The notes under the pieces are model-generated. The model saw only the letters and a program-made list of their open reading frames with translations. It had not been told where the DNA came from and made no database searches. Positions 1-64,000 of a stretch of 64,000 bases of DNA are shown here, in pieces. Source of the stretch: Lacihabitans soyangensis. GTDB taxonomy: Bacteria > Bacteroidota > Bacteroidia > Cytophagales > Spirosomataceae. A program made the position numbers and the translations under genes. Every line of letters starts with the position of its first letter. Position 1 is the stretch's first letter. The DNA is taken from positions 62,001 to 126,000 of the forward strand of contig NZ_RJUF01000173.1 of the NCBI RefSeq assembly GCF_024343775.1, in the 5' to 3' direction.

Positions 1-1007
1 TCTCCGATTTGAAAATACACTTTATCCAATTTAAAGGACGACTTTTCTGGGTTAACAGGTACTCCTATACTTTCCTTAATTTCCTCTTTTGCCTCTACCT
101 TTGGTTGAACCTCAGTCTGTTGTTTTGGTTGAGGTACCGGCTCCATAAACAAGTCCTTTTGGAAACTGCCTTTTTTCATAAAAGCACCTACATCAAAAGA
201 TTCTTCCATTCCATCATAACCTGCGGAACTGATCTTGTACAAAACTTCCTTCGCAGTTATCATAAATTCATAAGAACCTGATTTAGAGGTCTGCACCGAA
301 TCAATAATTTGTTGTGTTTTGGCATCATAACAAACAATTTTCGCTGAGATAGGTTTGTTAGTAACTGCATCTATGACTTTCCCAAAGAGTTTAAAGTCTT
401 CGGCTTCCACGTTCTCTTCATCCTCTTTCGGAGTGACCGCTAGGGTTTTTGGTTTGGCGTTGACATCTGGGTTGTTAATGTTGATACCGAAGAAGTTCCA
501 ATAGGTGAAATTATCTGCCCGATCGCTGTCATGTTCTATAAGGTCAATACTTTCAAAACCTTTAGGAATTTTCTCGAAATAAACCTTAAAAAAATACTTC
601 TTCCCTGGCTCTACATCCTTTCTATTGGGTGCAGTAGGGATATCAGTAGCTTTGATAAATTTATACTTTTTGCCATCCGAAGTTTTCAAGTAAGAAGTTG
701 GCTGAAAACTGATGGTACTGGTGTTTTCTTGTTGCATAAACTGCTGTAAAATCATGTTCCTCATCATGGGGTTCATGTTCTGCAACTGCTCCTTCTCTTT
801 CGGATTATCCTTCAGGTATTCTTCTAAGATTTCTTTTGCCGTTTTAGCAACAAACTGCATCGAAAAAACCGTGCGATCCTCGGTTATTTCAACCTTATTG
901 ATGAAAACATCCTTTGTAGATTTCTTTTTAATTTTGGGATTGGAAGTTACCTGAGCATCAACCCCTAAGCTAGCCAATAAGAAGATAATGAATAGGATTT
1001 GCTTCAT
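1..1007 (-). CDS. OmpA-like outer membrane protein, N-terminal part (runs off left edge)
   Basis: The frame is open from an ATG at 1007 to the left edge, about 335 residues, so the C-terminus is missing. It begins with a signal peptide ending near Gly-Val-Asp-Ala-Gln (residues 15-19). Residues 20-190 form an uncharacterised region rich in Lys and Met. Around residues 205-275 there is a carboxypeptidase-regulatory-like segment (KLFGKVIDAVTNKPISAKI, then a Gly-Ser-Tyr-Glu-Phe turn). A Pro/Gln/Lys/Glu-rich linker follows. The last visible residues, KLDKVYFQIGE, resemble the first strand of an OmpA peptidoglycan-binding domain. Inference: an envelope protein that anchors to peptidoglycan from the outer membrane. 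The OmpA part lies outside the window, so the family call rests on that short stretch. Confidence 0.6.
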   Translation of the reverse strand, partial: MKQILFIIFLLASLGVDAQVTSNPKIKKKSTKDVFINKVEITEDRTVFSMQFVAKTAKEILEEYLKDNPKEKEQLQNMNPMMRNMILQQFMQQENTSTISFQPTSYLKTSDGKKYKFIKATDIPTAPNRKDVEPGKKYFFKVYFEKIPKGFESIDLIEHDSDRADNFTYWNFFGININNPDVNAKPKTLAVTPKEDEENVEAEDFKLFGKVIDAVTNKPISAKIVCYDAKTQQIIDSVQTSKSGSYEFMITAKEVLYKISSAGYDGMEESFDVGAFMKKGSFQKDLFMEPVPQPKQQTEVQPKVEAKEEIKESIGVPVNPEKSSFKLDKVYFQIG

Positions 1008-1111
1008 TTTTGTATATGCGTTTTTAGTTTTTAAAACGCACAATCTCAATAATTAGTTTTCCGAGCCACTGTTAAAAAGTGTTAATCAAATTGAAGTAGA
1101 AACCAAGAGAT

Positions 1112-1807
1112 TTAATCTCTGATGTCTTTGCCTATCATGCTTTCGAAGTTTCTGAGCTCGCCCATCATTACTAATATATCGGCAGTAGTAAATATGTGCT
1201 CCGCTTTCAATTTTGTTTCAACAGTAGCCTTTTGAGTTTTCATTCCCAAGAAATTCTTCTTCTCTTCAAAGTGCTTTATCGCAATGAGTTTTAAATCATA
1301 CTTTTGTTCAAAATCTACTGTTGATAGTTCTCTTCCAATATAACGCTCTGGTACTTGAAGTTCAATAATACTGCAATTATCTGATAAATCGAAGGACTCC
1401 ACTATACCCTTCATTTCCAACTGCTTGGCAAACATTTCAGCAGCTAATTCTTCGGGATTAAAGATGGTTTCAATACCTATAGACTCCAAAACCGTATGAT
1501 GGACAGGGCTAATGGCTCGAGCAATAATTTGTTTGGCACTGAATTGCTTCATGAGTGCGGTGGTAATAATAGAGGCTCCCACATCTTCACCGATGGCTAT
1601 AACCACTATATCCACTTCTTTGATGGGCAAACTGTTATAAGCATTGGCCTTCGAAGTATCAAGACTGATGGCATGTGTAATCTTATTTTTTAATTGATCC
1701 ACCACCTCAAATCTACTATCTACGCCAAAAACCTCATGACCCATAGTGGTCAATCTTGCGGCCAAAGTTGAACCAAAATTACCTAAACCAACTACAATAT
1801 ATTTCAT
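1112..1807 (-). CDS. ktrA: TrkA/KtrA-type potassium channel regulatory subunit (RCK protein)
   Basis: This cytoplasmic 231-residue protein has one RCK_N and one RCK_C domain, the KtrA size class rather than the doubled TrkA of enterobacteria. The Rossmann nucleotide-binding loop is GLGNFG at residues 7-12, with the ribose-binding acid Asp30 at the end of strand 2. RCK_C occupies roughly residues 140-225. Known role of the family: it forms a ring under the TrkH/KtrB pore and gates K+ uptake through bound adenine nucleotides. Its start lies 10 bp after the stop of the pore gene, so the two are surely co-transcribed. The symbol follows the single-domain architecture; trkA would also be accepted. 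Confidence 0.93.
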   Translation of the reverse strand: MKYIVVGLGNFGSTLAARLTTMGHEVFGVDSRFEVVDQLKNKITHAISLDTSKANAYNSLPIKEVDIVVIAIGEDVGASIITTALMKQFSAKQIIARAISPVHHTVLESIGIETIFNPEELAAEMFAKQLEMKGIVESFDLSDNCSIIELQVPERYIGRELSTVDFEQKYDLKLIAIKHFEEKKNFLGMKTQKATVETKLKAEHIFTTADILVMMGELRNFESMIGKDIRD

Positions 1808-1817
1808 AAAAAATATT

Positions 1818-3620
1818 TTACATTACTTGAACACTGTCTTTAGGATATCTGTAAGATTCACTATCAACTTTTTTGAAAATGCCGAAAAGCATGGTAAATA
1901 GCCCAACTCTACCCAAAAACATACATACGATTAAAACCAATTTACTACCATCTGAGATAGAAGGAGTAAGATTTAGCGATAAGCCAACTGTACCGTATGC
2001 CGAAAAACATTCAAAGGCTACCATATGCAGCGGAATTTGTGGATCAAAAATAGACATCATGAAAATTGCCACTCCAAGTATCATAAACGATGTAAAAATA
2101 ACCACAAAAGCCCGCTGAACTGAACTTTGAGATATCTCTCTTCGAAATAATTCTATTCTGGTTTTTCCCTTTGCCAATGCCACCACATTAGACACCGCTA
2201 AGGTGAAAGTGGTCACTTTTATACCACCGCCAGTGGAGCTTGGTGCAGCACCAATCCACATTAGCAAAAGGTACAAGAGAATGGTACTTTGCATCAGATT
2301 TCCCATGTTCACTGTATTAAATCCAGCCGTTCTTGGTGTTACAGAGCCAAAAAAGGAACCAGAGAATTTACCGTACATAGTGGTATGCTCAGCCAAAGTA
2401 TTGTTTTTCTCAAGAAAATAAAACGCGAGAGTACCAACCACCAATAAAACGAAAGTACTACTCAAAACTAGACGACTGTGAACCGAAAGACTTTTGGCTT
2501 GAAAAGTGAATCTTTCGCCAAAGAATAAAAGTCTAAGCGTACTTTTCGTGTAGTATTTCATGGCATTATAAATATCTATTACCACTGGAAAACCTATACC
2601 ACCCAATATAATCAGCCAAGAAATGACATTTTGCAGATTGTAGTTTTTTCTAAGATTGACATTGTAAAGGCCATCTGCTACATTGGAGAAACCGGCATTA
2701 CAAAAGGCCGATATCGAATGAAAAAAGGAGAAGAACCAATAGTCTGAAGTTGTTCCGGGATAAGTACCTGCGGTGAAAACAAATATCAAAATGGCACCTA
2801 AGAACTCCACCAAAATTGTAAAAAACAATATTTTCTTCAGAATGGAAAAAAGAGAACTTGGTTGATCTGTTTCAATGATATTACTCAATATCAGGTGATT
2901 ACGCAGAGACATGCCACCGCGAAACAAAATTGCGAAGAAGTTGGTAAAGGTCATTAAGCCTAAACCGCCTATTTGAATCAAAATCAATAAAATATCCTTC
3001 CCCAAATCCGTGAATTTGGTGGGGACATCCACCGTTGAGAGACCTGTAACACAAACCGCACTCGTAGCCGTGAATAATGAATCTATCAGACTTAGATTAC
3101 CGTTGGTGGCCTTTGGAATCAGAAGCATGGCAGTGCCCCAGAAAATCAAAAAACTAAAGGATATCGTAAATAATATAGATGGACTCAATAAGGAATTCTT
3201 GACTTCGGAGGAAACCGATAAAAAACGTAGGAAAAAGAAGGATGCTATGAGTAAGTACAGAAAATAGGAGCTGCTAAAGATAGCATTCTGATATTTGAAA
3301 ATATTGAAAATAAAAAACACGAAGAAAATAACAAAATCAGAAATGTGTTTTCTTTCAAATATTAGCTTTTTAGAACTTAAGATAATCTTTAAGGACCATT
3401 TGAAAAGAAAAAACATCATCAGAAGCTTGGGAATCTGCCTCAAAACGTTGTTTACCCAATCAACCGCATATTGTTCTTTGGGGAAACCAATCTGATAAAT
3501 GACCAACGAAAAGCCAAATGCCAGCGTTAAAAAAATTAACCTATTCGTCTTGCGTACGATGGACTCCTTTACTTTGAAGAACCTATCTTCGTAGTCGACC
3601 CATTTTTCTTTTAAGCCCAA
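1818..3620 (-). CDS. ktrB: TrkH/KtrB-type potassium uptake pore subunit
   Basis: Integral membrane protein of 600 residues. The four pore-loop selectivity segments of the Trk/Ktr/HKT superfamily are visible in order: CVTGLST, CNAGFSN, RTAGFNT and GTVGLS, each with the filter Gly. A Gly-rich GGGIKV segment precedes the last repeat. The N-terminal 150 residues add about four extra hydrophobic helices before the first pore repeat, making it longer than Bacillus KtrB. It takes up K+ with the RCK subunit encoded immediately downstream. It starts 46 bp after the hydroxyproline-type oxidoreductase gene on the same strand, so read-through from that operon is possible, though the functions are unrelated. 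Confidence 0.93.
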   Translation of the reverse strand: MGLKEKWVDYEDRFFKVKESIVRKTNRLIFLTLAFGFSLVIYQIGFPKEQYAVDWVNNVLRQIPKLLMMFFLFKWSLKIILSSKKLIFERKHISDFVIFFVFFIFNIFKYQNAIFSSSYFLYLLIASFFFLRFLSVSSEVKNSLLSPSILFTISFSFLIFWGTAMLLIPKATNGNLSLIDSLFTATSAVCVTGLSTVDVPTKFTDLGKDILLILIQIGGLGLMTFTNFFAILFRGGMSLRNHLILSNIIETDQPSSLFSILKKILFFTILVEFLGAILIFVFTAGTYPGTTSDYWFFSFFHSISAFCNAGFSNVADGLYNVNLRKNYNLQNVISWLIILGGIGFPVVIDIYNAMKYYTKSTLRLLFFGERFTFQAKSLSVHSRLVLSSTFVLLVVGTLAFYFLEKNNTLAEHTTMYGKFSGSFFGSVTPRTAGFNTVNMGNLMQSTILLYLLLMWIGAAPSSTGGGIKVTTFTLAVSNVVALAKGKTRIELFRREISQSSVQRAFVVIFTSFMILGVAIFMMSIFDPQIPLHMVAFECFSAYGTVGLSLNLTPSISDGSKLVLIVCMFLGRVGLFTMLFGIFKKVDSESYRYPKDSVQVM

Positions 3621-3666
3621 ACTTTAGTTTTTTATTTTTTTAGATGCCAAAGGTAAACATGGGATT

Positions 3667-4935
3667 CTAATTACCAAATCTTTGTGCTGAAAATCCATCC
3701 AAATCCATATCTGTTTTTTCACCTAAAATTTGCTGAGCGATGAGTTTACCCGAAGCCGGAGCGAGGCTGATACCCATCATGGCGTGACCAGTGTTGATAA
3801 ACAGATTCTTGAAATGATTAGATTTGCCGATATAGGGTAATCCGTCAGGCGAACAAGGCCTAAAACCATACCAAACGTCTTCTTTTTGAGGTAAATCAAG
3901 GGTATATTCAGGAAAAAACTCTGGAACCGACTTAATGATTCCTCTCACTCGGTTCATATTTATGGTACTGTCCAATCCACCAATTTCCATAGTACCACCA
4001 AACCTAACAAACTTACCAGACATAGGCGTAATAGCTACTCGGGCTTCTACCAATATATTTGGGATAAATATCTCTTTACCAGGCAACTGAGACTTACTCA
4101 CACTATAACCTTTGCCCGCCTGCATGGGTAGATTTAACCTAAATATTTTAGCCAAAACACCGGACCAAGAACCAGCTGCTAGAATAACTCTATCTGCTTC
4201 AATGGTCTCTTTTTGTCCATAACTCTGCACTTCCAGTGAAGTAATTTTCTCACCAGTAGACTCAATATTAAGCAGTTCTGAGTCATTTTTAATTAAAACT
4301 CCTTTACTGAGCAAATACTTCTTTAGGCTTTCTATCAGCTCGGTTGGATTCAAGTGGGCATCACCAGGAAAATATACTGCCCCAGCTACTTCTGGACGAA
4401 TTTCAGGTTCTAAATCATGGATGGCTTTTTTATCCAAAACCTTGGCCTCAATTCCAATCTGATTGGCCAATTGAGCTACATGAGCTTCCTCGTCTAATGT
4501 GCTTTGTTTTTTACAGTACATCACTAAGCCCTTCTCCTCGTACGAATAATCTAGTTTCTGAGCCAAATCATGATATAGAGATTTGGAAAGAAGACCTAAA
4601 TCACGCAAAAGCGGCACTGAATTATCTACATGTTTTTGGTTGGAATTTTTATAAAACTGTAGCCCCCATTTCAATAAATCAAGCGAAATTCTCGGTTTTA
4701 CGTAAAATGGACTTTCGCTATCAAGCATCCATTTTAAACCCTTCTCTATCATGCCGGGAGAAGCCAATGGAATAAAATGACTAGGAACTACCATGCCGGC
4801 ATTACCAAAAGAACAGCCCTCGTCGCCTGAAGATTTGTCTATAACAATAACTTTTTGTCCCGACTCTACCAGATAATAGGCTGAAAATAAACCAATTACC
4901 CCTCCTCCTACTATAACTACAGGTTTTTGAACCAT
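3667..4935 (-). CDS. FAD-dependent D-amino acid dehydrogenase, probably D-hydroxyproline dehydrogenase
   Basis: A 422-residue DadA/DAO-family flavoprotein. The N-terminal dinucleotide fold carries GGGVIG at residues 10-15 and an acidic ribose ligand (VIVID, near residue 34). The C-terminus has the second FAD-contacting segment NTGHAMMGISLAPASG. The family oxidises D-amino acids to imino acids and passes electrons to the respiratory chain. Its place 54 bp downstream of a 4-hydroxyproline epimerase and next to a DHDPS-family gene suggests the substrate is cis-4-hydroxy-D-proline, giving 1-pyrroline-4-hydroxy-2-carboxylate. That substrate is inferred from neighbours; a general D-amino acid dehydrogenase is the alternative. 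Confidence 0.82.
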   Translation of the reverse strand: MVQKPVVIVGGGVIGLFSAYYLVESGQKVIVIDKSSGDEGCSFGNAGMVVPSHFIPLASPGMIEKGLKWMLDSESPFYVKPRISLDLLKWGLQFYKNSNQKHVDNSVPLLRDLGLLSKSLYHDLAQKLDYSYEEKGLVMYCKKQSTLDEEAHVAQLANQIGIEAKVLDKKAIHDLEPEIRPEVAGAVYFPGDAHLNPTELIESLKKYLLSKGVLIKNDSELLNIESTGEKITSLEVQSYGQKETIEADRVILAAGSWSGVLAKIFRLNLPMQAGKGYSVSKSQLPGKEIFIPNILVEARVAITPMSGKFVRFGGTMEIGGLDSTINMNRVRGIIKSVPEFFPEYTLDLPQKEDVWYGFRPCSPDGLPYIGKSNHFKNLFINTGHAMMGISLAPASGKLIAQQILGEKTDMDLDGFSAQRFGN

Positions 4936-4989
4936 ATAGATTTTCTATTAATTCTATTTATATAATCTCATCAAACTAAACATCCCCAT

Positions 4990-5991
4990 TTAAATCACCT
5001 GAAAACCAAAGGCATAAGGATCATCTTCGGCGTCAATGGAAATGGTGTTTTCGCCATAAATCCTTGCCCAACCTTCAATACTCGGATAAATGGCCTCAAA
5101 TTCACCTACCTTGGTTCGACCTTCTATTCGCCCTACAAATTTGCTCCCGATAATACTCTCATGCACAAATTCGTCTCCTTCTTTTAAAAGGCCTTTGGCA
5201 GCCCACTGGGCCATTCGGGCTGAAGTTCCAGTACCGCATGGGGACCTATCTATGGCCTTGTCTCCATAAAAGACGGCATTACGGGCAGTAGATTTTTCGT
5301 CAATAACAGCTCCAGTCCATAGAATATGGCTGAGACCATTTATCGAATCGTTTTCGGGATGTACGAATGTGTGCATCTCATTGAGTCTTTCTCTAAGCAC
5401 TCTCGACCATGCTATTAATTGGTCTGCCTTGTAATGCTCTAAACCAGGGAAGTTTTCTTGCACGTCCACAATCGCATAAAAATTACCTCCGTAAGAAACA
5501 TCTACCTGCAGGGTTCCTAAATCAGGGCATTCCACTGATAGGTTTTGTTTGTATAAAAACGAAGCTACATTGGTCAATTTGACCGATTTTACTTTATTAT
5601 TTTCAGATTTATAAGAAATATTAACCAAACCAGCTGGTGCTTCCATTCTTACTTTGCCTTCGATTTGGGGTTTTATCAAGCCCTTTTCAATGCCAATCGT
5701 AATTGTACCAATAGTTCCGTGTCCGCACATGGGTAGACAGCCGCTTGTCTCTATAAACAGTACACCTACATCATTTTGCGGATCACTTGGTGCATACAAA
5801 ATACTACCAGACATCATATCGTGGCCACGTGGCTCAAACATCAGTCCTTTCCGTATCCAATCAAATTCTTTCAGGAAATGTTGTCTTTTTTCAGACATGT
5901 TTGCCCCGATCAAATCTGGGCCACCACTCGAAACCAACCTCACGGGATTGCCGCAAGTATGGGCATCAAAACAATGAAATACCTTTTCCAT
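4990..5991 (-). CDS. 4-hydroxyproline 2-epimerase (proline racemase family)
   Basis: A 333-residue member of the proline racemase family. Both catalytic cysteines are present: Cys89 in MCGHGT and Cys252 in SPCGTGTSA. This excludes the trans-3-hydroxy-L-proline dehydratase subgroup, where the second Cys is replaced. These enzymes interconvert trans-4-hydroxy-L-proline and cis-4-hydroxy-D-proline by a two-base mechanism. The start is 6 bp after the stop of the DHDPS-family gene, and the dehydrogenase follows, matching the order of reactions in bacterial hydroxyproline breakdown. Proline racemase itself is less likely given these neighbours. Hydroxyproline would come from collagen or plant cell-wall glycoproteins. 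Confidence 0.88.
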   Translation of the reverse strand: MEKVFHCFDAHTCGNPVRLVSSGGPDLIGANMSEKRQHFLKEFDWIRKGLMFEPRGHDMMSGSILYAPSDPQNDVGVLFIETSGCLPMCGHGTIGTITIGIEKGLIKPQIEGKVRMEAPAGLVNISYKSENNKVKSVKLTNVASFLYKQNLSVECPDLGTLQVDVSYGGNFYAIVDVQENFPGLEHYKADQLIAWSRVLRERLNEMHTFVHPENDSINGLSHILWTGAVIDEKSTARNAVFYGDKAIDRSPCGTGTSARMAQWAAKGLLKEGDEFVHESIIGSKFVGRIEGRTKVGEFEAIYPSIEGWARIYGENTISIDAEDDPYAFGFQVI

Positions 5992-5997
5992 CCAAGT

Positions 5998-6903
5998 TTA
6001 GAGTTGTGGTAAGGATGGACGATTCTTCAAAGCTTTCTCTATGACATCCATCACCGCCTGACGCTCTGCTCCCACTAACGGCAACCTTGGCTCACGAACC
6101 ATTTCAGTTCCCATACCTACTGCCACCTCGGCAAGTTTAATATTTTGAACAAACTTGTTACCGATATCCAAGTGAAGAAGAGGGAAAAACCAACGGTAAA
6201 TTTCACGGGCCTCTTGTATTCTACCTTGCTGCACTAGTTCATAAATTACCACCGTCTCTCTCGGAAAACCACAAACTAAACCAGCTACCCAACCATGAGC
6301 ACCCATTACTAAGCTTTCGAAAGCCAAATCGTCCACTCCGCTCAAAATCTTGAATCTGTCACCGAATTCGTTAATGATATCTGTCATGTATCGTACGTCT
6401 CCAGTAGACTCCTTCATGGCTTCAAAATGCTGATTATTAGCCAAATCACGAAACATTGGAATAGATAAGAACGTCTTGTAAGCCACAGGATTGTTGTATG
6501 CCATCACAGGCAAATCTGTGGCATCCGCAACTTTATGCAAATAGTGAAGCGTTTCTCTGTCATCAGATGCGTATCTCATCGGTGGCAACATCATCAAACC
6601 ATCACCGCCTGCTTGCTCAACAGTTTTCACGAAACCCACTGCCTCGGCTGTTACGCATTCAGCCACGGTCATAATCAACGGGACTCTTCCCGCTATTGCC
6701 TTTTTTGCAGACTCCAACAAAGCCAGTTTCTCATCTGTGGAGAGCGTACTGTTCTCACCTAAAGAGCCACAAACGATGATGCCATGCACGCCAGCCTTGA
6801 TTTGCTCGTTTATATTGTTTTCGAATGTTTGAAAATCTAAACTTTGATCTTCAAAAAAATTTGTAGTAACGGCGGGATAAACCCCTGTCCATAGTGGTTT
6901 CAT
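5998..6903 (-). CDS. DHDPS/NAL-family lyase, probable 1-pyrroline-4-hydroxy-2-carboxylate deaminase
   Basis: A 301-residue TIM-barrel protein of the dihydrodipicolinate synthase/N-acetylneuraminate lyase family. The Schiff-base Lys164 lies in the segment MKESTGD and the catalytic Tyr136 in YNNP. The GSLGE loop (residues 46-50) takes the place of the GTTGE loop of true DapA. Members beside hydroxyproline epimerases deaminate and dehydrate 1-pyrroline-4-hydroxy-2-carboxylate to 2-oxoglutarate semialdehyde. It is the first gene of the operon, just after a terminator hairpin that closes the upstream YtxH unit. Housekeeping lysine biosynthesis is unlikely in this setting, but the substrate is inferred from context. 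A 2-oxoglutarate semialdehyde dehydrogenase, needed for the last step, is not in the window. Confidence 0.83.
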   Translation of the reverse strand: MKPLWTGVYPAVTTNFFEDQSLDFQTFENNINEQIKAGVHGIIVCGSLGENSTLSTDEKLALLESAKKAIAGRVPLIMTVAECVTAEAVGFVKTVEQAGGDGLMMLPPMRYASDDRETLHYLHKVADATDLPVMAYNNPVAYKTFLSIPMFRDLANNQHFEAMKESTGDVRYMTDIINEFGDRFKILSGVDDLAFESLVMGAHGWVAGLVCGFPRETVVIYELVQQGRIQEAREIYRWFFPLLHLDIGNKFVQNIKLAEVAVGMGTEMVREPRLPLVGAERQAVMDVIEKALKNRPSLPQL

Positions 6904-6922
6904 AAAAAGATGATTGTTGAAT

Positions 6923-6957
6923 AAAAAAAGATGGCTTCCGTGGGAATTACGAAAGCC
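6923..6957 (-). terminator. Rho-independent terminator after the YtxH gene
   Basis: On the minus strand, arms GGCTTTCGT and ACGGAAGCC (one internal mismatch, 7-base loop) are followed after three bases by a run of seven T. It lies between the YtxH stop (6972) and the start of the hydroxyproline operon (6903), so that operon should have its own start of transcription or depend on read-through. Confidence 0.75.
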
Positions 6958-6971
6958 GTATTGAATAAATT

Positions 6972-7292
6972 TTAAGCTTCTGGTTTGACGTCAGTTTTTG
7001 GCTTTATGAGACTTGCAAACATGTCAGTAATCATTTTCTCTGCCTCTGGATACTGATTTTTAAGATTTTGCACTACCTCGTTGAATTTGGTACTTGCACC
7101 ATTTTTCAAATCTTCAAAATATTCCGGAGCTTTCTCAATGGCAGCTTCGGCTTCATCTTTCAGCTCATTTCCCTTGGCTTTGAGATCTTCCATTACCTTT
7201 TCACCTTCTTCAGTATTGAGGTATTTGTTGAGTGCAATTCCTGCTGCAGCTCCTAAAATAAATGTAGCTAGATGTTTCGATGTAACGCCCAT
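6972..7292 (-). CDS. YtxH-domain protein
   Basis: A 106-residue protein with one N-terminal hydrophobic segment (residues 9-24, FILGAAAGIALNKYL) followed by a charged, helical Lys/Glu/Ala tail, the typical YtxH layout. These small membrane-tethered proteins are linked in other bacteria to general stress; their molecular role is unknown. It stands alone between terminator-like structures, 79 bp downstream of the neighbouring membrane-protein gene. Confidence 0.8.
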   Translation of the reverse strand: MGVTSKHLATFILGAAAGIALNKYLNTEEGEKVMEDLKAKGNELKDEAEAAIEKAPEYFEDLKNGASTKFNEVVQNLKNQYPEAEKMITDMFASLIKPKTDVKPEA

Positions 7293-7371
7293 GATGATAG
7301 TATTTATTGATTTGTGGCCTAAATTTATGGCTAATAAATAAGAATAAAAAAAATATTTAATAAATACTCTT

Positions 7372-7878
7372 TCAGAAATATTTCTGAATGTCGGCTTTTA
7401 AATCACCCAAAACAGAGTTGATGGTTTGAGAACACAATAATTCCTGATTTTTAAGTATTTGTAGCACTACATCTCTCGAATTGCCCAAATTCTTGTGAGC
7501 CAATATCTGTTGGTTCAGGTCTGAAGCGGTGGTATTGGCGGCCATTACAATCTTGTCCCAAATGGCGGGTTCTATGTAAATCTGCTGAGCAATGTTGTGA
7601 TTGAGTTCTTTTTTTATTTCAGGTATAACCGCACCTTGCAGGTCTTCCACGGTCAAATCGTTATAATTTAGCCGCGTAAAAATATTCTCTGGTTTGATTC
7701 TTTCCAAAAACAAAGCCAAACGTTCATAGGCTTGTAAACGCAGCGGAAAAGCAATTTCCTGCTGGCTTTTAACTTTTGCAAAATCAAAATGTCTATTTAG
7801 AAAATAATTATAAAGCAAAAAAAATACGCCAACAATCAAAACTGCAACACCAACAAAACCTAAAAATTCACTAGTCAT
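7372..7878 (-). CDS. Hypothetical membrane-anchored protein
   Basis: A 168-residue protein with a single N-terminal membrane helix (residues 5-26) and a soluble, mostly helical cytoplasmic part. The segment FPLRLQAYERLALFLERIKPENIF (residues 45-68, in part) looks conserved from my memory of similar Bacteroidota proteins of unknown function. No catalytic motif is visible. It is transcribed away from the large histidine kinase gene at 8178, separated by 299 bp, and may form a unit with the YtxH gene. Confidence 0.7.
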   Translation of the reverse strand: MTSEFLGFVGVAVLIVGVFFLLYNYFLNRHFDFAKVKSQQEIAFPLRLQAYERLALFLERIKPENIFTRLNYNDLTVEDLQGAVIPEIKKELNHNIAQQIYIEPAIWDKIVMAANTTASDLNQQILAHKNLGNSRDVVLQILKNQELLCSQTINSVLGDLKADIQKYF

Positions 7879-8177
7879 TTTTTCATTTCTTTTCCCAAAA
7901 ATACTTCAATATTTACGAAAAAAAAATCTCAAGCCAAGCTTCATTAACGAAATCAGTATCTATCCTGAAAAGATGAACACAGCCACCAAAAAGTTATTTT
8001 AATTATCAGGAAGTTAAAGCCGACTCTGGCCTTAGAGAAAAGGTTAGATGGATTTAAGTGCTGAGACCGATCCTGTTTCAAATGACATAAACTTAGCTCA
8101 TCTGATTCTTTGGCATGATTTTTCGTAATTTTATATGGAATCGAGACCATGAGTCAAGATAAATACCATCAGTATTA

Positions 8178-11100
8178 ATGAAAGCTTTTAACATTAGAAA
8201 AAACATATTCCTCATTTTAGGGCTTATTGGCCTGTTGGTGGGGGCTTTGTATTTTTTTCTTGTCGAAAAAGACTCTCAAAACAATCTCTCTGCTCAGTAT
8301 CAATCTAATCTTCAAAAGAATGTTATTCGAGAATTATTAACATCCGATTTTGAATTAGGCCAGGTTATAAAACAGGTAAATGAGAAGAAATTTACTTCCT
8401 TCGAACAATTAAATATCAATACCAAATACCCCTATTTTATATTCAGAAACGGCCAAATAGCCTATTGGTCAGACTACAGAGTTGTTCCGAAATACGAAAA
8501 ACTTTCGCATCAAGAGGACGTCTTTTTTGATAATTATTTTCAAAACAAAGGTATTTTTCAAAGAAAATCGACGATTATCAATAAGGACACCGTTGAGGTG
8601 TTCTCCCTTGTTAATCTGTACAGATTCTATCAAAATCAGAACGACTACCTGCAGTCGGGTTACAATTCAGAGATTTTTCATCCTGCTCCTCTCAAAATTT
8701 CAGGCAATAGTTTTGAAAAAAGTCAGGTCATAAACGGCTTTTCAGGAAAACCTCTTTTTTATTTTCAAGGACCGGAGAAAGACAAAATAATCAACTCCGA
8801 ACTGCCAAAAACTACTTTGTGGATTTTTGTTGTTGCCTTAGTCTTTCTAGGTATTTCTGCCATTCAGTTTATCAAAAGCTTACTGAAACAGCATCAGTTC
8901 GGTTACGCCATTATTTTATTATTTGCTGTGCTAATTATCCTGAGGTTGTTACTTTTAATTACTGGTTTGCCGTGGATTTTCCTAGACCAAGAAGTATTCA
9001 ATCCAAGTTTTTACAACGGCACAATACTTACTCCAACACTTGGCGACACCGTACTCAACGGCCTCTTCATCATGATTTTCATGGCTGTTTTGGCCCTATA
9101 TTATTACAGAACGCGGTTTTTGTTGCTTCTAAATAAAACCCCACCTTTCATTATGAGCATTATTTCAGTACTGACGGTACTGGTGGTAATGGCTCTGGCT
9201 CATATTTGTTCTAACCAAATTAAAGACATTTACGAAAACTCCCTTTATAACTTGGGTTACTCGATGAATTTGGGTTTTAGCAAATTCAAAATCATCAGTT
9301 TTGTATATTACTTCTTTGTGTTGGGCAATTTTTTCATTGGCTCCCACATTGCCATCAACCTGTTCCTGAAACTCCAACCGAAAAACAAACTTGGTTTTTT
9401 TCATTGGTTGTATGGTTTTTTGACCGGAATGATTTTGTTCTATTTTATTACAGGCCTAGGTTTGGCATTTATTTTGGCCGGAATTTATTTCTGGATTGTT
9501 TACTTTTTTAAACTTTCGAGATATTTCTATACGCTTCGGTTTCAGACCTTACTTTATTTCATTCTTGCGGCATTTTTCTTTGCCTTGATATCTGTGAATA
9601 CAGTTGAATATCAGGAATCAAAAAAGAACATCTTAGACAAAAACAATTTCGGAAAAAGGTATTTGGCTGAAAATGACCTACTTGGAGAAGGTCTGCTGGA
9701 CAGATTCAGGCAAATAGTTAGAAACAATGAGTCTATCGTTTCCGCTTTTCAGAGAAAAGAGTTGGCTTATGAGTCTATCAAGCAACAGATCAAAGACGAT
9801 TTGTTGGACATGTATTTTGATAAATACGATGTTGAAGTGAAGGTTTTTGATGCGAATGGGTCAATTATGGAGCCTAGCGATAATACGGAGAATATTGCAG
9901 AACTCAAGTCCAAAGTAGCGAGTTTAAGATCGAAAACAGACCTTCCGAACATATTTTTCATAAACGAAACAGGGAATAGTTTCATCAAACAATACATCAC
10001 CTTCAACGATGTTTATAACGGGTCCGAAAAAGTCGGTACGGTGGTGTTAGATTTGAAACTCAAAGACGAAAACGTAACCAGCGTGTATCCTGAGTTACTT
10101 TTAGACAAAAAATTCGTTCAAAATCCGGAATCAAAAAACTACAGCTACGCCATTTTCGATAAGAACAATAGTCTAGTTTATAACTCTGGAAGCTTTAACT
10201 ACCTGATGTATTTTCCTTTGACAGAACTCAATGGAACGGAAATCTACAATAGCGAAAAAATAATTCAAGGCTACTCTCACTTTGCACTGAAAGGGCAAAA
10301 GGATAAAAAAATAATTATTTCGCAGCCTAATGCCTATTGGAAAAATTTACTTTCGAACTTCTCCTTTTTGTTTTTGATTTCGATTCTAGGGATTTCTGCC
10401 TTATTATTGGTATTTACAGTTCTAAACGGATTCAAGAGTTTTTCGATGAATTTCTCTACCAAAATCCAGTTTTACCTCAATGCGGCCTTTCTCTTACCTC
10501 TTATCATACTTATAATTTTAACTTTGAGTGTCGTTAGAACCACTTTGATTTCCATCCAAGAAAAATCATTTATCGACAACACTAAAAACATTGCGAATAC
10601 ACTTCAATACCATTTGGAAAATCTTCAAACAGGAAAAAGTAGCAGGGCGTATTTTGAAAGTGAAATAAATGATTTGGCCAGAAATACCAAGGTGGACATA
10701 AATCTTTTCGATAACAGGGGAAAACTCAATTTCACTACCCGTCCGTTGGTTTATCAGTATCATTTATTGTCGAATTATCTCAATCCAACAGCCTACAACA
10801 AGATACTAGAACAAAAGGCTAATGAATTACTAACCAATGAATCACTTGGAGAATTGAACTACAAAACTGTTTATATTGCAGTAAAAGGTAAAGAAAACAA
10901 GAATTATGGCGTAGTTGGAATTCCGTTTTTTGATGCCAAAACCATGCTTGATATTCAGGTAAAGGAAGTTGTTGCCACCATTCTTATCATTTTCTTACTG
11001 ATGTTCTTGATACTTTTGGTATCGTCGTATTTTGCAAGTTCTCAGCTTACTTCACCACTAAAATTGATTGCTCAAAGGCTGAAAAAGACCAACCTTGACA

Positions 11101-11888
11101 AATTGGATGAGACCATTGAGTGGAAATCTAATGATGAAATTGGCCTTTTGACGAAGTCTTACAACAAAATGATCAAGAAACTTGATGAAAGCAAAATAGC
11201 ACTTTCGCAAAGCGAAAAACAGACAGCATGGCGAGAAATGGCCAAACAAGTAGCACACGAAATTAAAAATCCATTAACACCTATGAAGCTTTCAATTCAA
11301 CAGCTTCAAAGGACTTTGCCAATGGACGATCCAAAGTCACGAGATAGAATTCAAAGAGCGTTAAACTCACTTACCGAGCAGATTGATAATATTAGTGAAA
11401 TTGCCAATTCGTTCTCAGAGTTTGCTAAAATGCCAGTTCCTAGAAACGAACGTTTTGACTTGGTGCCAGCTGTTCAAAAAACCGTTGATTTGTATTCGCA
11501 AAACAATAATATAAAAATAAATTTTGAATCCTCGGACAAAGAGATATTTGTCATGGGTGACAGAATGTTACTCAACAGAGTGATTACCAACCTCATACTC
11601 AACGGCATACAAAGTGTGCCACCTATCCGTCAGCCAGAAATAAGGGTAAAAGTTTACAAAAACGAGGAAGAAAATTTCGGTATGATTGAAGTTAAGGACA
11701 ACGGTAGTGGTATAGCAGAAAGTATTAGAAAAAAGGTATTTATTCCAAATTTCAGTACCAAAGTCGGTGGCTCGGGCCTTGGTTTGGCTATGGCCAAGCG
11801 TGGAATTGAACATGCAGGTGGAAACATTTGGTTTGAAACCGTTGAAGGAGAAGGCACTACGTTTTTTATTGATCTTCCTGCCAATTGA
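8178..11888 (+). CDS. Large membrane sensor histidine kinase (NtrY-like core), no adjacent response regulator
   Basis: A 1236-residue protein. One N-terminal helix (residues 7-26) precedes an extracytoplasmic region; a cluster of about seven helices lies near residues 212-475. A second extracytoplasmic region follows, then a helix near 725-750, another near 770-790, a third sensory stretch, and a last helix near 930-955. A HAMP-like linker comes next (about 955-1010). The HisKA domain carries the phospho-acceptor His1027 in AHEIKNPLTPMKLS. The HATPase domain shows the N box (NRVITNLILNGIQ, near 1130), G1 (DNGSGI) and G2 (GGSGLGLAMAKRG). The H-box with NPLTPMKLS resembles NtrY kinases. No receiver-domain gene is in the window, so the partner is elsewhere. 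The signal is unknown. Confidence 0.88.
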   Translation: MKAFNIRKNIFLILGLIGLLVGALYFFLVEKDSQNNLSAQYQSNLQKNVIRELLTSDFELGQVIKQVNEKKFTSFEQLNINTKYPYFIFRNGQIAYWSDYRVVPKYEKLSHQEDVFFDNYFQNKGIFQRKSTIINKDTVEVFSLVNLYRFYQNQNDYLQSGYNSEIFHPAPLKISGNSFEKSQVINGFSGKPLFYFQGPEKDKIINSELPKTTLWIFVVALVFLGISAIQFIKSLLKQHQFGYAIILLFAVLIILRLLLLITGLPWIFLDQEVFNPSFYNGTILTPTLGDTVLNGLFIMIFMAVLALYYYRTRFLLLLNKTPPFIMSIISVLTVLVVMALAHICSNQIKDIYENSLYNLGYSMNLGFSKFKIISFVYYFFVLGNFFIGSHIAINLFLKLQPKNKLGFFHWLYGFLTGMILFYFITGLGLAFILAGIYFWIVYFFKLSRYFYTLRFQTLLYFILAAFFFALISVNTVEYQESKKNILDKNNFGKRYLAENDLLGEGLLDRFRQIVRNNESIVSAFQRKELAYESIKQQIKDDLLDMYFDKYDVEVKVFDANGSIMEPSDNTENIAELKSKVASLRSKTDLPNIFFINETGNSFIKQYITFNDVYNGSEKVGTVVLDLKLKDENVTSVYPELLLDKKFVQNPESKNYSYAIFDKNNSLVYNSGSFNYLMYFPLTELNGTEIYNSEKIIQGYSHFALKGQKDKKIIISQPNAYWKNLLSNFSFLFLISILGISALLLVFTVLNGFKSFSMNFSTKIQFYLNAAFLLPLIILIILTLSVVRTTLISIQEKSFIDNTKNIANTLQYHLENLQTGKSSRAYFESEINDLARNTKVDINLFDNRGKLNFTTRPLVYQYHLLSNYLNPTAYNKILEQKANELLTNESLGELNYKTVYIAVKGKENKNYGVVGIPFFDAKTMLDIQVKEVVATILIIFLLMFLILLVSSYFASSQLTSPLKLIAQRLKKTNLDKLDETIEWKSNDEIGLLTKSYNKMIKKLDESKIALSQSEKQTAWREMAKQVAHEIKNPLTPMKLSIQQLQRTLPMDDPKSRDRIQRALNSLTEQIDNISEIANSFSEFAKMPVPRNERFDLVPAVQKTVDLYSQNNNIKINFESSDKEIFVMGDRMLLNRVITNLILNGIQSVPPIRQPEIRVKVYKNEEENFGMIEVKDNGSGIAESIRKKVFIPNFSTKVGGSGLGLAMAKRGIEHAGGNIWFETVEGEGTTFFIDLPAN

Positions 11889-11949
11889 AACCAAACGGAG
11901 TTGAAAAATGCCGTCCAAGGCTTATCTTTGTCGAAATATCGAAAATTAA

Positions 11950-12588
11950 ATGACAAAAATACGGTCTTTTGTATTCTCACCATTTTCAGAAAACACCTAC
12001 GTGCTTTACGACGAAACCAAGGAAGCGGTGGTTATAGACCCAGGTTGCCTTTCACAAGCCGAAAAATTAGAACTCAAAGAATTTATAGTTGAAAATAACC
12101 TAAAGGTAAAGGCACTTTTACTTACACACGCCCACTTAGATCATGTGTTCGGGGCTGCTTTTGTTAAAAGAACATTTAAGGTAGACATGTATCTGAATGA
12201 ACTGGATTTACCTATTCTTGCAGATGTGGAAAATCGCTGTAAAACTTGGGGAATCCCTGGCTATGAGCCAGTTGAATCGGATAAGCCACTCAAGGAAGGA
12301 GACATTTTTACATTCGGCAATACAGAACTAGCGGTTGTACATGTACCAGGACATGCCCCTGGACATGTGGCCTTTATATGTCACAAAAGCCAGTTTATAA
12401 TAGGTGGAGATTGTCTGTTTCACAGAAGTATTGGTCGAACAGATTTTCCGTTTTGCAGCCAAGAACAATTATTACATTCTATTAAAACTAAGTTTTTTAC
12501 CTTGCCCGATGAGTATACTGTTTATGCTGGTCATATGCAGCCGACCACCATCGGAGACGAGAAAAAACATAACCCTTTTTTGAAATAA
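11950..12588 (+). CDS. Metallo-beta-lactamase-fold hydrolase, glyoxalase II-like
   Basis: A 212-residue cytoplasmic MBL-fold protein. The metal-binding motif THAHLDH gives His60, His62, Asp64 and His65. Further ligands are visible in HVPGHAPGH and in the GGDCLF segment, and a final His in YAGHMQPT. The size and the GHAPGHVAF motif match the short hydroxyacylglutathione hydrolase-like group common in Bacteroidota, which cleave thioesters. The exact substrate cannot be told from sequence. The gene lies 61 bp downstream of the histidine kinase and 71 bp upstream of pssA on the same strand. Confidence 0.87.
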   Translation: MTKIRSFVFSPFSENTYVLYDETKEAVVIDPGCLSQAEKLELKEFIVENNLKVKALLLTHAHLDHVFGAAFVKRTFKVDMYLNELDLPILADVENRCKTWGIPGYEPVESDKPLKEGDIFTFGNTELAVVHVPGHAPGHVAFICHKSQFIIGGDCLFHRSIGRTDFPFCSQEQLLHSIKTKFFTLPDEYTVYAGHMQPTTIGDEKKHNPFLK

Positions 12589-12659
12589 CCAGTTCCGAAT
12601 TAGTCTTTGGCATGCAAAAAAAACGGCCAGAGTGCTGAAAGAATGATATTTAATAATTT

Positions 12660-13352
12660 ATGAAACTATTTACCTTACCCAATTTTATAACATTAGGTAA
12701 CCTTATTTGCGGTTGTTTGGGCATTATTATGGTCCTAAACTGTGAATTCACTAACGCCTCCATAATGATGTTAATAGCACTGATATTAGACTTTTTGGAT
12801 GGTTTTGTGGCTCGTTTGCTCAAAATCAGCTCTGAAATAGGCAAACAATTGGATTCTTTGGCAGATGTGGTAACGTTTGGCGTATTGCCATCTTTAATTA
12901 TTTACAAACTTCTAGAAAATTCTGCTCTAGAGCCTTCTTATCTTAAATACACCGCCTTTATAATGGCAGCGGCATCAGCATTGAGGCTCGCAAAATTCAA
13001 TATAGACACCAGACAATCAGACAGTTTCATTGGGCTACCTACACCTGCCAATGGTATGGTAGTGGCCACTTTTCCATTTCTAATCAATGATTATGGCAAA
13101 CTCGGTGAAATAGTAAACAACCCTTGGATTTTAATTGGCTATGTGTTCGTATTTAGCTTTTTACTCAATGCCGAAATACCACTTTTTGCCCTAAAATTCA
13201 AGAAGTTCGGATGGAAAGAGAATCAAATGAAGTACATTTTTCTTCTAAGTTGTGTTCTACTTATTCTAGCTTTCCAGCTCGCAGCGGTTCCTTTGATTAT
13301 ACTTATTTATGTACTACTTTCCTTGGCAATAAGTAAGAAAACGAGAAAATAG
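12660..13352 (+). CDS. pssA: CDP-diacylglycerol--serine O-phosphatidyltransferase
   Basis: A 230-residue integral membrane protein with about seven hydrophobic segments. The CDP-alcohol phosphotransferase motif Dx2DGx2ARx8Gx3Dx3D is complete, starting at Asp44-Phe-Leu-Asp47-Gly48 and ending LDSLAD. It makes phosphatidylserine from CDP-diacylglycerol and serine, the first step towards phosphatidylethanolamine. The N-terminus LPNFITLGNLICG is the usual start of bacterial type II PssA. The psd decarboxylase is not nearby. The gene ends 5 bp before the stop of the convergent M23 peptidase gene. Confidence 0.95.
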   Translation: MKLFTLPNFITLGNLICGCLGIIMVLNCEFTNASIMMLIALILDFLDGFVARLLKISSEIGKQLDSLADVVTFGVLPSLIIYKLLENSALEPSYLKYTAFIMAAASALRLAKFNIDTRQSDSFIGLPTPANGMVVATFPFLINDYGKLGEIVNNPWILIGYVFVFSFLLNAEIPLFALKFKKFGWKENQMKYIFLLSCVLLILAFQLAAVPLIILIYVLLSLAISKKTRK

Positions 13353-13357
13353 GACAA

Positions 13358-14224
13358 CTAAACCCTCTTCCTTTTGACCTTAAGGTCAAAATTACGAACA
13401 GCTATTTTTTTCGGTGGAAGAGGTTTTATTAAAGATAATTTACCAAAAAAAAGTCGTTTTATACCCTCTGCTTGTGTTGATTTTCTGATAGTTTCAGCAT
13501 TTTTGAGCCAAACATAATAGTTCTTGGGTTTTGGATAATAATCCTGATCCAATTCCAAATACATCAGGTGGAGATGAGTGTCTGACCGTTTATTTTTGGC
13601 ATTGAATCCTGTTCGGCCAACTTCGCCCAACTTATCACCGGGCTTCACAATCTGTCCAATCTCTACCACTACCTTACGGTGGTGGGCATAATACCACAAA
13701 CCTCCCCTTTCAAAATCAAAAACCCAAACATAGTTCCCCCCTCTATATTCAGAGCTATCCGTCCAATCTTTTTCAACGGCCAATACCACCCCATTCCCAA
13801 CAGATACGATGTCCACATAATCCTGTTTCCTGTTATCCTTGCAATCTTGGTCAGGGTCATATATAAAAATATCGTGTGCAGGATGGCTTCCTGAAACCGA
13901 GTGGTCAAAAAGATTAAAGTTTTTGATATAAAACCCCGAGCCATTGCCTCCTACTGCTGAATAATCACTCTGTGTAAGCGGAAAAACAAAATTGCCTATT
14001 TGACTTGAATCTAACGTATTGGGATAGCTTTTTTTGAGAATACCTAAAATACTTTTAAACTCATTTTCTGCCTCTAATGGGGTTATATTTTGCTCACGAA
14101 TGTCAACCAGCAACTTTTTGTAACGAGGAAAAACATCAGTTTCGTCAGAAAAAGAAAATGCCGAAGAAGCATCAGTCTTTAAACTAAAAACCGAAAAAAT
14201 GGCAAAAAGAATATTTAGAAGCAT
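13358..14224 (-). CDS. Secreted M23-family metallopeptidase
   Basis: From ATG 14224 this is a 288-residue protein with a signal peptide (MLLNILFAIFSVFSLKTDASS); the frame also extends upstream to a TTG at 14296, but the ATG puts the hydrophobic stretch at the N-terminus and is preferred. The LytM/M23 zinc site is visible as HDIFIYDPDQD (HxxxD-type ligands) and THLHLMYLEL (HxH), with the GD-K-LGEVGRTG strand between. It should cleave peptidoglycan cross-bridges or stems in the periplasm. The gene is convergent with pssA, and a 20-bp palindrome lies in its last codons. Confidence 0.86.
   Translation of the reverse strand: MLLNILFAIFSVFSLKTDASSAFSFSDETDVFPRYKKLLVDIREQNITPLEAENEFKSILGILKKSYPNTLDSSQIGNFVFPLTQSDYSAVGGNGSGFYIKNFNLFDHSVSGSHPAHDIFIYDPDQDCKDNRKQDYVDIVSVGNGVVLAVEKDWTDSSEYRGGNYVWVFDFERGGLWYYAHHRKVVVEIGQIVKPGDKLGEVGRTGFNAKNKRSDTHLHLMYLELDQDYYPKPKNYYVWLKNAETIRKSTQAEGIKRLFFGKLSLIKPLPPKKIAVRNFDLKVKRKRV
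13372..13391. repeat. Perfect 20-bp palindrome, candidate bidirectional terminator
   Basis: The arms TTTTGACCTT and AAGGTCAAAA are exactly complementary with no unpaired loop base. The palindrome lies 20 bp after the pssA stop and inside the last codons of the convergent M23 peptidase gene. No T-run follows closely on the plus strand, so terminator function is only plausible. Confidence 0.4.
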
Positions 14225-14442
14225 GGCTGTTTTAATAGTATTTCTAGAATTAAATTTTCGCTCTGAAAGCAAAGATACAAGCAGAAGAAGCCTCAAGCAA
14301 CATGAATTCAGACAAAAATCAATAAAACTTGGCTATTTTTCGTTAGAACTGATGTCGAATTAAAAAAAACCTTCGCTGGTAATAAAAACGATTTGTAAAA
14401 ACATTTGAAAATCAGGATATTTGTAAAACGATTCCAATCTTT

Positions 14443-14949
14443 TTGAAAAAAGCAATAAATTTAATTAAAAAACGGAGGTCACTTATAGCATACTTTTTTG
14501 CTGCAGGTAGCGGGGTAATTGTTCAATATTTAGTAGGTACCACCTATTGTATTGGCCATTTAAATATGGATCCACCAACAGCGTACTCTATCGGTTTTAT
14601 TGCTTCTATACCGGTTGGTTTTATCTTATCAAAGGTTTTTGCATTTAAAAGTCGTCATTCTGGAAATACTACCAGAGAGATGATAAAGTTTGGCTTGGTG
14701 CTTTTCTTCTCTTATATTATTACTGTTTCCGGCTCCACTTTTGCCTTAAAAAGCCTAACGTATCTTTTTGGAGAAATCAAAACTAAAATTCCATTTACTA
14801 ATAATGACTTTAGCCTTACGGGTACATTGAGTCATTTTGTTGGCATGGGATTAAGTTTTATTTTCAATTATTTTACACACAAAAAATTCACTTTTGTAGA
14901 AACAGGTCTTTTTGATAAAATAAAAGATTTTAAAAAATCCAAAGTTTAA
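14443..14949 (+). CDS. GtrA-family membrane protein
   Basis: A 168-residue protein with four predicted membrane segments (about residues 13-32, 45-66, 83-105 and 130-150). The C-terminal signature [13 protein letters not shown] matches the end of GtrA proteins (F-N-rK-FtF), which assist transfer or flipping of polyprenyl-linked sugars in surface polysaccharide synthesis. No ATG is available; TTG at 14443 is the likely start, giving [12 protein letters not shown]. Its last codon overlaps the stop of the convergent purine nucleoside phosphorylase gene by 4 bp. No glycosyltransferase partner is adjacent. Confidence 0.75.
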
Positions 14950-15761
14950 ATCCCTTCAGCTATCAATTCCTTAAATATAAGGGTCATAACTGGCTCAGCC
15001 TTGGCTGCATTGCCAATAATTTTCGAAATTTCAGCTACTTGAAGTGTCTCTGGAACACACATATCAGTAATGACAGAAACGCCAAAGACTGGAATATTCA
15101 TTTGCCTGGCCACAATAACCTCCGGCACTGTGCTCATACCAACAGCATCAGCACCGAGCATTCGCATCATTCGATATTCAGCCTTAGTTTCTAGCTGCGG
15201 ACCAGTTACACTTACATAAACTCCTTCTTTGAGGGTAGTTATATTGTGCCTTGCGGCAATTTGTTTTGCTTTTGTTATGATTTGCAAACTGTAGGGCTCA
15301 CTCATGTCTGGAAATCTATCTCCCATTATGTTAGCTCCCAAAAGTGGATTACTTGGTAAAAACTGAGAAATATGATCATTGATAATCATCAAATCGCTCT
15401 CTTGAAAGCTCGGATTTAAACCTCCAGCGGCATTGGAAATCAGAAGACATTCTATACCAAGCAATTTCATTACCCGTATAGGGAAAGTGATTTCTGCCAT
15501 ACTATAGCCCTCATAATAATGAAACCTACCTTGCATACACACCACGTTTTTGCCTGATATTTTTCCAAAGATCAGTCTTGATTTATGAAATTCAACTGTG
15601 GCCTCAACAAAATTGGGAATTTCGGAGTACGGAAACTCAAACTCTATCTCTATTTCCTCCGCCAATTTACCTAGTCCTGTGCCTAAAACAATACCAAACT
15701 GTGGTACAAAGCTTCCGATTTTGGCTTTTAAAAACTCTGCGGTTTCTGTAATTCTTTGCAT
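14946..15761 (-). CDS. Purine nucleoside phosphorylase (trimeric PNP-I type)
   Basis: A 271-residue cytoplasmic enzyme of the PNP/MTAP family. Characteristic segments are GTGLG (phosphate loop), [21 protein letters not shown] and [16 protein letters not shown]. It splits inosine, guanosine and deoxy forms with phosphate, feeding purine salvage. Residues of the purine site (Glu before TKAEYRMM and the Asn-like ITDMC segment) fit the 6-oxopurine class rather than MTA phosphorylase. It is a single gene, convergent with the GtrA-like gene and preceded by the terminator of the L28 unit. Confidence 0.93.
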
Positions 15762-15769
15762 TCTTGATA

Positions 15770-15814
15770 AAAAAAAAGATTGAATTCTAAACTAAAAAAG
15801 TCCAAAATTCAATC
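15770..15814 (-). terminator. Terminator after rpmB
   Basis: On the minus strand, arms GATTGAATT and AATTCAATC (9 bp, perfect; 19-base loop) are followed directly by a run of T (plus-strand A-tract 15770-15777). It lies 23 bp after the rpmB stop and just before the purine nucleoside phosphorylase start. Confidence 0.65.
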
Positions 15815-15836
15815 CAAAAAAAAAATAAAAAATATT

Positions 15837-16076
15837 TTATAAAGCCAATGTACCTTTACGAGCTGCACTCAATAAAGTAGCTTCTAAACCTTTTTTGTTG
15901 ATAGTTCTGATAGCACTAGTAGCTACTTTCAATTCCACCCAAACACCTTCAGACTCAAGAAAGAATTTCTTAGTTTTAAGGTTAGGGAAAAACTTGCGTT
16001 TCACCTTGTTATTAGCGTGCGAAACATTATTTCCAGATCTTGTTCTCTTACCGCTTATTTGACAAACCTTTGACAT
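15837..16076 (-). CDS. rpmB: 50S ribosomal protein L28
   Basis: A 79-residue basic protein starting MSKVCQISGKRTRSGNNVSHANNKVKR in part; the KVCQ-x-GKR and GNNVSHANNKTKR-like motifs are those of L28. It binds 23S rRNA in the large subunit. rpmG (L33), which commonly follows rpmB in Bacteroidota, does not follow here; the next gene downstream is purine nucleoside phosphorylase. A clear hairpin terminator follows the gene. Confidence 0.97.
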   Translation of the reverse strand: MSKVCQISGKRTRSGNNVSHANNKVKRKFFPNLKTKKFFLESEGVWVELKVATSAIRTINKKGLEATLLSAARKGTLAL

Positions 16077-16170
16077 GATTGTTTATTTTTAATTTTTGAA
16101 ACTTCGTTTACTCGAAACGAACACCTAATTGGGCTGCAAATATCCGAATTTTTATTTTAAAAACAAAATA

Positions 16171-16326
16171 CTAAACTTTAATTTCTTCTTTATAAGGACA
16201 ATTTAGACAATTACTTTTACAGCAATAACCCCTTTTCAGGTGATATTCCTTTGTAAAAACCATTAGACCCTCCTTATTGAAATAAAAATCTGCATTTTTT
16301 GAAATCTTCTTTTTCAATATTTTCAT
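16171..16326 (-). CDS. DUF5522-type mini-protein (cysteine-rich, 51 residues)
   Basis: ATG at 16326 to TAG at 16171-16173. The sequence runs DFYFNKEGLMVFTKEYH, then LKRGYCCKSNCLNCPY. The aromatic Y-x-N-x-x-G-x-x-V-F-T core and the C-terminal CC-x3-C-x2-CPY cluster are the hallmarks of the DUF5522 family, which is of unknown function. Four cysteines suggest metal binding. It lies between the Lrp regulator and rpmB on the same strand, 27 bp after the regulator's stop, so they could be co-transcribed. Confidence 0.8.
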   Translation of the reverse strand: MKILKKKISKNADFYFNKEGLMVFTKEYHLKRGYCCKSNCLNCPYKEEIKV

Positions 16327-16353
16327 CAAAAACCACAATTTAAAGTACTTAAT

Positions 16354-16812
16354 TTAAAGAGGAGTTTCTGTAGACCATTTCACTTCGGTCATCACAAACA
16401 TAGACTGCACATTCTGAATATTTTCTAATGCCGCCAACTTATTCACCAAAAAATTCTGATATTGAGCGATATCCTTAACTAAAACTCGCAACAAATAATC
16501 AAAATTTCCGGCTATGTAATAACATTCTACTACCTCATTGAAATTAACTACTTCGCGTTCGAATTGTTCAAGAAATGGTTTGGCATGCTCCTTAAGTTGC
16601 ACACTACAATACGTCAACATCGGCTTCCCGACTTTTTCTTTATCTAATAGAGCCACATAACCTTTGATAATTCCCTCCCGCTCAAGCCTCTTAATACGCT
16701 CATAAATAGGCGTTTGCGATAGCTTTAAATCATAAGACAGCTCCTTGGTAGTTATCCGAGCGTTTGTTTGAAGTGCCTCAAGTATTTGTTTATCTATTTC
16801 GTCTAGCTCCAT
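16354..16812 (-). CDS. Lrp/AsnC-family transcriptional regulator
   Basis: A 152-residue protein with the Lrp layout: an N-terminal helix-turn-helix (LDEIDKQILEAL, then ITTKELSYDLKLSQTPIYERIKRLE in part) and a C-terminal RAM/AsnC ligand-binding domain (from about residue 70, with VVECYYIAGNFDYLLRV). Such proteins sense amino acids and often control their own or neighbouring genes. It starts 12 bp after the radA stop, so it is probably in the radA unit. Its target is not evident. The second Lrp protein of the window, at 49489, has a similar layout and the same VxxGxFDYLL segment. Confidence 0.92.
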   Translation of the reverse strand: MELDEIDKQILEALQTNARITTKELSYDLKLSQTPIYERIKRLEREGIIKGYVALLDKEKVGKPMLTYCSVQLKEHAKPFLEQFEREVVNFNEVVECYYIAGNFDYLLRVLVKDIAQYQNFLVNKLAALENIQNVQSMFVMTEVKWSTETPL

Positions 16813-16824
16813 TTATTTTCTTTT

Positions 16825-18198
16825 TTATCCAAATAGCTCCGAAAAAACTTCTTCTAATTTGCTTACCGGAACTATCTTGATGTTAAAATCCTCAAAATTA
16901 AGCCCTTTGGTATTATTTTTTGCAATAAATATTTTCTCAAAGCCCAATTTAGCCGCTTCCGAGATTCTACTTTCTATTCGATTCACAGGCCTAACTTCAC
17001 CGCCAAGGCCACACTCTGCACAAAAACAAATGGAATGACTTACAGGAAGATCTTCATAAGACGAAACAATAGAAACACAAACCGCCAAATCAATAGCTGG
17101 GTCTTCTACTTTTAGACCACCCGCAACGTTCAGAAAAACATCCTGCGTGCCCAATCTAAATCCTCCCCTTTTCTCCAAAACAGCCAATAGCATTTGCAGC
17201 CTTCGTGGATCGAAACCATTGCTACTTCTTTGTGGAGTTCCGTAATTGGCCGTGCTGACCAAGGACTGAATTTCTATCTGCAAGGGTCGGTTTCCTTCAA
17301 TCATGGCCGCTATGGCCACGCCACTGATGCTTTCGTTTTTCTCCGAAATCAATATTTCTGAAGGATTACTTACTTGTCGGAGTCCATTACTGAGCATTTC
17401 GTAAATACCTAACTCCGAAGCATTTCCGAATCTATTTTTGGTAGTTCGTAGAATCCTATAAGTCATGAATTGATCTCCCTCAAACTGCAAAACAGTATCT
17501 ACCATATGTTCCAACACTTTAGGACCTGCCAATGACCCATCCTTGGTGATGTGTCCAATCATAATAACCGGCACGTCCGACTCCTTGGCGTATTTCATTA
17601 CCTCTGATGCACATTCTTTCACCTGCGAAACACTACCTGCACCACTCTCTATCAGAGGCGAAACCAAGGTTTGTATAGAATCAATGATGACAATATCCGG
17701 CTCTATTAGTTCTATCTGTTTGAATATAACATCCGTGGCTGTCTCGGTCAGAACGTAGCACCTATTATTTGAAAATGCCAATCTTTCGGCACGCATTTTT
17801 ATTTGTTGCTCACTCTCTTCTCCAGAAACATATAGAATGGTGTAGTCTGAAAGGCTCAAGGCCAGCTGTAACATTAGCGTAGATTTGCCAATACCCGGCT
17901 CCCCTCCTACCAAGGTGAGAGAACCCGGCACCAAGCCACCTCCCAAAACACGATTAAACTCAGCGTCCTCGGTTATGATTCTGTATTTCTCTGTTTTGTT
18001 AATTTCTGAAATGAGCCTTGGCTTACTGGTTGTTTTTGAAGATTTCCCAAATCTCCACGAACCTTTTTCTGGCTCGTCTTTTGCTATTAATTCTTCTACT
18101 ATGGTGTTCCATTCGTTGCATGAGGGACAGCGACCCAACCATTTTGGCGAATTGTATCCGCAACTTTGGCAGAAATAGGCCGATTTAAGCTTAGCCAT
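16825..18198 (-). CDS. radA: DNA repair protein RadA
   Basis: A 457-residue protein with the complete RadA architecture: an N-terminal C4 zinc finger (CQSCG at residues 10-14, CPSC at 25-28), a RecA-like ATPase with Walker A GGEPGIGKST and Walker B VIIDSIQT, the RadA-specific KNRFG motif, and a C-terminal Lon-like domain (VNVAGG-type segment LNVAGGLKVEDPAIDLA). RadA drives branch migration in recombination. ATG at 18198 places the zinc finger at the usual position. It is the first gene of a minus-strand unit with the Lrp regulator and possibly the DUF5522 mini-protein. Confidence 0.97.
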   Translation of the reverse strand: MAKLKSAYFCQSCGYNSPKWLGRCPSCNEWNTIVEELIAKDEPEKGSWRFGKSSKTTSKPRLISEINKTEKYRIITEDAEFNRVLGGGLVPGSLTLVGGEPGIGKSTLMLQLALSLSDYTILYVSGEESEQQIKMRAERLAFSNNRCYVLTETATDVIFKQIELIEPDIVIIDSIQTLVSPLIESGAGSVSQVKECASEVMKYAKESDVPVIMIGHITKDGSLAGPKVLEHMVDTVLQFEGDQFMTYRILRTTKNRFGNASELGIYEMLSNGLRQVSNPSEILISEKNESISGVAIAAMIEGNRPLQIEIQSLVSTANYGTPQRSSNGFDPRRLQMLLAVLEKRGGFRLGTQDVFLNVAGGLKVEDPAIDLAVCVSIVSSYEDLPVSHSICFCAECGLGGEVRPVNRIESRISEAAKLGFEKIFIAKNNTKGLNFEDFNIKIVPVSKLEEVFSELFG

Positions 18199-18223
18199 TT
18201 GTTAAAGACTCGTTAATTTTGTA

Positions 18224-18231
18224 CTAATAAA
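18224..18231 (+). promoter_or_regulatory. TAnnTTTG box (Bacteroidota -7 element) upstream of the barrel gene
   Basis: TAATTTTG matches the Bacteroidota -7 consensus and lies 55 bp upstream of the ATG at 18287. A TTTG at 18208-18211 is closer than the usual -33 spacing, so the match is partial. Confidence 0.35.
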
Positions 18232-18286
18232 TCGCAATATACGTTTATTAGAACAATTCTTGAAAATTATAATCAATATCACATTT

Positions 18287-18907
18287 ATGAAAAAAGCATT
18301 TTTTGTTTTGGCCGCTTTATTAGTAATCCAAAATTCTTTCGGGCAGTTCGCTCTCGGTATCAAAGGAGGGGTCAACGTTTCAAAAATTTATACAGATGCA
18401 GGCTCATTTAAGGCTAACTTCAACGAGAGCTTGGACACCAAAACTGGATATTCTTTTGGAGCTTATGCCCGATTAGGCAAAAAACTGTATCTTCAACCTG
18501 AAGTAATGTTTGCCACAAAAGGCGGTAAAGTAAACGTAGTACCTGTAGGTGGCGGAAGCCCAGTATCAGTGGATATCAAAACCAATAATATAGATATTCC
18601 AGTGTTGATTGGTTATAAATTATTCAACCGAATAAGAATCAATGCAGGTCCGGTAGCTTCCATAAAAGTGAGCGAAGATGCCAAATTCTTGGACCAATTA
18701 AAAGTGGTAACCTCCAACCCAGATGAAGCCTTTGAAAAAGCTACTTTTGGCTACCAAGCAGGTGTAGGCATTAAGCTCTTAGGTTTTGATATTGACTTGA
18801 GAAAAGATGGCAGCCTTTCGGATGTATCATCGAAACAATTTGACGGCAATCAGTTTAGCCAGCGGCTTTCAGGATGGCAGTTGACCATTGGCAGAAAGAT
18901 AATCTAA
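18287..18907 (+). CDS. Outer membrane beta-barrel protein (PorT/OMP_b-brl type)
   Basis: A 206-residue protein from ATG 18287, with a signal peptide MKKAFFVLAALLVIQNSFGQ. An upstream in-frame TTG at 18260 is rejected because it would bury the signal peptide. The mature part begins FALGIKGGVNVSKIYTDA and continues with alternating hydrophobic strands (SFGAYARLGKKLYLQPEVMF, IDIPVLIGYKLF, GYQAGVGIKLL), the pattern of an eight-stranded outer membrane barrel of the PorT-like family. The C-terminus LTIGRKII is compatible with barrel closure. Function unknown. A shared hairpin terminator lies after its stop. Confidence 0.85.
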   Translation: MKKAFFVLAALLVIQNSFGQFALGIKGGVNVSKIYTDAGSFKANFNESLDTKTGYSFGAYARLGKKLYLQPEVMFATKGGKVNVVPVGGGSPVSVDIKTNNIDIPVLIGYKLFNRIRINAGPVASIKVSEDAKFLDQLKVVTSNPDEAFEKATFGYQAGVGIKLLGFDIDLRKDGSLSDVSSKQFDGNQFSQRLSGWQLTIGRKII

Positions 18908-18946
18908 TTCTTGCCATAAACTAATAACCAAAACTATAATAACGAA

Positions 18947-18974
18947 AAAGGTCGCCTCGAAAGAAGCGACCTTT
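18947..18974. terminator. Bidirectional hairpin terminator between convergent genes
   Basis: A 9-bp perfect stem, AAAGGTCGC with GCGACCTTT, with a 10-base loop. It lies 40 bp after the barrel gene stop and 23 bp after the SusD gene stop on the other strand, so it can end both transcripts. Confidence 0.75.
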
Positions 18975-18996
18975 GTTAGTTTTAATATAACCTAAA

Positions 18997-20529
18997 TCAA
19001 TCCACATCCCAGAATAATCTGGTTGCGAAAACATCGATTGTTCCTTGGGCTTTTACATTTTCGGCATTCGATCCCGACTCTGTGTTAGGATAATAGAATC
19101 TAACTGGTCGTTTCTCGCCACTTTCGGGTACTTGAATACTTTGAGGAGTTACTGGCAAACCAGTTTTTCTATATTCACTCCAAGCATCTAGACCGTTGAA
19201 GTTACACAATGCCAACCATTTTTGAATAGCAATAGCAGTCAATTTGTTTTTTGAAGCCAGGTAGTCATAATTGTCTACTCCGCTACCTTTGAAGCTCGCA
19301 GATAATCCTGCATTGGCTCCTAAAGCTCTGTAAGATTGTTTCAAACCTTCTTCAAAATACTCTTGTGCTGTGCCTGTTAAGTTAACACCAGAACCATATC
19401 TTTCTTTAGCCTCAGCCAAATGCAGCATAACCTCAGCGGCTGTCATCAATATATAAGGTCTGTTAAACTCACCTTTAACCAATAAACTTGGTCCTATTGC
19501 ACTGCAGCTAGCAGGCAAGAAACCCGAGCTAGTGCCAAATGGAGCACCAACATAATTAGCTGCAACTTCAGCTTTGGCACTTACTCCGGCAGTAGATCCT
19601 TCTCCACCAATAGCATAGCCTATTCTTTTCAAACGAACAGTGTCGCCAGAGGCTTTCATTGAATTTACCAAGTATTGTGTCAATCTTGGATAGTTATTCA
19701 AAGCTCTTTTTGCACCGTTGGCATCGTAACCCCATCTGTCATAAACAGGATTGAGTTTACCAGCAGTAGCTAAGAAAAATCCTACACCACCTGCACCAAC
19801 TTCTTCAGATGTCAAGAAGCCAGAACCTTCCGTTACGATTTTATTGATTTCGGCTTTGATATAAGTATCCTTTCCACTTACACGAGCTTGACGCATCAAT
19901 ATTCTCATTTTTAAACCATTAGCAAACTTCACCCATTTGGTGGTATTGCCTTTGAAAACCAAATCTGACCCAGTAAATGCACTTGCAAAAGCATTTGCCT
20001 TGGCATCTGCAATGCCCTCGTCTAAAAGCGTAATCAAATTATCATAAACGGCCTTTTGATCATCAAATTTAGGTGCCAAAGAAGCCACACCTTTCAAAGC
20101 GTCGCTGTAAGGAAGGCTACCGTACATATCCACCAATTGCTGAAACAAAAGGGCTTTCATGATTTTAGCAGGCCCTTTCAAAAACTTTTGGTTTTGTGTA
20201 TCTGCATTATTGATCACAAACTGATAATCGTTAAGATTGTCATAGTAACCATCCCAGTAGTTAAAATCACCATTGGTGAAATTATAGGCAAAAGTAGTAG
20301 TTGAGATAATGTAACCGTTTGACTGTGTCCATTGTCCCGACCAGTAAGAGCCAGTTTCGTTTGGAGAAACCATGTTAGCTGCCGTAGTATTTAGCGAGTT
20401 TGAAAAAACAAAGCTAGGCAAGGCTGTTGGAAGCGTGTTAGGGTTTGTGTTGATGTCTAAAAAAGACTCAGAACACGAAGTACCCATAAACGCCACTAAT
20501 CCAAGAATTATATATTTTTTAAATTTCAT
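18997..20529 (-). CDS. SusD/RagB-family outer membrane lipoprotein
   Basis: From ATG 20529 it encodes 510 residues; an in-frame TTG at 20541 is less likely. The N-terminus MKFKKYIILGLVAFMGTSCSES is a lipoprotein signal with the lipidated Cys19. The following DINTNPN segment, the TPR-like helical body and the C-terminal TRLFWDVD ending fit the SusD-like group that pairs with SusC, sitting on top of the barrel and capturing substrate. The gene follows its SusC partner by 23 bp. No polysaccharide lyase, glycosidase or peptidase accompanies the pair, so the substrate cannot be guessed. Confidence 0.92.
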   Translation of the reverse strand: MKFKKYIILGLVAFMGTSCSESFLDINTNPNTLPTALPSFVFSNSLNTTAANMVSPNETGSYWSGQWTQSNGYIISTTTFAYNFTNGDFNYWDGYYDNLNDYQFVINNADTQNQKFLKGPAKIMKALLFQQLVDMYGSLPYSDALKGVASLAPKFDDQKAVYDNLITLLDEGIADAKANAFASAFTGSDLVFKGNTTKWVKFANGLKMRILMRQARVSGKDTYIKAEINKIVTEGSGFLTSEEVGAGGVGFFLATAGKLNPVYDRWGYDANGAKRALNNYPRLTQYLVNSMKASGDTVRLKRIGYAIGGEGSTAGVSAKAEVAANYVGAPFGTSSGFLPASCSAIGPSLLVKGEFNRPYILMTAAEVMLHLAEAKERYGSGVNLTGTAQEYFEEGLKQSYRALGANAGLSASFKGSGVDNYDYLASKNKLTAIAIQKWLALCNFNGLDAWSEYRKTGLPVTPQSIQVPESGEKRPVRFYYPNTESGSNAENVKAQGTIDVFATRLFWDVD

Positions 20530-20552
20530 TTTTAGATCCAATTTTAAGATGA

Positions 20553-23500
20553 TTAGAACGATAAATTAATGTTTACACCGTACTGACGCACTGGAGGAGT
20601 TTGTCTTGTAGAGTTCAAACCGATTCCATTACCTGAGCTTGTTCCAGCCAATACGTTGATGTCTCCACTGAACTGGTTACTAGAGATTGTACTAAATTCA
20701 GGGTCAGTATAATAGTTAAATTTATCAACAATTGTAAACAAATTTCTACCATAAACAGATAAACTAGCACCTGTGAATAACTTCGATTTCGACAAAACTT
20801 TCTCAGGAAGATTGTATGCCAAGTTGATGTCTCTCAATTTGATAAACCAGCCTTTGTTTACGAAGTTTTCCGAAATCAAACGGTAGTTATCCACCCAAAG
20901 GGCATATTCTGGCTCACGTACATACACTGAGGTATTAGGTGTAACTGTTTTGCCATCCGCACCCAAAATAGCGGAGTTAGGAAATATTTGAGCACCTCTG
21001 TTTTCTGTCCAACCACCAGCACCAGTAAATGTCATCTGACGGCCAAGGTCACTAAACATCATATTTCCACCCCTGTATTCGAAGTTGAAATTGAAAGCAA
21101 AGTTTCCATAAGAAACTTTAGAGCCAAGACCTGCGATATGACGAGGCAATGTACCTCCTCTTGTCGAAAGCGTAGTTTGTCTCAAAGGATATCCAGTGGT
21201 TCCATTAACCAAAACTTTACCAGAACCATCAGGAGCATACTGATAACCGTCTGTTTTCAACATAGGGAATCTTTGACCTACAATAACGTTGGTGTTGGCA
21301 TAAGAAAATCCACCATACTGGAATTCCGTGATTCCTGGATAAAGATCAATTACTTTGTTATCGTTAAACGAGTATCTTACATTAAAATCCCAGTTGAATT
21401 TCCCGTCTCTGAAGATCAAATATTTCATGTCAGCCTCATAACCCCAGTTTTTAGTCTCACCCACGTTGATCAACAAGAATGGGAAACCAGTGGTGTTAGG
21501 AACCTTAACAGTAATAACCTGATCTTTTGAAGTTTGTGTATAGGCTGTCAAATCCAAAGTGATTCTGTTGTTTAACAACTGAAACTCACCACCCACTTCG
21601 TAAGAGTAAACTGTCTCAGGCTTCAATCCTCCATCAGGAAGAGTGTTGCCTACTGTCAAACCTACCGTATTTCCATATGGGAAGTTAGCACCGTTGCCGT
21701 AAACCAAGTCCAAACCATATAATGAAATGTTATCATTCGCATTTTTATTGGCATTGAATCTCAATTTGGCATAGTTCAAGAAAGAACTTTTAATTGAAGG
21801 AATAGCATCTGTGGCAATAAAAGACAAAGCCGCTCCATAATAAGGATACATATAAGAAGTCCTTGGGCGATCTGCTTTGTAAAATCTAGATGTAGCATCA
21901 TAACGGAAAGTACCGTTAAAAATCAACCAATTTTTATAGTTGGTTGTTAAGTCAGCATAATAACCAAACTTCCTCTCCATGGTATTAGCTTCCCCTCCAC
22001 TTAACTCACCTTGACGGTTAGCCACGTTGTAAACATCAGGCACAACGATAGAGTTTGAACCTACAGATAAGCCTTTGGTAGTTCTTTGGTAAACGCTATT
22101 TCCCAAAACCAATTTGTTTGCAAAAGAACCGAAATCTTTGGTCAAAAGAATTTGGAATTCATTATTTATTACGTTTTCAGTACCCGAGAAATCTTGAACA
22201 GAACCTAAAATATCAGTAATAGCTCTGTAGATACCATCATAGTCATCATCGTGTGTCCATGGCTCGGGAATATAAGCTTTGTTTTTAGCCCAGTCAGAGT
22301 ACAAGAATTTACCAGTGGTGTTTTTACCGCTTCTGGTATTGTTCATAACGCCCAAACGGTTGGTAAACTGCAACCAATTGGTAGTTTTATGTACCAAGCT
22401 GATATTACCAGAGATATTGGCATCTTTATATTTGCTTCTGCTATTACCTGCAACAAAGTACGGATTGTTCAAATAATCATTGTAGTAGCCATTAGGACTA
22501 GCCAAAGGATTGTTTCTCCAGTCTCTTAAATCGTCCAAAGGAATATTGGCCGGTTGGTTCAAAACTTCACTATAAAAATCAGCGGACGTTCTGTCAAAAT
22601 TGGCTTGTGTGTAAGCTCCAGTAAAGCTAGAAGTTAGTTTGCCTTGCTCTTTTGTTGCAGACATTCTTACACCAGTTCTATTGCTCTTGTCTTCAGGAAC
22701 TACACCACGAATAGACTGATTTTCGAGTGAAAGGTAGTAAGAGCTTGTAGCGTCTCCTCCTTGGAAACTCACCTGATTGTTAGAAGAAACACCTGTATCG
22801 AAAGTCTTTTTTCTGATACCCGGAATGGCTGCGTAAGGGACAACCAATTTGCTACCATCCTCAGCTACTCTACCCTGAATTCTCTCCGATCCATCAAAAG
22901 CATCGCCATATTGTTGGTTTTCGTATGGTCTCCAGTTTCCTGCCATTCTTGTGGCTATATCAGAGCTGTAGCCCGCCGAACCAAAAGACTGGTAGTAATG
23001 AGAACCTGAACCGTATTTGTCTTGAAAATCAGGCAAAAAACTTACTTGCTCCAAGTTTGTACTGTTAGAGTAGTTTACCTTAAGTTTACCTTGGGTACCT
23101 TTTTTTGTTGTGATTACAATGGCACCATTGATACCTGCAGAGCCGTATAAAGTAGCTGCTTGACCACCTTTCAAGATAGAAACACTCTCTATATCATTAG
23201 GGTTAATCAGAGCCAAAACTGTTGATGTAGTCTGCATACCGTCCAAAACCACAAGAGCCTCGTTGTTACCCGTCAACGACCTGTAACCTCTCAAAACCAC
23301 CTTAACGGCAGGGTCAACGCTGTTGTTGATGTTGTAAACCGCTAGGCCCGTCACTTTACCTGAAAGTGCTTGGGCCAATTGTGGCGAACGACCAACTGTC
23401 ACATCCTCTGTAGCTACTTTGGAGTAAGCATAACCAATTTCTCTAAGGTTTTTACGTATACCTTGAGCTGTTACCACCACCTCTTCAAGCTGTGACGCGT

Positions 23501-23786
23501 CTGGTTTCATGCTCAAATCAATCACTGTTTGGCTTCCCACGGTAACACTTTGTGCTGTAAAACCAATGAAACTAAATAACAAAACATCGCCTTTGCTAGC
23601 CGCAATTTTGTACTTACCATCCCCATCGGTGGTTACACCTTTCGAAGTTCCTTTCACGGCGATGCTCACACCAGGCAACGACGAATTGTCATCGCTAGAG
23701 GTAACTCGGCCTGAAATGTTAACAGATTGGGCAAAAGATTCACCCAACATAATCAGCAGAAAGCTGACAAGTAGAATTTTTTTCAT
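20553..23786 (-). CDS. SusC/RagA-family TonB-linked outer membrane receptor
   Basis: A 1077-residue protein with signal peptide MKKILLVSFLLIMLGESFAQ. Then come a carboxypeptidase-regulatory-like domain (VNISGRVTSSDDNSSLPGVSIAVKG, residues 22-46 in part), a TonB-box-like segment (LEEVVVTAQGIR), the plug (QALSGKVTGLAVYN, VVLRGYRSL, VLKGGQAATLYGSAGINGAIVITTKKG) and a 22-strand barrel ending in NINLSF with terminal Phe. It imports the ligand captured by the SusD lipoprotein using TonB energy. It heads a two-gene operon with a 678-bp gene-free region upstream and no anti-sigma/sigma pair. Confidence 0.95.
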   Translation of the reverse strand: MKKILLVSFLLIMLGESFAQSVNISGRVTSSDDNSSLPGVSIAVKGTSKGVTTDGDGKYKIAASKGDVLLFSFIGFTAQSVTVGSQTVIDLSMKPDASQLEEVVVTAQGIRKNLREIGYAYSKVATEDVTVGRSPQLAQALSGKVTGLAVYNINNSVDPAVKVVLRGYRSLTGNNEALVVLDGMQTTSTVLALINPNDIESVSILKGGQAATLYGSAGINGAIVITTKKGTQGKLKVNYSNSTNLEQVSFLPDFQDKYGSGSHYYQSFGSAGYSSDIATRMAGNWRPYENQQYGDAFDGSERIQGRVAEDGSKLVVPYAAIPGIRKKTFDTGVSSNNQVSFQGGDATSSYYLSLENQSIRGVVPEDKSNRTGVRMSATKEQGKLTSSFTGAYTQANFDRTSADFYSEVLNQPANIPLDDLRDWRNNPLASPNGYYNDYLNNPYFVAGNSRSKYKDANISGNISLVHKTTNWLQFTNRLGVMNNTRSGKNTTGKFLYSDWAKNKAYIPEPWTHDDDYDGIYRAITDILGSVQDFSGTENVINNEFQILLTKDFGSFANKLVLGNSVYQRTTKGLSVGSNSIVVPDVYNVANRQGELSGGEANTMERKFGYYADLTTNYKNWLIFNGTFRYDATSRFYKADRPRTSYMYPYYGAALSFIATDAIPSIKSSFLNYAKLRFNANKNANDNISLYGLDLVYGNGANFPYGNTVGLTVGNTLPDGGLKPETVYSYEVGGEFQLLNNRITLDLTAYTQTSKDQVITVKVPNTTGFPFLLINVGETKNWGYEADMKYLIFRDGKFNWDFNVRYSFNDNKVIDLYPGITEFQYGGFSYANTNVIVGQRFPMLKTDGYQYAPDGSGKVLVNGTTGYPLRQTTLSTRGGTLPRHIAGLGSKVSYGNFAFNFNFEYRGGNMMFSDLGRQMTFTGAGGWTENRGAQIFPNSAILGADGKTVTPNTSVYVREPEYALWVDNYRLISENFVNKGWFIKLRDINLAYNLPEKVLSKSKLFTGASLSVYGRNLFTIVDKFNYYTDPEFSTISSNQFSGDINVLAGTSSGNGIGLNSTRQTPPVRQYGVNINLSF

Positions 23787-24464
23787 AGAGTCTGTTTATA
23801 AAGTTTAAGAATAATAATAAATGTCTAATCTAGACCTGATTTGCGAAAAACTCTATAATGAAAAGCAGAAAAGTTAATTTACGTTAAGAAATTGTTAAAA
23901 AAATACAATCAATTATAGATTTTAAAATATTTTTCTAATTAATTTCTAATATTATTTTAATTTTATTTTAATCTTGTTTAATATAGGGTTAAGCTTTTTT
24001 TGATTCCATGTAATACAATTAACATGTAATATGGTCAATATGAGATTTTGACTTTCATTGATATCACAAAATATTTATCCGGCAAAATGCCGAATGGAGG
24101 AACTTATGAGCCTTACTTAATTCAAAGAAGAACGAAATAAATCATTTTGTAAAGCACTGATAAACAAACTATTAATTTGCATTAACGCCTATTTAACGAG
24201 ATACAATAATGAATACAAGCTTCGATAAATGCAGGTGTATCGAGGCCATTCTTTAACATGAAGATTCCAAGGAATACATTCTTAAAAAATCCTACAGGAA
24301 AGAAAACCTCAGTTGTAGGCTTAGATGTATTTTCTGCGGTATTTTAAAGACTACTCAAATGTGAGTAAAAATCCTTCATTAAAAAGATATTCTTTGAATC
24401 CTGTGGGACTTCCTCTCGAGCATGAAAAGCTTATTTCAGAAAACAAAAAGTAGAGCAAAAAAAA
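23787..24464. other. 678-bp gene-free region upstream of the SusC gene
   Basis: Very AT-rich. It holds a direct repeat CATGTAATA at 24007-24015 and 24023-24031, a small hairpin CGGC/GCCG with a five-base loop near 24080-24092, and an inverted repeat TACTCA/TGAGTA with a four-base loop at 24352-24367. Short open frames of 17-37 codons occur (for example the frame ending in TYEPYLIQRRTK, stop about 24140) but none has a recognisable product. I found no TAnnTTTG box near the SusC start. It may hold a long leader or regulatory sites. Confidence 0.5.
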
Positions 24465-25388
24465 TTATTTGGCGAAAGCTATGTGCCTGTCTTTTTTAGC
24501 TTGGAAAATATCCTCTATGGTAATTAAAATCCCAGTCTCTTCAACCTCACCGAAGTCATCGTTGAGAGCTGTACCAAAGGTCTTCATTGTGGCGGATAAT
24601 CCCATATAAGTATTGATGAGAGGGGGAATATTCTCACCCAAAGACCTAACTCTTCCATTCAATATTTTGTAACCATCTTTATAGGAAAGACCGTCAAACA
24701 AGCCCTCGAATACCGAAACATCTCCAAAATACCCTAGTGGCTTTATTGGCCAAACCAGCTTTTCTGTATCTGGAAAATAATGGTTCATAAAATAGAGTAG
24801 AAGGTCGCGAGCTTCCTTATTGTAGTGCGAATACATGGTTACCTTTCCAAATAAATATTTTATATCTGGGTTCATTACCACCATGGCACCTAGCCCGTCA
24901 AAAAGATTATCTAAAGAAAAAACACCTTTGCGGTTTTCTCTACTTGGCTGAAACTTGGGCTGAACAAATGACCTACCCAACTCAATCGTATGAGGCAAAT
25001 ATTCAGTCTTGAATTTCTCAGAGAAATGAAAATAATGAGATGTTGATAAGTTATGTACGCCGTGGTCATTTATACTGGCATCTGCACATCTAATCAAGCG
25101 ATAGCCCGCCACAATTTCCTCTTCTTCAGGATCCCATGTGATAAGTTGATCGTAACAATCCTCACAAGTATCGTTGTAATCAAGATCCACCGCAAGTCCG
25201 GTACCTCCGCCTGCGGCTCTGAAGGTGAGTTCCCTCAATCGGCCAATCTCCTGAATAGTATTCGGCTGACGATGGTGATTTACCAAATGAACCTCTATAT
25301 TTCCAAAATTTGTATTCCTTAGAAACGTGTCCTTATTTAACTCTTTCTTTAGAACTTCTCTTTCTATCGGGTCTATAATCTTCTGCAT
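24465..25388 (-). CDS. GNAT-type N-acyltransferase, candidate glycine/amino-lipid synthase GlsB (OlsB-like)
   Basis: A 307-residue soluble protein related to the OlsB/hemolysin-type acyltransferases with a GNAT fold (LRELTFRAAGGGTGLAVDLD, YDQLITWDPEEEEIVAGYRLI and ELGRSFVQPKFQ segments, each quoted in part). OlsB-type enzymes transfer 3-hydroxyacyl groups from acyl-ACP to the amino group of an amino acid. In Bacteroides the homologue GlsB works with the O-acyltransferase GlsA to make glycine lipids. The O-acyltransferase gene lies 12 bp upstream on the same strand, supporting that role. Whether the head group is glycine, ornithine or a dipeptide cannot be read from sequence. Confidence 0.8.
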   Translation of the reverse strand: MQKIIDPIEREVLKKELNKDTFLRNTNFGNIEVHLVNHHRQPNTIQEIGRLRELTFRAAGGGTGLAVDLDYNDTCEDCYDQLITWDPEEEEIVAGYRLIRCADASINDHGVHNLSTSHYFHFSEKFKTEYLPHTIELGRSFVQPKFQPSRENRKGVFSLDNLFDGLGAMVVMNPDIKYLFGKVTMYSHYNKEARDLLLYFMNHYFPDTEKLVWPIKPLGYFGDVSVFEGLFDGLSYKDGYKILNGRVRSLGENIPPLINTYMGLSATMKTFGTALNDDFGEVEETGILITIEDIFQAKKDRHIAFAK

Positions 25389-25400
25389 AAATTTGTTTTG

Positions 25401-26219
25401 TTATGCCATGGCATAAACAGTTTCTTTTATTACCTCTGCCCACTCTTGTTCGGTTTTGGTATTGTCAAATCGAGTATACGGAATTGGTTTTCCAATTACA
25501 ATCGTTACTTTTTTACCTTTCTGTGCAAACATCTCATCGGCTAGATAAAACATTTCGATATTGGCCCCAATTCCTATATTTTTACGGAATCTCGCTAAAT
25601 TATAAAAAAAGTCCGAATTTCGACCTTCGATATAAACAGGAATTATATCTTTTTTATATTTCTTGGCCTTTGTTATGAAACTTTTCTTCCATTCAAGATC
25701 CTTTATTACACCATTTTTTCGTTTTCTTGATACCAGCCCTGCCGGAAAAACAAGCATGGCTTGGTCACTAGCATAAGTTTCGTCAATAGCACGCATGGCT
25801 TCTCTGGCCTGCGAACCATGTTTGTTAATAGGTATAAAAAGTGAATGCAGATTCTTGATATTCATTAAAATGTCATTAACTAAAAACTTTATATCCTTCC
25901 GATACTTGCCCAATGCATGCATAAAAGCTACTCCATCAAGACCTCCTAAAGGATGATTAGAAGCAAAAACTACACCGCCTGTGAGTGGGATATTTTCAGC
26001 ACCTTTTAGTTCCACATCCACTTTAAGTTCTTGACCAATAAGTGCATCAACAAAGTCAAGACCTTGCAGATGCCCTATTTTTTGCATCACTTTGTTGATG
26101 TCTTCTTCATGAACAATTCTTTCGATATAGCGTAAAACAAAACCTGGCAGCCATTTTAGAAGTTTAGGGTTCTTTTTGGCAATCGCTTCACGAATTACTA
26201 TAAATTTTTCTTCTTGCAT
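25401..26219 (-). CDS. PlsC-like lysophospholipid/aminolipid O-acyltransferase, candidate GlsA (OlsA-like)
   Basis: A 272-residue acyltransferase. The first catalytic block reads SNHPLGGLDG, spaced His-x5-Asp rather than the classical His-x4-Asp; the glycerolipid-binding block is near VFPAGLVSRKR (in place of FPEGTRS). It has no strong membrane helix. Next to a GNAT-type N-acyltransferase it most likely adds the second, ester-linked acyl chain to an N-acyl amino acid, as GlsA does in Bacteroides or OlsA in ornithine-lipid synthesis. The family call rests on the motif pair and context; ordinary phosphatidic acid synthesis is the alternative. Confidence 0.8.
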   Translation of the reverse strand: MQEEKFIVIREAIAKKNPKLLKWLPGFVLRYIERIVHEEDINKVMQKIGHLQGLDFVDALIGQELKVDVELKGAENIPLTGGVVFASNHPLGGLDGVAFMHALGKYRKDIKFLVNDILMNIKNLHSLFIPINKHGSQAREAMRAIDETYASDQAMLVFPAGLVSRKRKNGVIKDLEWKKSFITKAKKYKKDIIPVYIEGRNSDFFYNLARFRKNIGIGANIEMFYLADEMFAQKGKKVTIVIGKPIPYTRFDNTKTEQEWAEVIKETVYAMA

Positions 26220-26438
26220 TCAAGTCAATTTTCTGAAAATCAAGCAAGTCTTATCATCATGAACCTTACAAATTCAGTATTTCAAGAAACTTTAACTTTT
26301 TTCCAGTTTGCAAATTTAACCCAAAAAACTCATTAGAGAATCGCCTTCAATATTTTTTTGCTGTCAGGCCACCTTAATAGTCTGTAAATTCATCAAGCAT
26401 GACCTGAAAAAGATTCCTAAAAACACCAATTTAAAAAT

Positions 26439-27539
26439 CTATTGCACTGGTTCATAATCATTTTCTAATTTCTTCAAAAGCCCAAAACCGCACAAGAAAA
26501 AGAAACTACTGAGCAAAAATAGTGGCACCTTATACATGACCAGCAACAAAACAAACACAAAACCGAAGAAAAAATATTGCATTTTGGAGTCATCGCTAAG
26601 CGTCTGCAAATATTGAAAACCATGTATAAAAACAACGAGACTGATAACAAAAATCAACCATGCAAATGCGTAAGATAAACTTACTAGTGGCTGAGCCCTA
26701 ACCATGAACAGGTAAATTTCGGGCAGGAGCAAAATGAAATATCCAATAACAAGCATTATACTTTTATACCAAAAACCCAGTGGTAAATTATTGAAAACCG
26801 CCAGATGGCTATTGTGAAAATAAACGTATTGGGAACAAATACGAAGATGAGAAACCGCAATAATAACGGCTGCTATACTAAAAAGTCGGTGATCGTACTC
26901 GTCGGTGGGAAATAGCCAAACCATAAATAGCACGGAGAAAATACTAAAAAACTTGGTTAGCAGTAGTAAGATGGGTTCCTTGTACAGTAGGTATTTGTGA
27001 TAAAAAAGTACAGCCGGTAGTCGAAATTTAAAGAATTGAGGAAAAGAAAATGAAAAAATAGCCTTGGCTTCGGGAGTTTGGCGGATTCGGCGTTCGTAAA
27101 TAAAAACGCCCAAAAACATGACAAATAGTTGCGAACTTAGGATAAAAACTACAGACATGAGCTTACCAAGAATAAAACCTATAACTACCATAAATATGGC
27201 ATACAAGAAGGTCAGTTGGCTGAGCATGAAACTGACATAACCCCACAGAACCAGCCGCTGCCACAAATTCAACAACCTTAAATGAAACAGAAACCTAAAC
27301 TCTGGCTGACCCAATGAACGAAGAATAAAAAGATAAGTTTTGACCCCATGAAGAAGCCACAAGAATCCCGTATATACCAACAACTTCGGGGAGTTTAGGG
27401 CTTGCTTAACAATGGTTTGGTGTTCTTGTCCACTCAAAAACCCAAAAGCAAACAATACAATCACCAACAAAAACAATACATTTTTTCGGTAATAATCCCA
27501 AACAATGGCTCTTTGGAAAATAATAAAAACAGCTCTCAT
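26439..27539 (-). CDS. Polytopic membrane protein, probable permease of an ABC exporter
   Basis: A 366-residue protein with about nine to eleven hydrophobic segments and short loops; no recognised motif. Its ATG overlaps the stop of the ATP-binding protein gene by 4 bp, a translational-coupling arrangement that strongly suggests it is the membrane partner of that ATPase. Similar pairs in Bacteroidota are annotated only as ABC transporter components of unknown cargo. The permease family is not recognisable to me, so substrate and direction remain open; the ATPase type suggests export. Confidence 0.72.
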   Translation of the reverse strand: MRAVFIIFQRAIVWDYYRKNVLFLLVIVLFAFGFLSGQEHQTIVKQALNSPKLLVYTGFLWLLHGVKTYLFILRSLGQPEFRFLFHLRLLNLWQRLVLWGYVSFMLSQLTFLYAIFMVVIGFILGKLMSVVFILSSQLFVMFLGVFIYERRIRQTPEAKAIFSFSFPQFFKFRLPAVLFYHKYLLYKEPILLLLTKFFSIFSVLFMVWLFPTDEYDHRLFSIAAVIIAVSHLRICSQYVYFHNSHLAVFNNLPLGFWYKSIMLVIGYFILLLPEIYLFMVRAQPLVSLSYAFAWLIFVISLVVFIHGFQYLQTLSDDSKMQYFFFGFVFVLLLVMYKVPLFLLSSFFFLCGFGLLKKLENDYEPVQ

Positions 27540-28162
27540 TGCTTTACAATTGTTTTATTATCAACTATGAACACAGAGTCTATTTTGAGTTTTTCTGGAA
27601 GCAAATCTTGGTGAGAAGACAGAAAAAAACTTGTACCATGCTCGGCCTGAGTTCGTGCCACTATCTCGTATAATTTATCAATAGAAGTCGCATCTACCAA
27701 TATAAAGGGTTCGTCTAAGATGATAAGTTGAGGCCGACCAAGAAAGCCCGAAACCAAAGAGACTTTTTTGAGCATTCCACTAGAATAGGTTCCGATGTTG
27801 TTTTCCCAATAGTCCACCACTCCAAAATGCGATACTAAATCCGCAAGTTGACCTGAGGGAGCTTTTTTGGCATAAGCTATAAAGGTCAAGATATCTTTGG
27901 CCGTCACAAAGTCTGGATATTTAGGCTCTGCCTCTGAGTAATTGACCAAAAACTTGCATTTCTGATCATGAGGGCTCATGTTTTGAAATAATAATGAACC
28001 TTCAAAAGGAATAATGCCAGCCAAAGACTTAAAGAAAGTAGATTTTCCAGAGCCATTTTTACCCACAAACCAATGTATACCTTCAGAAATCCTGAGTTCG
28101 GAAATCTCCAAAACAAGGTGTTGGTTATATTTTTTTCGGAATTGATTCACTTCCAGCATCAT
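27536..28162 (-). CDS. ABC transporter ATP-binding protein
   Basis: From the double ATG at 28162 it encodes 208 residues; the frame extends to a TTG at 28214 but the ATG start gives the normal N-terminus MMLEVNQFRKKYNQ. Walker A is GKNGSGKST, the signature YSSGMLKKVSL (SSGM instead of the usual LSGGQ), Walker B LIILDEP, and the H-loop SSHQD. The short length and the S-x-G-M signature are typical of export or ABC-2-like systems. It is the first gene of a two-gene unit with the overlapping membrane protein. Confidence 0.9.
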   Translation of the reverse strand: MMLEVNQFRKKYNQHLVLEISELRISEGIHWFVGKNGSGKSTFFKSLAGIIPFEGSLLFQNMSPHDQKCKFLVNYSEAEPKYPDFVTAKDILTFIAYAKKAPSGQLADLVSHFGVVDYWENNIGTYSSGMLKKVSLVSGFLGRPQLIILDEPFILVDATSIDKLYEIVARTQAEHGTSFFLSSHQDLLPEKLKIDSVFIVDNKTIVKQ

Positions 28163-28268
28163 AAAGTCAAAATAGTTTGGCGTTTTCGATAATCTAACAA
28201 ATGGCGAGCTCAAATTTTGGTCTAAAAATTGCTCTATTTATCTGATAGGTATCCCAAAAATAAACAAT

Positions 28269-28694
28269 ATGATTAAACTTTTTACCATTCTTTTCATAAT
28301 GGCATCGACGGTTTTTACTTTTCTTTTTGAAAAGAAAACGACTTCAAGTCCGCAAAAAAAGAAATTTCACCGATACAACACCGACACCAGCAGGGTATTT
28401 TACTACTCTTTTAGCCAAGAAAAAGTAATAGACTTAAAGGCAAAAGCCCTACCACTAAAAAATGAAAAACTGACGGTAGTGAAAGGAACCCAAGTGCTGC
28501 TTGAAGCTCCTATTTTTCATGCCAATGCACTGTATCTATGGGAAGGACCCAACGGTTTCAGGTCGTATTCTCAAAATGTACTGCTCGAAAATGTTCATAC
28601 CAACCAAAGCGGTATCTATACGGTATCGGTAAAAAAAGCTAACGGATTGGTTTCTGGCAAAATAGAATTGACAGTGGTCGAGAAAGACTTTTAA
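28269..28694 (+). CDS. Secreted or membrane-anchored protein with one Ig-like domain
   Basis: A 141-residue protein with an N-terminal hydrophobic segment (residues 3-20) and a basic linker. Residues about 63-138 look like a single immunoglobulin-like fold: VVKGTQVLLEAP, then ALYLWEGPNGF (the conserved Trp) and NVHTNQSGIYTVSV, matching the D-x-G-x-Y Ig signature with Asn-Gln-Ser in place of D-S/A. Such domains are usual in Bacteroidota surface proteins. It is divergent from the ABC transporter genes (106 bp from the chosen ATG) and 61 bp upstream of the HExxH mini-protein. Confidence 0.65.
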   Translation: MIKLFTILFIMASTVFTFLFEKKTTSSPQKKKFHRYNTDTSRVFYYSFSQEKVIDLKAKALPLKNEKLTVVKGTQVLLEAPIFHANALYLWEGPNGFRSYSQNVLLENVHTNQSGIYTVSVKKANGLVSGKIELTVVEKDF

Positions 28695-28755
28695 TTGGAT
28701 TTATTTATTCTATTTCTAATATGAATATTATATTTGAGTCATAATAGAATAAGGT

Positions 28756-29079
28756 TTGATTTTAATAAAAGGCATAAAACTACCTAAAATACTTGGCATA
28801 GCTGTCTGGCCTTTTGTTTTGGTAAAAACCAAAACGCCTGGAAAAACAATTCTTAACCACGAGCGTATTCACCTCCGTCAGCAAGTAGAAATGTTGGTTC
28901 TACCTTTTTATTTCTGGTATCTTTTTGAATGGCTGGTTTTGTATATCAAGTATCGAAACATTGATAAAGCCTATCGCAATATTAGTTTTGAAAAAGAGGC
29001 TTACAAAAACGAAAGCAACATGAACTACTTGAAAAACAGACCTTTCTGGAACTTCATGAAGTATTTGAATATCAAATAG
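28756..29079 (+). CDS. 107-residue membrane protein with HExxH motif, putative mini metalloprotease
   Basis: The protein carries HERIH at residues 35-39, followed by RQQ, a strongly hydrophobic segment (residues 46-64) and a FEKEAY segment (Glu79/Glu81) that could supply a third zinc ligand. This is the gluzincin-like order HExxH...E in a very small frame. No ATG is available: an in-frame TAA at 28750-28752 leaves TTG 28756 as the most likely start. I recall similar short unannotated proteins in Bacteroidota, but activity is not established. It follows the Ig-like protein gene and overlaps the convergent hemN stop by 8 bp. Confidence 0.65.
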   Translation: MILIKGIKLPKILGIAVWPFVLVKTKTPGKTILNHERIHLRQQVEMLVLPFYFWYLFEWLVLYIKYRNIDKAYRNISFEKEAYKNESNMNYLKNRPFWNFMKYLNIK

Positions 29080-30442
29080 TTTGAGAAAAAAGCTTCTCAG
29101 TTTTCATGTTCTTGGACAAATATTGATCAAAAACCATACAGATATTTCTCACAAAAGCCCTTTCTAATACCACCAGTCCGCTTGGTCTTAATTCGAGAAT
29201 CCCGTCTGTTTCCATTTCTTGTAGTGACAGCTGAAGCTCCTCGGAATCAATAATACCGAATTGATCATCAGTCCAAGCGGTTTCGAAATGACACATCAAA
29301 TTCAGAATTTGCTCCCTCACAAAAAGGTCTTTCTCTGTCAAAATATGCCCTTTTTCTACGGGTAAAGTTCCACCAAAAACCTTGGCTTTGTAGGCTTCTA
29401 TATCCTTAGCATTCTGGGCAAATGCACCCCAAATATCACTTATGGAAGACGCTCCAAGACCAATCATGGCTCTTGACGATTGAGTGGTATAGCCCATAAA
29501 GTTGCGGTGTAGTTTCTTCTCGCTCATTGCCACAAAAAGTTCGTCGCCCGGCAAAGCAAAATGATCCATACCAACCTCGGCATATCCAGCCTGCTCAAAA
29601 AGTTCTAGTCCGACCTCGTACAAAGCCCGCTTTTCGCCGGCCGTTGGCAAGTCATCATCTTCAAAACCTCGCTGACCGTTGCCTTTTATCCAAGGCACAT
29701 GAGCGTAAGAATAAAACGCAATACGCTCAGGCTTAAGCTCTAAGGTTTTGAGAATAGTATTTCTGACCGATTCTAATTTCTGAAAAGGCAATCCAAAAAC
29801 AAGGTCATGACTAACCGATGTGTAACCGATTGCACGAGCCAATTTGGTTACATTTTCTACAGCCTCAAATGGTTGAATCCTGTGGATGGCTTTCTGAACC
29901 ACAGGGTCATAATCCTGAACGCCGAAACTTACTCTTCTAAAGCCCAAATTATACAAGGTCTGAAGGTGCTCTTCGGTGGTGTTGTTCGGATGACCCTCAA
30001 AGCTAAAAGCCTGATTTTCTGACACATGAGCATCTTTCAAAATTCCCGTCAACAGTCTTTCAAGGTTATCTGAAGAAAAAAAACTAGGTGTTCCTCCGCC
30101 TAAATGAATCTCTTTGATGGTAGGTTTTACACCTAATATGTTCAAGTACATCCGCCATTCAGCCAAAAGGGCATCAATATAAGAACCTTCCATACTGTGG
30201 TTTTTGGTGATTCTCTTGTGACAGGCACAAAAGGTACAAAGGCTCTCACAGTAAGGTAAGTGAATGTATAAACTCAGTCCATTTTCGACAATTTCCTTTT
30301 TCCCAAAAGACAAAAGTCCCTGGTGCCATTTTTGGGTATCAAAGTGCTCTAAATCCCAAAACGGAACCGTCGGATAACTGGTATATCTCGGCCCGGCAAC
30401 ATTGTATTTATCTATGAGGTTTTCTGTGTTGGTTAATTGCAT
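29072..30442 (-). CDS. hemN: Oxygen-independent coproporphyrinogen III dehydrogenase
   Basis: From ATG 30442 it encodes 456 residues; an in-frame TTG at 30451 is less likely. The start NVAGPRYTSYPTVPFW (residues 13-28 in part) is the classical HemN N-terminus, and the radical-SAM cluster motif CESLCTFC (CxxxCxxC) follows IHLPY. GGGTPSFF is the SAM-binding segment. It decarboxylates coproporphyrinogen III to protoporphyrinogen IX without oxygen in heme synthesis. The conserved N-terminal PRYTSYPT and the length favour true HemN over the HemW look-alikes. A TAnnTTTG box lies just upstream. Confidence 0.94.
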   Translation of the reverse strand: MQLTNTENLIDKYNVAGPRYTSYPTVPFWDLEHFDTQKWHQGLLSFGKKEIVENGLSLYIHLPYCESLCTFCACHKRITKNHSMEGSYIDALLAEWRMYLNILGVKPTIKEIHLGGGTPSFFSSDNLERLLTGILKDAHVSENQAFSFEGHPNNTTEEHLQTLYNLGFRRVSFGVQDYDPVVQKAIHRIQPFEAVENVTKLARAIGYTSVSHDLVFGLPFQKLESVRNTILKTLELKPERIAFYSYAHVPWIKGNGQRGFEDDDLPTAGEKRALYEVGLELFEQAGYAEVGMDHFALPGDELFVAMSEKKLHRNFMGYTTQSSRAMIGLGASSISDIWGAFAQNAKDIEAYKAKVFGGTLPVEKGHILTEKDLFVREQILNLMCHFETAWTDDQFGIIDSEELQLSLQEMETDGILELRPSGLVVLERAFVRNICMVFDQYLSKNMKTEKLFSQTI

Positions 30443-30458
30443 TCCAATCAATTTTTGA

Positions 30459-30466
30459 CAAAAATA
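30459..30466 (-). promoter_or_regulatory. TAnnTTTG box upstream of hemN
   Basis: On the minus strand TATTTTTG lies 16 bp before the ATG at 30442, implying a very short leader and supporting that ATG over the TTG at 30451. No clear -33 TTG at the usual distance. Confidence 0.35.
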
Positions 30467-30548
30467 TCTCCTCCTTACAGATATATTTTATGATATTTGT
30501 CAATCGAAAGATAATAAAAGTGTTTTTTACCTCGATTTCACCCTATTT

Positions 30549-30965
30549 ATGAAAATAATTATCATCAATGGCCCAAATCTAAACCTTCTGGGAAAACGCG
30601 AACCTGAAATATACGGCAGCAAGAGTTTTGAGGATTATTTTGGAGAATTAAGAGCAGTATTTCCTGAAGTAGAACTAGAATATTTTCAGTCTAATCATGA
30701 GGGTGCCATTATTGACAAAATCCACGAAATAGGTTTTAGCTATAATGGAATTATACTTAATGCAGGAGGTTTAACGCATACTTCAGTAGCTTTAGCGGAT
30801 GCCTTGGGAGGCGTAAAAACTCCAGCCGTTGAGGTACATATCTCTAATATTCATGCTAGGGAGGAATTCCGAAAACATTCATATTTATCACCCAAATGCA
30901 AAGGACTCATTTGTGGACTCGGGCTTAAAGGCTACGAACTTGCTGTTAGGTATTTTGTGGGGTGA
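30549..30965 (+). CDS. aroQ: Type II 3-dehydroquinate dehydratase
   Basis: A 138-residue protein with the type II signature at its N-terminus (INGPNLNLLGKREPEIYGS, with the catalytic Tyr in IYG), the NAGGLTHTSVAL segment and EVHISNIHAREEFR. It dehydrates 3-dehydroquinate to 3-dehydroshikimate in the shikimate pathway as a dodecamer. It is a single gene divergent from hemN (106 bp). The stop lies 5 bp before a 15-bp tandem repeat tract. Confidence 0.97.
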   Translation: MKIIIINGPNLNLLGKREPEIYGSKSFEDYFGELRAVFPEVELEYFQSNHEGAIIDKIHEIGFSYNGIILNAGGLTHTSVALADALGGVKTPAVEVHISNIHAREEFRKHSYLSPKCKGLICGLGLKGYELAVRYFVG

Positions 30966-30970
30966 GGATT

Positions 30971-31090
30971 GGTTACTGGTGAACTGGTTACTGGTGGATT
31001 GGTTATTGGTGGATTGGTTACTGGTGAATTGGTTACTGGTGGATTGGTTACTGGTGAACTGGTTATTGGTGAACTGGTTACTGGTTATTT
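30971..31090 (+). repeat. 15-bp tandem repeat, eight units
   Basis: Eight head-to-tail 15-bp units of the form GGTTAyTGGTGrAyT, all starting GGTTA and differing at unit position 6 (C or T) and positions 11-14; the last unit is divergent. Read in one frame it encodes a Leu-Leu-Val-Asn/Asp-Trp pentapeptide repeat, but there is no sign of a gene. It sits between aroQ and the convergent thioredoxin-like gene. The remaining stretch to 31301 shows no gene. Confidence 0.9.
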
Positions 31091-31301
31091 GTTAACCGAG
31101 GAGAGACTTAGCTTTATGACATTCATTCGTTCATAGAGGCTCTTTGAAATCGATATAATAAAACAAAGCTCCCAAAATAGGAGCTAATGTTTATTCATAA
31201 AAATCATTTTGAATGGTCTTAGAGTTAGTACTTTCTATCAATAATAAACAATTGACATTAAGAAACTCCCCCCCTTTCAAAAATTCGACAAGCAAATCTA
31301 A

Positions 31302-32747
31302 CTACCTCTTGGCGGTCATTTTCTTTTCGTGAAATTCTATAAATCCTTTGATTTCTTCCAGCGGAATCCCCTTGGCCAAAATACGCTTTTCGCTATCTAA
31401 AATATAGATTGTTGGAGTTTTGTAAACATCGTATCTCTTTCGGAAGTCATATCTCAGTTTGAGATCTAGCACATTTATGAGTCTGACTGTTTTGTATTTT
31501 TTTATAAAAGCCTTTGTCTTCGTCAATTCCTCCTCCATATCACCGGTTTCATGAGTACCAGCATGATATATGGCTATGCCTTTATCTTTGGTTTCGTCAT
31601 AAAACTTCATGAGTTCAGGTGCGTGGTCTTGGCAATGGCCGCAGTCGTATCTGTAAAAATAAACCACAGTGTACTTAGCTTTGATATCCATGAGATTCAC
31701 ATCCCTTCCGAGCGTATCTTGCAGAATCAAAAGTGGCATTACCTTACCCGTGATAATCGGTTTAAGGATATCTACCCTTTCCTGTATCTTGTTCTTTTGA
31801 GTTGCGTCCATCCAATCGGCATCTTTCAGGTAATGATTTTCAGCCAAATGCACAAACACGCCATCAAGACCAATGATGTTGATATTTTCATACTTGTTAC
31901 TCAAAAACCACAAAGTGTACCTATACATCTCTTTGTGTTTTTTTGACATCAGCAACACCCGATCAGCATCTGCTGTGATTGAATCAGTCACTTGATAAAC
32001 CAGATCTTTAAAGTATTTTTCAAGCTTAGTTTGAAGAAAAGGCGTTCTAATAAATCTTTCATCCGAAAAATCGAGATTTTCAAAAAACTTCTTTTTGTAG
32101 GTGCGATACATAAAGGTAGAGTCCTTTCGTCCATTGGCCAAAATGGGCACTTCGGTAGGAAGTTCTGGCTCCATGTTCACCTTTATTATTTTAGCAGCAA
32201 AAAAACCTTCGTTGGCTTTTATGGTATTTTTTATGTAGCCAGTTACCTCCTCTTGCATTCCCTTCATCTTCTTTTTGTTGGCTTCTTGGGCTTCAGGCTC
32301 TTTATTGGTTTGCAAGGCTTTTTGTATGGCCATGGCATCCTTGGTTTTATCAGAAATATATTTCCTGTAGTTATATAAAACTTCGTTTTCTTTTGAACCA
32401 GTAAACTTTACGGTATTTAAAAAATCTGCAGTATCCGCTTCAATAGTGAACTCTGACTCCGTTCCGCTCACCAAAAAATCATAATATTTACTAGCTGATA
32501 ACACCACCACATACATGCCACCTTGTAGCCCGGCCTTTCCTTTGAATCTGATAACACCATTCTCGGCCTTGGCAGAGTCCACTTTCAAAAACTGGCTATT
32601 GCCATAATAATGAGCTAGATGAATAGGCTTTGAGGTCTCTGTGATGCCTTTAAGCTTGACCTTGATATCATAAACATAGGATTCTTGAGCACGACCTAAG
32701 AATGAAATAAACAAAATCGATAGTATTAGAGAAAGACGATAAAACAT
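31302..32747 (-). CDS. TlpA/AhpC-like thiol-disulfide protein with DUF4369-like N-terminus (copy 2)
   Basis: A 481-residue exported protein with a signal peptide (MFYRLSLILSILFISFLGRAQ, in part). An N-terminal beta domain of DUF4369 type (residues 22-125, LAHYYGNSQFLKVDSAKAENG) and a helical DUF5106-like middle lead to a C-terminal thioredoxin fold. The active site is CGHC (Cys369, Cys372), followed by the cis-Pro segment YKTPTIYILD. Expected role: periplasmic thiol-disulfide exchange. The neighbour upstream (32865-34295) is a close paralogue along its entire length. They are 117 bp apart, with a terminator hairpin between them, so each may be expressed on its own. Confidence 0.88.
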   Translation of the reverse strand: MFYRLSLILSILFISFLGRAQESYVYDIKVKLKGITETSKPIHLAHYYGNSQFLKVDSAKAENGVIRFKGKAGLQGGMYVVVLSASKYYDFLVSGTESEFTIEADTADFLNTVKFTGSKENEVLYNYRKYISDKTKDAMAIQKALQTNKEPEAQEANKKKMKGMQEEVTGYIKNTIKANEGFFAAKIIKVNMEPELPTEVPILANGRKDSTFMYRTYKKKFFENLDFSDERFIRTPFLQTKLEKYFKDLVYQVTDSITADADRVLLMSKKHKEMYRYTLWFLSNKYENINIIGLDGVFVHLAENHYLKDADWMDATQKNKIQERVDILKPIITGKVMPLLILQDTLGRDVNLMDIKAKYTVVYFYRYDCGHCQDHAPELMKFYDETKDKGIAIYHAGTHETGDMEEELTKTKAFIKKYKTVRLINVLDLKLRYDFRKRYDVYKTPTIYILDSEKRILAKGIPLEEIKGFIEFHEKKMTAKR

Positions 32748-32835
32748 TTTTTTATGATTTTATGGTTTGTTTTAGTTTGAATTCAAGTTCTGTGCCATTT
32801 CACAAAAATGAAATGTTAAAACTGGTATTAAATGA

Positions 32836-32861
32836 AAAAAGCCAGCAGAACTGGCTTTTTT
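32836..32861 (-). terminator. Terminator between the two thioredoxin-like paralogues
   Basis: A 10-bp perfect stem, AAAAAGCCAG with CTGGCTTTTT, and a five-base loop, ending in a T-run on either strand. It lies 3 bp after the stop of the upstream paralogue. Confidence 0.8.
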
Positions 32862-32864
32862 GAC

Positions 32865-34295
32865 TTATATTTTCTTCTTACTGGCAGCTTGTTTTTCCTG
32901 AAACTCAATGAACTTATTGAATTCCTCTATCGGAATCCTTTTCCCAAGAATTCGCTTTTCACTATCTAAAATGTAGCTTGTTGGAGTAGAATAAATATCA
33001 AATTTGTTTCGGAAAACATATCGACCTTTTGAATCCCAAAGATTTCTCATTTTGCCGGTTTTATAGGTACTCACAAATTTCTTGATCTTATCAAGGTCAT
33101 AATCTACAGCAACATTCAGCACCTCAATGCCTTTGCTCTTGTTTTCGTCGTAATATTTGACCAACTCAGGAGCGTGGTCTTTACAATGGCCGCAGTCTGG
33201 ACTGTAGAAATATACAATCGTGTACTTGGCCTTAACATTATGAAGACTTTGCTCCACCCCTAGCGTATCTGACAAAATCAAAGCGGGCATTATTTTACCC
33301 GTTTGAATAGGCTTCAAAATACTTACCCTCTCCTGGAATTTGGCCCTTTGGGTACTATCCAACCAATCGGCATCTTTCAAGTAATAATCTTCCGCCAAAT
33401 GTATGAAAACTCCATCGAGTCCTACTATATCAATGTTTTCGTACTTGTTGGTTACCATCCAAAGTACATAACGATACACCTCTTTGTTTTTCTTGGCCAT
33501 TTTCAACACTTTATCGGCATCTACGTTGATGGAGTCCGTTACTTGGTAAACCAAATCTTTAAAGTATTTCTCCACTTTGGACTGTATAAATGGCGTACGG
33601 AGCATTCTTTCGTCAGTGAAATCTATGTTTTCAAAGAATTTCTTTTTGTATAGATTAAATAAGTAAGTGGAATCACGCTTTCCATTGGCCAGCATCGGGG
33701 CTTCATTTGGCAATTCTGGCTCCATATTGGCCTTAATTATTTTGCCTGCAAATGTATTTCCATTGGAGGTTACCGTATTTTTCATGTAAGCCGTTACCTC
33801 ATCCTGAAGCGTTTTCATTTTTCCACGGTTTATCTCTGAAGCCCCTTGATCTTTCTGAATCTGCATCGTTTTCTGGATGGCCATAGCTTCATCTGACTTA
33901 CCAGCTAAAAACTTTCGGTAGTTAAACAAAATATCGTTTTCTTTAGAGCCAGTAAATTTCACAGATTTTATATAATCGGTTGTGTCGGCTTCTACCGAAA
34001 ACTCCGACTCGTTTCCGCTGACCACAAAATCGTAATATTTTGAAGGAGACAATACAATCAGGTAAATACCACCTTTTAGGGGTTCTTTTCCTTTAAAATG
34101 TATAATGCCGTTTTCTGCTTTTGCTGAGTCTCCCTTAAGATATTGGTTATAGCCATAATAATGAGCCAAATGCACATATTTATCAGGTTCAACACCGTTC
34201 ATCTTAACAGAGATGTGGTAGGCTGGTTTTTCTTGTGCAGAGATATTAAAAACTATAGAGTAGAAAAATAAAACTAAGAGACCAAATTTTTTCAT
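32865..34295 (-). CDS. TlpA/AhpC-like thiol-disulfide protein with DUF4369-like N-terminus (copy 1)
   Basis: From ATG 34295 it encodes 476 residues with signal peptide MKKFGLLVLFFYSIVFNISAQ (in part); the frame runs back to a TTG at 34352, which would bury the signal peptide. Domain order matches its downstream paralogue: DUF4369-like beta domain, helical DUF5106-like middle, thioredoxin fold with CGHC (Cys368, Cys371) and YSTPTSYILD with the cis-Pro. Long blocks such as VKFTGSKEN, KIIKANMEPELP-like and YFKDLVYQVTDSI are shared between the two, so this is a recent tandem duplication. The C-terminus is Lys-rich. Confidence 0.88.
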   Translation of the reverse strand: MKKFGLLVLFFYSIVFNISAQEKPAYHISVKMNGVEPDKYVHLAHYYGYNQYLKGDSAKAENGIIHFKGKEPLKGGIYLIVLSPSKYYDFVVSGNESEFSVEADTTDYIKSVKFTGSKENDILFNYRKFLAGKSDEAMAIQKTMQIQKDQGASEINRGKMKTLQDEVTAYMKNTVTSNGNTFAGKIIKANMEPELPNEAPMLANGKRDSTYLFNLYKKKFFENIDFTDERMLRTPFIQSKVEKYFKDLVYQVTDSINVDADKVLKMAKKNKEVYRYVLWMVTNKYENIDIVGLDGVFIHLAEDYYLKDADWLDSTQRAKFQERVSILKPIQTGKIMPALILSDTLGVEQSLHNVKAKYTIVYFYSPDCGHCKDHAPELVKYYDENKSKGIEVLNVAVDYDLDKIKKFVSTYKTGKMRNLWDSKGRYVFRNKFDIYSTPTSYILDSEKRILGKRIPIEEFNKFIEFQEKQAASKKKI

Positions 34296-34358
34296 ACAGT
34301 GATTTTTTTGCAAATTTAAAAAATTAACCAAAACGTTCGTATAATTTAACAATTCATT

Positions 34359-35123
34359 ATGTTATTCGTACTTTCCAAGACAATTTCTTTCGTTTTAAAG
34401 CCCATCGGAATATTATTTTTACTTGCTCTTTTATCCTTCATAACGAAAAATCGTACCAAAAAGAAACGATTAAACGGGGCATTTCTTATACTTCTATACT
34501 TTTTTTCCTGCCCAGCCATAATAAATAAATTCATCCAAGCCTACGAATTTCCATCCGCAAAAATACAAAACACCAAGAACTACACTTACGGAATTTTATT
34601 AACCGGCGGATTGGTAAACGAATCCAAAAGTCAAGATTCTGCCTTGTTTCTTGGTCCGCAAGGTGACAGGCTATGGCAAACCGTAGAACTATACCGAGCC
34701 AATAAAATTAAAAAAATAATCATTTCCGGTGGTGATGGATATGAACGGCAAAGCCTGACTTTTGCCACTGAGAATGACAAAGCAAGAGAATTCCTATTAA
34801 AATCGGGTGTAGATGCCGAGGATATTTTACGGGAAAAAGATGCAGTGAATACATACGAAAATGCAAAATTCACGAAAAAACTATTGCCTCAGAAAACAGA
34901 GAAAGTCTTAGTAATCACTTCTGGTTTTCATTTAAAAAGAGCAATAGCCTGTTTCAAAAAGCAAAATATAGATGCAGACGGTTTTGCAACCACACCTATT
35001 TCTGAAAATTATCCTTTCAAATGGCAGGACTTCATACCAACTATGGACGCCTTCAAAAACCTTGATATTTTGGCAAATGAGATGATTGGCCTAGCCGTTT
35101 ACAAAACCTTAGGGTATATTTAA
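34359..35123 (+). CDS. YdcF/ElyC-family (DUF218) envelope protein
   Basis: A 254-residue protein with two N-terminal membrane helices (about residues 5-27 and 39-56) and a DUF218 domain: GILLTGGLVN, RLWQTVELYRANKIKKIIISGG, and VLVITSGFHLKRAIACFKK near the C-terminus. The two-helix layout matches ElyC, which in E. coli affects peptidoglycan precursor handling, more than the soluble SanA/YdcF. Biochemical activity is unknown. It is divergent from the thioredoxin-like gene and convergent with pfkA across a hairpin. Confidence 0.85.
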   Translation: MLFVLSKTISFVLKPIGILFLLALLSFITKNRTKKKRLNGAFLILLYFFSCPAIINKFIQAYEFPSAKIQNTKNYTYGILLTGGLVNESKSQDSALFLGPQGDRLWQTVELYRANKIKKIIISGGDGYERQSLTFATENDKAREFLLKSGVDAEDILREKDAVNTYENAKFTKKLLPQKTEKVLVITSGFHLKRAIACFKKQNIDADGFATTPISENYPFKWQDFIPTMDAFKNLDILANEMIGLAVYKTLGYI

Positions 35124-35165
35124 ATAATTTAAAACTTATCTAATTATAATTATAGTTCATAAAAA

Positions 35166-35182
35166 AAGACCATAAAGGTCTT
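35166..35182. terminator. Bidirectional hairpin between the YdcF-family gene and pfkA
   Basis: Stem AAGACC with GGTCTT, five-base loop, flanked by A-rich and T-rich runs. It lies in the 85-bp gap between two convergent stops. Confidence 0.6.
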
Positions 35183-35208
35183 CTTTACTTCTGTTATCGT
35201 CATTAAAA

Positions 35209-36183
35209 TTAGATACTAAGAATATGTACCATTCTCAACAAATCGTCGTGAATCGGCTTTTGTTTTTTGATGGTATCTATAAAAGGGGTAAATAGCAATT
35301 CGTTGTTCACAATTCCCGCCATTACGTTTTTGTGTCCTTTCATCAATCCTTCCACTGCTGCGAGGCCCATCCTTGAGGCCAAAATTCTATCGTAAGCTGT
35401 TGGCGAACCACCTCTTTGAATATGCCCCAATGTTGTTACTCTTATGTCCAACTTATCCCCTACTTGCTCTTTGATTTTTTCAGCAATTTCCGCAGCATGA
35501 CCTTCCTCGTCGCCCTCAGCCACCACTACGATAGACGATGATTTCGAACGGGTCCAACCTTCTTTCAGAGTTGATACCACTTTTTTCAGTGGTGTGTGTG
35601 TTTCTGGCACCATCACTATTTCGGCACCACCACCAATACCTGACTGGATGGCAATGTAACCTGAGTCGCGACCCATTACCTCTATAAAGAAAATTCTGTC
35701 GTGAGAGTCTGCCGTATCTCTGATTTTGTCAATTGCCTCTAGAGAAGTATTTACTGCGGTGTCAAAACCAATGGTGTAATCAGTACCATAAAGATCATTA
35801 TCGATAGTCCCAGGACAACCAACAGTTGGTATTTGATATTCGTTATAGAAAACCTCAGCACCCGTAAAAGTACCATTACCACCAATAGCCACCAAACCTT
35901 CGATACCATTAGCCATTAGATTTTCATAGGCCTTTTTACGACCTTCTGGTGTCATAAACTCCTTACTACGAGCCGACTTCAACACTGTACCACCTCTCTG
36001 AACTATATTACTAACTGACTGGGAGGTCATTTCAAAAATATCTCCCGAAATCATACCATTATATCCTCTTCTAATACCGTAAACCTCAATTCCATGATAG
36101 ATAGCCCCACGCACTACTGCTCTGATGCAGGCGTTCATTCCTGGAGCATCTCCACCCGAAGTAAAAACCGCTATTTTTTTCAT
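35209..36183 (-). CDS. pfkA: ATP-dependent 6-phosphofructokinase
   Basis: A 324-residue enzyme of the bacterial PfkA group. Visible segments: TSGGDAPGMNA (residues 8-18, nucleotide site), GTIDND with the catalytic Asp, GFDTAVN, FIEVMGRDSGYIA and GHIQRGGSPTAYDR. The Gly after GGD (GGDAPG) marks ATP rather than pyrophosphate use. It phosphorylates fructose 6-phosphate in glycolysis. The gene is monocistronic and divergent from topoisomerase IV subunit A across 357 bp. Confidence 0.96.
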   Translation of the reverse strand: MKKIAVFTSGGDAPGMNACIRAVVRGAIYHGIEVYGIRRGYNGMISGDIFEMTSQSVSNIVQRGGTVLKSARSKEFMTPEGRKKAYENLMANGIEGLVAIGGNGTFTGAEVFYNEYQIPTVGCPGTIDNDLYGTDYTIGFDTAVNTSLEAIDKIRDTADSHDRIFFIEVMGRDSGYIAIQSGIGGGAEIVMVPETHTPLKKVVSTLKEGWTRSKSSSIVVVAEGDEEGHAAEIAEKIKEQVGDKLDIRVTTLGHIQRGGSPTAYDRILASRMGLAAVEGLMKGHKNVMAGIVNNELLFTPFIDTIKKQKPIHDDLLRMVHILSI

Positions 36184-36214
36184 CTATTACTATTCTGCTT
36201 ATTTTGATTAAGGG

Positions 36215-36222
36215 CAAAAATA
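36215..36222 (-). promoter_or_regulatory. TAnnTTTG box upstream of pfkA
   Basis: TATTTTTG on the minus strand, 32 bp upstream of the pfkA ATG. No well-placed -33 TTG is seen. Confidence 0.35.
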
Positions 36223-36504
36223 AGGAGATTTATCATAACCTAAAAACTTAATTTTATTTTGCCCTACCCTATTTTGAAGAAAGTTTATTCTGATTATTCT
36301 GATTTTACAAAATATTATTGGAAAAGTTATAAAAAGAAAGGAAGTTTAGATATTTCGTAGTTTGCAAACTTGTAAAAAATCATTAAAACATTTTTCTATT
36401 CATAATCAATCAGCATTTAGTTGTTGGAAAAATTCCAATCCTTCAAAAATTGCTAATATTCACCGAAATTGCCCTTTTATCTTTAAAAAAATCCATATTT
36501 TTCC

Positions 36505-36512
36505 TATATTTG
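36505..36512 (+). promoter_or_regulatory. TAnnTTTG box upstream of parC
   Basis: TATATTTG, 28 bp upstream of the parC ATG, with a plausible start of transcription about five bases further on. No well-placed -33 TTG is seen. Confidence 0.4.
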
Positions 36513-36540
36513 CCTAAAGTGAATATAGTATTTGAAATAG

Positions 36541-39240
36541 ATGAGCGACGAGAGTGCTAACTACGACCCTACCCAGCAAAACGAGGTTATTGATGACATG
36601 TTTGAGAAGTATTTCCTTGAATATGCTTCCTACGTAATTCTTGAAAGAGCCGTACCCGCCGGCGAAGATGGCCTAAAACCTGTTCAGAGAAGGCTTTTAC
36701 ATGCCCTCAAAGAAATGGACGATGGCCGTTTCAACAAAGTAGCCAACGTAATTGGCTCTACCATGCAGTTTCACCCACACGGTGACGCTTCCATAGGTGA
36801 TGCCATCGTCAATATCGGCCAAAAAGAGCTTCTTTTGGATATTCAAGGCAACTGGGGAGATATTCGTACGGGCGACTCCGCTGCTGCACCTCGTTATATA
36901 GAAGTAAGACTTTCGAAGTTCGCCCTGGAGGTACTTTTTAATGAAGACACCACCGAATGGCAGATGTCTTATGACGGCCGTAAACGCGAGCCAGTAACCC
37001 TTCCTGCCAAATTCCCATTGGTACTAGAAATGGGTGTAGAAGGTATTGCGGTTGGTCTTTCTACCAAAATCCTTCCTCATAATTTCATAGAACTTTGCGA
37101 TGCATCCATAAAATACCTCAAAAAAGAACCTTTTGTTCTTTATCCCGACTTTCTGACGGGTGGCCAAGTTGATGTGAGCAACTACAACGATGGTGCAAGA
37201 GGTGGAAAAGTTAAAATGCGTGCGAAAATTGTCGAAGCCGATAAAAAGACTCTCAAAATAACCGAGATTCCTTTTTCTACTACCACCGGTAGCATAATAG
37301 AGTCGATAATTAAAGCCAATGATGCGGGTAAAATAAAAATAAAGAAAGTTGAAGACAACACAGCCCGTGATGTGGAGATTATCATTCACTTGGCTCCAAA
37401 TACTTCTACAGACATCACCATAGATGCTCTTTACGCATTTACCAATTGCGAGATGTCGGTTTCACCCAATGCGGTGGTCATCATTGACCAGAAACCAAGG
37501 TTTTTGGGTGTGAGTGAAATTCTTAAAAGTTCAACTGACCAAACCCTACATTTACTCAAAAGAGAGTTACAAATCAGGAAGTCAGAACTGATGGAGAAAG
37601 TTCTGTACAGTTCCTTGGAGAAGATATTCATAGAAAATCGTATTTACCGTGATATAGAAGAATGTGAGACTTTTGATGCCGTTATAGAGACCATTGACCG
37701 AGGTTTGGAGCCTTTCAAAAAGGAATTCTATCGCGAAATAGTCAAAGAAGACATCCTGAGATTGACCGAGATCCGAATCAAGAGGATTTCGAAATACGAT
37801 GGCTTCAAGGCAGACGAACTCATGAAACGTCTTCAGGAAGAACTCCTTGAAGTGGAAGACAACCTAAACAATATTGTACGCTACACCATCAATTTCCTCC
37901 AAGACCTAATTAAAAAGTACGGAAAAGGAAGAGAAAGAAGAACAGAAATAACACAGTTTGGGGAAGTTCAAGCTGCTGTGGTGGCCGCTAACAATCAGAA
38001 GCTATACGTAGACAGGGTTGGTGGTTTTGTGGGCTATGGCCTTAAAAAAGACGAGTTTATTATGGAATGCTCTGACATTGACGACATTATCGTCTTCCGA
38101 GCAGATGGCAAACTATCCGTTGTTAAAATCCAAGAGAAGGTTTTTGTGGGTAAAGACATACTTTACAGTGCTGTTTTCCGCAAAAACGACGAAAGGAGAA
38201 TTTACAACGTTATTTACCTTGATGGTAAAACTGGACGAACTTTTGCGAAACGTTTTGCCGTGACCGGTATTACCCGCGATAAAGAATATGACATCACCAA
38301 AGGCTCGCAAAGATCAAAAATCCTCTACTTTTCGGCCAACGAAAACGGTGAGGCAGAAACAGTTACCGTAAACCTTACGGCCAGTTCTACCGCCAAAAAG
38401 AAAATATTTGACTTTGACTTTGCCGAATTGTTGATAAAAAACCGTTCAGCCATGGGCAATTTGGTCACCAAATATTCCGTTAGGAAAATTGCGTTTAAAA
38501 CCGCCGGAAAATCAACTTTGGGTGGTGTGGACATTTGGTATACCAGCACGCTGGGCCGACTTAACAAAGACGAACACGGCATGTACCTGGGTAATTTTGG
38601 AGCAACCGACAAAATATTGGTCATATACAAATCTGGAGAGTACGAACTCACCAACTTTGAACTGACCAACCACTATGACCCTAGACAAGTGCATACGATA
38701 GCCAAATATGACGAAAAGCGGGCTATTTCGTGTATTTATTATGACGGTGACCAGAAGAACTACCACATTAAGCGTTTCTTGATAGAGACCTCTACTCTAG
38801 ACAAGAAGTTTATGTTTATAACGGATCATAACCGTTCCGAACTTCTGATGGCTTCGTATGACAAACGACCTAGAATAGAAATTAAATTCAAGAAACAGAG
38901 AAAGTCAGAAGTTGAAAAACTACTTTTCAAAGTGGACGAAATGATAGAAGTGAAAGGCTGGAAAGCTTTGGGCAATAAATTGGTTTATGATAAAATAGTA
39001 GAAATCAAAACCTTGGACCCTGAAGTTGAAGAAGAAGAGGACGAGGAAATGGACGATGCCGCAGTGACCGAAATTGTAAATAGCGATATTGAAGAAAACG
39101 ACGAAGAACTAGAAATAGAGTCAGAAAACGAGGAAGAAACAGCACCTGTAAAAGGAGAATTAAAACTTCCAGATTTGCCATCTGGCGAACCTAACAAAAC
39201 AGATCATGCCAGCGAGGGTGAGCAATTGGGTCTTTTTTAA
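36541..39240 (+). CDS. parC: DNA topoisomerase IV subunit A (ParC)
   Basis: An 899-residue type IIA topoisomerase A subunit. The winged-helix segment holds the catalytic Tyr119 in AAPRYIE, and the quinolone-determining region reads HPHGDASIGDAIV. The coiled-coil dimerisation region and a beta-pinwheel C-terminal domain follow. The canonical GyrA box is not obvious, favouring ParC over GyrA. Residues about 840-885 are a Glu/Asp-rich tail (VEEEEDEEMDD and EENDEELEIESENEEE) ending SEGEQLGLF. It decatenates daughter chromosomes with ParE, whose gene is not in the window. The last 35 bp overlap the next gene. Confidence 0.9.
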   Translation: MSDESANYDPTQQNEVIDDMFEKYFLEYASYVILERAVPAGEDGLKPVQRRLLHALKEMDDGRFNKVANVIGSTMQFHPHGDASIGDAIVNIGQKELLLDIQGNWGDIRTGDSAAAPRYIEVRLSKFALEVLFNEDTTEWQMSYDGRKREPVTLPAKFPLVLEMGVEGIAVGLSTKILPHNFIELCDASIKYLKKEPFVLYPDFLTGGQVDVSNYNDGARGGKVKMRAKIVEADKKTLKITEIPFSTTTGSIIESIIKANDAGKIKIKKVEDNTARDVEIIIHLAPNTSTDITIDALYAFTNCEMSVSPNAVVIIDQKPRFLGVSEILKSSTDQTLHLLKRELQIRKSELMEKVLYSSLEKIFIENRIYRDIEECETFDAVIETIDRGLEPFKKEFYREIVKEDILRLTEIRIKRISKYDGFKADELMKRLQEELLEVEDNLNNIVRYTINFLQDLIKKYGKGRERRTEITQFGEVQAAVVAANNQKLYVDRVGGFVGYGLKKDEFIMECSDIDDIIVFRADGKLSVVKIQEKVFVGKDILYSAVFRKNDERRIYNVIYLDGKTGRTFAKRFAVTGITRDKEYDITKGSQRSKILYFSANENGEAETVTVNLTASSTAKKKIFDFDFAELLIKNRSAMGNLVTKYSVRKIAFKTAGKSTLGGVDIWYTSTLGRLNKDEHGMYLGNFGATDKILVIYKSGEYELTNFELTNHYDPRQVHTIAKYDEKRAISCIYYDGDQKNYHIKRFLIETSTLDKKFMFITDHNRSELLMASYDKRPRIEIKFKKQRKSEVEKLLFKVDEMIEVKGWKALGNKLVYDKIVEIKTLDPEVEEEEDEEMDDAAVTEIVNSDIEENDEELEIESENEEETAPVKGELKLPDLPSGEPNKTDHASEGEQLGLF

Positions 39241-40468
39241 AAAACTAAAACAAGGTTTCTTTACAAAAATCTTGTCTGTGTTTTTGCTTATACTCGTCAA
39301 CCAGGGCCTTTTTGCTCAGGGTGGTTATTATGTGGCTAAGGGCAAAATAGTCGAAAAAGAAACATTCTTGCCACTCAATCAAGCCTATATTTGCATACCA
39401 AGCACAGGTTACGGGACTGCTCCCAATCTTGACGGTGAATTTATTTTTCAATTTCCCAATTTGAGTTTAGATTCTACCGTAATCGTCTCTTTGATAGGAT
39501 ATAAAAGCATCACTTTCAGAGCCTCCGAACTCAAAAACGAGGACAATGTAATATTTCTTGAAAAAATCCCACTTTTCGACGCCAACTATGGTCTTTCTGA
39601 TGTGAGAATCATGCTTGGAGCGGCCATAGATAGTATCCATGCCAACTACAACAACCTCCCCTACTACCAAAATGGATTTTACTTAGAGCAAGTAAACTTG
39701 CCAACTGTAGGAGCCATAAAAGTCAATGAAGCCGTGTTGCGAGTAGAACGTTTTCCGAACTTGAAACCGAAAGTGGAAAAAGTAAAACTTCTGAGAGGTA
39801 GGCGATTAGACTGGAGAGGGCAAACACAAAAAATAGAAGGTTGGGGTTTTCAGAATGGTTCAGACTTGGTTTGTCGGTCCTTTGAAACCACTGTACCTGA
39901 TTTTTTACAAAAAAAACAAATGGATGCCTATGACTTCAGGCTCGACTCATTGATGACTACTTTTGAAGGATTACCACTGTTTATTATTCATTTTTGGCCA
40001 TTAAAAACCAAAACCAAAGGAGCAAAAGAAGGTATTATTTATCTAGAACCAGAAACCAAGGCCATAGTTAGAATTGAATACAAACTCACCGAAAATGGCC
40101 TCAAAGACCTCATAGATACCAAAACCGGTGCAGTAAAAATTGACGGCAAAGCTACAAGTGCCTTCTATCAATATCGTAAATTCCGTAACAAATGGTGTTT
40201 GCAAGAATCAAGGGTAGATTTTGACGTAAACTTTGAGGACAGACTAGATAAAAAATACAAAATAGATACCCACATAATGATGCGTTACGTAGCTTTTGAG
40301 AATCTAGAACTAATTAAATCGGGTATTTTTCCAAACGAAATATTGCAATCAACAAACAACTTCTCGAATTCGCGAACATTAAACGCAGATTTCTGGAATC
40401 CCTACAATCACATCATCAGCTCCAGAGAAGCCCAAACACTTTCCAACAATCTTATCAAAATGAGGTAA
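39206..40468 (+). CDS. Secreted protein with carboxypeptidase-regulatory-like domain
   Basis: A 420-residue protein starting at an ATG inside the last codons of parC (35-bp overlap, different frame), which points to coupled translation. A hydrophobic segment at residues 22-36 ends with GLFAQ, a plausible but long signal peptide; a TTG near 39270 is an alternative start. Residues 45-110 form a carboxypeptidase-regulatory-like beta domain (GKIVEKETFLPLNQAYICIP). The rest is beta-rich with no motif I recognise. Proteins with this layout are common in the Bacteroidota envelope; the function is unknown. Confidence 0.7.
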   Translation: MPARVSNWVFFKKLKQGFFTKILSVFLLILVNQGLFAQGGYYVAKGKIVEKETFLPLNQAYICIPSTGYGTAPNLDGEFIFQFPNLSLDSTVIVSLIGYKSITFRASELKNEDNVIFLEKIPLFDANYGLSDVRIMLGAAIDSIHANYNNLPYYQNGFYLEQVNLPTVGAIKVNEAVLRVERFPNLKPKVEKVKLLRGRRLDWRGQTQKIEGWGFQNGSDLVCRSFETTVPDFLQKKQMDAYDFRLDSLMTTFEGLPLFIIHFWPLKTKTKGAKEGIIYLEPETKAIVRIEYKLTENGLKDLIDTKTGAVKIDGKATSAFYQYRKFRNKWCLQESRVDFDVNFEDRLDKKYKIDTHIMMRYVAFENLELIKSGIFPNEILQSTNNFSNSRTLNADFWNPYNHIISSREAQTLSNNLIKMR

Positions 40469-40551
40469 AACAGCGTCCTAATGACCCTTGTTTCTACGGA
40501 CACCGTGATTTTAAAATCTGAATATTTAAAAAAAAATCGTTTAAAAATCGC

Positions 40552-40559
40552 TAATTTTG
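40552..40559 (+). promoter_or_regulatory. TAnnTTTG box upstream of nagA
   Basis: TAATTTTG lies 45 bp upstream of the nagA ATG in an AT-rich spacer. Confidence 0.35.
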
Positions 40560-40604
40560 GTTTTAGCAAAACGTCTTATTTAGAATATTCAACCCAAAGA
40601 AATA

Positions 40605-41702
40605 ATGACTAAGATTTCTTGTAAAAATCTTTACACAGGTACTGAAAAACTTGAAAACCATAGCCTTGAAATAGTAGATGGTAAAATAATAAAAATAGAA
40701 TCTTCGAAGAATATTGAGAAATATGACTTTGAAAATCTTGCTCCTACTTTGATAGACTTGCACATAAATGGTGGCGAAGAATATCATTTTACGCATCAAC
40801 CCAATGCACAAACGCTGAAAGATATTGAGTTTTCGGCCAAAAAAAATGGCGTAGGATACGTCCTGCCCACGCTCATCACTTCCTCAGTTGAAAATATCTT
40901 TGAAGGATTATCGGCTGTCAAAAACTATTGCACTGAAAATCCCGATTCTGGAGTCCTAGGTATGCATTTGGAAGGTCCTTTTATTTCTGTAAAAAAACGA
41001 GGAGCACATCTCGAAAAATACATTCAAATTCCGACCGACGATATTCTTCGAGAAATCATTGATTTTGGGGGTAAATACCTTAAAATGATAACTGTAGCTC
41101 CCGAAAATTTCACAAATAATCAACTGAGTTTCTTAATAGAGTCTGGTGTTAAAGTTTCTGTTGGCCATTCAAATGCGACCTTTGAACGAGCTCAAGAAGC
41201 ATTTGGCTTAGGAATAAATCTGGTCACACACCTTTTCAACGCCATGTCGCCATTTAATCACCGTGAACCGGGGTTGGCGGGGGCAGCACTTTCGAATGAA
41301 TCCGTTTTCACTCCATTAATCCTTGATGATGTACATGTAGCTATAGCAGCAGCGAGGCTTGCTCATAAGCTCAAAAACGGCAAATTGTTCCTTATATCAG
41401 ATGCTTTGTTTCAGAACCATAAAAAGCAGAATTTCAAATGGGATGAATTTGATGCGTTTTTAAAAGACGGAAACTACATGAATTCGGATGGAAATTTGGC
41501 TGGTGCTACCATCTCAATGGCCGATGCGGTAAAAAATGCTACTAATTGGCTTCATGTAGATACCTCCGAGGCAATTAGAATGGCCACCAAAACACCTGCT
41601 GAAGTAATAAAAGAAGAAATTGGAGAATTAATAATTGGAAGTCGGGCTAAATTCTGCACTTTTTCGAATGAACTTGAAGATTTAAAATATCTCGAATACT
41701 AA
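40605..41702 (+). CDS. nagA: N-acetylglucosamine-6-phosphate deacetylase
   Basis: A 365-residue amidohydrolase. Visible NagA segments: DLHINGG near residue 51 (instead of the usual DxHxHG), GMHLEGPFIS with the metal-binding Glu, VGHSNATFE, THLFNAMSPFNHREPGLAG (in part) and ISDAL with the catalytic Asp. It removes the acetyl group of GlcNAc-6-phosphate, feeding amino sugars from chitin or peptidoglycan into glycolysis and wall synthesis. nagB and a GlcNAc transporter are not in the window. It stands alone between the parC unit and the giant surface protein gene. Confidence 0.92.
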   Translation: MTKISCKNLYTGTEKLENHSLEIVDGKIIKIESSKNIEKYDFENLAPTLIDLHINGGEEYHFTHQPNAQTLKDIEFSAKKNGVGYVLPTLITSSVENIFEGLSAVKNYCTENPDSGVLGMHLEGPFISVKKRGAHLEKYIQIPTDDILREIIDFGGKYLKMITVAPENFTNNQLSFLIESGVKVSVGHSNATFERAQEAFGLGINLVTHLFNAMSPFNHREPGLAGAALSNESVFTPLILDDVHVAIAAARLAHKLKNGKLFLISDALFQNHKKQNFKWDEFDAFLKDGNYMNSDGNLAGATISMADAVKNATNWLHVDTSEAIRMATKTPAEVIKEEIGELIIGSRAKFCTFSNELEDLKYLEY

Positions 41703-41944
41703 TTTTCATTTATTTCTGAAATTTCAATACTATTCTTATTTATTAAATATTCTATACTTACTGAATATACAGTAAATATATTTATATTTGAAATATCAAA
41801 AATGGAACAGTTCTTGAATCCAATCTCCTAATGACCAATAATTTGTAGCAAAACCACAGAATAAAATTCTCAATTTGGTATTAGAAGGTTTTGTTAGTCT
41901 GAATAGTTTTGTGCTTTCGCATTTATAAAATAACCACCCAAAGA

Positions 41945-41952
41945 TAAATTTG
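41945..41952 (+). promoter_or_regulatory. TAnnTTTG box upstream of the giant surface protein gene
   Basis: TAAATTTG lies 27 bp before the ATG at 41980. The 277-bp gap (41703-41979) also holds an inverted repeat, TTACTG/CAGTAA with a six-base spacer at 41758-41775, and a second TATATTTG at 41783-41790. Confidence 0.4.
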
Positions 41953-41979
41953 GTGGCCTGTAAATTTCAACATATATTG

Positions 41980-44900
41980 ATGAAAGCCAAGATATTAGTC
42001 TTCATTTTTACCATTTTTAGCTATTGGGCCAAGGGGCAAATAGTGGTAAATGAGCTAATGTCTTCCAACTCAAACACCATTAAAGACAATACGGGAGCAT
42101 TTTCTGATTGGATTGAGATTTTTAATGCAGGAAATACAACCGTAGATTTGCACAATCATTTCCTAAGCGATAACCCCGAAAAACTAGACAAATTTCAGCT
42201 AAAAAGTGAAACTGGAGACCTGAAAATAGCACCAAAAGGTTTTCTAATAATTTGGTGCAGTGGCTTCCCAAACCGTGGTGCCAATCATGTATCCTTTTCA
42301 TTATCAGCAAATAATGAAACAATTATCCTCTCCGGTCCAGACCAAAAAATAATAACTCAGCTAGATTTTAAGGAACAAAGAAAAGACGTTTCTTATGGCA
42401 GAACAACTGATGGCGGCACAGATCTCAAATATTTCAAAGAAGCTAGTCCCAATAAAAGTAATCGGAATCAAGAAACATATCTGGGCGTATTACAACCGCC
42501 AACATTTAGCAAGAAAGGTGGATTTTACGATGGAGCATTTTCCTTACAAATCAGCCACCCTGACCCAAACGTCAAACTGATTTACACCGAAGACGGTTCA
42601 ATTCTAGATGCAGGTAATTTACTCGGCAAAAACTATTTCTACAAAAATCAATATGCCGAGATGCCGGGTCAAAGTAATGGTCCATTACTCACAGGCACCA
42701 TAAAAAGCACTGTCTATCAAGCACCTATAAACGTAAAATCCAAAAAAGACGCGGCTAACTATACCAGTCTAAAATCATCCACTTGGCACTACATTCCCTT
42801 CTATGTACCACAATATTTGATACCTAAGGCCACGGTCATTAGGGCTGTTGCCACAAAAGCAGGGTACCTCAGCAGTGAAATCGTTACTGAAACTTATTTT
42901 TTGGACAAAAACTATAACAAAAACCCTGATTTTGATCTTATTTCCTTGAACATACAAGAAGATCATTTATTTTCTTTCGAAAACGGTATTTACAATGCAG
43001 GCAAACTTTTTGAGGAATATCGTTTAAAAAATCCAAAAGCCACTTCAGAATTTTGCACACCTGGAAATTTCACAAATGAGGGCGACCTTTTTGAAAAACC
43101 GGTCAATTTTGAGCTCTTCAGAGCTGATAGCCAAGCAGTAAACCAAAATATCACTTTCAAAATCCATGGAGCTTGTTCTCGATCTATACCTTATAAAAGT
43201 ATAAGATTGTATGGCAAAAATGACTTTAATAAATTTCCTTTTTTCAAAGAAAATCCAGACCTGCTTCAAGACAATTTTATATTGAGAAACTCCGGAGACG
43301 ATTACACAGGAACACTATTTCGGGATGTTTTCTCACATAAACTGATGGGCCATTTTAATTTTGGAAGTCAGAAAACACAGCCTGCAGTGGTGTATCTTAA
43401 TGGCGAATATTGGGGAATTCAGGACATCAGAGAACGTTTAGACAAGTATTATTTGAACAGAAGATATGGCGTAAATCTCGAAAACATAGATCTGAGAAAG
43501 ATAATTTGGAATGGTCCAGACGAAACAGAATACGGTGACGATATTCATTATAACGAAATGATTAACTTCTTGAATAATAACAATTTAAGCATCAATCAAA
43601 ATTATGAAAAAGCCATCACTTACCTCGACCCCGAAAGCCTAATTGACTACCAAATAGCTGAAATATTCATAGGGAATGTAGACTGGCCGCAAAATAATGT
43701 ACGTTTTTGGAGAAATAGGACACCCAATTTTGCTCCTTTTGCTCCAGCCGGTCTGGATGGTAGGTGGCGGTATCTTTTCTATGATGCAGACAAAAGCCTC
43801 GGAATGATTGTAAACGCTCAGCACGACGCACTTGAAATAGCCTTACAAAAAGAAGAGAACAGTATTTTCAAGGCCTTTATAAAGAATGAAAACTTCAGAA
43901 ATAAATTCATCCTGAGGTTTTTAGATCAGCTGAACACTACTTTTGAAAAGACCAACTCACTGAAGATTTTCAATGAATTAATGGCGAGCTATAGCCCTGA
44001 GGTAGAAAATCACATTAAACGCTGGAAGACTATCGGAAGTTTTGCTCAATGGCAAAACAACTGCAAAGTGGTAGAAAAATATCTCAATGAACGCCCTGAG
44101 AGCTCTATTAGGTTTCTAAAAAATAGCTTTGGGCAATACCAAGAGAAAACGCTTACAGTAAGTTCTATCGACCAAGACATGGGTTATGTGCGAGTAAATT
44201 CTATCAATATTAATGCAGACCAACCTGGAGTAACGCTAAAAAATGACGGCACTTGGCAAGGAAAATATTTCAAAGAGTTGCCGTTCAATATTGTTGCCAA
44301 GCCGCTTCCTGGACACCGCTTTTTATATTGGGAACATAATAATGTGAAAATAACCGATAGTGTTTTGGTAATATTCCTAAACCAAGACGACAGCTACAAG
44401 GCTTATTTTCAGCAAATTGCAAAAGCCGACGAAACCACTATTCCCCCAACTTCATTAGCCGACTGCGGTTATTTTCTTAACGAGTGGAGTTCTTTTTCTG
44501 CTAAAGGTAGTTGTCCTCCAAACGCCAAATTTGTATTTTTAAATCAAAGAGACCCCACTATCAGTTCTAAGATTGCAGGATTTACCTCTGGAGAATTCAA
44601 CCACGACAACAGGTCAAGGATTGTAGGCTTAGAAAAAGAAGGTGTTTCATTTATTAACACCGGTGGCCCAGCAGAGCACGATGGATATCCTTACGGACAG
44701 CTCGGCGGAATTATTGTCGCTGCCAATACACTGGGAATAGACTCCGCATGGGTTTCTTGGAATGCAAAAACAGTCACTCCCGGAGGTCGGAAGTACGGGT
44801 TGAAACTGATGTACAGAGTTGGTGCCAACGAAGATTTTAAAGAATTAGACGCAAAAACCGATTATGTGGGTAGTAAAACTGCTAAACACAGCACCAAATT

Positions 44901-47751
44901 TGAAAGAATTCCTCTTCCTAAATCTGCCATTAATCAACCCTATGTTCAGTTTTTCTGGAAATACTATTACACTGGTCAAGGCAAAAACGGTGCTAGAGAT
45001 GAACTCGGCCTTGATGATATCTTATTTGAAACCAACCTAGACCTTCAAATACCGAAATCAAAAGTCAGCCTAAACAACGGAATTTTGAGCCAACTAAATA
45101 AAATATCAAGTGCAAATTCATTTAAAGTAACAAATACGGTTTTCGAAATAACGGCTGAGAATTTTTCAAGCGTTAGGCCCAAAGCACCAGTTATAAGTTC
45201 TAAAAAAACAGAAGTATGTGGAACAGAAAAACTGGTACTCAAAGCCAATGGTTGCCTTAATGGCACCATGTTTTGGTCTAATGGAGAAGTTGGAAAGGAA
45301 ATTACAGTAACCGAAGGCTCCTATTATGCCTACTGTAGTGCCAGCTGTGGAATCTCCGAGAATTCTAATGAATTAAGTATTACCAGAGTTACTAAAACCT
45401 CCGCACCAGTTATAGAAGCCACAAAAGACAAAATTTGTGCAGGCGAGTCTGTGACTTTAAAAGCAAATTTTTGTTCGGGGGAAGTTTTTTGGTCAACCGG
45501 ACAAAACGCCAAAGAAATTACAGTAAAACCTACCTCGATAGATACTTACTCAGCCAGATGTGAATCAAACCAATGTAGGAGCGACGAGTCCGAAAAGAAA
45601 AAAATAATTATTGGTTTGCCCAATAAACCCAAAATAAAATTAAACCGTACAACGCTTTGTGTTGGAGAGACCGCCTATCTGACGAGCGAAAACTGCGAAA
45701 GTAAAATAGAATGGTCGAATAATTCGTCGGGAGAAATATTAAAATTTGTGGCAGAAAAACCAGGCGACTATGTCTTTCGTTCACGTTGCATGTCAGTAGA
45801 CGAAACCTGTTTTGGTGCTTGGTCGGATCCACATTATCTTACGGTAAATCCGGCTGAAAGTAGTCCAAAAACTTTAGCCGAGTTGATTTATGATTGTACA
45901 ACAATCAATTTAGACTTAAAATCTGCCATCCTAGATAGTTCAAAGAACAATTCAAGCTATGTCTTCCATAATAGTCCAGATTTTTCGAAAAGCCCGATTT
46001 CAAGTACCAAAAATGTAGCAACCGGCGAATACTATGTTTACAAAAAAAACAAAAATGGATGTAATTCCATGGCTTCCAAAATAAATGTTAAAGCCGTGGA
46101 TTGTAATTCCAAAATTGCAGAAACCATTTCAAAAACCAATACCGATTTAGCGGTTTACTTGAATGCCAATAAAAACATAGTAAGTAAAAACGATGAGGTT
46201 GAATTAGAGTTAAAGATACAAAATACAGGTTCAGTTAGGGCTAGCAATGTTGTCATAGAAGTTGAACTGCCATGGAATATTTCGTATATCGCCCAAAGCA
46301 GCAATGCCAAAATAGAAAATAACACCTTGATTTTTAAAACATCAGGTTTAAATTCCAAAGGAGAAATAAGCTATAAAATCAAAGGAAAGGTTATACAATC
46401 GGCCAAGAGTTCGGTGACGGCAACCATTAGAAGTTTTGACCAATACGATTCCAATCTGAAGAATAATAAAATTGTTCTGGACCTATTTTCGTTCAATGGC
46501 TTAGGTCTTAGTTTAGAAGATGGACCAACACTGTCTTTAGGTAATAACGTGTTCGAGAAAAGCCTGGAGCTTTATCTTGAAAACTCAAGTGATGAAAATA
46601 TAAGTCCGATTCAAATTAAGCTAAACCTCAACAAGGTCTTTGGTTCTGGTGCAAAGTTTCTAAAAAATGAGCTGAAAATAGAAACAAATGGCACTTTTGC
46701 TCTGAATAAAGATTTTGATGCAACAGCGGAGAATCAGACGCTGCTTATTGACAGTCTTAGTTTTTTAAAAGCACAATCCAAGAATAGTATTAAAGTGACT
46801 TTCAGAGCAGATTTAAGCCAATCAAGCCAAACCGAGTTTCTATTAAATGCGGAAAGCCTTTACCGAAATTCGACATTGGAAGTCTCTACCAACGGAAACA
46901 ACCCAGACCCTGACTTCGACGGTGATTTTGGAAATAACAACGAACCGACGATTTTGAAATACAACCTTCAACAAATAGACAACAGTGCTATTGGCATTTC
47001 ACAAACTATTGTAGACTCTGTAAAAACAGACCCATATAATCAACGTTTTACACTCATGGTTTTGGTAAAAAACTTAGGCAATACGGAACTAAAGAATATA
47101 TCAATATCTAACAATTTGAGAGAATCATTCGGAGCCAACATTTTGGTACAGCCAGTTGGAAAAACCGCTGTCAGCGAAAATTCAAGCTTGATAATCAATG
47201 AAAACTATGATGGTATTAATGAAATAAATCTGTTGGCAGCAAGTGACTTTAATGTACTAAAATCAGGTGAAACTGATACCCTGCTTTATACCATCAACCT
47301 CAATCAAAAAAATACCGGCGGACCCTATTTTCATAATTTAATTGTGAGTGGAACTTCAAAAAACGGAAAAACTGTATCAGATACTTCAAACAATGGATTC
47401 CAAATTATTCCACAGTTTTCAGATCCAACTATTTTCAGGGCGGGCGAATTCTATAAAGACAAGGTGATTGTTTTAGGCGGATTCTCACCCAACAATGACC
47501 AAGTCAACGACGAATTATCTATTTTCATTCCGAACGGTATCCAACTCGAATTTTTAGAAATATTTAATCGTTGGGGCGTAAAAGTCGCCGAGTTTTTCGA
47601 AAGAGACGTAGTCGACAATTATATAGAATGGAATGGCAAAAGTGGCTACGAAAGTACAACCTACAATGTTTCTGATGGTACTTATTACTATGTTTTGAAA
47701 GTTAAAAATGACAGCAAAGTCTATTCTAACTTCATTACGGTCAAAAAATAA
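41980..47751 (+). CDS. Giant secreted protein: lamin-tail, CotH kinase-like, Ig-like repeats, T9SS C-terminal domain
   Basis: From ATG 41980 it encodes 1923 residues; a TTG at 41950 is rejected because it precedes the signal peptide MKAKILVFIFTIFSYWAKGQ. Order of domains: lamin-tail domain (about 21-140, IVVNELMSSNSNTIKDN in part), a chitobiase-type beta domain (150-315, VIRAVATKAGYLSSE), a CotH kinase-like domain (about 330-690, with KSIRLYGKNDFNKF, VYLNGEYWGIQDIRERLDKYY and the RYLFYDADKSLG metal segment), an InlB-like divergent repeat (735-815), a jelly-roll-like region, three Cys-bearing Ig-like repeats (about 1067-1285), DUF11-like blocks, and a gliding-motility-type C-terminal domain (last 95 residues, GGFSPNNDQVND and FNRWGVKVAEF) for type IX secretion. 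Surface attachment or a CotH-type modifying role is inferred. Confidence 0.88.
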   Translation: MKAKILVFIFTIFSYWAKGQIVVNELMSSNSNTIKDNTGAFSDWIEIFNAGNTTVDLHNHFLSDNPEKLDKFQLKSETGDLKIAPKGFLIIWCSGFPNRGANHVSFSLSANNETIILSGPDQKIITQLDFKEQRKDVSYGRTTDGGTDLKYFKEASPNKSNRNQETYLGVLQPPTFSKKGGFYDGAFSLQISHPDPNVKLIYTEDGSILDAGNLLGKNYFYKNQYAEMPGQSNGPLLTGTIKSTVYQAPINVKSKKDAANYTSLKSSTWHYIPFYVPQYLIPKATVIRAVATKAGYLSSEIVTETYFLDKNYNKNPDFDLISLNIQEDHLFSFENGIYNAGKLFEEYRLKNPKATSEFCTPGNFTNEGDLFEKPVNFELFRADSQAVNQNITFKIHGACSRSIPYKSIRLYGKNDFNKFPFFKENPDLLQDNFILRNSGDDYTGTLFRDVFSHKLMGHFNFGSQKTQPAVVYLNGEYWGIQDIRERLDKYYLNRRYGVNLENIDLRKIIWNGPDETEYGDDIHYNEMINFLNNNNLSINQNYEKAITYLDPESLIDYQIAEIFIGNVDWPQNNVRFWRNRTPNFAPFAPAGLDGRWRYLFYDADKSLGMIVNAQHDALEIALQKEENSIFKAFIKNENFRNKFILRFLDQLNTTFEKTNSLKIFNELMASYSPEVENHIKRWKTIGSFAQWQNNCKVVEKYLNERPESSIRFLKNSFGQYQEKTLTVSSIDQDMGYVRVNSININADQPGVTLKNDGTWQGKYFKELPFNIVAKPLPGHRFLYWEHNNVKITDSVLVIFLNQDDSYKAYFQQIAKADETTIPPTSLADCGYFLNEWSSFSAKGSCPPNAKFVFLNQRDPTISSKIAGFTSGEFNHDNRSRIVGLEKEGVSFINTGGPAEHDGYPYGQLGGIIVAANTLGIDSAWVSWNAKTVTPGGRKYGLKLMYRVGANEDFKELDAKTDYVGSKTAKHSTKFERIPLPKSAINQPYVQFFWKYYYTGQGKNGARDELGLDDILFETNLDLQIPKSKVSLNNGILSQLNKISSANSFKVTNTVFEITAENFSSVRPKAPVISSKKTEVCGTEKLVLKANGCLNGTMFWSNGEVGKEITVTEGSYYAYCSASCGISENSNELSITRVTKTSAPVIEATKDKICAGESVTLKANFCSGEVFWSTGQNAKEITVKPTSIDTYSARCESNQCRSDESEKKKIIIGLPNKPKIKLNRTTLCVGETAYLTSENCESKIEWSNNSSGEILKFVAEKPGDYVFRSRCMSVDETCFGAWSDPHYLTVNPAESSPKTLAELIYDCTTINLDLKSAILDSSKNNSSYVFHNSPDFSKSPISSTKNVATGEYYVYKKNKNGCNSMASKINVKAVDCNSKIAETISKTNTDLAVYLNANKNIVSKNDEVELELKIQNTGSVRASNVVIEVELPWNISYIAQSSNAKIENNTLIFKTSGLNSKGEISYKIKGKVIQSAKSSVTATIRSFDQYDSNLKNNKIVLDLFSFNGLGLSLEDGPTLSLGNNVFEKSLELYLENSSDENISPIQIKLNLNKVFGSGAKFLKNELKIETNGTFALNKDFDATAENQTLLIDSLSFLKAQSKNSIKVTFRADLSQSSQTEFLLNAESLYRNSTLEVSTNGNNPDPDFDGDFGNNNEPTILKYNLQQIDNSAIGISQTIVDSVKTDPYNQRFTLMVLVKNLGNTELKNISISNNLRESFGANILVQPVGKTAVSENSSLIINENYDGINEINLLAASDFNVLKSGETDTLLYTINLNQKNTGGPYFHNLIVSGTSKNGKTVSDTSNNGFQIIPQFSDPTIFRAGEFYKDKVIVLGGFSPNNDQVNDELSIFIPNGIQLEFLEIFNRWGVKVAEFFERDVVDNYIEWNGKSGYESTTYNVSDGTYYYVLKVKNDSKVYSNFITVKK

Positions 47752-47864
47752 TGTAATTTCGCTCCTTATATCCCTATCATTTAAGAAACAAGAGTTCATA
47801 TATTAAATTTATAGTATTTTCAATAAATACTGAAATTACTATTAAAACTATACTTTCAAAACTT

Positions 47865-48107
47865 ATGAATACTAAGGAAACAATAGCAAAAGCCTTAAAA
47901 ATGCTTCAAGAAGGAGATTGGGAAGGCTCGCATAACATAGCTCAGTCGAAAGAAGGCCACCCAGACTATGACAGACTCCATGCCCTGCTACACCGAATAG
48001 AAGGTGACCAATGGAATGCCAAATATTGGTATAATAGATGTAAAATGGAGTTCCCGAAAATTTCTATTGAAGAAGAAATAAAGATGTTGTTGGAATACTA
48101 CAGTTAA
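47865..48107 (+). CDS. Small conserved hypothetical protein
   Basis: An 80-residue acidic, helical protein with EGDWEGSHNIAQ near the start and HALLHRIEGDQWNAKYWYNR in the middle. The H-x-x-L-H-R-x-x-G-D-x-x-N-A-x-Y-W-Y pattern recurs, as I recall, in short proteins of many bacteria, including proteobacteria, none with known function. It resembles a single TPR-like hairpin. It lies 113 bp after the giant surface protein and is convergent with ald. Confidence 0.7.
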   Translation: MNTKETIAKALKMLQEGDWEGSHNIAQSKEGHPDYDRLHALLHRIEGDQWNAKYWYNRCKMEFPKISIEEEIKMLLEYYS

Positions 48108-48182
48108 GTTATAAAAAAAATAAATCCCCAAAAAACTTCAAGGATTTATCATGACAAAAAAATATAACGTTTGGGGAAATCC

Positions 48183-49298
48183 TTAAATAAATTGGTCCTC
48201 TAACTCACTAAGCGTTAGATTCCAAGCATCTGCTACTCCTTTATAAACTACCGCACCATTTACAACATTTAGTCCTTTTTTAAGCTCTTCGTTTTCTGTA
48301 CATGCTCTTTTCCAACCTTTATTAGCCAATTGTAAAACGTACGGCAAAGTGGCGTTAGTCAAAGCCAGTGTAGAAGTATATGGCACAGCACCAGGCATAT
48401 TTGCAACACAGTAATGAACTACTTCATCAATCACAAAAACTGGATCTTCGTGAGTAGTTGGTTTACAGGTTTCTATACATCCACCCTGGTCCACCGCCAC
48501 GTCTACCACCACAGTGCCTGGTTTCATCAACTTAAGCATATCTCTGGTTATTAGATGCGGAGCTTTCGCACCAGGAATAAGTACAGCACCAACTACCAAA
48601 TCCGCCTCTTTGATGGCTTCTTTGATATTGTATTCGTTTGAAAGTATGGTGGTTACATTGGCAGGCATAATATCAGACAACTGTCTTAGCCTATTAAGAC
48701 TAATATCCATTATCACTACTCTTGCTCCCAAACCTGCGGCCATTTTGGCCGCCTGCGTTCCCACGATTCCACCACCCAAAATCAAAACTTTACCAGAAGG
48801 AACTCCCGGAACACCTCCAAGAAGAACACCTTTTCCCTTTTGAGGCTTCTCAAGGTATTTCGCTCCTTCCTGAATGGCCATTCTGCCAGCCACCTCAGAC
48901 ATTGGAATTAGCAAAGGCAATGATCGGTCTACTTTTTCTACGGTCTCGTAAGCCAAACAAACCGCACCACTTTTGATCATGGCATGAGTTAGTGGCTCAG
49001 AAGAGGCAAAGTGAAAATAAGTAAATACCAATTGGTCTTTTTTAATGAGACCGTATTCCGAGGCTATAGGTTCTTTAACTTTAACTATCATTTCGGCTTT
49101 TTCATAAACCTCCTCGATAGTCTCCAGAATGGTGGCTCCTGCTGCCGTAAATTCAGCGTCTGCAAAACCACTATTAAAACCAGCGTCTTTTTGTATGTAA
49201 ACTGTGTGACCAAACTTGACCAGCTCCATGACTCCAGCTGGAGTCATGGCTACTCTGTTTTCGTTATTTTTTATTTCTTTTGGTACCCCGAGAATCAT
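48183..49298 (-). CDS. ald: Alanine dehydrogenase
   Basis: A 371-residue NAD-dependent enzyme. Visible segments: GVPKEIKNNENRVAMTP (residues 4-20 in part), the active-site TYFHFAS with His, VLILGGGIVGTQAAKMAAGLGARV with the Rossmann loop, DVAVDQGGCIETCKPTTH in part, and NMPGAVPYTST. It interconverts alanine with pyruvate and ammonium. An Lrp/AsnC regulator is divergently placed at 49489, a common arrangement for ald genes. Confidence 0.96.
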   Translation of the reverse strand: MILGVPKEIKNNENRVAMTPAGVMELVKFGHTVYIQKDAGFNSGFADAEFTAAGATILETIEEVYEKAEMIVKVKEPIASEYGLIKKDQLVFTYFHFASSEPLTHAMIKSGAVCLAYETVEKVDRSLPLLIPMSEVAGRMAIQEGAKYLEKPQKGKGVLLGGVPGVPSGKVLILGGGIVGTQAAKMAAGLGARVVIMDISLNRLRQLSDIMPANVTTILSNEYNIKEAIKEADLVVGAVLIPGAKAPHLITRDMLKLMKPGTVVVDVAVDQGGCIETCKPTTHEDPVFVIDEVVHYCVANMPGAVPYTSTLALTNATLPYVLQLANKGWKRACTENEELKKGLNVVNGAVVYKGVADAWNLTLSELEDQFI

Positions 49299-49356
49299 GT
49301 AGTTTGTTGAGAATGCATTGCGACGTGCCGATGCTTATTGTTTTTGAAATGTGGAA

Positions 49357-49364
49357 CAAAATTA
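49357..49364 (-). promoter_or_regulatory. TAnnTTTG box upstream of ald
   Basis: TAATTTTG on the minus strand, 58 bp before the ald ATG, in the 190-bp ald/lrp divergent region. Confidence 0.35.
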
Positions 49365-49376
49365 TATTATAAAGAA

Positions 49377-49384
49377 TATTTTTG
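49377..49384 (+). promoter_or_regulatory. TAnnTTTG box upstream of the ald-linked Lrp gene
   Basis: TATTTTTG on the plus strand, 104 bp before the lrp ATG and 12 bp from the opposing ald box; the two would give nearly back-to-back starts. Confidence 0.35.
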
Positions 49385-49488
49385 TGCATAGAGCTTCAAA
49401 ATAAGAAAATAACTATTAATTTCACTTAAGAAACAGAATATTTTACGATTATTTAAAATTATTAATAAGAAAAAAGGAATATTTTCGG

Positions 49489-49953
49489 ATGAAAATCAAG
49501 ATAGACGATATAGATAAAAAGATTTTGATGCTCTTGCAGCACAATTCTACGCTGACATACAAAGAGATTGCTCAAAAAATCAACCTTTCTCTCAGTCCGG
49601 TTCATGACAGAATCAAGCGACTGGAGCAGGAAGGTGTGGTAGAAAAATACGTGGGAATACTGAACAAAAAAATGCTAGGTGTAGGCCTTACGGTATTTTC
49701 ACAAGTTACCCTCATTCGCCAAACACGAGAAGTTTCTCAGATATTTGACATCGCCATTAAACAGCTACCAGAGGTGGTAGAGTGTAATTTCGTTTCAGGA
49801 AGTTTTGACTATCTATTAAAAATAATTGTGGCAGACATGGAAGCCTACCACAATTTTCACCAAATGAAGCTTTCTACTATTGAAGGAGTTTCATTGATAA
49901 ACTCGTTTTTTGTGATGTCAGAAGTGAAGAGTACTACTGAGATTATGCTTTGA
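49489..49953 (+). CDS. Lrp/AsnC-family regulator, candidate regulator of ald
   Basis: A 154-residue Lrp-type protein: helix-turn-helix in residues 5-55 (DIDKKILMLLQ, YKEIAQKINLSLSPVHDRIKRLE in part) and a RAM domain from about residue 68 (VVECNFVSGSFDYLLKIIV). It is divergent from ald across 190 bp. In other bacteria Lrp-type proteins beside ald activate it in response to alanine, so the same is likely here. The radA-linked Lrp protein at 16354 has a similar layout but no such partner. Confidence 0.92.
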   Translation: MKIKIDDIDKKILMLLQHNSTLTYKEIAQKINLSLSPVHDRIKRLEQEGVVEKYVGILNKKMLGVGLTVFSQVTLIRQTREVSQIFDIAIKQLPEVVECNFVSGSFDYLLKIIVADMEAYHNFHQMKLSTIEGVSLINSFFVMSEVKSTTEIML

Positions 49954-50002
49954 AAAGTTAAGTTTCAAAATATCAGTAATAAAAAACAAAATCCGCCAAT
50001 TC

Positions 50003-50070
50003 AACCAATAACCTGTTGACAAATAACCAATTTACCAAACAACCAATAAACAATTAACTATTAACCAATA
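50003..50070. repeat. Degenerate AACCAATA repeat tract
   Basis: Several imperfect copies of AACCAAT(A/T) within about 70 bp (for example 50003-50010, 50041-50048, 50063-50070). The reverse complement reads GGTTATTGGTT and GGTTATTTGTCAAC, close to the end of the 15-bp tandem repeat at 30971-31090 (GGTTATTTGTTAAC). It lies between convergent genes. Exact unit length is not regular. Confidence 0.6.
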
Positions 50071-50077
50071 TCCAAAA

Positions 50078-52498
50078 TCAATTCCCGCAATCTAACCAAT
50101 CATAATCCTGATCAATTGGCTGACCATCTGGGGCAATGAAGAACGATTTTTTATCGGCGGTTGCGTCTGTACTTTTTATCAGTTTATCCATGTAAATACC
50201 AAAACCACCTAGAATAGGCTGATTTTTAGCAAAATAAGTCTCTATATCCTTCAATTCGGCCATCACATTGCTTTTTGCTTCCAGATTGACCACCGCATCG
50301 TTGGCCAGTTTTTTGAGTTCTGTAACATACATCTCGGCTACTACTCTTTTTATTTGTCCCAAATAATTATTTTTCGAAAGGCTTTCATTCTTTATAATTG
50401 AACCCGTCATTTTGGTGAGAACTTCTGAAAACGGCGGCAAATTCTTATCATATATCTGCTGAGTAGCCAGCCTAGAGGCTCTTCTTGGCTCCAACATCAA
50501 GCTTAGCGACAATTGTGCGGCACTCTCGGCAGGAGAAAGTACATCAAAACTCATTCCTGTATGACGCTTAAAGGTCTCTTTTGGATTAGCAGGATATCTA
50601 AAAGGTCTTGGCGGAATAAGTGTCAACAATTGTTTTGGAACGGCCAAAAACTCTGGTTGAATAGTTTCTAAGAGTACAGAAAGGCTTTTCCTCTGGGCAA
50701 CAGCATCTACAGGCACATAAGTTTTCTGCAAATCTCCATTTAGTGCATTGGTATAAAAGGCACCACCTATAGCTTTTGAAGCGGCCTGGACCTGATATCT
50801 GTGAAACATGTACATCGGCACAAAAACCTCCTCCAAAGTCGTCATTGGAGCATTTTGAGGTATTTTTTTCTCATCAAAATTCTTCAAAACATGATTTCTA
50901 AGTTCCATCAGACGCTTAAGTTCATCTGTGGCATCGCCTCCGTTATCCCAGAGGTGGGTTTGTGGATGCACCGATCCGTCTGGTCTGGCATCCTGATCCG
51001 TCAAAAACTGTTGGTTTTTGCGAAACATATTCTTCACTATTCTCTCGAGCTCTGCCTTTTCATCGACATTTTTCGGAAAATCTTGGTAACCCCAAGTGAT
51101 GGAAGTCTTGTCATAATCACCAATTCCCATAGCATAGGCCTCCGACAAATCCACTTTTCCATTATTCAAAAAAACCAATGGATGTGGATAGTCCATTACT
51201 GAGGCACGACCTTGAATACTCGATATATAATTATGTGGTAAACCCAAAGTGTGGCCAATTTCGTGAGCCGAAAGCTGTTTGAGTCTATCCAAAGCCAATT
51301 TGTTCATCAAAGAATCACTTTTGCCAGGACTAAAATCTCCCGCCAAACCCTGAGCCAACATGTAATCTTGTCTCACTCTTAGTGAACCTAAGGTAACTTT
51401 TCCTTTCAAAATCTCGCCCGTACGTGGGTCAATCACACTCATGCCATAAGACCAACCGCGTGTACTGCGGTGCACCCATTGAACCAAATTGTATCTCACA
51501 TCCATAGGATCAGCATCTGCAGGTAGCATTTTTACTTGAAAAGCGTTTTTGTAACCCGCTGCCTCAAAGGCTTGATTCCACCAGGTTGCCCCCTCAAACA
51601 AAGCCGAACGAATAGGCTCCGAAACTCCAGAATCTAGATAATACACAATAGGTTCTACAGCCTCGCTCACCGCAGCGGAAGGGTCTTTTTTCTGCAGTCT
51701 ATGTCTTGATGTAAATTTCTTTATAATTGGCTCATTAATAGGCGATGAGTAATCGTAAAACTCAATACCGCCGTAGCCAATCCTTGGGTCGTATTCTCTA
51801 GGTTTATAACCAGGATCGGGCAATTTCACAAAAGAATGATGCTGGTGCATGGTTACGAAGTCGGTGTTAGGAGCAACTTCGGATAAATAATTTCCTGCTC
51901 CACTCCCACCCAGTGTTATGACTGCCTGAAACTCGGTATTTTTTGGAAAAGACTTACACATAGGTGGATAAATCCCTGATCTCGAGAGGTCGAAGTTGTA
52001 CGCTCCTTGCTTAGTGTTGGCAATGTCCTTAGCAGCTCCCAATGCGTCTCTTAATAAAAAAGGTGTAAAATCGATTAAGAATACACCATCTGTATTTTTC
52101 AGAATTTCAAATCCAAAAAGAATCGATTTCGCGAAAGATTCTTCAACTGCCTTTTTTTCCAGAGGGTCATTCGTGATGGCTCTGAATCTATAGTTGGGTT
52201 CGGTCATCATTATTTTATTACCTAATCGCTCAAACTTGAGAATGTGTTCGTCACTCAAGCGGCCACGGTCGAGACCGATATCGTTAGAACCCAAACCTTG
52301 AGCTAAACTTGGATAATACAAAAACTCTTGACCAAGATCTTTGACTTCTAGGAAGACCTTCCCCTTGGACTCGTTCCAATAAAAAGTAAAAAAACCTTCT
52401 ACTTTTTTTGCATCTTTGAGCTGACTATCAACATCTTGAGCAAATAGAGACAAAGGAATAAATAGAATTAAAATGAAAGATAGTACATTTTTTTTCAT
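50078..52498 (-). CDS. Secreted zinc-dependent metalloprotease (DUF5117/DUF4953 type)
   Basis: An 806-residue protein with signal peptide MKKNVLSFILILFIPLSLFAQ (in part). The catalytic core has the metzincin motif HEIGHTLGLPH with three His ligands and, 12 residues on, the Met-turn segment SVMDYPHP. Upstream is a DUF5117-like beta region (QGLGSNDIGLDRG and VIDPRTGEILKG); the C-terminal 250 residues are the helical extension of this family. It should degrade extracellular or periplasmic protein. The DUF1684 gene starts on the same strand with its stop 14 bp upstream, so the two are probably co-transcribed. Confidence 0.92.
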   Translation of the reverse strand: MKKNVLSFILILFIPLSLFAQDVDSQLKDAKKVEGFFTFYWNESKGKVFLEVKDLGQEFLYYPSLAQGLGSNDIGLDRGRLSDEHILKFERLGNKIMMTEPNYRFRAITNDPLEKKAVEESFAKSILFGFEILKNTDGVFLIDFTPFLLRDALGAAKDIANTKQGAYNFDLSRSGIYPPMCKSFPKNTEFQAVITLGGSGAGNYLSEVAPNTDFVTMHQHHSFVKLPDPGYKPREYDPRIGYGGIEFYDYSSPINEPIIKKFTSRHRLQKKDPSAAVSEAVEPIVYYLDSGVSEPIRSALFEGATWWNQAFEAAGYKNAFQVKMLPADADPMDVRYNLVQWVHRSTRGWSYGMSVIDPRTGEILKGKVTLGSLRVRQDYMLAQGLAGDFSPGKSDSLMNKLALDRLKQLSAHEIGHTLGLPHNYISSIQGRASVMDYPHPLVFLNNGKVDLSEAYAMGIGDYDKTSITWGYQDFPKNVDEKAELERIVKNMFRKNQQFLTDQDARPDGSVHPQTHLWDNGGDATDELKRLMELRNHVLKNFDEKKIPQNAPMTTLEEVFVPMYMFHRYQVQAASKAIGGAFYTNALNGDLQKTYVPVDAVAQRKSLSVLLETIQPEFLAVPKQLLTLIPPRPFRYPANPKETFKRHTGMSFDVLSPAESAAQLSLSLMLEPRRASRLATQQIYDKNLPPFSEVLTKMTGSIIKNESLSKNNYLGQIKRVVAEMYVTELKKLANDAVVNLEAKSNVMAELKDIETYFAKNQPILGGFGIYMDKLIKSTDATADKKSFFIAPDGQPIDQDYDWLDCGN

Positions 52499-52512
52499 TG
52501 GTTTTCTTTAGT

Positions 52513-53091
52513 TTATTTGATGTAATTTTTCTCACCGACACTTACTTCGATATTTAAAAAGTTCTCTTTTGGAGGTATCGGGCAAATGTAAGATTCGGTG
52601 TAAGCACAGTAAAAATTCCTTGCTTTGTTGAAATCAATGATGATTTTGGAGCCGTCTAAATCCTCTTTAGGGATGTTTACATATCTACCTCCACCATAGG
52701 ATTCCTTTCCGCAGGTTTTGTCTGTAAATGGCAGAAGATAATTGGTTTCCTCCTCAAAAATAAGAACTTTAAATTTCTGTCCATCTTTTTCAAAAATGGC
52801 CTCTCCCGCAAGTTTTGCACTTACTTTTGACGAATCCGTCATGTCCATGCTAAAGTCTAAATTGGCCTTCGAAGGCACAAAATCAGCCTCTACTATCCAT
52901 TCTTCATTAGGTTCAAAAAAATCAAAAGTACCTTTTTCTTTTATGGGGCTGTCCTCCATATTTTCTAAATTCTCCTTGTATTTTTCAAACTCCTTGTGTG
53001 TTATGTCATGGTAATTGGGGGTTCCTGAAAGAGAATAAACGATTATGCCCAAAACACCCAAAACCGCCAATCCAATAATAAATTTATTCAT
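52513..53091 (-). CDS. DUF1684 protein, membrane-anchored
   Basis: A 192-residue protein with an N-terminal hydrophobic segment (residues 4-21). The DUF1684 hallmark is clear at the C-terminus: GGGRYVNIP, IIIDFNKARNFYCAYTESYICPIPP (in part) and ENFLNIEVSVGEK. The conserved DFN-A-NP-C-aY pattern is present with Phe-Tyr before the Cys. Function of the family is unknown. It lies directly upstream of the zinc protease gene and divergent from the riboflavin synthase gene. Confidence 0.92.
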   Translation of the reverse strand: MNKFIIGLAVLGVLGIIVYSLSGTPNYHDITHKEFEKYKENLENMEDSPIKEKGTFDFFEPNEEWIVEADFVPSKANLDFSMDMTDSSKVSAKLAGEAIFEKDGQKFKVLIFEEETNYLLPFTDKTCGKESYGGGRYVNIPKEDLDGSKIIIDFNKARNFYCAYTESYICPIPPKENFLNIEVSVGEKNYIK

Positions 53092-53184
53092 GAACTTAAA
53101 AAATGATTATTTTTGTAAATCATAAAATTAGTAAAATTGACCAAACGGTAAAACTATTGGGTCGATTTAAATAACCAGAAATAG

Positions 53185-53784
53185 ATGTTTACAGGAATAG
53201 TAGAGAGCAAAGCACAATTAGTAGAAATTAATCCAAATCAAAGCAATTTAAGTTTTGTATTTGAAAGTGACCTTACCAATGAGTTTAAAGTGGATCAAAG
53301 TGTGAGTCACAATGGAGTTTGCCTGACTATTGAAAAAATTGATGGTAAAAGGTATCAAGTAACCGCCATTGAAGAGACTTTAATAAAAACCAATTTGGGC
53401 AAGCTAAAAGTGGGCGATTCTGCAAACCTCGAAAGAAGCATGAAGGCCAATGCCAGATTTGACGGGCATATTGTACAGGGCCATGTGGATCAAATAGGTA
53501 TTTGCAAAAAAATCACCGACCTGAATGGCAGCTGGCAAATAGATATTGAATACGACGGATCCGTTGGTAACATCACCGTTGAAAAAGGCTCTATCTGCCT
53601 CAATGGAATTAGTTTAACTGTTTTTAATTCGAAAGAAAATGGTTTTTCCGTGGCTATTATACCGTTTACTTGGACACACACCAACATGCACGCAATGAAA
53701 GAAGGCGATACAGTGAATCTCGAATTTGATATTGTGGGTAAATACTTGGCTAAACTTCACAAGCCGTTTATTGGGAAAATGTAA
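53185..53784 (+). CDS. ribE: Riboflavin synthase, alpha subunit
   Basis: A 199-residue enzyme of two homologous lumazine-binding barrels. It starts with the family hallmark MFTGIVES; the first barrel has SHNGVCLTIEKI, the second HIVQGHVDQIG and GSICLNGISLTV, and the C-terminus has NLEFDIVGKYL. It dismutates two 6,7-dimethyl-8-ribityllumazine molecules to riboflavin. Other rib genes are not adjacent. A TATTTTTG box at 53108-53115 lies 69 bp upstream. Confidence 0.97.
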   Translation: MFTGIVESKAQLVEINPNQSNLSFVFESDLTNEFKVDQSVSHNGVCLTIEKIDGKRYQVTAIEETLIKTNLGKLKVGDSANLERSMKANARFDGHIVQGHVDQIGICKKITDLNGSWQIDIEYDGSVGNITVEKGSICLNGISLTVFNSKENGFSVAIIPFTWTHTNMHAMKEGDTVNLEFDIVGKYLAKLHKPFIGKM

Positions 53785-53916
53785 CGAAGCGTTCAATATT
53801 CGATTCCCAAAAAAATCTACCAAATTGATGGATTAAATTGCCCTAGGACTAAAATACTTCATTTGGTTTTTCGTATAAAAACAAATTACTTTGTCTTTTG
53901 ATATAAATTCTAAAAA

Positions 53917-54699
53917 ATGCCCAAATACAGCACCAATACTAAAACTGACGTTTTAATACACTTGGCCATAATAGTTTCAATTATTTTGGTTCTATTCTTT
54001 GGTTTTTTCTTTGTGTACCTTCCTTGGAGCACAAACCACGGAGATGCGGTTAAAGTGCCAAATTTGAAAGGTTTAAGTATGGATGCTGCAGAAGACCTAC
54101 TCGACGATGCTGACCTCGACTATGAAATAAGCGACAGTGTCTTTGTTTCTGGTGCTGAGCCACTTAGTATCATTGCCAACTATCCAAAATCAGGAGCCAA
54201 TGTAAAAACAGGGCGTAAAATATACCTCACCGTAGCCGCAGTTTCGGCCCCATTAGTTAAACTACCAAACATCATAGGTCGCTCAACCTCAAGTGCTCAG
54301 AACCAATTGCTTAGCTCAGGTTTGCTTTTTGCAGGAGAAGAAAAAATTGCGGCTTTGGAAGAGAATACCGTTTTGGCTGTAAAAATAAATGGTAGAGAAA
54401 TACAACAAGGTGACGAAATACCGAAGGGTTCAAAAATAACATTTGTGGTGGGTGATGGATACGGCAATCAACGTATCGATGTGCCGAATGTAGTTGGGAT
54501 GGCCCAAGATGAGGCCGATATTTTATTGACTGGTTTGGGTTTGTCTATTGGAAATGTGACCTTTGAGGCTTCTGACAAACCAGCTGGAACAGTAATAAAG
54601 CAACAACCATCATCTGGTGTTGACGAAAAAATAAAAATAGGATCACCAGTGAATATTTGGGTATCTGGTGATGCTCCTGACAATACTATTGACAATTAA
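53917..54699 (+). CDS. Membrane-anchored PASTA-domain protein
   Basis: A 260-residue protein with one N-terminal membrane helix (about residues 14-37) and three tandem PASTA repeats outside: VKVPNLKGLSMDAAEDLL, VKLPNIIGRSTSSAQNQLL and IDVPNVVGMAQDEADILL, each with its following beta strands. PASTA domains bind muropeptides or beta-lactams in kinases and penicillin-binding proteins, but this protein has no kinase domain. Such stand-alone PASTA proteins are usual in Bacteroidota. It precedes the rhodanese gene by 13 bp. Confidence 0.9.
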   Translation: MPKYSTNTKTDVLIHLAIIVSIILVLFFGFFFVYLPWSTNHGDAVKVPNLKGLSMDAAEDLLDDADLDYEISDSVFVSGAEPLSIIANYPKSGANVKTGRKIYLTVAAVSAPLVKLPNIIGRSTSSAQNQLLSSGLLFAGEEKIAALEENTVLAVKINGREIQQGDEIPKGSKITFVVGDGYGNQRIDVPNVVGMAQDEADILLTGLGLSIGNVTFEASDKPAGTVIKQQPSSGVDEKIKIGSPVNIWVSGDAPDNTIDN

Positions 54700-54712
54700 A
54701 AAAGAAAATAAA

Positions 54713-55021
54713 ATGAGCGAAAATTTTGATATTTCGGTTGACCAATTGCGTGAAATGATTGAAAGCGGTGAGCCCTTCAATCTGATAGACGTAAGAAATC
54801 CGGACGAATATGAAGAGGATAACTTGGGTGGTATTTTGATTCCTTTGGGTGACCTACCCGATAGCCTAGACCAGCTTGAAGCCATGAAAGGACAGGATAT
54901 TTATATTCATTGCAGAAGCGGTGCAAGAAGCGACAGAGCGAAGCATTTCCTAATCTCAGAAGGTTTCGAAAAGGTACACAATGTATTGGGCGGAATTATG
55001 TCTTACAGAGCATCGGAGTAA
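54713..55021 (+). CDS. Single-domain rhodanese-like sulfurtransferase
   Basis: A 102-residue protein from ATG 54713 (an upstream in-frame ATG at 54668 overlaps the PASTA gene and is less likely). The rhodanese fold is clear: SGEPFNLIDVRNPDEYEE-type segment and the active-site loop HCRSGARSDRA with the persulfide Cys. It transfers sulfane sulfur; the physiological acceptor is unknown. It is co-transcribed with the PASTA protein gene and ends before a hairpin terminator. Confidence 0.93.
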   Translation: MSENFDISVDQLREMIESGEPFNLIDVRNPDEYEEDNLGGILIPLGDLPDSLDQLEAMKGQDIYIHCRSGARSDRAKHFLISEGFEKVHNVLGGIMSYRASE

Positions 55022-55063
55022 GTCTGGGTTGAGTGGGCCAAAATTATTATATCGTATTTAAAG

Positions 55064-55092
55064 AAATGCTTACCGCTTGGTGAGCATTTTTT
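55064..55092 (+). terminator. Terminator after the PASTA-rhodanese unit
   Basis: Arms AAATGCTTACC and GGTGAGCATTT (one mismatch, four-base loop) followed by T residues on the plus strand. It touches the stop codon of the convergent nhaA gene at 55091. Confidence 0.75.
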
Positions 55093-56242
55093 ATTGGACT
55101 TTAGGTGCATTTGGTTTTAAGACAATTTTTAAAGCCATGAAACCTATCAAACCTGCCAAGAGTGATGAAATCAGAATTACCAGTTTGGAATTATTAATGA
55201 AGGCTTCGTCATTAAATGCCAAAAGTGTAATAAAAATTGACATCGTAAAGCCAATTCCTCCTAAAAAACCAACACCAACTATAGCCTTCCAATTCAATCC
55301 CTCAGGCAATTTGCAAATGCCAAAATTCACAGCAAAAAAGGTCATCAAAAATATCCCAAGTGGTTTACCGACAATAAGCCCTAGAGCTATTCCGAGGCTA
55401 TAATTCTGGGTTAAAATTTGGCTTATATCACCACTTAACACCAAGGCCGTATTTGCCATGGCGAAAATCGGGAGAATAATAAAAGCGACTGGTTTGTGTA
55501 AAAAATGTTGCAAAATATAAGACGTCGACTTCTCGTCACCGTTGCCAAATGGTATGGCAAATGCCAACAAAACCCCTGTAATGGTTGCGTGTACCCCAGA
55601 GTTTAGCATAAAATACCACATAACAACTCCACCAAAAAGGTATGGAATTAAATTTCTCACTTTCAGACGATTAAAAATTAAAAGCAAAGCAAAAATACCC
55701 AACGCAGCGAAAAGGTTTGTCCAAAGAAGAGTTTTGGTATAAAAAATGGCGATGATGAGGATGGCTCCTAAATCATCTATAACGGCCAAGGCGGTTAGAA
55801 AAACTTTTAATGCAGCAGGGACTTTATTGCCAAGTAAAGACAGAATTCCTATCGCAAAGGCTATGTCCGTAGCCATAGGAATTCCCGCCCCTGATTGAGC
55901 AGCAGTACCGAGCGTAAACACTAAAAAAATACCAGCAGGAAAGAACATACCACCAATGGCTCCAAATATGGGAAACAAAGCATCCTTAATATTGGCAAGT
56001 TCACCTTGATAAATTTCTCGTTCTAGCTCAAGACCTATAAGGAGAAAGAAGATAGTCATTAGCCCATCATTAATCCAATGACCGATGCTATGACCGGCTA
56101 AATCGAAATGCCATAAATGTTGATAAGACTCTCCAAGGCTCGAATTAGCAATTAAAAGTGATACCGCAGTGCAACCTATAAGTATAAGACCACCAGACTT
56201 TTCACTCTCAAAAAAGTCTTGAAATAAATTGGTTAGTTTCAT
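55091..56242 (-). CDS. nhaA: Na+/H+ antiporter NhaA
   Basis: A 383-residue integral membrane protein with about 11-12 helices. NhaA segments are visible: the N-terminal INDGLMTIFFLLIGLELERE (in part), PMATDIAFAIGILSLLG with the paired transport Asp region (ATDIAFA), and LTALAVIDDLGAILIIA with the second Asp-Asp. It exchanges Na+ or Li+ for protons to control pH and salt. It stands alone. Confidence 0.95.
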   Translation of the reverse strand: MKLTNLFQDFFESEKSGGLILIGCTAVSLLIANSSLGESYQHLWHFDLAGHSIGHWINDGLMTIFFLLIGLELEREIYQGELANIKDALFPIFGAIGGMFFPAGIFLVFTLGTAAQSGAGIPMATDIAFAIGILSLLGNKVPAALKVFLTALAVIDDLGAILIIAIFYTKTLLWTNLFAALGIFALLLIFNRLKVRNLIPYLFGGVVMWYFMLNSGVHATITGVLLAFAIPFGNGDEKSTSYILQHFLHKPVAFIILPIFAMANTALVLSGDISQILTQNYSLGIALGLIVGKPLGIFLMTFFAVNFGICKLPEGLNWKAIVGVGFLGGIGFTMSIFITLLAFNDEAFINNSKLVILISSLLAGLIGFMALKIVLKPNAPKVQ

Positions 56243-56312
56243 GAATTAGATTTTAAAAATAAGAAATAAAAAGAAAGTGAACCTCGTGATTATTTCACTA
56301 TTGCAAGTATTC

Positions 56313-56765
56313 TCATTTACGATTCTGTGAATCGATAATTATGGTTACAGGACCATCGTTTTCAATGGAAACTTTCATATGTGCACCAAAAACACCAGTT
56401 TCTATTCGTTTCCCGAGTCCTTCGCTCAGGAGCTCAATCATTTTTTCGTAAAGCGGAATGGCCTGGTCAGGTCGAGCAGCCTCAATAAACGATGGTCTGT
56501 TGCCTTTTTTGGTAGAAGCGTGTAAGGTAAACTGTGAAATCAAAAGAATATTCCCACCAATATCAGCTAGGTCTTTGTTCATTTTCCCCTCTTCATCTCC
56601 AAAAACTCTGAGGCCCAATATCTTTTTGGACAACCAGTCCACATCCTCGTTGGTATCTGCCAAACAAACACCTAGTAAAATCACAAAGCCATCTTTTATT
56701 TGACCATTGACAAGACCATCAATCACAACAGATGACGACGTAACTCTTTGAATAACAGCTATCAT
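56313..56765 (-). CDS. dtd: D-aminoacyl-tRNA deacylase
   Basis: A 150-residue enzyme. It has the Dtd start MIAVIQRVTSSSVV, the SQFTLHA catalytic motif with the essential Thr, and the C-terminal NDGPVTI cross-subunit motif. It hydrolyses D-aminoacyl- and Gly-tRNA(Ala) as a quality-control step in translation. Its start is only 1 bp after the mgtE stop, so the genes are translated from one message. Confidence 0.96.
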   Translation of the reverse strand: MIAVIQRVTSSSVVIDGLVNGQIKDGFVILLGVCLADTNEDVDWLSKKILGLRVFGDEEGKMNKDLADIGGNILLISQFTLHASTKKGNRPSFIEAARPDQAIPLYEKMIELLSEGLGKRIETGVFGAHMKVSIENDGPVTIIIDSQNRK

Positions 56766-56766
56766 A

Positions 56767-58125
56767 CTAATTTAAACTCAATAAATAATAGGCAATCAGA
56801 AAATAGGTTCCGATACCGATGAGGTCATTGGCGGTAGTGATAAATGGTCCCGAAGCCATGGCTGGATTTATACCAATTTTATCTAAAATCAATGGAGTAA
56901 TAGTTCCCATAAAAGAAGCCAATATAACTACTGCGAACAAAGAGGTACAAACTACCCAGAATAACTCGGGCTCACCAATAGCATATACATAAATGCCGGT
57001 AACTACGCCCACTACCAAGCCGTTGATCAAGGCCACCCTTATCACTTTTGAGAGTCTTTCCCATAGCCCGATACTAATACCTGATTTTTCTGCCAATGAC
57101 TGTACAATGAGCGAGGATGTCTGAATGCCCACGTTGCCACCCGTAGAACCCATTATAGGTATAAACATGGCCAGTGCCGAAACTCTAGCCAAGGTATCTT
57201 CAAACTGACGAATAACAGATGCGGCCAATAAACTTCCAAAAACACCGACTACCAACCAAGGTATACGTGCCTTTGCCAAATGCCAAACCGAGTCATCTTC
57301 TTCGGCTTCTCCGGTAATACCCGCCATTACTTGAATATCCTCTTCGGCTTTTTCGGTTATAAAGTCAATGACGTCGTCGATGGTGATAACTCCCAAAAGT
57401 CTTCCCAATGAATTTACAACTGGAATAGCCTCCAAGTCATATTTCTGCATGATTTGTGCGACTTCATCTCCACTTTGAGTGGTATCCACAAACACTATTT
57501 CGTCCTCCAGGATATTTTCTATTTTGGTATTTTTTCTCGCTAAAACTATCTGCTTAAGAGATACAATACCCTTCAGTTTTTGTTCAGAGTCAACTACATA
57601 TACGGCATATACCTTATCTACATTTTCGGCTTGCAGACGAATTTCCTCTACACACTCGCTCACCGTTTGATTGGTAAATACCTTCACCAACTCTTTCTGC
57701 ATGAGTCCACCTGCCACGTCCTCTGGATAATGTAAAAGGTCTAGAATAAATCTGGCTTGCTCCCGATCTTCAAGCAAGGCTATGACCTTCTCTCTGACTT
57801 CAATGGGCTGCTCATTAAGCAAATCCACGGCATCATCAGAATCAAAAAGGTTTACGTATTTGGCAATTTCTTCTACTGTAAACTGCTCCTTTATGAATTT
57901 TTTTCGATCGTCTGATTCAATATTGGAGAGTACTTCGGCACCTTTTTCGGTGTCCAAAAGTGTAAATAATTGATGTGCTTTAGCTCCCTCCAATTCGTAA
58001 AGAATGGAAGATATATCGGCTGGAAATAGTTCGTCTAACTCTGAAAGCAGGAATGCAGAATTCTCCGAAGAAATGGCTTCTTCTATGCTATTGAGGTACT
58101 CTTTGGTTAAATCGAAAGTCGCCAT
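56767..58125 (-). CDS. mgtE: Magnesium transporter MgtE
   Basis: A 452-residue MgtE: an N-terminal superhelical domain (about residues 5-125), two CBS domains (about 130-255, with VDSEQKLKGIVSLKQIV and DLEAIPVVNSLGRLLGVIT, each in part) that sense cytosolic Mg2+, and five C-terminal membrane helices. The pore signature PIMGSTGGNVGIQTSSL is present (in part), as is the last-helix ITPLILDKIGINPAMASGP. It forms a Mg2+-gated channel. It heads a two-gene unit with dtd. Confidence 0.95.
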   Translation of the reverse strand: MATFDLTKEYLNSIEEAISSENSAFLLSELDELFPADISSILYELEGAKAHQLFTLLDTEKGAEVLSNIESDDRKKFIKEQFTVEEIAKYVNLFDSDDAVDLLNEQPIEVREKVIALLEDREQARFILDLLHYPEDVAGGLMQKELVKVFTNQTVSECVEEIRLQAENVDKVYAVYVVDSEQKLKGIVSLKQIVLARKNTKIENILEDEIVFVDTTQSGDEVAQIMQKYDLEAIPVVNSLGRLLGVITIDDVIDFITEKAEEDIQVMAGITGEAEEDDSVWHLAKARIPWLVVGVFGSLLAASVIRQFEDTLARVSALAMFIPIMGSTGGNVGIQTSSLIVQSLAEKSGISIGLWERLSKVIRVALINGLVVGVVTGIYVYAIGEPELFWVVCTSLFAVVILASFMGTITPLILDKIGINPAMASGPFITTANDLIGIGTYFLIAYYLLSLN

Positions 58126-58233
58126 TTCTTTAAAACTTTTTGATTGGCTGCAAATTTCGACAAATAATGCCTTTAAAGCAAAGGAATGAATTAATTAAGT
58201 GCGTATTTATCGATTAGATTTTGTGTTAATTAA

Positions 58234-59442
58234 TCACTTCACTTCAAACTCGTATTTTTTATCATAAATTGTAATGTTAGTTGGGTATGATTTATCAATT
58301 TTATTGTACTTAACGGCTTCATCAGTCATTCTGTGTTTGGTGACTTTGGTTTCCAGCATATACTTTCCTTTAGTATTTAAGAATTGCTTAAAACTGTAGG
58401 ACCTAGCTTCGCCTGGATTTAAATTATTGTCGCTCAATTTTTTAGCGACTGGATACCATTCCCAGGCCTCGCCTATTCTGCCTTGGGTTTTACTAATAAT
58501 TTTCCCATCAGCATTTTTGAGAACCAGGTCTATCAACATAAACCGCTCAGGGTCACCAGAAGGCACACGATGACCGGCATGCTCATTTTTCAGCGTCAGA
58601 CTAAACTTTAGAGAATCGGATAGTTTGTAGTTCTTTTTGACATTGGTAGTATAAAATTCCAAACTTTTTAACATGGCTGGCTTTAGCGTATCATGCTTAG
58701 GAATTCCCGAAGCTGGAAAATTATGAAAATGGCTTTTCTTGGCAGGGAAACCTTCCATCAAGGAGCGATGTGTCTCTGGCATGTGGCAACTGATACAGTT
58801 TTTCTTCCCATAAAATGGTCCAGCTTTCCATTCGTCTCCAGTCTGAAAAGTACAGGCCAAAGTTGGCGTTACAACCGCATTGGCGTTATGGCATGAAATG
58901 CAAAGCGTTTCAGACAAGTGAATTGGGTCTTTTTTTACAGGATGGGGAGCCAAAGTACTTCCGGTTGTACCAATAATCACATTATTTCTGACATGGCAGC
59001 TCGCACAATTGATCCCTTCCTTCTGTAGTTCTTTATCAAACAAAGGATTCTTCTCTTTTACCGGTTTATAAATATCACCATTTATCAGACCTTTTATGAT
59101 AAATTCCTGCTGGTTTTGTAATGGCACGTGGCAGTTGATGCACATGAAAGGGCTGGATTCTTTCTTCAACTCAGCCTGAAACTGCTGATCAACCCAAGCT
59201 TGGGCATGTGTCGAGGTTTTCCATTCGGCATAATATTCTTTGTGACAAGTGCCACAATCTTCCGATTTTAAGGAGACCAACCCATGGGGCACTTTTTGAT
59301 TCGGGATTGCCTTTTCCCATGAATTGCTCAATGGTGTAATGACTTCAGGCTCGCCAAAAACCTTTTTTTTGTCCAATACAAAATATACGGCAGCAGCAAA
59401 AACCAAGGTAGCCAAGACCAAAAGGCCATATTTTTTTATCAT
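58234..59442 (-). CDS. Five-heme c-type cytochrome (cytochrome c554-like)
   Basis: From ATG 59442 it encodes 402 residues; a GTG at 59493 is less likely. An N-terminal hydrophobic anchor or signal (residues 4-23) precedes five CxxCH heme sites in order: CGTCH, CINCH, CASCH, CISCH and CISCH, the last followed by MPETHRS. The C-terminal 170 residues form a beta domain with AGHRVPSGDPERFM, common in multiheme cytochromes of soil and marine bacteria. Expected to move electrons in the periplasm; the partner reductase is not nearby, so the role is open. It is 59 bp downstream of the LacI regulator on the same strand. Confidence 0.88.
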   Translation of the reverse strand: MIKKYGLLVLATLVFAAAVYFVLDKKKVFGEPEVITPLSNSWEKAIPNQKVPHGLVSLKSEDCGTCHKEYYAEWKTSTHAQAWVDQQFQAELKKESSPFMCINCHVPLQNQQEFIIKGLINGDIYKPVKEKNPLFDKELQKEGINCASCHVRNNVIIGTTGSTLAPHPVKKDPIHLSETLCISCHNANAVVTPTLACTFQTGDEWKAGPFYGKKNCISCHMPETHRSLMEGFPAKKSHFHNFPASGIPKHDTLKPAMLKSLEFYTTNVKKNYKLSDSLKFSLTLKNEHAGHRVPSGDPERFMLIDLVLKNADGKIISKTQGRIGEAWEWYPVAKKLSDNNLNPGEARSYSFKQFLNTKGKYMLETKVTKHRMTDEAVKYNKIDKSYPTNITIYDKKYEFEVK

Positions 59443-59501
59443 TTTTTGTCCAGTCTTTGATATTTTGGCAATATACGAAAAGTAGAACCGCACTTATGTG
59501 A

Positions 59502-60506
59502 CTAATGTACCACTAGTTTTGTTTCGATTACTTTTTCTCTGTAATCGTCTATCCCAATTTTTTCGTCTATGATGTCCAGCAAAAGCCTGGCGGCCTCTAT
59601 TCCTGTTTTATTTGGAAATTGCTCTACTGATGCCAACGGTGGGTTATTCATGAGCGAAGTTATTTGCAAATTTCCGAAACTAACAAACTTAATCTCGTCG
59701 TTTGGTCGAATACCACGTTTTTTGCATACCAACATAGCATACAAAGCCACGTAATCGTTAAATGAAAATACCGCATCAGGCACCTCGTCTTGGTCGAGTA
59801 AGGTTTCCATTGCAGACATTACACTTACTTTCTTAAGATCACATGACTTAATAAATTTCGGGCTGCTCCTGATACCATTCTCCTGTAAACCAAGCAGATA
59901 CCCATTTAGTCTTTCGTCAGAGGCATCTAAATTGGAGGGTCCGTTGATGAGTGCTATTTTACGGCAATTTAGACTTTTAAGATAGCTAATAACATCCACT
60001 GCTCCCTTTTGAATATCGCATTTTATCCGATGTGCTTGATATGACCGTGGCACCCTATCAAAGAAAACCACTGGAATTCCAAAGTCCTCCACTTTTTTGA
60101 AATTTACATAATTGTTGGTATTTGCAGCCAAAGAAACCAATAAGCCGTCCACCCTATATTTGAGCATTAGCTCTAAGGCTTTGTCTTGTCGGTTCATGTC
60201 ATCTCTTGTTTGAAAAACAAAAACTTGGTAGCCCAGCCTTTCAAAAAAGTCCTCGACGGCGTCAATAACCTTACAAAAATATTCTTCTTCCAATGCCGGA
60301 ACGAGAATCCCAATCACAAACATTTTTTTGCCTTTCAAAAACATTGAAGCCGGATTGGGAACATACTGAAGTTCTTTCGCTTTTTGTATAACCAATTCTC
60401 TGGTTTTTAGACCAATCTTCGGGTTATTTTGCAAAGCCCTGGACACCGTAGAGATTGATATACTGAGTGCTTCGGCTATAATCTTAATATTGATTCCACT
60501 CTTCAT
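59502..60506 (-). CDS. LacI-family transcriptional regulator
   Basis: A 334-residue repressor: an N-terminal helix-turn-helix (IKIIAEALSISISTVSRALQN, residues 6-26 in part) with the hinge region and a periplasmic-binding-like ligand domain (from about residue 60). It is divergent from a SusC gene at 60877 across a gap with a TGCAAA/TTTGCA palindrome, so it most likely controls that locus, itself, or both, in response to a sugar. The five-heme cytochrome gene is 59 bp downstream. Confidence 0.95.
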   Translation of the reverse strand: MKSGINIKIIAEALSISISTVSRALQNNPKIGLKTRELVIQKAKELQYVPNPASMFLKGKKMFVIGILVPALEEEYFCKVIDAVEDFFERLGYQVFVFQTRDDMNRQDKALELMLKYRVDGLLVSLAANTNNYVNFKKVEDFGIPVVFFDRVPRSYQAHRIKCDIQKGAVDVISYLKSLNCRKIALINGPSNLDASDERLNGYLLGLQENGIRSSPKFIKSCDLKKVSVMSAMETLLDQDEVPDAVFSFNDYVALYAMLVCKKRGIRPNDEIKFVSFGNLQITSLMNNPPLASVEQFPNKTGIEAARLLLDIIDEKIGIDDYREKVIETKLVVH

Positions 60507-60595
60507 CTCTTTTTATTTTTTAATGGGATAGTTGATTTATGTCAATTCACAGCATTGAGTTAAACTTGTCATCGATAAAATTAATAAAAAAATTG

Positions 60596-60609
60596 TGCAA
60601 ACATTTGCA
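60596..60609. promoter_or_regulatory. Candidate LacI-type operator
   Basis: TGCAAACATTTGCA: arms TGCAAA and TTTGCA are exactly complementary around a two-base CA centre, the shape of LacI-family operators with an A-centre. It lies 90 bp upstream of the LacI start and about 120 bp upstream of the SusC TAnnTTTG box. The match to Bacteroidota LacI sites is from memory. Confidence 0.55.
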
Positions 60610-60718
60610 TTTCAATAAAAATACTAAAAAAACATCCTTTAAGGCACAAAAACACATTTTTTATTATTTCATGATTTAATATAATTTTTTTAAGCAAATC
60701 CAAACCTCATATTTTTTG

Positions 60719-60726
60719 TAATTTTG
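60719..60726 (+). promoter_or_regulatory. TAnnTTTG box upstream of the second SusC gene
   Basis: TAATTTTG, 150 bp before the SusC ATG, giving a long leader. No well-placed -33 TTG is seen. Confidence 0.35.
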
Positions 60727-60876
60727 ACTATTGACCTTAATAGATTAAACTATCGCATCGCATCCCAGAAAAAAAATCGCCCAGTTTTAAAACCTAAAAC
60801 TGGCATTCTGCTGCACTGTCTAGCCAAATATTACGGTTCCATTATTCATTTTTACAACCATTTAAATCATTCGTCT

Positions 60877-63800
60877 ATGATGATGAAACAATTACTCAAA
60901 AAAAACGGAGTGCTTTCTATCCCTTGGGAAATTGGTAAAGGCATTTCCAAAATCACTTTATGTTTGCTTCTTGTTGCTTTCATGAGTTCGATGGCTTACG
61001 CCAAAGAAATCAAAGGAAAAGTAACCGACGAAACAGGTTCAGGCCTACCAGGTGTTACGGTTACAGAAAAAGGTACCATGAATGGGGCAATTACTGACGT
61101 CAATGGTCAGTTCTCGGTAAATGTCAAAGGCGATGCAGCTATTTTGGTGTTTTCGTTTGTGGGTTATGCCGGCCTTGAAGAGGTCGTAGGCAGTCGTTCG
61201 ATTATCAATGTTACGCTAACTCCAGACGTAAGTAGCCTCAACGAGGTTGTGGTAGTGGGTTATGGTACTCAGAAAAAAGAAACCATAACGGGATCTGTGG
61301 CATCGGTAAAAGGGTCGGAATTGGTGAAATCACCAGTTGTAAACCTTAGTAACTCTATCGCTGGTCGTATGGCGGGTGTGGTAGCGGTAAACCGAAGTGG
61401 TGAGCCAGGTGCAGACGGTTCAGCTATCAGAATTCGTGGTTCTAACACATTGAACAACGGAGATGCATTGATAGTAGTGGATGGTATACCCAACAGAGCG
61501 GGTGGTTTGGATCGTATCAACCCTAATGACATTGAAAGTGTGTCGGTTCTGAAAGATGCTTCTGCTGCCATTTATGGATCTAGAGCTGCAAACGGTGTAA
61601 TCTTGATTACAACCAAAAGAGGTAAAACTGGAAAACCGCAGTTGTCATATTCTGCCAACCAAGGTTATTCGCAGCCAACGGTTATTCCTAAGTTGACTAA
61701 TGCTGCTCAATATGTGAGCATGTTAAACGACCTGGATATATACGGTTTACCAACAACAGAGTGGGCAGCAGCCAACACGGCCTACAAAAGTACAGGTACT
61801 TATACGCGTCCGGATGGAACAACAAGAAAGGCCCCATTCTCGCCTACAGATATTCAAAAATACTCTGATGGTTCAGACCCTTGGTTATATCCAAATACAG
61901 ACTGGTATGATGCTACTCTGAAAAACTGGTCTCCTCAAACCCAGCATAACTTGCAGATTTCAGGGGGAACAGATGCCGTAAAATATTTAGCTTCATTGGG
62001 TTACCAAAACCAAGATGGTTTCTACAAAAACTCTGCTACTGGATATCAGCAGTATGATATACGTTTGAACCTAGATGCTAAGATTAACAAATATGTGGAT
62101 ATCAACGTAGGCTTGTTGGGTAGAGAAGAAGCTAGAAATTATCCAACAAGAAGTGCGGGTGCAATTTTCAGAATGCAAATGAGAGGTAAGCCTCAACAAC
62201 AAGCATTTTGGCCAAACGGATTGCCTGGGCCAGATATCGAAAACGGTGAGAATCCTGTAGTAATCACTACGGATCTTTCGGGATATGATAGACAAAAACA
62301 AGACTATATCCAAACTAATGGATCAATTAACGTTAAAATTCCATGGATCGAAGGTCTTAAATGGACTGGAACAGCTGCAGTAGATAAGAGATTGGGAACA
62401 AGAAAATTATGGCAAATTCCATGGACACTATACCAACAAGGTTCAGGTTTTGAGGCGGACGGAACAACACCAAAACTAGTTGCTAGTAAAAGAGGCCCGG
62501 CTGAACCCAATTTGAATCAAAGCTATGATGATCAACTGAACATTCTTTTGGGAAGTGTATTCTCTTATGAAAAACAAATTGGTGTTCATGGCTTAACAGC
62601 TTTGGCTGGTATGAACCGTGAAACCATCGATGGAAACAACTTCAGTGCATTTAGAAGGTACTTTATATCACCTGCATTAGATCAAATGTTTGCTGGTGGT
62701 GATCTTGAAAGAACCAACAGTGGAGGTGGATTTGAAACAGCTCGTATCAACTATTTCGGTAGAATGGCCTACAACTACAAGGAAAAATACCTTGCTGAGT
62801 TCCTTTGGAGATATGACGGTTCTGACAGATTCCCTGCCAAAAGTCGTTATGGTTTCTTCCCTGGATTTATGGCAGGCTGGGTAGTATCGGAAGAAAGTTT
62901 CATGAAAAACCAAAATGTTTTCAGTTTCTTGAAATTGAGAGGATCATGGGGTCAATTGGGTAATGACCAAGTGAATTTACCTAATACCGGAAATGCCCTT
63001 ACATTTGTACCTGGTACACCAGCTACATACCAATATCTTTCTACTTATGGTTTCAGAAGCTATATCTTAGGAGATGCCGAGCAAAAAACATTGTTTGAAA
63101 CACGTCTTCCGAACGAAAACATCACTTGGGAGGTGGCATCAAATTCAAACGTAGGTTTAGAAGGCCAAATGATGAACGGAAAAGTATTCTTCGAAATGGA
63201 TTATTTCTCTAATTACCGTTCTAAAATTCTTTGGTTTAAAAATGCCTCAGTTCCTCAATCAACTGGTATCAGTTTACCTGCTCAAAATATTGGAGAGGTT
63301 TCAAACAGAGGTTTTGACTTTAACATTGGTTACAGAGGCGAAAAAGGTGATTTCAAATACAATTTCAGTGTAAACGGTGGTTATGCCAAGAACAGAATAG
63401 AATTCTGGGATGAGGCACCTGGTGCACCAGAATGGCAAAGAACGACAGGTAAGCCTATGAATACATTCCAAGCGTATTTGTACGATGGTGTATTCAAAGA
63501 TCAAGCAGATATAGATGCTAGAACTGTGGATTATTCAGCCATTGTGAAAACTTTGAGACCAGGAGATATGAAATATCAAGACTATAATGGTGATGGAAAA
63601 ATAACTCCTGACGACCAAGTAAGAACTGACAATACTACATTGCCTTTGTTCCAAGGTGGTATCAATTTGGGTGGTCAATACAAAAACTTTGATTTGACGA
63701 TCTTGATTCAAGGTGCTGCAGGTGCAAAACAATATGTATCTGCAGGTGAGATGGGTAATATTGGTAACTATTTGTTGGATATGTACGAAAACCGTTGGAC

Positions 63801-64000
63801 AATCGATAATCCATCAAGCGAACATCCTCGTATTGCCAACCGTTCTGACCAATACTATTCTAACGGAAATACCTATTGGTTGAGAAGCACAGATTATATC
63901 CGTTTGAAAAACTTCGAATTGGGTTATACTTTGCCTGAGGTTTTGACCAAAAAAATCGGATCAAGCATGGCCAGAGTTTACGTAAGTGGTATCAATGTAT
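60877..64000 (+). CDS. SusC/RagA-family TonB-linked receptor, N-terminal part (runs off right edge)
   Basis: ATG 60877 (three consecutive ATGs) and open to the right edge, 1041 residues. The N-terminus is a long signal peptide ending SSMAYA near residue 44. A carboxypeptidase-regulatory-like domain (KEIKGKVTDETGSGLPGVTV in part), a TonB-box region (LNEVVVVGYG), the plug (IRIRGSNTL, ESVSVLKDASAAIYGSRAANG in part) and most of the barrel are visible. It is a classical SusC, probably importing sugar under the divergent LacI regulator. A SusD gene would be expected just past the edge. Confidence 0.94.
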   Translation, partial: MMMKQLLKKNGVLSIPWEIGKGISKITLCLLLVAFMSSMAYAKEIKGKVTDETGSGLPGVTVTEKGTMNGAITDVNGQFSVNVKGDAAILVFSFVGYAGLEEVVGSRSIINVTLTPDVSSLNEVVVVGYGTQKKETITGSVASVKGSELVKSPVVNLSNSIAGRMAGVVAVNRSGEPGADGSAIRIRGSNTLNNGDALIVVDGIPNRAGGLDRINPNDIESVSVLKDASAAIYGSRAANGVILITTKRGKTGKPQLSYSANQGYSQPTVIPKLTNAAQYVSMLNDLDIYGLPTTEWAAANTAYKSTGTYTRPDGTTRKAPFSPTDIQKYSDGSDPWLYPNTDWYDATLKNWSPQTQHNLQISGGTDAVKYLASLGYQNQDGFYKNSATGYQQYDIRLNLDAKINKYVDINVGLLGREEARNYPTRSAGAIFRMQMRGKPQQQAFWPNGLPGPDIENGENPVVITTDLSGYDRQKQDYIQTNGSINVKIPWIEGLKWTGTAAVDKRLGTRKLWQIPWTLYQQGSGFEADGTTPKLVASKRGPAEPNLNQSYDDQLNILLGSVFSYEKQIGVHGLTALAGMNRETIDGNNFSAFRRYFISPALDQMFAGGDLERTNSGGGFETARINYFGRMAYNYKEKYLAEFLWRYDGSDRFPAKSRYGFFPGFMAGWVVSEESFMKNQNVFSFLKLRGSWGQLGNDQVNLPNTGNALTFVPGTPATYQYLSTYGFRSYILGDAEQKTLFETRLPNENITWEVASNSNVGLEGQMMNGKVFFEMDYFSNYRSKILWFKNASVPQSTGISLPAQNIGEVSNRGFDFNIGYRGEKGDFKYNFSVNGGYAKNRIEFWDEAPGAPEWQRTTGKPMNTFQAYLYDGVFKDQADIDARTVDYSAIVKTLRPGDMKYQDYNGDGKITPDDQVRTDNTTLPLFQGGINLGGQYKNFDLTILIQGAAGAKQYVSAGEMGNIGNYLLDMYENRWTIDNPSSEHPRIANRSDQYYSNGNTYWLRSTDYIRLKNFELGYTLPEVLTKKIGSSMARVYVSGINV

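Follow-up and report, generated by a model that had tools for sequence, protein, structure and literature searches.

Catalysis by zinc peptidases carrying an HExxH motif depends on the glutamate of the motif, whereas zinc binding does not. The ImmA/IrrE-PprI (M78) and SprT/SPRTN peptidases are soluble, have functions linked to DNA, and are longer than the 107-residue protein considered here. The minigluzincins selecase and abylysin, which we take to make up the provisional family M95, are reportedly soluble, as the title of a 2013 paper has it.

For BlaR1, the account in PMC9834060 describes a zinc ion held by His201, His205, and Glu242, an active site on the cytoplasmic side, and a third-ligand signature of the form ExxxD (E242xxxD). 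For MecR1, PMC6925264 describes a re-entrant helix (residues 213-243) lying between HE205LSH and E245KVCD, as well as an isolated core that remains membrane-bound without the transmembrane helices; the same source gives a third histidine as a ligand of the minigluzincins. An Asp-zincin-type family of about 110 amino acids is described in PMC3890501, which also mentions a minimal Glu-zincin that, as far as that account goes, was without detectable activity.

Here, we describe a gene of Lacihabitans soyangensis that, with a probability that we place at roughly 0.7, encodes a free-standing and probably membrane-associated minimal gluzincin, similar to a BlaR1/MecR1-type (M56) core without the chamber and the sensor.

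The gene and its relatives in chromosomes and phages

The DNA analyzed here, referred to as the window, is a stretch of 64,000 nucleotides. ORF and family searches place the gene for the minimal gluzincin-like protein at 28756..29079 on the forward strand, where it begins with TTG and encodes 107 amino acids (MILIKGIKLPKILGIAVWPFVLVKTKTPGKTILNHERIHLRQQVEMLVLPFYFWYLFEWLVLYIKYRNIDKAYRNISFEKEAYKNESNMNYLKNRPFWNFMKYLNIK); inspection by eye shows no evident signal peptide. An earlier note on this DNA had pointed to the TTG start, to HERIH at residues 35-39 (28858..28872, forward strand), and to an FEKEAY segment, which occupies residues 78-83 (28987..29004, forward strand). Both motifs are indeed present, and the start is backed by relatives, as the matching codon is TTG in the close relative L002 and ATG in L003 and L004. 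The same note regarded the upstream neighbor as a single Ig-domain protein; this 141-residue ORF (28269..28694, forward strand), which ends 61 bases ahead of the gene, matches Ig_2 only below threshold (19.1 bits, with the cut-off at 27). An Ig-like neighbor was rejected as an obligate or constant partner, a match being found in only 9 of 24 loci searched, with flanks of unequal length. There is redundancy in this set, since L090 belongs to the genome of the window, one metagenome-assembled genome (MAG) supplied both L002 and L009, and L091 resembles that MAG. On the other side, a convergent ORF on the reverse strand (29072..30451), presumably radical-SAM HemN-like by its cysteine motif, overlaps the 3' end of the gene by 8 bases (29072-29079).

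Small proteins related to this one form a family in Bacteroidota and their phages. With the single protein as query, 38 loci were matched in a collection of named genomes, one of them (L039) in a MAG labeled Spirochaetes, and matches were also present in 42 of the 296 Bacteroidota genomes. A 34-member profile matched 59 of 395 sampled genomes, two of which (G280 and G288) are weak matches at E 1.5e-8 and 2.4e-6. Among viral contigs, 382 stretches also encode relatives (80 of these stretches were retained), and a set of 50,697 phage records contains 101 that match at E ≤ 1e-3; the phage branch includes crAss-like and Riemerella phages. One matching record, OQ791282.1 (Shigella phage Henu10), shows a match like those of the Riemerella phages, with 50.6% identity, while all other bacterial hosts named among the best 60 of the 101 phage records listed are Bacteroidota, and the Shigella label or host may be mistaken.

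On the phage side, this family is already catalogued. The phrog_15610 profile, annotated 'protease', matches 34 of 34 members, and it matches the window protein at E 2.9e-30 over profile positions 14-104 of 105; several crAssphage records carry the label 'putative zincin superfamily protease', which presumably stems from a published survey of crAss-like phages. The phrog_15610 and crAssphage zincin proteins (for example, BK010471 gp56 and RAP44 gp05) are of the same sequence family as the window protein, with a similar size and the same motifs, but they are phage genes, whereas the window copy is chromosomal and stands with other Cytophagales copies. No Pfam or NCBIfam model matches the window protein, sequence searches of the PDB with two profiles gave only a chance zinc-finger match (E 0.78) for one and none for the other, and a literature search found no paper describing the family. 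PADLOC returned two weak single-member matches and none for the window protein, and a role in anti-phage defense was therefore dropped.

In a tree of 144 rows, from which near-copies (more than 93% alike) had been removed, the window copy groups with Cytophagales chromosomal copies. Phage and cell labels change 9 times on the best tree, and well-supported branches force only 1 of these changes. One genome has a second family copy (L081, G103:C1:211000-224000) that lies beside a 1217-residue phage tail-like protein and is probably inside a prophage. Given this position and the grouping of the second copy with phage sequences in the tree, exchange of the gene between phage and host is likely.

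Conserved residues, predicted fold, and proposed membrane placement

The earlier note had proposed a profile search for invariant His35, Glu36, His39, and Glu79/81, and these residues are invariant in the family except for a single loss of His39. All 146 distinct rows out of 186 were counted, and His35, Glu36, Glu79, and Glu81 are each found in 146 and His39 in 145, so that the free loss of His35, Glu36, or His39 among homologues, which the note had named as evidence to the contrary, did not occur. The conservation extends to Gln42, Tyr55, Tyr73, and Phe78 (146 each), Glu45 and Phe51 (145 each), and Arg95 (144; 29038..29040, forward strand). These counts are partly selected and thus inflated, as viral loci were picked with patterns holding parts of the motifs. 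In the 59 distinct homologues from whole-genome searches, which were homology searches rather than motif-pattern scans, His35, Glu36, His39, Gln42, Glu45, Phe51, Tyr55, Tyr73, Phe78, Glu79, and Glu81 are all present in 59 of 59. The only sequence lacking His39 (L035), from a metagenome-assembled genome, reads HEKILLKQQ in place of HExIH, which could be a sequencing error. Overall, comparison of the homologues demonstrates, at the level of sequence, invariant HExxH and FExE motifs in a family common to Bacteroidota and phages.

The two features of a gluzincin that can be read from these data are an HExxH with its catalytic glutamate and a conserved downstream glutamate on a predicted helix (Glu79, 146/146, helix 77-85), the latter being the putative third ligand. 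Because Glu36 is invariant and dispensable for zinc binding, catalysis is favored over a structural zinc site. Between the two options of the earlier note, a minimal zinc peptidase is thus better supported, by the invariant motif residues, by Glu79 and Glu81, and by a gluzincin-like predicted fold, and a degenerate fold using the motif structurally is disfavored by Glu36 in 146 of 146.

The predicted model is compact and confident. AlphaFold2 with 64 sequences gave pLDDT 92.4 and pTM 0.82, and with 32 sequences pLDDT 87.4 and pTM 0.77, the order of elements being unchanged. The 64-sequence model has strands at residues 2-4, 14-17, and 20-23 and helices at 30-45 (HExxH), 48-66 (hydrophobic), 69-74, 77-85 (Glu79 and Glu81), 91-94, and 99-103. 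In this prediction, therefore, a small sheet is followed by the HExxH helix, the hydrophobic helix, and the glutamate helix. The second and third strands (GIAVWPFVLV, residues 14-23; 28795..28824, forward strand) fall in the stretch that aligns with M56 ahead of HExxH.

In the PDB, matches to the model are weak. Foldseek against the PDB returned only PprI/IrrE at E 4.2-9, with nothing below E 4.2, and against a viral library it returned three phage proteins, each unnamed or uncharacterized, with E ≤ 0.001 and TMq 0.74-0.82, which point to phage relatives. VIA-align was run on a few chains ranked by Foldseek: with the first model, 6 of 11 chains reached Z ≥ 2 (IrrE, PprI, two 'protease dependent DPC repair' entries, and BlaR1 twice; Z 2.6-4.5), with the second model 5 of 9 (PprI, BlaR1 twice, selecase, and one DPC-repair entry; Z 2.3-3.9), the remaining 5 and 4 stayed below 2, and no Z reaches 5. 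For chains of the ImmA/IrrE-PprI and SprT/SPRTN peptidases, the values were 4.5 for 3dti, 4.1 and 3.9 for 8slm, 3.2 for 6mdx, and 2.6 and 2.3 for 6mdw. These values are weak and singly show little; what counts is the uniformity of the matches, since the chains with Z ≥ 2 are all what we take to be gluzincin-type proteins. In the BlaR1 alignment, residues 159-253, a range that spans the ligands His201, His205, and Glu242, correspond to residues 1-90 of the model, and the ranges aligned by VIA are compatible with three predicted ligands converging on a single zinc. Selecase (PDB 4qhf, 109 residues), a minimal gluzincin scaffold of about the same length, aligned with Z 2.5 over 66 residues at 4% identity; it has no sequence-level match to the family, and minigluzincins have a third histidine where a glutamate is predicted here. 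This solved structure and the zincin-like family of about 110 residues run counter to the view in the earlier note that the protein is far below the size of any protease family known to its author.

A mean Kyte-Doolittle value of 1.6 is the usual threshold for a membrane helix. The most hydrophobic 19-residue stretch of the window protein (residues 46-64; 28891..28947, forward strand), which overlaps predicted helix 48-66, has a mean of 1.65 and is thus borderline, and 36 of 64 members reach the threshold. It is the one clearly hydrophobic helix of the protein and is placed between the HExxH and Glu79 motifs, so a single crossing would split the ligands across the membrane. The notion of a tiny membrane protein therefore has to be revised, as one crossing at this position is incompatible with a zinc shared by the two motifs. 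By inference, the segment would be the counterpart of the re-entrant helix of MecR1, and the simplest transfer from MecR1 and BlaR1 would set the core against the inner membrane, on its cytoplasmic side.

On this basis, His35, His39, and Glu79 would hold one zinc ion, and Glu36 would activate a water molecule for hydrolysis of a peptide bond in a substrate that may be bound, as in BlaR1, in strand form alongside the sheet. As in the MecR1 core, helix 46-64 would dip into the inner membrane or rest on it but not cross it, and the active site on the cytoplasmic side could work at the membrane surface.

Comparison with M56 and other zincins

By profile, M56 is the nearest known family, narrowly ahead of eCIS_core (PF13699). 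With hhalign, comparison with 25 M56 segments chosen by PF05569 alone gave E 1.1e-4 for a 34-row family alignment and 4e-5 for a 64-row alignment. An earlier M56 comparison, its 14-sequence subset (E 8.9e-6 and 2e-6), and the spacing count included 8 loci that had been fetched through a match to the family profile, and the E-values just given, which are weaker, come from the repetition without those loci. When the 25 segments were divided by HE[FY]xxD, a motif that we had recognized ourselves, the 7 with the motif gave E 3.5e-4 and 5.7e-5 and the 18 without it, mostly of the BlaR1 type, gave 0.013 and 0.0038. The corresponding values for M48, M78, and SprT were 0.031-0.6, and those of reversed controls were 0.021-0.66. 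ImmA/IrrE-PprI and SprT/SPRTN provide the best or next-best VIA Z, yet their profile E-values of 0.031-0.2 are no better than controls. For eCIS_core, E was 1.6e-4 and 2.3e-4, and the alignment of the shared HExxHxxQQ motif is limited to 19-21 columns round it. The M56 alignment runs through the sheet and HExxH into the beginning of the following helix and leaves out the helix of the third ligand, and homology to the M56 core is accordingly found for the sheet and HExxH part.

Scoring by the family HMM gave at least 5 bits for 20 of 25 M56 segments, 2 of 25 eCIS_core segments, 1 of 11 M78 segments, and none of the 20 SprT and 16 M48 segments reported; for M48 and M78, these are 16 of 25 and 11 of 13 segments, the others having scored below those listed. 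Two eCIS_core segments (L340 and L341) rank fourth and fifth overall, above 22 of the 25 M56 segments. The locus of the former (L138/L340; G072:C11 near 218,026-218,205), found by both the family profile and eCIS_core, encodes a 144-residue ORF with HELVHVRQ and is possibly another stand-alone small zincin. In 39 whole genomes, the best match of the family profile outside the family (E 3.8e-6) is a 457-residue protein with PF05569 and TonB_C, and PF05569 is above its cut-off in 5 of 5 out-of-family matches scanned, namely this one and four further ones. Among 64 members, weak contacts with Pfam models were made with eCIS_core in 8 (best E 0.03), M56 in 5 (PF05569, best E 0.0022), SprT in 2, and PhageMetallopep in 1, while the window protein itself has no match above the curated cut-off for PF05569 or eCIS_core.

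The family shares with M56, especially with the Bacteroidota M56-TonB_C proteins, the order of strand, HExxH, hydrophobic helix, and glutamate helix, and HExxHxRQ is seen in several Bacteroidota M56 proteins. However, there are also clear differences. M56 proteins have a transmembrane scaffold and a sensor or TonB domain, whereas the 107-residue protein has none of these. The second histidine and the glutamate of ExxAD/ExxCD are 37 apart in the 28 M56 segments, out of 33, that were scorable, compared with a histidine-to-glutamate spacing of 40 in 49 of 64 family members (31-41 in the others). In addition, the aspartate of the M56 ExxxD signature, at Glu+4, is replaced in the family at position 83, where 134 of 146 sequences have Tyr, 5 Phe, 4 Asn, and 3 His, and none has Asp. 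The protein resembles the core of M56 peptidases, to which it is probably related, but we do not claim membership, because it lacks the aspartate of ExxxD, a transmembrane scaffold or sensor, and a PF05569 match, and so is not M56 as that family is defined.

Gene neighborhoods, alternative readings, and biological meaning

Outside the window's own family of organisms, the neighbors of the gene suggest peptidoglycan or lysis. In one group of genomes (f7), which resemble named Flavobacteriaceae loci, the gene is often directly followed by a PALP enzyme (PF00291 in L083) and then by a LysM-glucosaminidase. A glucosaminidase lies within 3 kb of the gene in 16 of 27 f7, 6 of 6 f6, and 5 of 6 f4 genomes, and within 20 kb in 24 of 27 f7 genomes; these distances use one position per genome, that of the best match, leaving out second copies, and the genomes tested have 1-2 glucosaminidase genes each. 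A single inherited event may account for the linkage in both f6 and f7, and the f4 arrangement examined (L074) differs in having two glucosaminidases, as well as a weak match to CarbopepD_reg, on the upstream side. At another locus (L086), the end of the gene is overlapped by an ORF for a VanY carboxypeptidase when that ORF is taken to begin at its first start codon. No match to PF01832 (glucosaminidase) was found in the three own-family genomes examined, including that of the window, which weakens the idea of a dedicated pairing with glucosaminidase.

In phage RAP44, the order is tail, small ORF, family gene, holin, ORF, and endolysin. Proteins of a single cluster (cluster 8) are encoded 2-17 bases downstream of the gene in 4 of 56 non-redundant viral loci, and the one tested (L146) is an amidase; in other phages, the family gene is near tail-needle, integrase, terminase, or resolvase-like genes. 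On three viral contigs (L199, L202, and L215), an ORF of one cluster lies 13-15 bases upstream of the family gene. The L199 copy carries an HELVH motif (HELVHVYQFEKG), and these phages would then have two putative zincins side by side.

These observations bear on several alternative readings, of which an ordinary small membrane protein with a chance HExxH is extremely improbable. Two of the 144 window ORFs of at least 60 amino acids carry HExxH, compared with 0.71 expected from residue shuffling, so that one such motif somewhere in the window is unremarkable, and HExxH by itself is not beyond chance here (given the protein's own composition, its chance is 0.0009). Its conservation does exceed chance, however, and the invariance across 146 distinct sequences, together with gluzincin-type fold matches at Z ≥ 2, already refutes this reading. 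A pseudo-peptidase that has kept the gluzincin fold and binds zinc or a substrate, acting as an adaptor, chaperone, or binder, is improbable. The very small size of the protein, the Tyr, Phe, Asn, or His in place of the M56 aspartate, the minimal Glu-zincin without detectable activity mentioned in PMC3890501, and the lack of tested proteolysis among the phrog_15610 records seen would be consistent with such a role, but the invariance of Glu36 in both sets of homologues (146/146 and 59/59) speaks against it.

It is unlikely that the family is related not to M56 but to eCIS_core/SprT-type zincins or to soluble minigluzincins such as selecase and abylysin, the hydrophobic helix then being a packed core helix of a soluble protein. 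The E-values for eCIS_core are close to those for M56, the weak Pfam contacts are more numerous for eCIS_core (8 against 5), and selecase is among the VIA matches; however, the eCIS_core alignment is bound to the motif while that with M56 takes in the preceding strands, far more M56 than eCIS_core segments reach 5 bits, and segment 46-64 is near the membrane threshold, which more than half of the members (36 of 64) reach. Rather unlikely is a phage-derived lysis or infection accessory that was captured by chromosomes and whose domesticated cell copies act on the envelope together with peptidoglycan enzymes. The relatives on viral contigs and in phage records, the position of the RAP44 gene between tail and holin/endolysin genes, the downstream cluster with its amidase, and the nearby glucosaminidases and adjoining VanY all agree with this account. 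Nevertheless, other neighbors are found at most of the 56 viral loci, no peptidoglycan-enzyme gene was seen beside the window copy, the own-family genomes examined gave no PF01832 match, supported branches of the tree force only 1 of the 9 label changes, and wall enzymes in the periplasm would be out of reach of an active site in the cytoplasm.

We return to the minimal gluzincin with an M56-like core, which, judging from alignments and models, appears to be real and conserved; the class of chemistry is known, and the form and the placement of the family would be new to us. A more far-reaching but unlikely reading is that Bacteroidota and their phages share a stand-alone BlaR1-type core that works at the membrane surface in cell-wall turnover or in the control of lysis, in phages as part of a lysis or entry program and in cells by determining how much of some regulator or enzyme of the neighboring peptidoglycan hydrolases is present. 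If this were true, it would be, to our knowledge, the smallest M56-like peptidase, and it would test how little of BlaR1 suffices for membrane-localized proteolysis.

BlaR1 and MecR1 are hard to handle whole, with the catalytic core inside a transmembrane chamber. A natural relative of 107 residues that has the active-site residues but neither chamber nor sensor would offer a simple system for studying catalysis by membrane-associated gluzincins. Finally, the gene is left unnamed by Pfam and NCBIfam in many Bacteroidota and phages, and one functional result would annotate both.
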